This document shows positions 1-33,986 of a stretch of 33,986 nt of DNA, piece by piece. Origin of the DNA: a bacterium (GTDB lineage: Bacteria; UBA6262; WVXT01); contig DATKVN010000036.1 of the NCBI GenBank assembly GCA_035530055.1, positions 1 through 33,986 on the forward strand. The letters run 5' to 3'. Within the stretch, counting starts at the first letter, position 1. The number at the start of each line of letters is the position of its first letter. The notes under the pieces are model-generated. The model was not told where the DNA came from, searched no databases, and was given only the letters and a program-made list of their open reading frames with translations. Position numbers and translations under genes: made by a program.

Positions 1-336
1 CGGCCCATCTGCTGCACTAACTACCAAAACTGCCCCGTCCATTTGTGCTGCCCCAGTAATCATATTCTTCACATAGTCCGCATGCCCGGGACAATCTATG
101 TGCGCATAGTGCCTCTTCTCTGTCTCATATTCCAGATGAGCTATGGCAATGGTTAATCCCCTCTCCTTCTCCTCAGGGGCATTGTCAATCTCATCTACCC
201 TCTTGGCTTCTGCCTTCCCTGTCTTCGACAAACAGAGAAGAATCGCCGCAGTGAGTGTCGTCTTCCCGTGGTCTACATGTCCAATTGTGCCCACATTCAC
301 ATGTGGCTTAGTTCGTACAAACTTCTCCTTGGCCAT
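1..336 (-). CDS. tuf: Elongation factor Tu, N-terminal part (cut by window edge)
   Basis: EF-Tu is the GTPase that delivers aminoacyl-tRNA to the ribosomal A site in the cytoplasm. The 112 visible codons carry the P-loop [11 protein letters not shown] at about residues 18-28, a switch I segment containing EEKERGLTI, and the G3 motif DCPGHADY at about residues 80-87. The ATG at 334-336 is preceded by an AAAGGGGGT ribosome-binding site and lies 23 nt after the fusA stop, so it is the last visible gene of the str-type operon. The 3' part lies outside the window. Identification is secure. Whether a second tuf copy exists cannot be told from here. Confidence 0.97.
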
Positions 337-359
337 TTTTTTACCCCCTTTAGTTATTT

Positions 360-2432
360 TTAAATTCCTTCAATAATTTCTTTTGCTAATTCCTCCGAAA
401 CCTCATCATAATGGGAAGGCTCCATACTATAGGTTGCTCGACCTTGCGTTAGGGACCGTAAACTGGTAGCATATCCGAACATCTCTGACAGGGGCACAAA
501 ACCATCTACTATCCCCATTTGACTTCGTCTATCTATCTTTGTTATTTTCGTCCGGCGAATGTTAAGGTCACCAAGCACATCTCCTAAATAGTTCTCAGGT
601 ACCACCACCTCCAGTTTCATCACTGGTTCTAATAGAACAGGAGAAGCTTTCTTCATTCCCTTATGGATAGCTATAGCAGCAGCATTCTTAAATGCCAGGG
701 CTGAGGAATCCACTTCATGGAAACTACCATCCACTAATGTTACTTCCAGGTCAACTACTGTATATCCAGCCAGCACGCCCGCTTCCATTGCTTCACGAAC
801 TCCCTTCTCTACAGAAGGAATGTATTCTTTGGGAATTCTTCCCTCTTTTACCTTATCAATAAACCGGATTCCAGAGCCCCTTTCCTGGGGCTTCCCTTTT
901 AACACAACATGCCCATACTGGCCATGGCCACCTGTCTGTTTGATATATTTCCCCTCCTGTTTAAAAGGCTGAGTGATACTCTCTTTATAGGCTACCTGTG
1001 GCTTGCCCACATTTGCTTCCACTTTGAACTCCCTCAACATGCGATTGACAAGAACCTCCAGATGGAGTTCTCCCATCCCCGAGATTATGGTCTGACCCGT
1101 CTCAGGATGAACCTTTATTTTGAAAGTGGGGTCTTCATTCGCCAGGATATTTAAAGTTGTAATCAACTTCTGCTCATCAGTTTTAGTTTTCGGCTCGATA
1201 GCCAGGAAAATAACTGGTTCAGGAAAACGTATCGACTCCAGAATTATCGGATGATGCTGAGCACAGAGGGTATCTCCAGTTGCAGTATTCTTAAGCCCCA
1301 CCACTGCAGCAATATCGCCGGCATATACCATCCCGATATTTTCTCTGCGATTAGCGTGCATTCGCAGAATACGAGTTACTCTCTCCCTTATATCTTTAGT
1401 AGCATTGTATAGATAGGAGCTTGCTTTTATTGTCCCCGAATAGACGCGAAGAAAAGTCAATTTTCCCACATAGGAATCAGCCATTATCTTAAACGCTAAA
1501 GCACTGAAGTTCTCTTCATCGCTGGGTTCTCTCTTCTCTTCTTTTCCGCTTCGGGGATTAACCCCTGATATAGCCGGTAAATCTTTGGGGGAAGGCAAAC
1601 AATCGACCACTCCATCTAAAAGCATCTGAACTCCTTTATTCTTCAGCGACGATCCACAGAAGACAGGAATCATCTTAACTGCAATCGTTGCCTTGCGCAG
1701 AGCTGTAATTATCTCCTCACTCCTTATCTCCTTACCGTGAACGTATTTATCCAATAAGCTATCATCCGTTTCGGAAAGAGCTTCCAGGAGTTCTTCCCGG
1801 TACTTTCTTGCCGAGGGAAGAAATTCCTGTGGAATATCTATCTCCTCATAAGTTACTCCCAAATCCTCTCCCTTATAGAGTCGAGCCTTCATCTGGATCA
1901 AATCGATGACTCCTCTAAAACCCTCCTCTTTACCAAGAGGGATTTGCACGGGATAAGCTTTTGCCCCTAACCTTTCCCTCATCCTGTCTACTACCCAGAA
2001 GAAGTCACTCCCCACGCGGTCCAGCTTATTGACAAAAGTTATCCGGGGAACACTATATTTATCTGCCTGTCGCCAAACTGTTTCTGACTGGGGCTCAACC
2101 CCCTCCACCCCGCAGAAAACCACTATGCATCCATCCAGTACTCTTAAAGACCTCTCAACTTCTACGGTGAAATCAACGTGTCCAGGAGTATCAATAATAT
2201 TTATCCGGCAATCCCGCCAGTGGCAGGTGATCGCTGCCGAAGTAATGGTAATACCTCTCTCCTGCTCCTGTTCCATCCAGTCCATTGTTGCTGTGCCTTC
2301 GTGTACTTCACCCATCTTATAAATCTTCCCGGTATAATATAGGATCCTTTCTGTAGTTGTAGTTTTGCCAGCATCAATATGGGCAACAATTCCTATATTC
2401 CTCACTTTTTCTAACGGAAAATCTCTCTTCAT
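360..2432 (-). CDS. fusA: Elongation factor G
   Basis: EF-G is the translocase GTPase that moves tRNA and mRNA through the ribosome and helps recycle it. The protein has about 690 residues, the usual family length. It shows the P-loop [14 protein letters not shown] near the N-terminus, DTPGHVDF (G3) and NKLDR (G4), followed by the domain II-V sequence typical of EF-G. Two starts are possible: GTG at 2438 and ATG at 2432. I take the ATG because it gives [15 protein letters not shown], a normal EF-G start. Neither has a recognisable Shine-Dalgarno sequence. The 75-nt gap after rpsG is mostly a low-complexity repeat (see 2447-2510), which is unusual for such a highly expressed gene. The order rpsG-fusA-tuf is the standard one. 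Confidence 0.97.
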
Positions 2433-2446
2433 AATCACACAAAAAC

Positions 2447-2510
2447 AAAAAAGGGGTCAGATTCATTTTTTCCTAAAAAAAAGAGACCAGGCTACTTTTT
2501 TACTGTCCCT
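2447..2510. repeat. REP-like low-complexity repeat in the rpsG-fusA gap
   Basis: This stretch contains AAAAAAGGGGTCAG (2447-2460), then ATTC, T- and A-runs, GAGACCAGGCTAC and ACTGTCCC. The same 14-mer recurs at 12724-12737. Repeats of the GGGGTCAG / GGGACAG type are commonly seen beside REP-associated Y1 transposases in other genomes; that link is from memory and no transposase gene is present here. The repeat sits where the fusA ribosome-binding site would be expected. Confidence 0.5.
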
Positions 2511-2513
2511 TCT

Positions 2514-2984
2514 TTACCAGCGATAGTGAGCAAAAGCACGGTTGGCTTCAGCCATTTTGTGAAGGTCTACCTTCTTCTTCACTGCCAAACCTTCACTATT
2601 TGCAGCGGCAACTATCTCCGCAGCCAGTCTTTCAAACATGGGCTTACCCTTTCGTAGTCTGGCAAACTGGATTATCCAACGCATTGCTAAGTCGACCGAA
2701 CGTTCCGTATTTACCTCAAGTGGAACCTGATAGGTGGCACCACCAACCCTTCTGGCTTTTACTTCTAAAACAGGTCTCACATTACCTACAGCTTTATTGA
2801 ATGTGTCCATGGGGGGAAGGTTAAGTTTCTTTCCCGCGCTCTCCAGAGCCTGGTAAACAATTTGTTCGGCTATTCTCTTTTTTCCCTTTAACATTATCCT
2901 GTTTGTAAATTTAGTTATAAGCAAACTATTGTAAATATAATCTGTCTCTATTTTTTTTCTTTTTGCTTTTCCTTTTCTTGACAA
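2514..2984 (-). CDS. rpsG: 30S ribosomal protein S7
   Basis: S7 binds the 3' major domain of 16S rRNA, nucleates assembly of the 30S head and contacts E-site tRNA. The 156-aa length matches the family. Recognisable segments are SLLITKFTNRIMLKGKK near residues 20-35, the conserved ARRVGGATYQVP, and the C-terminal HKMAEANRAFAHYRW. The start is TTG at 2982-2984. It is supported by AGGAGG placed 8 nt upstream, and no in-frame ATG fits the family N-terminus. The gene lies between rpsL and fusA as in most bacteria. A palindrome cluster separates it from rpsL. Confidence 0.96.
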   Translation of the reverse strand: MSRKGKAKRKKIETDYIYNSLLITKFTNRIMLKGKKRIAEQIVYQALESAGKKLNLPPMDTFNKAVGNVRPVLEVKARRVGGATYQVPLEVNTERSVDLAMRWIIQFARLRKGKPMFERLAAEIVAAANSEGLAVKKKVDLHKMAEANRAFAHYRW

Positions 2985-3032
2985 GACCTCAACCTCCTAT
3001 TTCCGTTAAAACTGTGACTCCAAAAGACTCTT

Positions 3033-3080
3033 GAGTAGCACCGCTTGCGGTGCGTTAACGCGAGACAAGTCTCGCTACTC
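3033..3080. repeat. Cloverleaf-like cluster of nested palindromes between rpsL and rpsG
   Basis: An outer GAGTAGC (3033-3039) pairs with GCTACTC (3074-3080). Inside lie GCACCGC/GCGGTGC (3038-3044 and 3047-3053), the palindrome GCGTTAACGC (3052-3061) and GCGAGAC/GTCTCGC (3060-3066 and 3069-3075). All arms are perfect, so the transcript or single-stranded DNA could form a three-way junction. There is no following T-run, so it does not look like a terminator. It resembles a REP/MITE-type insertion, or a structure affecting mRNA processing inside the operon. Confidence 0.6.
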
Positions 3081-3089
3081 CTTATCTTT

Positions 3090-3482
3090 TTAAGCTGCTG
3101 ACGGAGCTACAGTCTTTACTCTTTTTGTACCGTACTTCGAGCGCCCCTTTTTCCTATCGGTTACCCCGGCAGTATCTAAGATGCCTCGCACTATATGGTA
3201 ACGGACCCCTGGCAGATCCTTTACTCTTCCGCCTCGAATTAAAACTATGGAATGCTCTTGCAAATTGTGCCCTATTCCGGGTATATAAGCAGTCACTTCC
3301 ATACCGTTACTCAATTTCACCCGTGCCACTTTTCTAAGTGCTGAATTGGGCTTCTTGGGTGTCGTAGTATAAACACGAATACAGACCCCTCTCTTTTGAG
3401 AACACCCGTCTAAGGCGGGTGTCTTTGCTTTCTGTTTAATCTTTTTTCTACCTTTTTTTATTAGTTGATTAATTGTAGGCAT
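3090..3482 (-). CDS. rpsL: 30S ribosomal protein S12
   Basis: S12 lies at the decoding centre of the 30S subunit and controls accuracy. The protein has 130 aa from the canonical start [14 protein letters not shown]. It carries [18 protein letters not shown] at about residues 40-57 and [13 protein letters not shown] at about residues 84-96. The lysines associated with streptomycin sensitivity (K43/K44 and K88) are unchanged, as is the Asp89 position modified by RimO in other bacteria. The reading frame is open 30 codons further upstream, but that part encodes a hairpin-rich leader and is not S12. The nearest purine-rich site (AGGGGGG) is about 17 nt upstream of the ATG, which is longer than ideal. 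Confidence 0.96.
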
Positions 3483-3540
3483 TTTAATCCCGCGTTTCGC
3501 CCCCCTTTTCATCTCAAAGATCGTTTTTTCTGACCTTCCC

Positions 3541-3592
3541 CCCCCGATTCTATCGGGGGATTTCAATCTCATAAAGCCTTCCTTTCGGAAGG
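3541..3592. repeat. Two perfect hairpins in the rpoC-rpsL spacer
   Basis: CCCCCGAT/ATCGGGGG (3541-3548 and 3552-3559) belongs to the dispersed CCCGAT palindrome family seen in five other places in this window. CCTTCC/GGAAGG (3577-3582 and 3587-3592) closes a GAAA tetraloop on the minus strand. Neither has a T-run, so they are more likely processing or stability structures, or repeat insertions, in the 132-nt spacer than terminators. Confidence 0.55.
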
Positions 3593-3614
3593 AATCCAGC
3601 TCAAGCTTTCAGCA

Positions 3615-6600
3615 TTAGGTTTCCAACTCTTTCTGATAGTTAACTATTCCTGTCCCTGCAGGAATTAATCTTCCTATTATGACATTTTCCTTCAATCCTT
3701 GCAAATTATCACTCTCGCCAGAGAGAGCAGCATTTGTCAAAACCCGCGTGGTCTCCTGAAAACTGGCAGCAGAGATAAAGCTCTCACTGGAGAGAGCAGC
3801 CTTAGTTATACCTAAAAGAACTGGGCGGTACTGAATGGGCTTTTTATGCTTAGACTTAATCTTTTTATTTTCTTCTATAACTCTCGTTTTCTTAACTGTC
3901 TCTCCCACAAGAAAGCTGCTATCCCCACTATCTTCGATGCGAACGTTGGACAGCATTTGCCGTACAATAGCTTCAATGTGTTTATCGTTAATTCTCACTC
4001 CCTGCAACCGATACACTTCTTGTATCTCATTAACTAAATATTCTTGTACCTCTTTATCTCCTTTTACCCTGAGAATGTCACGGGGGTTGATGGGGCCGTC
4101 GGTTAAAGGAGCCGCCTCCGCTACTCTGTCTCCTTCGTAAACAACCAGATGGCAGTCTGGTGGTATGGGATACTCCTTGGGTTCTCCTATATCAGGGATA
4201 ACCGTTACTTTAAATGCTCCTTTCTTAGTAGTCCCTAGCTTTACTACGCCACTAATTTCAGAAATAACTGCACTGTTCTTGGGGTTTCTGGCTTCGAATA
4301 GATCGGAGATTCTTGGCAACCCACCAGTAATATCACGCGGCTTGTAATCGACCTGGGGAATCTTGCATAAAACATCTCCTTGAGAAACTTCCGCTCCGTT
4401 TTCCACCACAATGTGCGTATCCACAGGTAAAAGGTAAGACCCTAATTTTTTTCGACTCTTATCAACTACTTCTATGCGGGGTCTGAGTTTCTCCGAACGG
4501 TAGGGAATAATTACTCTTTCCTTTAAACCTGTATTTCGATTTATCTCCTCATGCAGGCTTACGCCATCAATAATATCTTCCAATCTAACCTTGCCGGGAA
4601 CTTCAGAAATAATCGGCATGGAATAAGGATCCCATTCCACCAGGAGTTCCCCTTTTTTAACTTTCTTATTTTCTTTAACTTTCAACCGCGCACCGTAAGG
4701 AACCAATTGATATTGTTCTTTGCTTTGCCTCTTTGAAGATTTAACACTTATCTCACCATTACGACTAACCACAATCAGTTGTTCCTGTTTATTCTTTATT
4801 GTACGGATAGTATGATATTTAATTGCTCCATCCTCTTTAGCTACGATCGAGGACTTCTTCACCAGTCCTGTAGCAGTCCCTCCGATATGAAAGGTTCTAA
4901 GAGTAAGCTGCGTCCCGGGTTCGCCAATAGATTGTGCTGCCACGACCCCCACAGCTAAGCCAACTTCAGCCAGCTTTCCTGTAGTCAAATCTATACCGTA
5001 GCACTTGGAGCAAATGCCTCTCGTAGTCTCACAGGTTAAAACTGAACGGATTCTAATCCGTTCAATATCAGCTTCCTGGATCTTCTTCGCTATCTCGGGA
5101 GTGATTATTTCTCCTGTTTCTACAATGACCTCATCAGTTAAAGGATGGGCGACCCTATCAATGCTTATACGCCCTGCAATCCGCTCACTTAAAGATTCAA
5201 TAAGCTCATCACCCTCTTTTAATTCACTCACGCGAACACCATTCATTGTGCCACAATCTTCCTCATTAATTACAACATTATGGGCAACATCGACGAGTCT
5301 CCTGGTAAGGTATCCAGCATCCGCGGTTTTCAAGGCTGTATCGGCTAAGCCCTTGCGTCCCCCGTGTGTGGATATGAAGTATTCCAGAACCGTCAGTCCT
5401 TCCCTAAAGTTAGATTCAATGGGAGATTCTATAATTTCTCCCACTTTACCAGTAATTCTCTTTTCCGGCCTGGCCATTAACCCGCGCATACCGGCAAGTT
5501 GTCTAATCTGCTGAACAGAGCCCCTTGCTCCAGATTCAGCCATAAGGTATATGGAATTAAACTTAGGAGTCCCTTCCTTAGCCACCTCCAGCCCCTGGTT
5601 TTTTAACTCCATAAACATAGTATCCGCTATTTTATTGGTCACGCTGGTCCAGATATCGATAATATTATTATACCTCTCCGCCTCAGTAATTAAACCCTGC
5701 CTATAATTTGATTCAATCTTTTTTACCTGAGATCTGGCTGATTCCAATAACTGTTCCTTTATCCGAGGAGTTTTCATATCATCGAGGGAGATGGTAATTC
5801 CAGATTTGGTAACATATTTAAAACCTAATGCTTTTACTTCATCGAGCAAAGCCAATGTCCTGTAATTGCCCAGTTGGTGAAAACACCTCTGAATTAAATC
5901 TGCCAAGATTTTCTTATCGATTACTGTATTGACAAAGCGAAGTTTCTCGGGGAGAACCTGGTTGAATAGAATTCTGCCCACAGTTGTATAGTCTCTCCAC
6001 CTATCAGGGTTAATGAAGTCTTCTTTTTCCCAATCGTCCCGTTCTCTAATTTTATTAATTCCTCTCACTTTTATCCGGGCGTGAAGGTCGACTTCACCCT
6101 CCTCATGGGCTACGGCAACTTCATCTACACTGGCAAAGATGAATCCCTCTCCTTTTACTCCTTTTTTCTCTTTAGTCAAATAACAGCACCCTAAAACTAT
6201 GTCCTGTGTTGGCGTTACAATCGATTGTCCATTGGCTGGAGAAAGGATATTATTTGCTGCCGACATAAGCACCTTTGCTTCCATGCAAGCTTCAGCAGAT
6301 AAGGGCACGTGCACTGCCATTTGGTCACCGTCAAAATCTGCATTGAATGCTGCGCAAACCAAAGGATGTAATTGGATTGCTTTGCCTTCGATCAAAACTG
6401 GTTGAAAGGCCTGAATTCCTAACCGATGGAGGGTGGGAGCTCTATTAAGTAGAACAGGATGGTCACGGATCACCTTTTCCAGAATATCGAAAACAACTGG
6501 AGTCCGCTTTTCCAGTTCCTTCTTAGCACTCTTCAAAGTGGTCACGTGTCCCTGAGAGATTAACTCATTTAAAATAAACGGCTTGAATAATTCCAGGGCC

Positions 6601-7727
6601 ATCTCTTTGGGCAGGCCACACTGGTGTATCTTCAGATGGGGACCAACGACGATAACAGAACGACCAGAATAATCGACTCTCTTGCCCAGTAAATTCTGGC
6701 GGAAGCGCCCCTGTTTCCCTTTCAGAATATCTGAGAGAGATTTCAATGGCCGATTGCCAGGACCATTAACTGTCTTACCCCGGGCTCCGTTTTCAAATAG
6801 AGCATCCACGGCTTCTTGAAGCAAGCGCTTCTCAGAATGGATCATTACTGCGGGGGCTTTCAGATTTTCAATATGTTTCAACCTATTATTTCGATTAATT
6901 ATTCTTCTGTATAAATCGTTCAAATCGGAAGAAGCAAACCTTCCTCCTTCCAGAGGAACTAATGGTCTAAGTTCTGGAGGAATCACGGGAATACAGTCAA
7001 GGACCAGCCACTCTGGTTTGTTTCCTGATTTAATAAAGCCATCGATTATCCTCAGCTGTTTCACCACCCTTGTCCTGGTAGTTTGCGCTATCTCCTCCTT
7101 TATTTTTGATCTCAACTCCTCAGCCATCTTAACCAAATCTATTTCTTTAAGCAAAGTCTTTATTGCCGATGCTCCTATCTCTGCTTTAAACGCTCTCTCA
7201 CCATATTCTGTTTTGTATCTCTCATATTCTTCCTGTGAGAGAAGTTGCTTTTTAAATAAGCCTTGCACTTTCCCCGGATCAACTACAACGTAAGCGGCAT
7301 AATAAACAACTCTTTCCAAATCTCCCAGCTTCATATTCAAAAGCATGCCAATTCGAGAAGGGGGCTTTCTCAAAAACCAGATATGAGAAACGGGCACGGC
7401 CAATTCTATATGGCCCATTCTTTCCCTTCTCACGTTAGACTCGGTAACTTCAACTCCACAACGATCGCAGATAATTCCTTTATGTTTGGACCACTTATAT
7501 TTGCCACAACTACATTCATAATCCTTAACTGGCCCAAAAATTCTCTCACAAAATAGACCCTCCCATTCCGGCTTGAAAGTGCGATAGTTGATCGTTTCTG
7601 GTTTTTTAACTTCGCCATAAGACCAGCCTCTTATCCGTTCCGGAGAAGCTAAATATAAACGAATGGATTTAAAATCACTGTAGTCCAATTTTTCTCTAAA
7701 TTTTTTTATTCTCGCTTTCTTAACCAA
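3615..7727 (-). CDS. rpoC: DNA-directed RNA polymerase subunit beta'
   Basis: This is the beta' subunit of RNA polymerase, carrying the catalytic magnesium site. It has 1370 aa, close to the usual size. The N-terminal zinc ribbon uses Cys72, Cys74, Cys87 and Cys90. The catalytic loop NADFDGDQM lies at residues 462-470, with the metal-binding aspartates at 464, 466 and 468. A second zinc site is formed by a Cys near residue 825 (EEDCGTMNG) plus [11 protein letters not shown] near 897-907. The start is TTG at 7725-7727, preceded by GAGGTGG at short distance. It is 42 nt downstream of rpoB and continues into rpsL, so the beta and str operons appear joined. No truncation or frameshift is seen. 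Confidence 0.98.
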
Positions 7728-7769
7728 TTTACCACCTCACCTCTAAAATTCAGAACTAATGATTTGTTC

Positions 7770-10700
7770 TTATTTTTGGAGTTCCACATTCAGACCTAAG
7801 GCTTGAAGCTCCTTTACCAATACTTTAAACGACTCGGGCACCCCTGATTCCTCTATCGGTTCTCCTTTCACAATTGCCTCATACATTTTGGTGCGGCCAA
7901 TGACATCATCGCTCTTCACGGTCAAAAATTCCTTTAAAATATAAGCTGCACCGTATCCCTCTACTGCCCAGACTTCCATCTCCCCAAACCTCTGGCCACC
8001 AAACTGCGCTTTCCCGCCCAGGGGCTGTCGGGTAATCAGTGAGTAGGGACCTATAGAACGAGCATGAATTTTATCTTCTACCAAATGTGCCAGTTTCATA
8101 ATATACATATATCCCACTGTAATTTTCTCTCCCATAGGCTCGCCAGTCAGGCCATCATACAGGGTAATTTTACCATCCTCAGGAAGTTTTGCTTGTTTCA
8201 ACTTACTTCTTATTTCTTTTTCTTTCGCTCCATCGAAGATGGGTGAAACCATCTGCACACCCAACTCATGGGCAGCCCAGCCCAATTCTGCCTCCAGAAT
8301 CTGCCCCACATTCATACGGGAAGGAATGGACAAAGGGTTCAACACTATATCCACGGGAGTCCCGTCGGGCAAATAGGGCATATCCTCAGCAGGTAGGATG
8401 CTGGCGACAACACCCTTATTCCCATGCCTACCCGCCAACTTATCACCTGCGGCGATCTTCCTCTTACTTACTACGAAAACCTTCACCAATTTGTTAACTG
8501 TAACCGGCAAGTCATCCCCTTGACGGAGATTCTCCTGCGTTTTCTTCTTATTTCTCTTCAGCTTCTCTATTTGAAATTCAGTTAATCTATTGATTTTTTC
8601 TTCCTCTCCCTTACTCAACTTTTTCGCCCGGGCAAGTGCTTTTTTCCTCTTTTGCCTCAAATCGAAAATCAGTTTACTATATTGCTGATCGATCTCCTTC
8701 GACTTCTTTAGCTCTTGGTCCTTGGAAATTTTCCCCTTACGGATGAACACCCGGACATCCAAGACCTTGCCCTCTACCCCAGGAGGGACTCTCAGCGAAG
8801 CATCTTGAACTTCCTCAGCTTTCTTTCCAAAAATCACCCTTAATAACCTCTCTTCAGGAGTAGCCCTGGTCTCGCCCTTGGGAGTAACCTTCCCCACAAG
8901 GATATCTCCAGGATAGACATAAGCTCCAATATACACTATACCATTCTCATTCAGATTCTTCAGAGCCTCTTCTCCCACATTAGGAATATCTCGGGTTATC
9001 TCTTCTGATCCTATGGTTAAATCACGAGCATCGACTTCAAATTCTTGAATATGAATTGAAGTGAAAATGTCATCCCTGACCAGTCTTTCGTTAACTAAGA
9101 TCGCATCTTCAAAATTGTATCCACCCCAGGACATAAAAGCCACCAGAACATTTCTGCCCAAAGCAAGCCCTCCCTGACAGGTAGCTGGGCCATCGGCAAT
9201 TACTTGACCTTTCCTGACATGGTCGCCTGCCTTAACAGTAGGAAGCTGATTCACACATGTATCCTGATTACTCCGCTTATACTTTTTCAAATGGTAAATA
9301 TCTACAGGACTATTTTTATTTTTGTCATCTTCGCCACACCAAACTATAATTTGATCCGCTCTCACGCTCTCCACGCGACCAGCCCGCCGAGCAATCACCA
9401 CCACTCCAGAATCCCGGGCTACCGCTTCCTCAATGCCCGTGACCACCAGTGGCTCCTCACAGACAAGAAGAGGAACCGCCTGCCTTTGCATATTAGAACC
9501 CATTAAGGCACGATTAGCATCGTCGTGTTCTAAAAAGGGAATTAACCCAGCCGAGGCACCCACAAGCTGTTTCGGTGAGATGTCCATAAGATCTATCTCT
9601 TTTGGCGAAACCAGAGAAAAATCTCCCCGACAACGGGTGGCTACCAAGTCTTCTTTAAATTTGCCTTCCTCACTTATGGGAGTATTTGCCTGAGCAATTA
9701 CATACTCATCCTCTCGGTCAGCAGTGAGATACTCAATCTGGTCAGTAACTCTTTCTCTAATTATTTTACGGTAAGGTGTCTCAATAAGTCCGTACTTATT
9801 GATCCGTGCATAAAGTGACAAACTGGTAATCAAACCTATGTTTGGACCTTCAGGAGTTTCAATGGGACAAATCCGACCATAATGGGAATGGTGAACATCG
9901 CGCACTTCAAAACCAGCCCTTTTGCGATTCAGTCCCCCGGGGCCCAAGGCAGAGAGCCTTCTCTTGTGAGTAAGTTCAGCCAGAGGGTTTGTCTGGTCCA
10001 TAAATTGAGATAGTTGACTAGTCCCGAAAAATTTCCGAATAACTCCCACCACTGGAGCAGTATTGATTATATCCCGAGCACTTATTGTTTCACTACTCTG
10101 CATATTCATTCTCTCCCTAACTAAACGAGCCATATGGGAAAGTCCAATTCTTATCTGATTCTCCAAAAGCTCACCTACCGAACGGACACGACGATTCCCC
10201 AGGTGATCGATATCGTCTATTTCTCCACCAGTTCCATTATTTAAATCGATAAGATACTTAATTGTGGCTAAAATGTCCTGCAGACATAGGGTTCGCCTTG
10301 TCTCTAGAGGGATTTCCAATTTCTTACTGTCCCTGGTTCCAAAATAGTAGTTGCTGCGACAAATAGTCTCCTGCAGTTGAGTAGGTAATTCAGATCTCAT
10401 CTTTTCCAATACAGAAGATAGTTTTCTATTTATTTTGTAGCGTCCAACTTTAGATAAATCGTATTTTTTAGTCCTGAACAACAACGTATCAAAGAACGCT
10501 ATTGCCGATTCTTCGGTAATATATTCCTGCGCGCGCAACCTGCGAAATATGTCCAGTATTGCTTGAGCCTGCGATTTAATTCTGTCCCTTTTTAAGGTTT
10601 CATGAATAGTTACATCGTTAATAGTAGGATCAAATTTCAACACTTCAACTTTGCTAATTTCTACCCTGATTATTCTCTTTGCTAACTCCAGAGTAATCTG

Positions 10701-11510
10701 TTCGTTGGGCTCTGCTAATATCTCCCCAGTCTTTTTGTCAATTATATCGGAAGCAAGGATCTTGCCTGATAAGGAAGAAGTAATTTTTTGTATATTATGT
10801 GAGGTGCCGGTTTTTAAATGAATGGTCTCCGTGTTATAAAACGCGTGTAAAATCTCAGAGTGAGTTTCCAAACCCAATGCCTTCAACAGCACGCTCGCCG
10901 GAAGTTTTCTCTTTTTATCGATCTTAACAAAAAGCGCATTATTGTTGTCGAATTCGAACTCTACCCAAGCTCCCCGATATGGTATAATACTGGCCACATA
11001 GAGTCTTTTACCATAAGATGATATCTTTATCTTTTTGGTCCCCGGTTCCTGGTCTTCTTCAAAAATGACTCCAGGCGAGCGGTGCAATTGATTGACTACC
11101 ACTCGCTCGGCACCATTAATAATGAAGGTTCCGGTATCAGTCATACAAGGAAGATTGCATAGGTATACGGTTTGTTCTTTAAAGATTGGCTTTTTACGAG
11201 TTTCTTTCTTGATCTCCAACTTCACTCTTATCTTTAATGGCCTGGCATACATTATGTCTTTATTTATCGCTTCTGTCTTATCGTACTTAGGCTCTTCTAA
11301 AATATATTCCACAAAGCTCAATCGTAGCGTTTGGTCGACATTATCAATAGGGAAGATATCCTCAAAAGCCGCCTGAAGACCCTGCCTCTTCCTTTTTTCA
11401 GGGGGGACGTCCTTCTGCAAAAATTCTTCAAAGGAAGCTTTCTGCACCTCAATGAGATTAGGGATATCCATAATTGAAGGAATCCGTGCGAAATCTATTT
11501 TCTTCGCCAA
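7770..11510 (-). CDS. rpoB: DNA-directed RNA polymerase subunit beta
   Basis: This is the beta subunit of RNA polymerase. The rifampicin pocket reads [20 protein letters not shown] followed by LSALGPGG, with the residues equivalent to E. coli Asp516, His526 and Ser531 unchanged. Other landmarks are [22 protein letters not shown] and [18 protein letters not shown]. The frame is open to a GTG at 11519, but that GTG overlaps the AGGAGG at 11519-11524. The TTG at 11508-11510 sits exactly 8 nt after AGGAGG, the same geometry as rpsG, so I place the start there ([12 protein letters not shown], 1246 aa). It follows rplL with a 36-nt gap. Confidence 0.97.
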
Positions 11511-11546
11511 ATCAGACACCTCCTAATTTTGTAATTTCAAAATTTT

Positions 11547-11936
11547 TTATTTAATTTCTGCTTCTGCTCCAACTTCTTTTATCTTATTTTTGATTTCTTC
11601 TGCCGCATTCTTATCTATTCCTTCCTTCACTGCCTTTGGCGTATTATCTACCAGGTCCTTTGCCTCTTTCAGTCCTAAACCAGTAAGTTCACGCACGACC
11701 TTTATTACCTGAATCTTTTTGTCACCAATTTTCGTCAAAATAACACTAAATTCGGTCTGCTCTTCAGCCTTAGCCGCTTCCGGTTGAGCTCCCGCTGCTA
11801 CACCAACTGGAGCTAAAGAGGCAGCACTAACTCCGAACTTCTCTTCCAGAGCCTTTACCAGCTCAGACAATTCCAGCACACTCATCTTTTCAATTGTCTG
11901 GATAATCTCGTCTTTACTCTTCTTCGCAGTGGTCAT
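11547..11936 (-). CDS. rplL: 50S ribosomal protein L7/L12
   Basis: L7/L12 forms the multimeric stalk of the 50S subunit that recruits translation GTPases. At 129 aa it has the typical N-terminal dimerisation helix region, an Ala/Glu/Pro-rich hinge at about residues 40-60, and a C-terminal domain with [20 protein letters not shown] and [12 protein letters not shown]. The ATG at 11934-11936 follows AAAGGAGGAATAAAAG. It starts 3 nt after the rplJ stop, and the pair is normally co-transcribed and translationally coupled. Confidence 0.97.
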
Positions 11937-11939
11937 CTT

Positions 11940-12473
11940 TTATTCCTCCTTTACTTCTTCTGGCTTTTTCTTCCTAATCGCATCTAAGAGAAAAATCAAA
12001 TTCCTCCCTAACCCCTGAAGTACTCCATAAAACCTAACAATAGGTCTCTGGAGGCTCAGACATAATTGGGCAAGGAGCACTTCTTTCGAAGGTAACTTAG
12101 CTAAAGATTCCACCTCCTGGGGAAGGATGACGTGGCCTTCTAAAAAACCTCCCTTAATCTTTAAATTCTGGTGCTGGCGAGAAAAATCTACAAGAGTTTT
12201 TGTAGCAACAATAATATCGGTTTTTTCAACGGCAATAGCAGTCGGTCCCCGAAGGTACTCTATTAACTTCTCCAATTTGAGATTCTTCATAGCCAAGCGC
12301 GCCAGAGTATTTTTTACCACTTTGAACTCGCAACCTATTTTGTTCATCCTGTTCCTCAGATCAGTCATTTCTTCCACATTCAGTCCTTTATAATCAGTCA
12401 AGATGAAATTATTATTCGTTCTTAACCTATCGGTAAGTTCATTTACAAAAACTTCCTTCTCTTTTCGTGCCAT
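11940..12473 (-). CDS. rplJ: 50S ribosomal protein L10
   Basis: L10 anchors L7/L12 dimers at the stalk base and in many bacteria represses its own operon by binding the leader mRNA. The 177-aa protein starts MARKEKEVFVNEL. It contains NNFILTDYKGLNVEEMTDLR, KVVKNTLARLA and LRGPTAIAV, all typical of L10. The ATG at 12471-12473 follows GGGGGAAAGA; a TTG 12 nt upstream is in frame but would overlap that site. The preceding leader folds like an L10 leader. Unusually, rplK and rplA are not upstream: a tRNA gene and repeats precede the promoter. Confidence 0.96.
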   Translation of the reverse strand: MARKEKEVFVNELTDRLRTNNNFILTDYKGLNVEEMTDLRNRMNKIGCEFKVVKNTLARLAMKNLKLEKLIEYLRGPTAIAVEKTDIIVATKTLVDFSRQHQNLKIKGGFLEGHVILPQEVESLAKLPSKEVLLAQLCLSLQRPIVRFYGVLQGLGRNLIFLLDAIRKKKPEEVKEE

Positions 12474-12503
12474 TCTTTCCCCCAAACTGGGAAAAATTAA
12501 GCG

Positions 12504-12526
12504 AAAAAATTCGCCTTTTCAGGCGA
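12504..12526 (-). terminator. Attenuator-like intrinsic terminator in front of rplJ
   Basis: On the minus strand TCGCCT, a GAAA loop and AGGCGA are followed by A and TTTTTT. A 6-bp GC-rich stem plus U-run is a standard intrinsic terminator, placed about 30 nt before the rplJ ATG. It fits attenuation of the rplJL-rpoBC transcript. Confidence 0.7.
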
Positions 12527-12527
12527 T

Positions 12528-12555
12528 AAAAAAACTTCCCCCAGACAGAGAAGTT
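12528..12555 (-). terminator. Second hairpin with T-run in the L10 leader
   Basis: AACTTC (12550-12555) pairs with GAAGTT (12533-12538) around a CTGTCTGGGG-type loop, and TTTTTTTA follows directly. It lies just upstream of the other leader terminator. It may act as a terminator itself or as part of the L10-controlled switch. Confidence 0.5.
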
Positions 12556-12654
12556 TTATTTTTGCACTTATCTGATCTCGGTAGGCAAGATTTAACCCGC
12601 AAAAGCGGGGGCCTACTATCTTCGACCTATTATATTTGGCTTCCTAAATATGTA

Positions 12655-12683
12655 ATTTTATATAAACTTTTAATTTTTGTCAA
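12655..12683 (-). promoter_or_regulatory. Sigma-70-type promoter of the rplJL-rpoBC operon
   Basis: The -35 is TTGACA (12678-12683), followed by a 17-nt AT-rich spacer and the -10 TAAAAT (12655-12660). It points toward rplJ, with a leader of about 175 nt. Confidence 0.8.
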
Positions 12684-12723
12684 GTGTTTTTTTTATTTTT
12701 TCGTTTCTGCCCTAAAAAGGAGT

Positions 12724-12737
12724 AAAAAAGGGGTCAG
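12724..12737. repeat. Second copy of the AAAAAAGGGGTCAG motif
   Basis: This 14-bp sequence is identical to 2447-2460 in the rpsG-fusA gap and in the same orientation. Here it lies between the rplJ promoter and the GC-rich repeat cluster behind tRNA-Ser. Both copies adjoin T/A-rich runs. Confidence 0.5.
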
Positions 12738-12764
12738 AGTGATTTTCTTATGGTCGGGTTTCAA

Positions 12765-12869
12765 TCCTTCGGACCCCGGGGCGCTCACCATCTCGCGCCC
12801 GTCGCTACCCGGAGCTCCTCCTCCCATGAGGTCGGCGTTCGCGGGCTTCGAATCTCTCCTGTGAATCAA
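12765..12869. repeat. GC-rich mosaic repeat, copy A, behind tRNA-Ser(GCU)
   Basis: Positions 12765-12807 match 22397-22439 with a single difference over 43 bp. They contain the hairpin GGGCGC/GCGCCC (12779-12784 and 12795-12800). Positions 12818-12850 match 22364-22395, and CTCCTGTGAATCA next to the tRNA 3' end is also shared. The blocks occur here in a different order from copy B, which suggests shuffled modules. GC content is far above the surroundings. No coding sequence is convincing. Confidence 0.75.
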
Positions 12870-12959
12870 CGGAGAGGGTGAGATTCGAACTCACGCTAGG
12901 CCATTCGACCTACTACAGGTTTAGCAAACCCGCCCCTTCAGCCACTTGGGTACCTCTCC
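12870..12959 (-). tRNA. tRNA-Ser (anticodon GCU)
   Basis: This is a 90-nt class II tRNA. The acceptor stem GGAGAGG pairs with CCTCTCC, and the discriminator is G. The anticodon stem CGGGT/ACCTG holds the loop TTGCTAA, giving anticodon GCU for AGC/AGU codons. There is a long variable arm, and the T arm is GTGAG-TTCGAAT-CTCAC. CCA is not encoded. It is transcribed from its own promoter upstream. Confidence 0.96.
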
Positions 12960-13003
12960 GTTTAGAGGCCTGAATTAAAGATAAAATAGTAATTGTCGCT
13001 TTA

Positions 13004-13032
13004 TTTATACCAGATTTAATTGTTTTTGTCAA
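13004..13032 (-). promoter_or_regulatory. Sigma-70-type promoter of tRNA-Ser(GCU)
   Basis: TTGACA (13027-13032), a 17-nt spacer and TATAAA (13004-13009) lie about 45 nt upstream of the tRNA 5' end on the same strand. Confidence 0.8.
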
Positions 13033-13041
13033 TAATAAGAA

Positions 13042-13067
13042 ACCACCGGAGGATAGTCCCCGGTGGT
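13042..13067 (-). terminator. Terminator of the c-di-GMP operon
   Basis: ACCACCGG/CCGGTGGT (13042-13049 and 13060-13067) with inner GGA/TCC forms a strong hairpin about 50 nt after the diguanylate cyclase stop. On the minus strand it is followed by TTTCTTATTATT, a moderately U-rich tail. Confidence 0.65.
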
Positions 13068-13116
13068 CAATTTAAACTCACCAGTCTGTCCGATATAAAA
13101 GAGAAACACTCCAATT

Positions 13117-14847
13117 TTATACTTTGCTTTCCTCCCTGGAGCTTGTCCAGGACTTCACCTGGTTCCTGCCGTGCTCTTTAACCCAGTATAGAGCCTTGTC
13201 TGCCCTTTCCACCATCTCCTCGGCACTTATATCCTTCTCATAAAGAGAAATCCCTATACTCAGGGTCAGTAGGAATTTACCATTAACTACTTTAAAGCGA
13301 TGACTTTCCAGACTCTTCCTGATTCTTTCAGCCGTCCTAAGAGCCAAATTTTCATCTACTCCAGGCAAAATTATGGCGAATTCCTCTCCTCCATAACGAG
13401 CAACTGTATCAATGTCGCGAAGGTCTTTTTTAAGAATCTCAGCAACTTTCACTAAAGCTTTATCCCCCATGGGATGACCGTAAGTATCATTGAACTGTTT
13501 AAAATGGTCCAGATCCACCATTAAAAGAGCCAAAGATAAATTTTGCCGCTCAGCTCGAGAGATTTCCTTCTCCAGACATTGATAAAAGAACCAATGTACA
13601 TAAAGGCCGGTCAAACCATCTATAATTATTTGATGATTGTAAGTAATATTGGCAACAATTATTGCCGCCTGGCTAGCAAGCGTTTCTATTATCCCCCGGT
13701 GTTCTCGTAGATAATTTCTTCTGTACCTCTTTGAATTTAAAAGAACCATTCCTACATTCCGATTTTTGTAAGTTAGGGGAACGAGTAAGAGAGAAGAGGG
13801 GCTGGCTGGTTTCTCCTTGAACAATAATAAATTCTCATACGTAGAATCTTGCAAAATCTCGGCTGCAGAGATGGGACTTGTAATTTTTGTTATTTCAGCA
13901 AAAACAGGGCCGTCTTTACTAAACCTGAAGTCCCTGGGGAGGTCGGGCTTAACATCTACACCGGTTCCTAAAATTAAGTCACCTGTTTTATCTTCAACTG
14001 TTAATAATGCCCCTGACTTTGCTTCCACTGTATCCAGGAAAGCCTTAAGAATAGTGTCCAGAATTTCTCCCTTATGCTCAGTAGTAGTGGCAGTCTTGCT
14101 AAGATTTTCCAGTAGCTTTAGATTCTTATCAGACGATTCCCGCTTTCTTAGAATCTGCGTCTTATATATAAAGAACAATCCAACAAGCATACTACCAAAA
14201 AGAAGAAAAAGCGTAATTTGTTTGCGCGTAACCAGATTTCTCTTTTCAGAAATTCCTAGAGGCAATTCTTTTGGTTCATCTAATTTCCCCTTAGCAACTT
14301 CTCTTTTAATTACTTCAATATCCTGAGCTATTTTGGTTATCTCCTGACTTATTAAATCCCGAGCTATCCTGGGTATTTCTCGGCTTACTGGCCTATCTGG
14401 CTCGCGTTTCTCCTCTTCACTTACAACTATACTTTTTACCTCTTCGATGCGACCGGTTTCATTTCTAATCTTTTGTATACAGCCTATTGCTTCCTGATTT
14501 CTTGGATTCAAATCTAAAACGTGCACAAGCTTGCTAATAGCAATTTCATAATTCTGCTCCTGGTACTCCTTAATAGCCTGATTGAGAAGTTCCTGCTCTT
14601 CTCTTCTCTTAAGTTCATTTCCTGTCATATTGACGTATTTTAGGGTTAATTTATTTTGTGGATTCAACTCCAGCGCTTCCAGAAAATTTTTTAGCGCAAG
14701 CTCATACTCTTCTGCCCTAAAATACTTGACACCTTCTTCGAAATAGTATTTCTCTCCTTCTGTTTCCAGCATTTCCAGACGCGCAGACTGAATAGCCAGT
14801 GAGAGAAACACTAACATAAATAGAAAGATATTACCCAATACTTTCAT
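13117..14847 (-). CDS. Membrane diguanylate cyclase with TPR, GAF and GGDEF domains
   Basis: This enzyme is predicted to make cyclic di-GMP from two GTP at the inner membrane. The 576 residues comprise a signal/anchor helix (about 5-22), two TPR-like repeats (about 33-66 and 86-119), a charged linker (130-200), a transmembrane helix (about 211-229), a GAF-like domain (about 245-400) and a GGDEF domain (about 405-565). The active site GGEEF lies at 486-490. The RxxD inhibitory site (RDID, 477-480) is five residues before it, so product inhibition is likely. The TPR part should face the periplasm. The ATG follows GGGAGGAATA and lies inside the upstream 45-aa ORF (17-nt overlap). It is the last gene of the operon that begins with a c-di-GMP riboswitch. 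Confidence 0.9.
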   Translation of the reverse strand: MKVLGNIFLFMLVFLSLAIQSARLEMLETEGEKYYFEEGVKYFRAEEYELALKNFLEALELNPQNKLTLKYVNMTGNELKRREEQELLNQAIKEYQEQNYEIAISKLVHVLDLNPRNQEAIGCIQKIRNETGRIEEVKSIVVSEEEKREPDRPVSREIPRIARDLISQEITKIAQDIEVIKREVAKGKLDEPKELPLGISEKRNLVTRKQITLFLLFGSMLVGLFFIYKTQILRKRESSDKNLKLLENLSKTATTTEHKGEILDTILKAFLDTVEAKSGALLTVEDKTGDLILGTGVDVKPDLPRDFRFSKDGPVFAEITKITSPISAAEILQDSTYENLLLFKEKPASPSSLLLVPLTYKNRNVGMVLLNSKRYRRNYLREHRGIIETLASQAAIIVANITYNHQIIIDGLTGLYVHWFFYQCLEKEISRAERQNLSLALLMVDLDHFKQFNDTYGHPMGDKALVKVAEILKKDLRDIDTVARYGGEEFAIILPGVDENLALRTAERIRKSLESHRFKVVNGKFLLTLSIGISLYEKDISAEEMVERADKALYWVKEHGRNQVKSWTSSREESKV

Positions 14848-14968
14848 TATTCCTCCCTTCTTCGAGATTCTTTTTTATAGTCCGCTCTAATCGGGCCGGC
14901 TGGAGCCATTCTGTATCTTTCGCCTCTCGGCAAATCTGAAAGGTTTTCTCGGTGATCTCTTTCGGCAT
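14831..14968 (-). CDS. Small 45-aa protein, translationally coupled on both sides
   Basis: I do not recognise this gene. It reads MPKEITEKTFQICREAKD... and ends ...LEEGRNNESIG. Its ATG overlaps the stop of the tandem-receiver gene (TGATG), and its 3' end overlaps the cyclase start by 17 nt. Without it, 120 nt would be left between two otherwise tightly packed genes. The product is charged, with no signal peptide or membrane segment, and is likely helical (ITEKTFQICREAKD, then LERTIKKNLEEG). It has one Cys and one Trp. A role as a small regulator or adaptor for the neighbouring receiver or cyclase is only a guess from position. It could also serve mainly to couple translation. Confidence 0.6.
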   Translation of the reverse strand: MPKEITEKTFQICREAKDTEWLQPARLERTIKKNLEEGRNNESIG

Positions 14969-15735
14969 CAACTGTGGAGAGATTCGCTGTCTATTAGGGT
15001 AGGGTATGTCCTTTTCTGGCTTTGCACTTCTTTGATCACTTTAACCAATTTCTCTACGTCCAAGAAAGGCTTATATAAACAGGTGTAGGCTCCCTTCTTT
15101 AATAAATCTCCTACAAGGCTCAGTGAAGAATAGTCAATCATCATTACCACTTCTATACCTGGTTTAATCTTTTTGACTGTCTCCAGGATTTCTATACCCT
15201 CCACTCCTGCCCTCCCTGTATCCAGAAGCACAACATCAAAATCATTCTCCTGAACCATCTCAATTGTTTCATCTCCATCTTTAGCCACTAAAACCCGGTA
15301 CCTTCTTTCTGCCAACATGTTCCTCAAAGCCCCCCGGTCTTGCGCATTATAATCAACTATCAACACTGAGGGGGCTTCGAGGATAGACTCAACAGTGTGG
15401 ACAAGCTCTTTCACATTGAAGGGTTTATTCACTACAACTTCTACTTCTGAGTCCGGAATCTCCGTCATTTCTTTTTTCTCGCCCGTAGAATTCACTATTA
15501 TTACCGCCATGGACGGGCAGAGCCTTTTCATTACTTTAAAATCCCATACGCCACTTACTCCGGGTATTTGCCAAGGCGTAAGCAAGACATCGAAATTTTT
15601 CCTCTTTAAAAGCCAAATTGCCTTGTCTCCATCTTCTACTATACTCACATTATAGCCTTTCCTCTCAAAAATTTCCCTGAGAGGTTCCATAAGATCGATT
15701 CTACCGTCTACGATAAGGATGTTTGTGTTCTTCAT
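14968..15735 (-). CDS. Tandem receiver protein, first receiver degenerate, no output domain
   Basis: The 255-aa protein consists of two response-regulator receiver domains (about residues 4-118 and 123-238) and a short tail. In receiver 1 the phospho-acceptor position is Pro54 (LLTPWQIPG instead of LLDxxxPG). Only Asp10 of the acidic pair remains, although Lys104 of the KPF motif is kept, so phosphorylation is unlikely. Receiver 2 keeps Asp172 and Lys222 (YKPF), but its acidic pair reads Asp128-Tyr129 and the usual Pro at +4 is Ala. There is no DNA-binding or enzymatic domain, so it probably acts through protein contacts, perhaps with the cyclase encoded downstream. The start overlaps the PorV stop by 4 nt (ATGA). 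Confidence 0.85.
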   Translation of the reverse strand: MKNTNILIVDGRIDLMEPLREIFERKGYNVSIVEDGDKAIWLLKRKNFDVLLTPWQIPGVSGVWDFKVMKRLCPSMAVIIVNSTGEKKEMTEIPDSEVEVVVNKPFNVKELVHTVESILEAPSVLIVDYNAQDRGALRNMLAERRYRVLVAKDGDETIEMVQENDFDVVLLDTGRAGVEGIEILETVKKIKPGIEVVMMIDYSSLSLVGDLLKKGAYTCLYKPFLDVEKLVKVIKEVQSQKRTYPTLIDSESLHS

Positions 15736-16877
15736 TCTCCTCCTCTCAACCAGTATTCCTCCAGAAGAAGACGATTTGCTTCTTTCATCATACTTATTGT
15801 CTTCTTATCTTCAGGATTTAACAATAGAATTTCACTGAATTTTCCAATTGCCTGGATATACTGTTTCTGCTCCAAGTACCCCATACCCTCTTCGTGAAGG
15901 GTGGCGATTAGAGAAGCAATCCTTGCCTCCTCTTCTTTTTCAATCATAACCTTCTCTTTTTCCCGCTCTGCTTCCGGTTCCCCAAAATAGAGCCCAATGC
16001 TAAACTGATGCGTGTCACCCAAAATCTTGTGCGGTGTGTAAGCGTAATCTAACCGCAAATTATTCCGCTTTAAGCCCAAACCAAATCTTACCCTATCCTT
16101 TATGTCGGGATCAAATTTGCCTCCAATTCTCACCGCAAGATAGTTTGTAATCCAGCTTTCAGCACCTAAACCAAGATAGACACTCTCATTGTTCAATTTG
16201 TTAAAGTCTAAAGTCAAAGTCAGTGGATTGCTAGGGAACAATTTATAAGCCAGTCCAAACCTGAAATTTAAAGGCAAACTCGCAGATTCTCTAATGAATT
16301 TTATTCTTGTGCCGATATTCTGGATATTGATGCCCACATTTAAATTGTCCACCCCGGTTTTGTAAAGGGCGCCCAGGTCGAGGGCAAGGGCATTGGCAAC
16401 CTCGTCATCCAGTTTCTCCCTGATAAACTTAAAACTCAATCCCCCTGACAGCCCTTTGATTAATTTTCTACCATAAGAAAAGGCCAAAGCGAGATCATAC
16501 GCGCTAACATCACCAGTAAGGATTCCTCCATCGTCACTGCCCTCGATATCTCCACCCCCTAAATAATAAATACTAAGAGCAAGAACCGAGTCGTTAATTG
16601 GATGGCTATAACCAAAAAAATGATACCCAATATCTTCGAACCATCTGTTATACATAAAGCCGACTTCTGGTCGCTCTATTTGTACAAGGCCGGCTGGATT
16701 CCAGTAAATTGCACTAATATCATCAGCCAGCGCTACATAGGCTTCACCCATGGCAAGGGGGCGGGCTCCTACTCCTATTTTAAGGAAGTCTAATCCCGTA
16801 GTAGAAGCAACGGATGGACACCGTTGCCCAATCAAAAACAGTACTAGAATGAGACTTAAAGTTACAATTTTTTTCAT
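15732..16877 (-). CDS. PorV/PorQ-like outer-membrane protein with C-terminal TPR
   Basis: The 381-aa protein starts with a signal peptide (about 1-24, hydrophobic stretch LSLILVLFLIG). A beta-barrel of the PorV/PorQ (UPF0164) type follows, recognisable from TTGLDFLKIGVGARPLAMGEAYVALADD and YWNPAGL near residues 26-63 and from repeated amphipathic strands up to about 300. A charged helix and a TPR-like unit (about 330-378, YLEQKQYIQAIGKFSEILLLNP) are appended. In type IX secretion PorV shuttles cargo at the outer membrane. The upstream gene encodes a protein with a type IX-like sorting domain, which fits a cargo/shuttle pair, but no other T9SS core genes are in the window. There is a 17-nt gap from the upstream gene, with only a weak ribosome-binding site. 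Confidence 0.85.
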   Translation of the reverse strand: MKKIVTLSLILVLFLIGQRCPSVASTTGLDFLKIGVGARPLAMGEAYVALADDISAIYWNPAGLVQIERPEVGFMYNRWFEDIGYHFFGYSHPINDSVLALSIYYLGGGDIEGSDDGGILTGDVSAYDLALAFSYGRKLIKGLSGGLSFKFIREKLDDEVANALALDLGALYKTGVDNLNVGINIQNIGTRIKFIRESASLPLNFRFGLAYKLFPSNPLTLTLDFNKLNNESVYLGLGAESWITNYLAVRIGGKFDPDIKDRVRFGLGLKRNNLRLDYAYTPHKILGDTHQFSIGLYFGEPEAEREKEKVMIEKEEEARIASLIATLHEEGMGYLEQKQYIQAIGKFSEILLLNPEDKKTISMMKEANRLLLEEYWLRGGE

Positions 16878-16894
16878 TGCCGTTTTTCAGTTTC

Positions 16895-17836
16895 TCATCT
16901 GATAATTACTACTTTTCCCGTCTGGTTCCCCTTATCACTCTCAATGCGATAGAGATAGAACCCACTGGATACTTTATTCCCTTCACTATCTTTTACGTTC
17001 CACTTTGCTTCCCCGGCCTCTTCTTCAAGAGTTGCCATTATCCTACCTTCAATATGAAATATTTTCACCGACGCACCTGAGGGAAGGTTAGTAAATGTGA
17101 TTTCAGTGTGACCCTCGCTCGGTTTAAAAGGATTAGGATAAACCTTGATAGAAGATGAAACCGGCTCGGGCTCAGGACAAATCCCTTCTGTCTCGTAAGA
17201 TATTACCAATTGGGGACGGTAGGATTCCCACTCCAATTCACTGGAAAGAAACCAAACTGCCTCATTGTCACAATTATGCTCCTTAAGCAAAAACCCGAAG
17301 TTAACGTATTTCCCTTCCAACCAATCCTTTATTGTGCGCGTCACATCCCAGGAAACCCACCCGTAGGCTCTGCCGATAAAAGATTTTGCACTCTCTAATT
17401 CCGAATCGAAGTCGCCCCCCGCCGTCCTCCAATTGCGCTTCTCTATACTCTGGTTCCAGGTTACTTCTTTGTCATTCCAGAAACCCGTAATTTTATGTAC
17501 ATAAATCACTCTCTTCTCATCGAAATAGTAGTCCTCTGCCAGACAGAGTTGTAATTCCGCCGAGGAAATAATTGCATCAGGAGGAATGGACGTCAGATCG
17601 AACCGAATAAGGATGCGTTTGGTATCTCGCTGCCCGACACCTATATTTTCCTTGCTTCCAAAGTTCTTCATCTCGTCTCCAAGACCTTTGGAAATATGAC
17701 TGTCTCGTGACTTCTCCGGCCCTGGCTGAATGGTCTGTTTCTTAGCATACGAGTAGGTAGAACTGCAAAATATTACCAGGGCACAGAATACTAATAAAGA
17801 CAGTAACTTTTTTTTCTTCCCCATAAAATTAACCAC
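16895..17836 (-). CDS. Secreted DNRLRE/CBM96-like protein with C-terminal sorting domain
   Basis: The export signal consists of basic residues and a hydrophobic stretch (LLSLLVFCALVIFCSS). A DNRLRE/disaggregatase-related (CBM96-like) domain of about 170 residues follows, with ILIRFDLTSIPPDAIISSAEL, EVTWNQS, WVSWDVTRTIKDWLEG and SYRPQLVISYE. The last about 85 residues begin VYPNPFKPSEG and end GNQTGKVVIIR, the FlgD-like/type IX sorting fold. The protein is probably exported and surface-attached, possibly binding polysaccharide. GTG at 17834-17836 has GAGG 6 nt upstream; ATG at 17824 is the alternative. It is the first gene behind the c-di-GMP riboswitch and terminator. Confidence 0.82.
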   Translation of the reverse strand: MVNFMGKKKKLLSLLVFCALVIFCSSTYSYAKKQTIQPGPEKSRDSHISKGLGDEMKNFGSKENIGVGQRDTKRILIRFDLTSIPPDAIISSAELQLCLAEDYYFDEKRVIYVHKITGFWNDKEVTWNQSIEKRNWRTAGGDFDSELESAKSFIGRAYGWVSWDVTRTIKDWLEGKYVNFGFLLKEHNCDNEAVWFLSSELEWESYRPQLVISYETEGICPEPEPVSSSIKVYPNPFKPSEGHTEITFTNLPSGASVKIFHIEGRIMATLEEEAGEAKWNVKDSEGNKVSSGFYLYRIESDKGNQTGKVVIIR

Positions 17837-17846
17837 TTTCTTCCTC

Positions 17847-17895
17847 AAAAAAAACCGATTTCTCTATCCAGCCCTACCGGATAGCAAAATCGGTT
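17847..17895 (-). terminator. Intrinsic terminator forming the riboswitch expression platform
   Basis: AACCGATTT (17887-17895) pairs with AAATCGGTT (17853-17861), with an inner TATCC/GGATA helix, and eight T follow on the minus strand. It lies between the aptamer and the first gene's ribosome-binding site, the classic position for transcriptional control by a riboswitch. Confidence 0.85.
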
Positions 17896-17900
17896 CCTAA

Positions 17901-17995
17901 GAAACTCTTCGGCAGCTCGGCTGGCATCCAAGTCCCGTGGCTTTGTGTCCCCCGATTTTTCCCCGATTATTCGGGAGTTACCTTTTCGGAGTTTC
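17901..17995 (-). promoter_or_regulatory. Cyclic di-GMP-I (GEMM-I) riboswitch aptamer
   Basis: The core reads GGGGACACAAAGCCACGGGA, then CCAGCCGAGCTGCCGAAG, close to the GEMM-I consensus GACGCAAAGCC...CAGCCGGGUUGCCGAA. P1 forms between GGTAACTC (17975-17982) and GAGCTGCC (17911-17918) with one A-C mismatch. An outer stem GAAACTC/GAGTTTC (17989-17995 with 17901-17907) closes it. The base equivalent to Vc2 G20 is G, which favours c-di-GMP over cGAMP; that numbering is from memory. Oddities are A instead of G in ACACAAAGCC, a very short P3-like arm, and a CCCGA/TCGGG hairpin with extra bases where the GNRA-capped stem is expected. Confidence 0.8.
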
Positions 17996-17998
17996 CGA

Positions 17999-18027
17999 TA
18001 TATTTACTAAAACTTCTTGAAATGCAA
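17999..18027 (-). promoter_or_regulatory. Possible promoter in front of the riboswitch
   Basis: TTGCAT (18022-18027), a 17-nt spacer and AATATA (17999-18004) lie directly before the aptamer and run up to the 3' end of the zinc-ribbon gene. The match to sigma-70 consensus is only fair. Read-through from the zinc-ribbon transcript is an alternative. Confidence 0.35.
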
Positions 18028-18031
18028 AATC

Positions 18032-18220
18032 CTAATCTTGAACCCTCTCCCTGCCGCCGTAAAGAGGATAATCGGAAAGACCTTTACCGTTTAGATATTC
18101 CTCAATGCCGGCGCAGGTTAAGCAGATATAATATCCGTCCATTTTCTTTACAAAATCTTTGGAAAATTTACCCGTGCATCTCTTGCAATAGAAAAGTTTT
18201 CTTTTTTTGTTCTTCTTCAT
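18032..18220 (-). CDS. Small zinc-ribbon-like protein
   Basis: This 62-aa basic protein has two CxxC pairs: FYCKRCTGKFS at about residues 10-20 and YICLTCAG at about residues 31-38. They are spaced like a zinc-ribbon knuckle pair. The N-terminus is Lys/Arg-rich (MKKNKKRK). No larger family is recognisable, so the function is unknown; nucleic-acid or protein binding is plausible. The ATG follows AAGGT at suitable distance. It has its own promoter-like sequence, a copy of the one driving the downstream kinase pair, and it ends just before the riboswitch. Confidence 0.7.
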   Translation of the reverse strand: MKKNKKRKLFYCKRCTGKFSKDFVKKMDGYYICLTCAGIEEYLNGKGLSDYPLYGGRERVQD

Positions 18221-18307
18221 TTTTTACCTTAATTCAAACCCCCGCGGGAAGGCGAGGATTAGGGTAAAGGTTAAAGGGAAAATGTAGAATACCTTCTACC
18301 TACTATA

Positions 18308-18335
18308 ATTTTACTGGAATTCTTCTTTTTTACAA
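18308..18335 (-). promoter_or_regulatory. Promoter-like sequence upstream of the zinc-ribbon gene
   Basis: TTGTAA (18330-18335) is followed 16 nt later by TAAAAT (18308-18313). The surrounding bases (ACCCATTGTAAAAA) are almost the same as at 20298-20326, consistent with a duplicated promoter. A TTGACA also occurs further upstream next to the terminator. Confidence 0.5.
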
Positions 18336-18375
18336 TGGGTCGACCGTATAATTTTCTGAGATTTTTTGTCAAAAA

Positions 18376-18401
18376 AAAGACCCATTAAAAAATGGGTCTT
18401 T
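18376..18401 (-). terminator. Intrinsic terminator of kinase/regulator unit 1
   Basis: AAAGACCCATT/AATGGGTCTTT hairpin (18376-18386 and 18391-18401) followed by T-rich sequence on the minus strand, about 45 nt after the regulator stop. It is nearly identical to the terminator at 20367-20393. Confidence 0.9.
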
Positions 18402-18447
18402 GAGGTAAACTTATGGAATATTACTTATAGGAATAGAACAGAATTTT

Positions 18448-19116
18448 TTAGTGCCTGCTGATGTAGCCCCTATTCAGTCCTTCCACCACTGCCTGTGCGC
18501 GGTTTTTCGCTCCCAGTTTTCTATAAATATGGTTAAGGTGGTTTTTGACCGTCTTTTCACTCACTGAGAACTTCTTTGCAATCTCTTTATTAGTTTTCCC
18601 AAAAGCCACTAACTTGAGGACTTTTACTTCTTTCTTTGTTAGATTGAGGCGTTTTGTCCCACTCAAAAAATCTGGCTTCCTTATGCCTTTTAGTAGTTTA
18701 TGCTCTATGCAGGATGGAATTGAAACCCCCTCTCTAAATACAGAACGGATGGTCTCTATCAATTCACCAGAGGGATAAGTCTTTATTACGTAGCCAGAAG
18801 CACCTGCCTGAAATGATTCGGTAATATGTGCTGCGTCCTCGTACATAGATAGCATGATAACGTGAACCTTTCTACATCTCTTTTTAATCTGGCGCGTCAT
18901 CCTTATCCCATTTGGACCAGGCAAGCTGATATCCATCAAAATCACATCTGGCTTCAATCTATCTGCCAATCCCAGGGCCTCGACACCATCTCTGGCTTCT
19001 CCAACTATCTTTATATCTTCATTAAGTTCCAATATACTTCGCAAACCTTCCCGGAAAAGTGCATGGTCGTCTGCTACGAGAATTCTAATTGTTTTCTTCG
19101 AGTTAACTTTACCCAT
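18448..19116 (-). CDS. NarL/FixJ-family response regulator (unit 1)
   Basis: This is a 222-aa transcription factor. An N-terminal receiver domain (about 10-125) has the acidic pair in LVADDHALFREGL, phospho-acceptor Asp62 in ILMDISLPGPNG and Lys in YVIKTYPSGE. A C-terminal LuxR-type helix-turn-helix (about 155-218) contains LTKKEVKVLKLVAFGKTNKE and SVSEKTVKNHLNHIYRKL. The ATG at 19114-19116 lies one base after the kinase stop, with GAGGAATAGG as ribosome-binding site. It is clearly paralogous to the regulator at 20440-21108. Its targets are unknown; the promoter at 18308-18335 is the nearest candidate. Confidence 0.93.
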   Translation of the reverse strand: MGKVNSKKTIRILVADDHALFREGLRSILELNEDIKIVGEARDGVEALGLADRLKPDVILMDISLPGPNGIRMTRQIKKRCRKVHVIMLSMYEDAAHITESFQAGASGYVIKTYPSGELIETIRSVFREGVSIPSCIEHKLLKGIRKPDFLSGTKRLNLTKKEVKVLKLVAFGKTNKEIAKKFSVSEKTVKNHLNHIYRKLGAKNRAQAVVEGLNRGYISRH

Positions 19117-19117
19117 C

Positions 19118-20218
19118 CTATTCCTCAAGCGGAATTTTTACCTTTATCTTGGTCCCTTGTCCCTTTTCAGTTTTAACAGTAAAGGCCCCTCCCAAAAGTT
19201 TTGCTTGCTCTTCCATTCCTATTAGTCCAAAATTCTTGGCATATTTACTCTGAGTTAAGGCTCTGTTTAAATCAAATCCTTTCCCATCATCTTCTATAAT
19301 AAGATGGAGATTTCTATTCTTATCAGTTCTTAATCTCAAATCTACATTCTTTGCCATAGCGTGTTTCTTTATATTGTTCATTGCCTCTCGGATAATTCGA
19401 TAGGTGCCTACCTGTATCTTCATGGGGAGACTCTCTTCCACTTTAAGATTTAAAGTAGCTGCAATCCCTGTCTTTCTGCGAAACTCTTCCAAATACTTTC
19501 TCAGGACAGTAACAAAGCCTGTTCTGTGAAATTTCGGGAGCCGCAAATCAAATATGACATGTCGTGTCGCCTTAATACCTTTTGCCAGCATCTTCCTTAG
19601 TGCCAATAGTTCCTTCTTTACCTTTTTTGGATTACCATCCAGAAGTCTCTCACAAAAGTCAATCTTCAAAAGTGAACTAGCTAAAGTCTGGGCTAAACCA
19701 TCGTGAATCTCCTGAGCCAATCTGTTCCTCTCCTCTGTAACTGTAACTCCCTTGTACAGCTCGACCAGTTGCTCGGTTCTCTCCTCTACTTCTTTCTCCA
19801 GTTCTATTGTATGTTCTTTCAATTTCTCTTCTGATTTCTTTTTTTCCGTAATATCGGAGATAATTGCGACGGCTCCATTAAATTTCCCCTCGTTGTTCAT
19901 AAGAGGAACACTACAGACCGAGAAGAACATGTCTTCCCCTCCCTTTGTCTTGCCTGTTAAAATATAATGTGATGATTTACCCTTAGTTCTCTTTTTGAAT
20001 TCACTTTCTATTGTCTCTTTACCTACCCTTCCAAAAAAAGAGCGAATATCCTTACCCAAAAGCTCATCCCTCCTGTAACCCGAGCTCTGGTATAACTTAT
20101 CATTCATAGAAGTTATCGTCATATTTTCATCGAGAATGCATACACCTTCACCCATATTTTCAAAAAACATTCTATATTTCCCTTCCAATTCTTCTGCCTG
20201 GTCAACTTTATCCACCAT
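19118..20218 (-). CDS. Cytosolic PAS sensor histidine kinase, NarL-partner type (unit 1)
   Basis: The 366-aa kinase has a PAS domain (about 12-128, ending in AIISDITEKKKSEEKL), a coiled-coil linker (130-158), a HisKA_3 dimerisation domain with phospho-acceptor His172 in AQEIHDGLAQTLASSLL, and a HATPase domain (REAMNNIKKHA, DDGKGFDLN, GLIGMEEQAKLLGG, GQGTKIKVKIP). No membrane segment is visible, so it senses an internal signal through PAS. The start is ATG at 20216-20218 with AAGAAAGGAATAA upstream. It is co-transcribed with the regulator that follows. It shares clear similarity along its length with the kinase at 21110-22204. Confidence 0.93.
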   Translation of the reverse strand: MVDKVDQAEELEGKYRMFFENMGEGVCILDENMTITSMNDKLYQSSGYRRDELLGKDIRSFFGRVGKETIESEFKKRTKGKSSHYILTGKTKGGEDMFFSVCSVPLMNNEGKFNGAVAIISDITEKKKSEEKLKEHTIELEKEVEERTEQLVELYKGVTVTEERNRLAQEIHDGLAQTLASSLLKIDFCERLLDGNPKKVKKELLALRKMLAKGIKATRHVIFDLRLPKFHRTGFVTVLRKYLEEFRRKTGIAATLNLKVEESLPMKIQVGTYRIIREAMNNIKKHAMAKNVDLRLRTDKNRNLHLIIEDDGKGFDLNRALTQSKYAKNFGLIGMEEQAKLLGGAFTVKTEKGQGTKIKVKIPLEE

Positions 20219-20297
20219 TTTTTATTCCTTTCTTAATCAAGTCTGTAACTATCAGAGCCTTCCTGAAGAAAAAAATTAGTTCCTTTTTTTGTATGTA

Positions 20298-20326
20298 ATT
20301 TTACTATAAATCCCCCATTTTTACAA
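20298..20326 (-). promoter_or_regulatory. Promoter of kinase/regulator unit 1
   Basis: TTGTAA (20321-20326), a 17-nt spacer and TAAAAT (20298-20303) lie about 80 nt before the kinase ATG. The arrangement repeats at 18308-18335. Confidence 0.6.
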
Positions 20327-20366
20327 TAGGTCTAACGAATAATCTTATAAAATTTTTTGACAAAAA

Positions 20367-20393
20367 AAAGACCCATTTTTTAATGGGTCTTTT
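20367..20393 (-). terminator. Intrinsic terminator of kinase/regulator unit 2
   Basis: A hairpin made by AAAAGACCCATT on one arm and AATGGGTCTTTT on the other (20367-20376 region with 20382-20393), with a T-run on the minus strand, about 47 nt after the regulator stop. It is a near copy of the terminator at 18376-18401. Confidence 0.9.
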
Positions 20394-20439
20394 AGGTAAA
20401 TAACTCGAAGATTACATACAAAAAGAGAACAAAAATATT

Positions 20440-21108
20440 TTAATCCTTGCTAATGTAATCTCTCCTTAGCCCTTCTACCACTGCCTGTGCGCGGTTTTTC
20501 ACCCCCATTTTTCTATAGACATGATTAAGGTGGTTTTTAACCGTCTTTTCACTCACGAAGAGCTTCTTGGCAATCTCTTTATTAGTTTTCCCGGAAGCCA
20601 CTAACTTGAGGATTTTTACCTCTTTCTTTGTTAGATGGACATTTTCTGTCCCGCTCAAAAAATCTGGCTTCCTTATACCCTTTAGTAGTTTATGCTCTAT
20701 AAGGGGTGGGATGGAAACCCCTTCTCTAAATACAGAACGGATAGTCTGTATTAATTCACCAGAGGGACTGGTCTTTATTACGTAGCCAGAAGCGCCTGCC
20801 TGAAATGAGTCGGTAATATGTGCCGTGTCCTCATACATAGACAGCATAATAACGTAAACCTTTCGATATCTCTTCTTAATCTGGCGCGTAATCCTTATCC
20901 CATTTGGACCAGGCAGGCTGATATCCATGAGAATCACATCCGGCTTCACTCTCTTTGCCAACTCGAAGGTTTCCGCGCCATCCTTGGCTTCTCCAACTAT
21001 CTTTATATCTTCCTCAAATTCCATTACTCTTCGCAAACCTTCCCGGAAAAGTGCGTGGTCATCTGCTATGACAATTCTAATTATTTTCTTCAGGTTAACT
21101 TTACCCAT
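20440..21108 (-). CDS. NarL/FixJ-family response regulator (unit 2)
   Basis: The 222-aa paralogue of the regulator at 18448-19116 has the same architecture: receiver with IVIADDHALFREGL, Asp62 in ILMDISLPGPNG and a conserved Lys in YVIKTSPSGE, then a LuxR-type HTH with LTKKEVKILKLVASGKTNKE and FVSEKTVKNHLNHVYRKMG. The recognition-helix regions of the two paralogues are almost identical, so they may bind the same sites. The ATG at 21106-21108 lies one base after the kinase stop. It is followed by a strong terminator, so the pair forms its own unit. Confidence 0.93.
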   Translation of the reverse strand: MGKVNLKKIIRIVIADDHALFREGLRRVMEFEEDIKIVGEAKDGAETFELAKRVKPDVILMDISLPGPNGIRITRQIKKRYRKVYVIMLSMYEDTAHITDSFQAGASGYVIKTSPSGELIQTIRSVFREGVSIPPLIEHKLLKGIRKPDFLSGTENVHLTKKEVKILKLVASGKTNKEIAKKLFVSEKTVKNHLNHVYRKMGVKNRAQAVVEGLRRDYISKD

Positions 21109-21109
21109 C

Positions 21110-22204
21110 CTATCCCCCAAGCGGAATTTTTACCTTTATCTCGACTCCTTGTCCCTTTTCAGTTTTAACAGTGAAAGCCCCTCCAAAAAGTTTCGCCTGC
21201 CTTTCCATCCCCTTTAGTCCAAAATGCCTGGCATATTTTTTCTTATTCAAGGCTTTCTTTAAGTCGAATCCTTTCCCATCATCTTTAATGATAACGTGAA
21301 GATTCTCGTGCTTATCAGTTCTTAATCTCGCATCCACATTCTTTGCCATAGCGTGTTTTCTTACATTATTCATCGCCTCTCGAATAATTCTATAGGCACC
21401 TACCTGTATATTTGTGGAGAGACTCCTCTCCAGTTTAATATTTAAGTTACATATAATCCCTGTCTTTTTGCAAAACTCTTTAAAATACTGTCTGAGAACC
21501 GTGGCAAAGCCCGTTCTGTGAAAGTTCGGTAGCTGCAAACCAAATACGATATCCCGGTTCAACTTAATGCTTTTCCTAAGCATCTTTCGCAATTCCCCTA
21601 GCTCTGCCCTTACCTTTTCCGGATCTTTGTCCAGAACTTTCTCACAAATCTCAATCTTCAAAAGGGCAGTTGCCAGGTCCTGAGAGCAAAAATCGTGAAT
21701 CTCCCGCGCCAATCTATTCCTTTCTTCTGTAACTCCCACTCCCTTATACAGATCGACGAGTAACTTGGTTCTCTTATTTATTTCTTTCTCCAGCTCTAGT
21801 GTGCGTTCTCTTAACTTATCCTCTAATTCTTTCCTTTCTGTAAAATCGGAAATAATTGCGATAGTCCCATCAAATTTCCCTTTTTTGTCAAAACGAGGAG
21901 CACCACTAACGGATAGGACTATTTCTTTCCCTTTCTTTGTTCTAACCTTTACAGTATAACGCGAAGAGTAACCCTCCATCCTTTTTTTCAACTCCTTTCT
22001 TACTCTATCTTTACTCTTACCTATAAGAAAGGGGACAACATTCTTACCCAGAATTTCATTCTTCCTGTAACCTGTAATTTCACAGACTTTACGATTAACA
22101 AAAATTGGCACCATCTTCTTATTAGTAACGCACAAACCTTCTCCCATATTTTCAACGGAAACTCTATATTCCTTCAATTCTTGTAATTGATCCTTCTTAT
22201 CCAC
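21110..22204 (-). CDS. Cytosolic PAS sensor histidine kinase, NarL-partner type (unit 2)
   Basis: This 364-aa kinase has PAS (about 10-125), coiled coil (125-155), HisKA_3 with His170 and HATPase regions (REAMNNVRKHA, KDDGKGFDLK, GLKGMERQAKLFGG, GQGVEIKVKIP). The H-box reads REIHDFCSQDLATALL, whereas its paralogue has the more standard IHDGLAQTLAS. His and the adjacent Asp are kept but the next residues differ, so kinase/phosphatase balance may differ. The start is GTG at 22202-22204, supported by AGGAGA 8 nt upstream. No membrane helices are seen. It is expressed from a good promoter at 22279-22307. Confidence 0.92.
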   Translation of the reverse strand: MDKKDQLQELKEYRVSVENMGEGLCVTNKKMVPIFVNRKVCEITGYRKNEILGKNVVPFLIGKSKDRVRKELKKRMEGYSSRYTVKVRTKKGKEIVLSVSGAPRFDKKGKFDGTIAIISDFTERKELEDKLRERTLELEKEINKRTKLLVDLYKGVGVTEERNRLAREIHDFCSQDLATALLKIEICEKVLDKDPEKVRAELGELRKMLRKSIKLNRDIVFGLQLPNFHRTGFATVLRQYFKEFCKKTGIICNLNIKLERSLSTNIQVGAYRIIREAMNNVRKHAMAKNVDARLRTDKHENLHVIIKDDGKGFDLKKALNKKKYARHFGLKGMERQAKLFGGAFTVKTEKGQGVEIKVKIPLGG

Positions 22205-22278
22205 AACTTTTTCTCCTGATAAACCGGAAATTTTGAAGGAATGGCCACTGCACTAATTATTCTTTTTACGCAAAATTT

Positions 22279-22307
22279 ATGTTACCACAACTAATCAATA
22301 ATGTCAA
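22279..22307 (-). promoter_or_regulatory. Sigma-70-type promoter of kinase/regulator unit 2
   Basis: TTGACA (22302-22307), a 17-nt spacer and TAACAT (22279-22284) lie about 75 nt upstream of the kinase GTG start. Confidence 0.75.
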
Positions 22308-22315
22308 CTACAAAT

Positions 22316-22487
22316 CGTCGCTACCCTGAGCTCCTTATTCGTCGCTCCAGCGACCCTTCGCTACTCCTCCCATGGGTCGGCGTTCGCGGGCTTCGGTCCT
22401 TCGGACCCCGGGGCGCTCACCGTCTCGCGCCCGTCGCTAACACGTCCCGATTTATTCATCGGGACAGCGACCCCTCCTGTGAATCAT
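22316..22487. repeat. GC-rich mosaic repeat, copy B, behind tRNA-Ser(UGA)
   Basis: It contains a CGTCGCTACCC[T/G]GAGCTCCT block (22316-22335), a 32-bp block (22364-22395), a 43-bp block (22397-22439) with the GGGCGC/GCGCCC hairpin (22411-22416 and 22427-22432), a GTCCCGAT/ATCGGGAC palindrome (22444-22451 and 22458-22465), and CCTCCTGTGAATCA next to the tRNA. The same modules appear in another order at 12765-12869. The open frames across it are repeat-derived and not genes. Confidence 0.75.
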
Positions 22488-22488
22488 A

Positions 22489-22575
22489 CGGAAGGGGTGA
22501 GATTCGAACTCACGTTCCGATTACTCGGAAACTGGTTTTCAAGACCAGCGCCATCAACCGCTCGGCCACCCTTCC
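22489..22575 (-). tRNA. tRNA-Ser (anticodon UGA)
   Basis: This is an 87-nt class II tRNA. The acceptor stem is GGAAGGG/CCCTTCC, and the discriminator is G. The anticodon stem CTGGT/ACCAG holds loop CTTGAAA with anticodon UGA for UCA codons. There is a long variable arm and a TTCGAAT T-loop. CCA is not encoded. It begins two bases after the stop of the 106-aa gene that follows serS and has no promoter of its own that I can see. It is therefore probably processed from the serS transcript. Confidence 0.96.
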
Positions 22576-22577
22576 AC

Positions 22578-22898
22578 TTACTCCTTCTTCTTCTCCTCTG
22601 ATTCTGAGGGTTTGAATCCTTTTCTTTCCCATCTATTCTTCTTTTTTTGCCACCCAGTAATTCTCCAGTCGACATGTCTTATATCACGCAGAGCCAGTAT
22701 TTCCCTCTCCACCTTCCTCAGTTGACTGGAGACTGCTAATTCATTATGTCCGTCTACTTTATCTCCCATAAATGCCAAATATCCTTTAATACAAACTGTA
22801 TCCTTTACCGTATTCACTAACAGTCCAGGCACGTTAACCCAGTTCCTGCTTAATATTATCTTCACTTTACTATTAACTTTCCATGATTCCATGCCCAT
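22578..22898 (-). CDS. Uncharacterised 106-aa protein between serS and tRNA-Ser
   Basis: I do not recognise the family. It begins MGMESWKVNSKVKIIL two bases after the serS stop and ends in a Lys/Glu-rich tail at the tRNA 5' end. The middle (VNVPGLLVNTVKDTVCIKGYLAF and VEREILALRDIRHVDWRITGWQKKKNRW) looks like a compact alpha/beta domain with a basic helix. No signal peptide or membrane helix is visible. Tight packing with serS and tRNA-Ser suggests real expression and possibly a translation-linked role, but that is inference only. Confidence 0.65.
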   Translation of the reverse strand: MGMESWKVNSKVKIILSRNWVNVPGLLVNTVKDTVCIKGYLAFMGDKVDGHNELAVSSQLRKVEREILALRDIRHVDWRITGWQKKKNRWERKGFKPSESEEKKKE

Positions 22899-22900
22899 TT

Positions 22901-27152
<4,252 letters not shown>

Positions 27153-27176
27153 AATATTATCCTTCAATGAATACAC

Positions 27177-27209
27177 AACCCTGCGCCCAGTTTGCTGGGC
27201 GTGTGGGTT
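27177..27209. other. Stable hairpin between archease and rtcB
   Basis: CGCCCAG/CTGGGCG (27184-27190 and 27195-27201) closes a four-base loop and is extended by AACCC/GGGTT (27177-27181 and 27205-27209). No T-run follows, so it is more likely a processing, stability or translation-control element than a terminator. It lies just upstream of the rtcB ribosome-binding site. Confidence 0.55.
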
Positions 27210-27220
27210 ATTTGCGCAAA

Positions 27221-27646
27221 TTAAATATCGAATATTATCTCTGCCTGAAAAACTCCTTCAGGGAGAGTAGAATTTGAAATTTTCAGTCGGTGGTAAGTAG
27301 CAGCCTTAAACTCTGTCTCTATCTGGTGTCTGGTGATATCGAGTTCTTCTCCGAATATCTTTGCCTTAAGATGTTTCTCATCTATCTTGGAGACCTCAAA
27401 TTTGGAGAAGAGCATGCTCTGGGAAGCAGAAAGATAGATTATCTCATTCAGCCAGGAGACCAGAAGCTCTTCTTTATTCTCTGCCTCTAACGAGATATCC
27501 TCTGAATCCTTAGGGTTCACTTTCTTTAAATCTGTAATCAAACTTGCCATCCCATAGGCTGCATTTATAAATAGCTCGGCCAAATCCTTACCGTATGCTT
27601 TAATCCCCATATCTGCGGTATGCTCAATTACTTCAAACTTCTTCAC
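27221..27646 (-). CDS. Archease, RtcB activator
   Basis: The 141-aa protein matches the archease family, which speeds RtcB guanylation and turnover. Landmarks are the N-terminal [21 protein letters not shown] (with the conserved His-Thr-Ala-Asp) and LITDL. The C-terminal [20 protein letters not shown] carries the conserved acidic and Thr-Tyr-His positions. The start is GTG at 27644-27646, overlapping the gyrA stop by 4 nt (GTGA) with GAGGAGAAAGG upstream. The next gene is rtcB, the usual partner. Confidence 0.95.
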
Positions 27647-30087
27647 CCTTTCTCCTCGTTCTCTTTAACCACGCTGGCAATGGCCACCAATCTGTCTCCT
27701 TCCTCAAGTCTGATTAGCCTCACCCCTTTGGTACTCCTGCCTATGCGTCGAATACCTTTTACGGCTTGACGTATAAATAGACCGTGCGAGGTAACTAACA
27801 CTATATCGTCGCTATCAGTGACACTTTTTATTCCCACTACTTCACCGTTTCTTTGGTCGGTTATTATGTTAATTACACCCTTACCCCCTCGTGCCTGTAA
27901 TCTATATTTGTCCACATGAGTCCTCTTTCCATAACCTTTGGATGTGGCAGTTAAGAGTGCATCACCTTTCTTCATTATCTCCATCCCCACCACTCCATCT
28001 CCTTTACCCAGCCTTATACCTCTTACTCCCTGTCCCGCACGACCAATGGAACGCATCTCCTCTTCGGAAAAACGGATGGACTTCCCTTTTCCTGTGCCGA
28101 TAATTACCTCTTCTTTACCAGTAGTAAGCTTGACATCAATAAGACTATCTTTTTTACCCAGTTTTATAGCTATAATACCGCCTTTCCTGGGATTCGAATA
28201 TTCCTTCAAAGAGGTCATCTTTATCACTCCATTACAAGTTGCCATCAGAAGATATTTCTCTTTCTCTTTGGCGAAGTCTCTTACTGATACCATCGCTGTA
28301 ATTGATTCTCCAATAGAAGATAGCCTAATCAGATTTACAATAGCCTTTCCTTTGGCAGTGCGACTTGCCTCGGGAATCTCATAAACTTTCAACCAGTAGA
28401 CTTTACCCAGATTAGTGAAAAATAGCATATAGCTATGCGTTGTGGTAATAAATATGTCCTCTATAAAATCTTCTTCCCTGGTCGCCATTCCCGTAATTCC
28501 TCTGCCTCCTCTTCTCTGAGCACGATATGTAGAAACAGGGAGCCTTTTGACATAGCCAGCGTGGGAGATAGTAACCACTGCATCCTCTTCGGGAATCAAG
28601 TCTTCTATATCCATTTCTATGGCCTGAGCCTTAATCTTGGTTCTCCGTTTTTCTCCGTATTTTTCCTTTACGCTTATTAATTCTTTCCTGATAATCTCCA
28701 GAACCTTTTGGGGAGTAGCAAGAATCGCTTTGAACTGCTCTATGTTTTTAATCAATTCTACATACTCTTCTAATAGCTTGTCCCGCTCTAAGCCGGTTAA
28801 TTGGTGCAACCTCATATCCAGAATCGCCTGGGCCTGGGCTTTAGTGAATTTGAAATTTTCCATTAAGGACTCTCTCGCCTTATCTACATCTTTCGATTTT
28901 TCTATAATATTAATTACCTTATCTATATTTTCCACCGCCTTCTTTAACCCTTCCAGAATGTGAGCTCGCTGTTCGGCCTTCTCCAACTCAAACTTTGTGC
29001 GCCGGGTAACGATCTCCTTTCGATATTCGAGATAATGGGAGAGCACTTCTTTGAGATTCAGTATTCGGGGAACATTATTTACCAAGGCAAGAGTAATTAC
29101 TCCAAAAGTAGTCGCCAGCTGTGTGTGATTGAATAACTGGTTAAGCACAATCTGCGCATTCGCTTCCCGCTTCAGTTCAATAACTATGCGCATCCCCATT
29201 CGGTCAGATTCGTCACGCAGGTTACTGATACTATCTATCTTCTTATCCCTTACCAAATTGGCTATTGTCTCCAGAAGCTGAGATTTATTTACCTGATAGG
29301 GAATCTCATTAACCACTATGGCTTGCCTGCCACTACCAATTTGTTCAATATCCGTATCGGCTCTCAACTTAATCGAACCCCTGCCTGTGAGATAGGCATC
29401 TTTTATCCCCTTCTTCCCGAATATTATCCCACCAGTAGGAAAGTCGGGTCCTTTAATTACTTTCATTAATTCTGTAATTTCAGTGTTGGGATTATCTATA
29501 AGTATTATTATTCCATCAATAACCTCTTCCAGGTTATGGGGTGGTATATTGGTGGCCATTCCTACGGCAATACCTGAAGAACCGTTGATCAGGAGGTTGG
29601 GAAGCCGAGCAGGTAGAACCACAGGCTCTTTTAAAGACTCATCAAAATTGGGGACGAAGTCGACTGTGTTTTTATTAATATCGGTAAGTATTTCTGAAGC
29701 AATGTTTGCCAGCCTTACCTCTGTGTAGCGCATCGCGGCCGCTGCATCGCCATCAACGCTACCAAAATTGCCCTGTCCATCAATGAGAGGATGCCTTAAG
29801 GAGAAATTCTGAGCCATTCTCACCATAGCATCATATACAGCCATATCTCCGTGAGGGTGGTACTTCCCCAGCACTTCCCCCACAACACGGGCACTCTTCT
29901 TATAAGGCTTATTGTGAAATAAACCAAGATCCTGCATAGCGTAGAGAATACGCCGGTGAACCGGTTTCAAACCATCCCTCACATCGGGAAGAGCTCTACC
30001 CACAATTACGCTCATGGCATAGTCTATATAAGAGTCTTTCATCTCGTCTTCTATGGTTCGCGGTATAATTTTTTCAGAAGATTCCAT
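27643..30087 (-). CDS. gyrA: DNA gyrase subunit A
   Basis: GyrA is the DNA-cleaving subunit of gyrase, which introduces negative supercoils. The 814-aa protein has catalytic Tyr121 in [10 protein letters not shown] and [11 protein letters not shown] near residue 41. The GyrA box QRRGGRG in the C-terminal domain marks gyrase rather than topoisomerase IV. In the quinolone-determining region it reads [11 protein letters not shown]: Met82 occupies the position of E. coli Ser83, while Asp86 (Asp87) is kept. The ATG at 30085-30087 follows AAAGGAAAGATA. It is 293 nt downstream of gyrB, a gap filled largely by a palindromic element. Confidence 0.97.
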
Positions 30088-30148
30088 TATCTTTCCTTTA
30101 ATTTCTCTTTAAGGAAGAGTTGATTTTGAGGAGTATTAGAATTTTAGC

Positions 30149-30184
30149 GAGGGAACGAGGGCAATATCTTTCCCTTCATCCCTC
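30149..30184. other. Imperfect hairpin in the gyrB-gyrA gap
   Basis: GAGGGAACGAGGG (30149-30161) can pair imperfectly with CCCTTCATCCCTC (30172-30184). It lies beside the palindromic element at 30190-30369 and upstream of the gyrA ribosome-binding site. The role is unknown. The rest of the 30088-30189 stretch shows no gene, and I see no convincing gyrA promoter. Confidence 0.4.
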
Positions 30185-30189
30185 TTTCT

Positions 30190-30369
30190 AGGAAAAGTTA
30201 GTTCGCAAGGAGCTTTTAATTTCTTGCTTTACTAAATCTTTGCGAGCGAAACAATAAAAATTTCAATTGTTCGACCCCGATTTATCGGGGGAGTTTTTGA
30301 AATTTTAGTGTAGCGAGCAATAGATTTTGTTAGCAAGAAATTTCAGCGATGAGCAAACTAACTTTTCCT
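30190..30369. repeat. 180-bp MITE-like palindromic element between gyrB and gyrA
   Basis: The two halves are imperfect reverse complements along their whole length. The outer AGGAAAAGTTAGTT is identical for 14 bp at both ends (30190-30203 and 30356-30369). The arms AATTTCTTGCT (30218-30228) and its complement (about 30332-30342) lie at equal distance from the ends. The apex is CCCCGAT-TT-ATCGGGG (30275-30290). The transcript could form one arm-length hairpin of about 90 bp. It has no coding capacity. It looks like a non-autonomous element or a large REP; no target duplication is obvious. Confidence 0.75.
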
Positions 30370-30380
30370 GTCTCTTTCCA

Positions 30381-33030
<2,650 letters not shown>

Positions 33031-33041
33031 GATAACCCCTT

Positions 33042-33135
33042 CCCCGATTCCATCGGGGTTCTCACCCGGGGCTCTCACCGTCTCGCGCCCGCGCCTTTCC
33101 CTCGCTACGCTCGGTCGTCGCTCCTTATTCGTCGC
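33042..33135. repeat. GC-rich mosaic repeat, copy C, in the gyrB operon leader
   Basis: It contains CCCCGAT/ATCGGGG (33042-33048 and 33052-33058), a variant of the shared hairpin (GGGCTC...GCGCCC, 33069-33074 and 33085-33090, one mismatch) and CGCTCCTTATTCGTCGC, which is also found in copy B. It lies in the 5' leader between promoter and RemB-like gene. Confidence 0.6.
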
Positions 33136-33187
33136 GACCGGCGCCCCTTGAGGGAAACCAGATTGTTTCACTCAAACTCCCTAATCC

Positions 33188-33211
33188 GCATCCCGATTGT
33201 TATCGGGATGC
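33188..33211. repeat. Perfect 10-bp palindromic hairpin in the gyrB operon leader
   Basis: GCATCCCGAT (33188-33197) and ATCGGGATGC (33202-33211) with a 4-nt loop form the longest perfect member of the CCCGAT palindrome family. It is about 50 nt downstream of the promoter -10. No T-run follows. Confidence 0.6.
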
Positions 33212-33260
33212 TTCAAGATAACCCCTTCGGGAATACTTCCAATTTCGATTTTTCCAATTT

Positions 33261-33290
33261 ATTTTACCTTTTTTAATCGCTATTTGTCAA
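33261..33290 (-). promoter_or_regulatory. Sigma-70-type promoter of the remB-gyrB operon
   Basis: TTGACA (33285-33290), an 18-nt spacer and TAAAAT (33261-33266) give a 5' leader of about 230 nt before the RemB-like start, filled with palindromes. Confidence 0.75.
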
Positions 33291-33332
33291 GAGAAAATGG
33301 ACTATAGATAGAGAAAAAAGTTGGCAAAAGAA

Positions 33333-33361
33333 AACCCTCTAACATAATATGTCAGAGGGTT
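33333..33361 (-). terminator. Intrinsic terminator of the single-receiver gene
   Basis: AACCCTCT/AGAGGGTT (33333-33340 and 33354-33361), extended by ACATA/TATGT, is followed by TTTTCTTTT on the minus strand, about 30 nt after the gene's stop. Confidence 0.85.
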
Positions 33362-33391
33362 ATATAAAAAATATCAACTCCGGGCAAAGAG

Positions 33392-33796
33392 TCAGTTTCT
33401 CTCGCCTCTAGAAATGGGCGAGTGTCCATAGCCCCTTAACACTGCTTCTACCCTTGCCGTTAACTCATCAGGGTCAAAAGGCTTAGTAATGTAATCGTCT
33501 GCTCCCTTATTTAGTCCAACAACCCTGTCTTTAACCGAACACTTAATGCTCAATATTATAATAGGAATAAAATTCGTGTGGTCGTCGGTCTTTAAAATCT
33601 TGCACGTGTCATAACCGTCTATGCCCGGAAGTATTATGTCTAGGATGATCAAGTCAGGCCTCACTTTAGACACTTCTCCCAATGCCTCTTCCCCGCTCTC
33701 CGCCGCATAGACCATATAGTCTTCTGCTTCCAGAATAGTCTTAACCAGATTTGTAAGATCTGGATCGTCGTCCACGATTAAAATCTTTGCTTTCAT
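33392..33796 (-). CDS. Single-domain response regulator (CheY/Spo0F-like receiver)
   Basis: The 134-aa protein is essentially one receiver domain: ILIVDDDPDLTN with the acidic pair, phospho-acceptor Asp53 in LIILDIILPGIDGYDTC, and Lys in YITKPFDPDELTARV. No output domain is present beyond a short tail. It would relay phosphate or act by protein binding. I choose ATG 33794-33796 because GGAGA lies 8 nt upstream; a GTG at 33811 and an ATG at 33802 are also in frame. A strong terminator follows. Upstream are PhoB/PhoP-box-like repeats and the end of a PhoB-like gene, so it may belong to a phosphate-type signalling group continuing outside the window. Confidence 0.9.
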   Translation of the reverse strand: MKAKILIVDDDPDLTNLVKTILEAEDYMVYAAESGEEALGEVSKVRPDLIILDIILPGIDGYDTCKILKTDDHTNFIPIIILSIKCSVKDRVVGLNKGADDYITKPFDPDELTARVEAVLRGYGHSPISRGERN

Positions 33797-33857
33797 AGTC
33801 ATCTTCTCCACACAATAGTAAATCCTGTCTTTCCCTATATTAAGTATAATTTATTAA

Positions 33858-33896
33858 TGTTAAGTTTAGGTTAACAATTTGTAAAATTTTTGTAAA
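33858..33896 (-). promoter_or_regulatory. Four phased PhoB/PhoP-box-like direct repeats
   Basis: On the minus strand the order is TTTACA-N5-TTTACA-N5-TTAACC-N5-TTAACA, starting every 11 bp. The plus-strand copies begin at 33858, 33869, 33880 and 33891. An 11-bp tandem of TT[AT]ACA-like hexamers is the classical binding geometry of PhoP/PhoB (OmpR-family) dimers. The last hexamer could serve as a -35 for TAATAT/ATATAG 15-17 nt downstream. It lies between a PhoB-like gene end and the single-receiver gene. Confidence 0.6.
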
Positions 33897-33957
33897 CTTT
33901 ATATGGCTTTCAGAAATGGTCATTTATGGGAAAACCGAGCAGGGCAAGATTGAATAT

Positions 33958-33986
33958 TCACTCTTCCTCAACAAACTTATAACCCA
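33958..33986 (-). CDS. C-terminal end of an OmpR/PhoB-family response regulator (partial)
   Basis: Only the last eight full codons and the stop are in the window, reading GYKFVEEE. The codon before them ends in TG, compatible with Val. VGYKF followed by a few acidic residues is the characteristic end of the winged-helix domain of OmpR/PhoB regulators (RGVGYKF). The phased repeats just downstream support this. With so few residues the call stays tentative. Confidence 0.45.

Follow-up and report, generated by a model that had tools for sequence, protein, structure and literature searches.

T9SS is known mainly from Bacteroidota and relatives. Among the c-di-GMP-I riboswitches, Cd1 of Clostridioides difficile is the model of an OFF switch (PMC9262584, PMC6366702). 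GEMM switches have been linked to c-di-GMP turnover genes since the discovery of the class (PMC7266159), and a cGAMP/GEMM-Ib regulon has been described in Geobacter together with the Hypr GGDEF enzyme GacA; G. sulfurreducens has 17 GEMM switches (PMC6456294). Direct control of T9SS, or of the translocon and carriers of a T9SS-like system, by a c-di-GMP riboswitch was not found in the literature searched, and the search returned nothing specific on the gene set analyzed here in combination with such a riboswitch. This gene set is located in a stretch of 33,986 nucleotides (hereafter the window) from genome G000 (1.68 Mb, 106 contigs, 96% complete). We consider it somewhat better than an even bet that the locus is a riboswitch-controlled transcription unit for T9SS-like surface export, which is part of a larger regulon and is turned off by c-di-GMP. 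The parts of this reading that were taken directly from sequence are the aptamer family, the terminator, the gene families, the gene order in three species and the linkage with SprA and PorV homologues.

The genes of the locus and its boundaries are the following:

18376-18401, minus strand: terminator of the upstream two-component genes (terminator scan)
16895-17824, minus strand: gene 1, DNRLRE/CBM96 surface protein with a T9SS type A sorting domain (NF033679, TIGR04183, PF24517, PF18962)
15732-16877, minus strand: gene 2, PorV/PorQ-family outer-membrane protein with a C-terminal TPR (NF033709, PF19572)
14968-15735, minus strand: gene 3, tandem receiver protein (PF00072, two matches)
13117-14847, minus strand: gene 4, predicted membrane diguanylate cyclase (PF00990, 4.7e-46; GAF; TPR)
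13041-13068, minus strand: terminator after the operon, past the cyclase gene (terminator scan)

The predicted terminator at 18401-18376 isolates the operon from the upstream two-component genes, and together with that at 13068-13041 it brackets a 62-aa ORF, the riboswitch and four genes. The 62-aa ORF contains two CxxC motifs (four Cys). The profile matches bore out the gene identities given in the first-pass annotation (a DNRLRE protein with a sorting domain, a PorV-family protein, a pair of receivers and a TPR-GAF-GGDEF protein). Gene 1 scored 100.8 bits with NF033679 (cut-off 34) and 38.4 bits with TIGR04183 (cut-off 23), its N-terminus is signal-peptide-like, and its product had no match in the viral-contig search. 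The most likely start of gene 1 is the ATG at 17824; a TTG at 17848 falls at the terminator tail. Gene 2 scored 229 bits with NF033709, versus a cut-off of 90. In the gene 3 product, receiver 1 lacks the phospho-acceptor Asp (LLTPW), whereas receiver 2 retains it (LLDTG).

Five tightly packed genes, including a 45-aa ORF (14831-14971), had previously been counted here. This ORF is broken in both relatives, with a stop after ~26 codons in L011 (genome G003) and no matching start in L012 (genome G002), and its segment has diverged as spacer does, to 68.9% identity with L012. Since the ORF is not conserved, the operon has four genes, with a 120-nt gap (14967-14848) before the cyclase gene, and of the several start/stop overlaps reported earlier only that between the PorV and receiver genes (15732-15735) is certain, the others having rested on the rejected ORF. 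In L011 and L012, too, the switch is followed by the sorting-domain gene, the PorV gene, the tandem receiver gene and the cyclase gene, in this order. The cyclase gene might, nevertheless, be transcribed from a promoter of its own within the 120-nt gap, in which case the riboswitch would control only the surface protein, the PorV protein and the receiver. The gap is noncoding and drifting in relatives, and the cyclase is absent from the fourth genome of the genus (G001), as such an arrangement would allow; however, a scan of 14967-14848 found neither a minus-strand sigma-70-like promoter nor a terminator, the gene order is kept in three species, and terminators bracket the entire stretch. We regard a separate cyclase promoter as quite improbable, and the operon, the cyclase gene included, is presumably co-transcribed.

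Upstream of gene 1 the leader carries the following elements:

17908-17992, minus strand: c-di-GMP-I (GEMM-I) riboswitch aptamer (RF01051, 41.1 bits)
17901-17996, minus strand: P1 closing stem, GGAAACUC (17996-17989) with GAGUUUC (17907-17901) (sequence; folding)
17949-17977, minus strand: P1b hairpin with a duplicated 3′ strand (sequence)
17847-17896, minus strand: intrinsic terminator, stem 17896-17852 and a U-tract of eight U at 17854-17847 (-25.5 kcal/mol)
17886-17959, minus strand: predicted antiterminator, AAAAUCGG (17959-17952) with CCGAUUUU (17893-17886) (folding of partial transcripts)

A GEMM-I-like aptamer plus terminator upstream of the operon had been proposed at first pass, with a run of the RF01051 model as the check. 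The match obtained with cmscan (17992-17908, minus strand) is above the cut-off of 35 bits, with an E-value of 6.9e-5 in the window search and of 8.1e-7 in the whole-genome search. It is the sole c-di-GMP-I aptamer within the window, and the intrinsic terminator (17896-17852) is indeed placed ahead of the first gene. The orthologous RNAs in two related species scored 40.9 and 42.6 bits with RF01051, and the riboswitch is nearly unchanged in both. The conserved 3′ segment GCUGCCGAA of the aptamer agrees with the RF01051 model, and one core pair is changed on both sides with respect to the consensus (C-G to U-A). P1, which lies outside the RF01051 model, has seven perfect base pairs, formed within 17996-17989 and 17907-17901; it is kept in L011 and L012 and is also predicted by folding. 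The ligand-contact G (G20 in Vc2 numbering) is at 17982 (minus strand) and is of the c-di-GMP type; the cGAMP (GEMM-Ib) class, which needs an A at this position, was discarded. As judged from these features, the RNA belongs to the c-di-GMP-I riboswitch family, and its ligand is presumably c-di-GMP.

The window aptamer is atypical: its second hairpin is shortened, and P1b ends in a loop of 15 nt where a GNRA loop would be expected. A GNRA loop and its receptor are common, though not universal, in c-di-GMP-I riboswitches; both are absent from the window aptamer in the RF01051 alignment, so that its affinity may be low, although class membership is unaffected. The enlarged P1b loop (15 nt) and the shortened second hairpin account for its low score, the second-lowest of the 13 sites of the genome. 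The low score and the missing features could also be those of a relic, i.e., a degenerate aptamer that is unresponsive, with the terminator acting as a fixed attenuator. The pattern of conservation argues against this: the aptamer plus P1 is 97% identical to L012, whereas the nearby spacer is 69-78% identical, the P1b segment (17980-17943) is unchanged (38/38 identical between the window and L012), and both P1 and the ligand-contact G are retained. A relic is therefore improbable.

A responsive aptamer could work in either direction, and here the duplicated strand of P1b is informative. The P1b 5′ strand, CUCCCGA (17977-17971), is followed by two copies of its 3′ partner, the nearer UCGGGG (17966-17961) and AAAAAUCGGGGG (17960-17949), the second of which contains the canonical P1b 3′ strand (17955-17949). 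The predicted antiterminator formed by AAAAUCGG and CCGAUUUU is identical in three species and was the sole conserved competing helix found. Part of AAAAUCGG belongs to the canonical P1b 3′ strand, so that a bound ligand should leave CCGAUUUU available to the terminator, which would make this an OFF switch; and since the UCGGGG copy at 17966-17961 is an alternative partner of the P1b 5′ strand, the RNA seems designed to shift register. When partial transcripts (147-151 nt) of the window were folded, the antiterminator had an advantage in stability of 3.5-5.3 kcal/mol over the canonical aptamer, and in those of L012 it was favoured by 2.7-6.5 kcal/mol; in L011 the two were within 1 kcal/mol and the antiterminator was not favoured. 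Once the 3′ arm of the terminator was complete, the terminated fold was ~10-12 kcal/mol more stable. The computed refolding barrier of the full-length leader was 5.7-11 kcal/mol. Besides the result for L011, several points speak against the OFF sign: with a different 5′ end the pairing of the terminator lower arm into the aptamer averaged 0.41; between 2 and 24% of the shuffled controls matched the energy of the antiterminator helix, i.e., its specificity is modest; and the upper terminator stem is autonomous, and could displace the antiterminator. Pairings of UAUCGGA with UCCGGUA in the 5′-leader were also considered and rejected, as they are found in the window species only. In sum, these folding energies, which do not include tertiary contacts, predict that the window riboswitch is probably an OFF switch, i.e., that it exerts negative feedback.

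The opposite sign has to be weighed, because in five other switches of G000 (C34, C65, C39, C69 and C9), and also in G004:C95, the 5′ arm of the terminator is the 3′ strand of the aptamer, so that a bound aptamer should prevent termination. By this layout, which is that of pilM (PMC9262584), these five switches of G000 look ON. If the window switch were ON as well, c-di-GMP would promote its own synthesis together with export of the surface protein, a positive feedback that could give a bistable commitment to attachment, and the weakness of the predicted antiterminator in L011 would be in keeping with this. The window terminator, however, begins 12 nt past the aptamer and has no strand in common with the aptamer or P1, and no conserved pairing was found by which the bound aptamer could block it; we consider an ON switch unlikely here. 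The OFF arrangement resembles Cd1 in the aptamer family, the ligand-contact G, the presence of P1, a separate terminator and an antiterminator formed with a strand taken from the aptamer. It differs from Cd1 in that the competing strand is the second copy of the P1b 3′ strand, within an enlarged loop, rather than an aptamer-stabilising strand, in that P1 is strong, and in that the genes are those for export and a cyclase, whereas those of Cd1 are flagellar.

The gene 4 product has a hydrophobic N-terminal segment, a TPR, a second membrane segment, a GAF domain and a GGEEF domain; from this topology, the TPR would face the periplasm. The metal-/GTP-binding residues are present (GGEEF and DLDHFKQFND) and the selectivity residue is Asp (GHPMGD), as in enzymes of the c-di-GMP type, so that on its sequence gene 4 encodes an intact canonical GGDEF protein, predicted to be a diguanylate cyclase. 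The RxxD inhibitory site is intact, as the first-pass annotation had it, with RDID at 13419-13408, five residues ahead of GGEEF at 13392-13378 (minus strand). A Hypr GGDEF (cGAMP synthase) needs Ser at the selectivity position, where gene 4 has Asp, and cGAMP signalling was rejected for the operon, since the residues of both aptamer and enzyme are of the c-di-GMP type. An apparent frameshift of the cyclase in L012 proved to be a run of N, i.e., a scaffold gap in the assembly. The genome has only five GGDEF domains, so that gene 4 is a sizeable part of its capacity for c-di-GMP synthesis. A c-di-GMP riboswitch ahead of a diguanylate cyclase gene is uncommon but not new in kind, given the known linkage of GEMM switches to turnover genes; the difference is that in the window the cyclase gene closes an operon for export. 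The Geobacter GEMM-Ib regulon likewise has many GEMM switches in one genome, tied to extracellular structures, but the window enzyme and aptamer have c-di-GMP specificity residues, and the enzyme gene is itself behind a switch.

The other riboswitches of the genus place the operon in a wider setting. Genome G000 has 13 c-di-GMP-I sites, scoring 37-81 bits, the genomes of the genus have 8-16 GEMM-I sites each, and the two sister-family genomes have one each. Each of the four genomes of the genus has a GEMM-I site directly ahead of the start of a large protein that is a homologue of SprA/Sov, the T9SS translocon (G000:C81, G001:C186, G002:C47 and G003:C1). The complete homologue, that of G002, scored 162 bits (E 1e-47) with TIGR04189, below the equivalog cut-off of 200; the NCBIfam model alone recognised the protein, which had no match in the Pfam scan or the PDB search. 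One such homologue is found in each of five genomes, with a trace in G005. A GEMM-I site followed by a sorting-domain protein and then a PorV-family gene occurs at G000:C7, G003:C130 and G003:C65, and one with the PorV-family gene first at G000:C9, G001:C51, G001:C82 and G002:C55. In the sister genus, the one GEMM-I site is likewise followed by genes for a sorting-domain protein and a PorV-family protein, so this arrangement behind a riboswitch is common to both families. All the PorV-like proteins tested behind GEMM-I sites were above the PorV_fam cut-off. In G000, 4 of 12 GEMM-I loci have a PorV or sorting-domain gene among the first two (p 0.002-0.012, assuming a chance of 5-8% per locus, which we estimated from how many PorV and sorting-domain genes there are). 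At distant GEMM-I loci (G009, G027, G036, G037 and G040), no T9SS-like genes were seen by eye among the downstream translated ORFs.

The likeness to T9SS is that the genome has a SprA homologue and that a PorV-family protein is encoded beside one with a sorting domain, but the components are here behind c-di-GMP riboswitches, there are 13-30 PorV-family matches per genome, and neither PorU nor GldM was detected. For the PorU C25 sortase, G000 had no PF01364 match and the NF033707 matches were confined to the sorting-domain end; TIGR03517 (GldM) gave no match, and the control genomes likewise gave none. As PorU and GldM were not found, we call the system T9SS-like rather than T9SS, and it is the route by which the gene 1 protein would be exported. 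Because the switches precede both the cargo, carrier and cyclase genes and the SprA-like channel, c-di-GMP probably controls the whole export system, and the genus looks like it has a c-di-GMP riboswitch regulon for T9SS-like export. The fuller proposal, in which a regulon of the SprA-like translocon, PorV-family carriers and sorting-domain cargo is combined with an OFF-switched cyclase operon that uses the duplicated P1b strand for negative feedback, is put forward tentatively, at somewhat less than even chances. The earlier interpretation of a self-contained feedback module is not tenable, with 13 switches and five GGDEF domains in the genome and a relative, G001, that lacks the cyclase. Its core of c-di-GMP, export and cyclase is retained without the five genes: control by c-di-GMP of a surface-export operon that also encodes the synthase is supported by the riboswitch, the PorV, sorting-domain and GGDEF proteins and the order in two related species. 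The sign of the feedback had not been part of that claim.

We propose that RNA polymerase would first transcribe the aptamer. With little c-di-GMP present, the P1b 5′ strand would pair with the nearer UCGGGG copy, and the free second copy, through AAAAUCGG, would capture the lower 5′ arm of the terminator, CCGAUUUU, and allow read-through. At high c-di-GMP, produced by gene 4 and other cyclases, the ligand would bind the nascent leader, the second copy would stay in the bound aptamer and serve there as the canonical P1b 3′ strand, and the terminator arm would be freed, so that transcription would stop ahead of gene 1. Termination would lower the surface protein/PorV pair and the cyclase alike. 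As the switch would hold down c-di-GMP synthesis as well as the surface protein, it would add a slow transcriptional brake to the fast enzymatic brake of the I-site. At other loci, the putative ON switches could increase further export components, and with OFF here and ON elsewhere the regulon would swap sets of surface proteins as c-di-GMP rises.

The switch before the SprA homologue in all four genomes, together with the sorting-domain/PorV pairs in two families, offers a way to test how export is tied to the decision between attached and free-living states in an uncultivated lineage. Within this regulon the cyclase operon would form a compact feedback loop, and its predicted change of register through a duplicated hairpin strand would suit studies of co-transcriptional folding.

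At the ligand-contact position of GEMM-I aptamers (20, Vc2 numbering), G is typical of c-di-GMP switches and A of cGAMP switches, and both residues were found among the switches outside the window.

L032, 3137-3215 and 3374-3456 (G000:C14:29136-29455): tandem GEMM-I aptamers, with A in the first and G in the second
L078, 635-726 (G004:C95), and L079, 342-431 (G005:C111): sole GEMM-I switch of the sister genus, with A

The L032 tandem would thus place a cGAMP-type aptamer before a c-di-GMP-type one, and, when the ligand-contact residue was compared, the same A-then-G tandem was present in G001 and G003; the first aptamer of its G002 counterpart likewise carries A. The sister-genus switch, which too stands upstream of a sorting-domain/PorV pair, may respond to cGAMP because it has A at this position. 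Orthologous switches were also split by this residue, with A in G001:C94 and G002:C60 and G in G000:C89 and G003:C102. Despite the existence of A-type switches, G000 was found to have no GGDEF domain with the Ser of Hypr-type cyclases at the selectivity position: of its four full domains, all but one carry Asp there.

L100 (G000:C70:1047-1496): GGDEF domain with Asn as selectivity residue, motif GHLTGN

A further leader architecture was observed in two genomes of the genus.

G000:C7, C77 and C89, and G001:C138 (L030, L031, L038 and L077): leaders with a duplicated aptamer strand

In all four, an imperfect second copy of the aptamer 3′ strand (GCCGGGTTGCCGAA-like) constitutes the 5′ arm of the terminator, a further strand-duplication design.

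Other genes of the window are listed below.

18032-18220 (-): 62-aa ORF with two CxxC motifs, flanked by an upstream terminator and the riboswitch
18448-22204 (-): two similar PAS histidine kinase/NarL-type regulator pairs, side by side
24180-27176 (-): RtcB-like RNA ligase ORF, 998 aa

The 62-aa ORF, which gave no match in a Pfam search, is kept in the G003 and G002 stretches L011 and L012 (DNA 88.9% identical), and the ORFs of L012 suggest three kinase/regulator pairs there. The RtcB-like ORF appears to be split by an in-frame intein (CISGDS ... VVSN-C).

In the distant genome G032, a GEMM-I switch (L086, 213-289; G032:C12) lies upstream of a gene for a secreted subtilisin-like protein (388-2316) with a sorting-like domain at its C-terminal end. 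Across G000-G005, 13-30 PorV-family matches per genome were found, often adjoined by sorting-domain genes, and it is possible that these PorV-family proteins act as cargo-specific carriers.

Follow-up and report, generated by a model that had tools for sequence, protein, structure and literature searches.

A genus-restricted family of intergenic palindromic repeats, with one copy between gyrB and gyrA, lies in a single orientation behind upstream genes

The palindromic element between gyrB and gyrA

The window analyzed here, 33,986 nucleotides in length, is contig C36 of a genome of 1.68 Mb in 106 contigs (G000). The spacer between its gyrB and gyrA genes contains a palindromic element (Table 1), which the initial annotation had described as an imperfect inverted repeat with 14-bp identical ends and a CCCCGAT/ATCGGGG apex. 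Comparison of the arms and of the apex bears this description out: the outer arms are 17 nt long and differ from perfect complementarity by one mismatch (94%), with the outermost 14 nt identical. Among the long palindromes detected by scanning the window, the element ranks first by far, with a score of 34 (next 20; codon-shuffled control 0). Its predicted folding energy, for which a comparison with shuffled controls had been proposed, lies far below them on both strands. The plus strand RNA folds at −72.4 kcal/mol versus −40.8 ± 4.0 in 200 dinucleotide shuffles (z = −7.9) and the minus strand, the sense strand of the gyr genes, at −70.0 (z = −6.6), and for neither strand does any shuffle fold as well. 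Of the hairpin of about 90 bp that had been expected, the strong palindromic fold stands but the continuous stem does not; the alignment of the two halves gives ~60 Watson-Crick pairs within a 172-bp core, and the hairpin is interrupted rather than perfect over 90 bp. No Rfam family matches positions 30190-30369 at the gathering score. The stretch directly upstream of gyrA is, judging by eye, probably a second, fragmentary element.

Elsewhere, the window carries an RtcB gene (tRNA-splicing ligase) interrupted by an intein (24180-27176; Pfam Intein_splicing and RtcB), a c-di-GMP-I riboswitch (17908-17992) upstream of the gene at 16895-17848, and repeats adjoining two tRNA genes (~12755-12895 and 22315-22504), which are common to both places and to WJOT01000078.1, a contig of the related genome G003.

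Table 1. Positions of the element, its parts and the neighboring genes in the window
Feature	Position	Strand	Remark
Full palindromic element, window copy, of the subfamily with ends AGGAAAAGTTAGTT	30190..30369	-	Left to right end runs along gyrB to gyrA
Left terminal arm AGGAAAAGTTAGTTTGC, followed by the left-end signature CTCATCGCTG	30353..30369	-	11 bp behind the gyrB stop codon
Right terminal arm, GCGAACTAACTTTTCCT on the minus strand	30190..30206	-	
Apex hairpin CCCCGATTTATCGGGG, followed by GAGTTTTTGA	30275..30290	+	Terminator-like only antisense to gyrB-gyrA
gyrB, upstream gene	30381..32846	-	Stop codon 30381-30383
gyrA, downstream gene	27643..30087	-	Start at 30087
Stretch upstream of gyrA (..CTCGCTAAAATTCTAATACTCCTCAAAATCAACTCTTCC)	30105..30160	-	Resembles, by eye, the right arm of the G000:C23 copy at ~8000-8250

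A multi-copy family restricted to one genus

The element used as a query against G000 retrieved related pieces at about 20 other places (best hit 91% identity over 73 bp, on contig C23), and 77 occurrences of the end pattern AAAAGWTAGTTTG with at most one mismatch were counted in this genome, against 15 of the reversed control. Pairing of the ends delimited copies that measure 94-392 bp and share the arm TTAAAAGATAGTTTGT, for which the window copy has GGAAAAGTTAGTTTGC; the left end of the family reads ..TTTGTTCATCGCT and the right end ..CTCTTCACAAACTATCTTTTAA. The further copies with related ends for which a genome-wide search had been recommended are thus present. Their interiors are variable and mosaic, some containing a second palindrome family and others REP units, the latter being the same units that flank a Y1_Tnp gene on contig C43 of G000. 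This RAYT-like gene (G000:C43:15946-16194) has arrays of CCTCCCGAAAGGGAGG / CCTTGCTTTCGCAAGG hairpins on both flanks. A relative of the element in G002 (G002:C95, L372:15612-15767) has a different, yet symmetric, end arm, GGCTAAAAGCCAGTTTGT, and lies 7 bp behind a stop codon.

Each of the four genus genomes contains dozens of copies, and these are short, non-coding, multi-copy and bounded by terminal inverted repeats, as MITEs are. With a plain copy of the element as the query, all four genus genomes (G000 to G003) were positive and none of 56 others (two of the same order and 54 further genomes); the family is genus-restricted. No phage or plasmid matched at E 1e-5, and the left-end pattern had no exact counterpart in viral contigs; on these grounds a phage or plasmid vehicle was rejected. 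WJOT01000078.1, which belongs to G003, is labelled "Clostridia bacterium"; this label is doubtful, since its GyrA is 96% like that of the window and the next best match is an Omnitrophota MAG at 65%.

Filled and empty sites

Eighteen flanks from G000, joined end to end, were used as queries in G001 to G003. The same orthologous site can be filled in one genome of the genus and empty in another, and many G000 sites are empty in the three relatives, so that the empty sites sought in the comparison with relatives do exist. The orthologous empty spacers measure ~12-50 bp. At the site on contig C33, for instance, the upstream gene ends in G000 at a TAG that lies within the element, and in the empty relatives at a TGA that overlaps the next ATG. 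The site on contig C61 is empty in the outgroup G002, while G000:C24:9033 is filled in both G000 and G002 and empty in G001 and G003. Given the latter pattern, precise loss between short repeats may occur besides gain, and some of the empty sites may be secondary deletions. AAATA, TT, TAGGATG or nothing clear appears as target duplication at the junctions, differing by site, and no constant target-site duplication was consistent across the compared filled and empty sites. Other orthologous spacer slots in the sister species (G000 to G003) hold unrelated palindromes, and the presence of unrelated palindromes in the same operon spacers indicates a fast turnover of intergenic palindromes.

Candidate mobilizers and the proposed origin

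The initial annotation had considered a MITE and called for a transposase with matching terminal repeats. Further copies and empty sites speak for the MITE reading; a transposase with matching ends was not found in searches for end pairs and for DDE_Tnp_1. In the four genomes, which are incomplete MAGs, no pair of ends lies 0.5-3 kb apart around an ORF, and an autonomous element with the same ends was therefore rejected; DDE_Tnp_1 was likewise rejected as the mobilizer, as none was found in these MAGs. No Y1_Tnp is detectable in G001 and G002, and mobilization of the whole element by a RAYT was rejected because two of the four carrier genomes lack it. Moreover, a transposase would usually require ends of constant sequence, and the end arms of the family instead drift in pairs. 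Loss of SbcCD as the reason for the palindromes was also discarded: SbcD has no match in any of the four genus genomes and a match in both same-order genomes, but long palindromes are not denser in the genus genomes than in a same-order genome.

Taken together, we consider that the window element is one copy of a MITE-like palindromic repeat that is non-autonomous, restricted to the genus and tolerated where it is least harmful, and assign this reading a probability of about 0.75. Copies would arise by insertion, with a putative transposase that is possibly extinct or acting in trans, and would persist at positions that leave intact the C-terminus of the upstream protein and the Shine-Dalgarno sequence of the next gene. 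Insertion slightly inside a gene would be tolerated because the end arm carries stop codons.

Polarity and placement at stop codons

Orientation was assigned to each copy solely from its end sequences. Wherever the upstream gene could be read, in about 42 copies out of 42 (~36 independent loci once orthologues are removed), the element is co-directional with that gene, and its left end mostly lies between −8 and +15 bp from the stop codon of the gene, a few compound copies being further out. Three apparent exceptions to the orientation were resolved on inspection: G003:C44 and G002:C82 lie 3 bp behind a mogA-like gene, and the ORF upstream of the copy at G000:C100 runs as far as an outer arm. 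Some 15 copies supply the stop codon of the upstream gene, in ~9 cases as the TAG inside AAAGATAG and in six as a TAA or TGA formed at TTRA. The copies are usually found within tight operons, most of them between co-directional genes, for example between a tuf-like gene and rpsJ, before rplB, between rplR and rpsE, between pfk and pheT, and behind the mogA-like gene; copies are thus present inside the S10/spc ribosomal operon. Closeness to stop codons is expected if survival of copies is limited to tight operons with their short spacers. The complete polarity, however, is not explained by survival in short spacers; it is an unusually clean signal and the part worth following.

One clue lies in the apex. 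Of the 25 plain copies, 15, the window copy among them, carry a terminator-like signature (a GC hairpin followed by GAGTTTT(G/A)TTT) on the antisense strand, and only one carries it on the sense strand. The apex hairpin with its GAGTTTT would act as an intrinsic terminator only in the antisense direction and, because it faces that way, a reversed copy would place a terminator in the operon and cut it off. The copies that reside within operons such as S10/spc and pfk-pheT argue that the observed orientation is not strongly terminating. The strict polarity could accordingly reflect purifying selection against termination of the operon by the antisense apex, an explanation that we put forward tentatively and at somewhat less than even odds.

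Ten of the 25 plain copies, together with the copies carrying nested REPINs, lack the antisense terminator-like apex and yet are co-directional, which leaves room for a polar insertion mechanism. Insertion by an enzyme that uses exposed single strands or transcribed DNA (e.g., a Y1/HUH transposase) would place the element in the sense orientation only, behind stop codons, and the polarity would then be mechanistic and not selected. The completeness of the polarity even in copies without a terminator-like apex fits this, as do the Y1_Tnp proteins encoded in G000 and G003, one of them flanked by REP arrays, and end arms that co-vary while their sequence drifts. Nevertheless, the elements are present in G001 and G002, where Y1_Tnp is not detectable, the element itself is not a REP/REPIN and a fixed target motif was not seen. 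We regard polar insertion as unlikely. Rather doubtful, too, is a wider proposal, according to which palindromic repeats spread with absolute polarity onto gene 3' ends in transcribed operons, transcription- or single-strand-coupled insertion setting both orientation and stop anchoring, and paired arm evolution replacing a fixed terminal repeat. In either case, the question has become testable: does one-way termination or polar insertion lie behind the survival sites of such repeats?

Arm co-variation and a possible role in RNA

A hairpin read in one direction would also be sensitive to orientation. As an intercistronic RNA structure, the element could be cut in the transcript (e.g., by RNase III) or stabilize the upstream mRNA, as for ERIC and NEMIS, and the strict polarity with the upstream gene, the strong RNA folding, the RNase III encoded in all four genus genomes and the orientation-dependent effects of ERIC in Yersinia (PMC2229807) would be compatible with such a function. 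The pattern of substitutions points elsewhere. Across the 16-bp arms, 32 cells were changed on both sides and still pair, versus a mean of 6.5 and a maximum of 15 in 2000 sets of shuffled right arms. One-sided departures in the end arms comprise 14 G-T versus 22 A-C, and the mismatches over whole elements 112 G-U versus 119 A-C, counts that are not independent as the copies are related. The co-varying arms thus show no preference for G-U and no sign of selection at the RNA level, which was rejected on this test, and the symmetry looks like a property of the DNA (transposition ends, or template-switch repair of quasi-palindromes) rather than the product of selection on the sense RNA. In addition, slots in the sister species are empty or hold unrelated palindromes, and a functional RNA hairpin appears improbable to us.

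The gyrase locus in the relatives

The gyrB-gyrA spacer differs among the four genomes. In G002, by sequence identity the most distant congener, it is short, the element is absent and a terminator-like hairpin (GGTTCGGTTTG..CAAGCCGAAC TTTTTTT) is present. The spacers of G001 and G003 have this hairpin plus remnants of the right arm of the element. In G000 the element is complete and the hairpin is gone, apparently by deletion between AAAGA repeats. In the gyrA gene of G003 (WJOT01000078.1, ~5400-6000), residue 122 is preceded by an intein-like insertion, which is missing from the GyrA of the window; an NCBIfam model, GyrA_w_intein, exists.

The loss in G000 of a terminator-like hairpin from the very spot where the element now lies could suggest that the element serves as a Rho-independent terminator or attenuator between cistrons. 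A GC hairpin with a U-tract in the direction of transcription was, however, seen in just the one sense-strand case among the 25 plain copies, the terminator-like character of the element is confined to the antisense strand, and copies sit inside the S10/spc ribosomal operon, which makes this role very improbable.

The initial annotation had also raised a supercoiling-responsive cruciform, which would control gyrase expression and for which the palindromy and the position between gyrB and gyrA could be cited, but copies occur in many unrelated operons, the palindrome has many mismatches and the gyr loci of G001 to G003 lack the element or retain only a remnant, so that this idea, largely refuted by the relatives, was rejected and is scarcely credible. 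A conserved gyrase-regulating role is excluded by the absence or remnant state of the element at the gyr loci of relatives, and the element has no gyrase-specific role. A unique sequence conserved in all relatives had been named as what would argue against mobility; the element is instead multi-copy and not conserved at this locus. With the wrong story of a cruciform tuning gyrase removed, what stands is a repeat family in a little-studied lineage that introduces large hairpins into the spacers of essential and highly expressed cistrons, replaces stop codons and does so in one direction throughout.

Comparison with known repeat families

The family is new but of a known kind, that of MITE-like intergenic palindromic repeats; in architecture and placement it is like ERIC, YPAL and BOX, and membership in none of these is claimed. 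ERIC/IRU of enterobacteria is an imperfect palindrome of ~127 bp with terminal inverted repeats, located in transcribed intergenic regions, with an unknown transposase and with reported effects on mRNA that depend on orientation (PMC2229807). The likeness to ERIC is one of architecture, and the family described here differs in its unrelated taxon, its complete polarity and the position of its left end at the stop codon. YPAL/RU-2 of Yersinia, a ~168-bp intergenic palindrome with filled and empty sites, no TA ends and irregular target duplications of 3-26 bp (PMC2229807), shares the palindrome, the intergenic location and the filled and empty sites, whereas the present family is polar, its end arms co-vary and supply stop codons, and a uniform target duplication was not seen.

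REP/REPIN sequences with their RAYT (GTAG/CGTC-tagged palindromes) coexist with the family and are nested inside some copies. The element, however, is not a tagged hairpin unit of 20-40 bp accompanied by a RAYT: it measures 94-392 bp, has long arms and occurs in G001 and G002 with no detectable Y1_Tnp. Finally, BOX of Streptococcus pneumoniae is a short interspersed repeat that likewise reaches into the 3' ends of genes, 36 of which take their stop codon from it (PMC3049150). BOX, RUP and SPRITE are, nonetheless, enriched between convergent genes, whereas the family found here lies mostly between co-directional genes and in one orientation.
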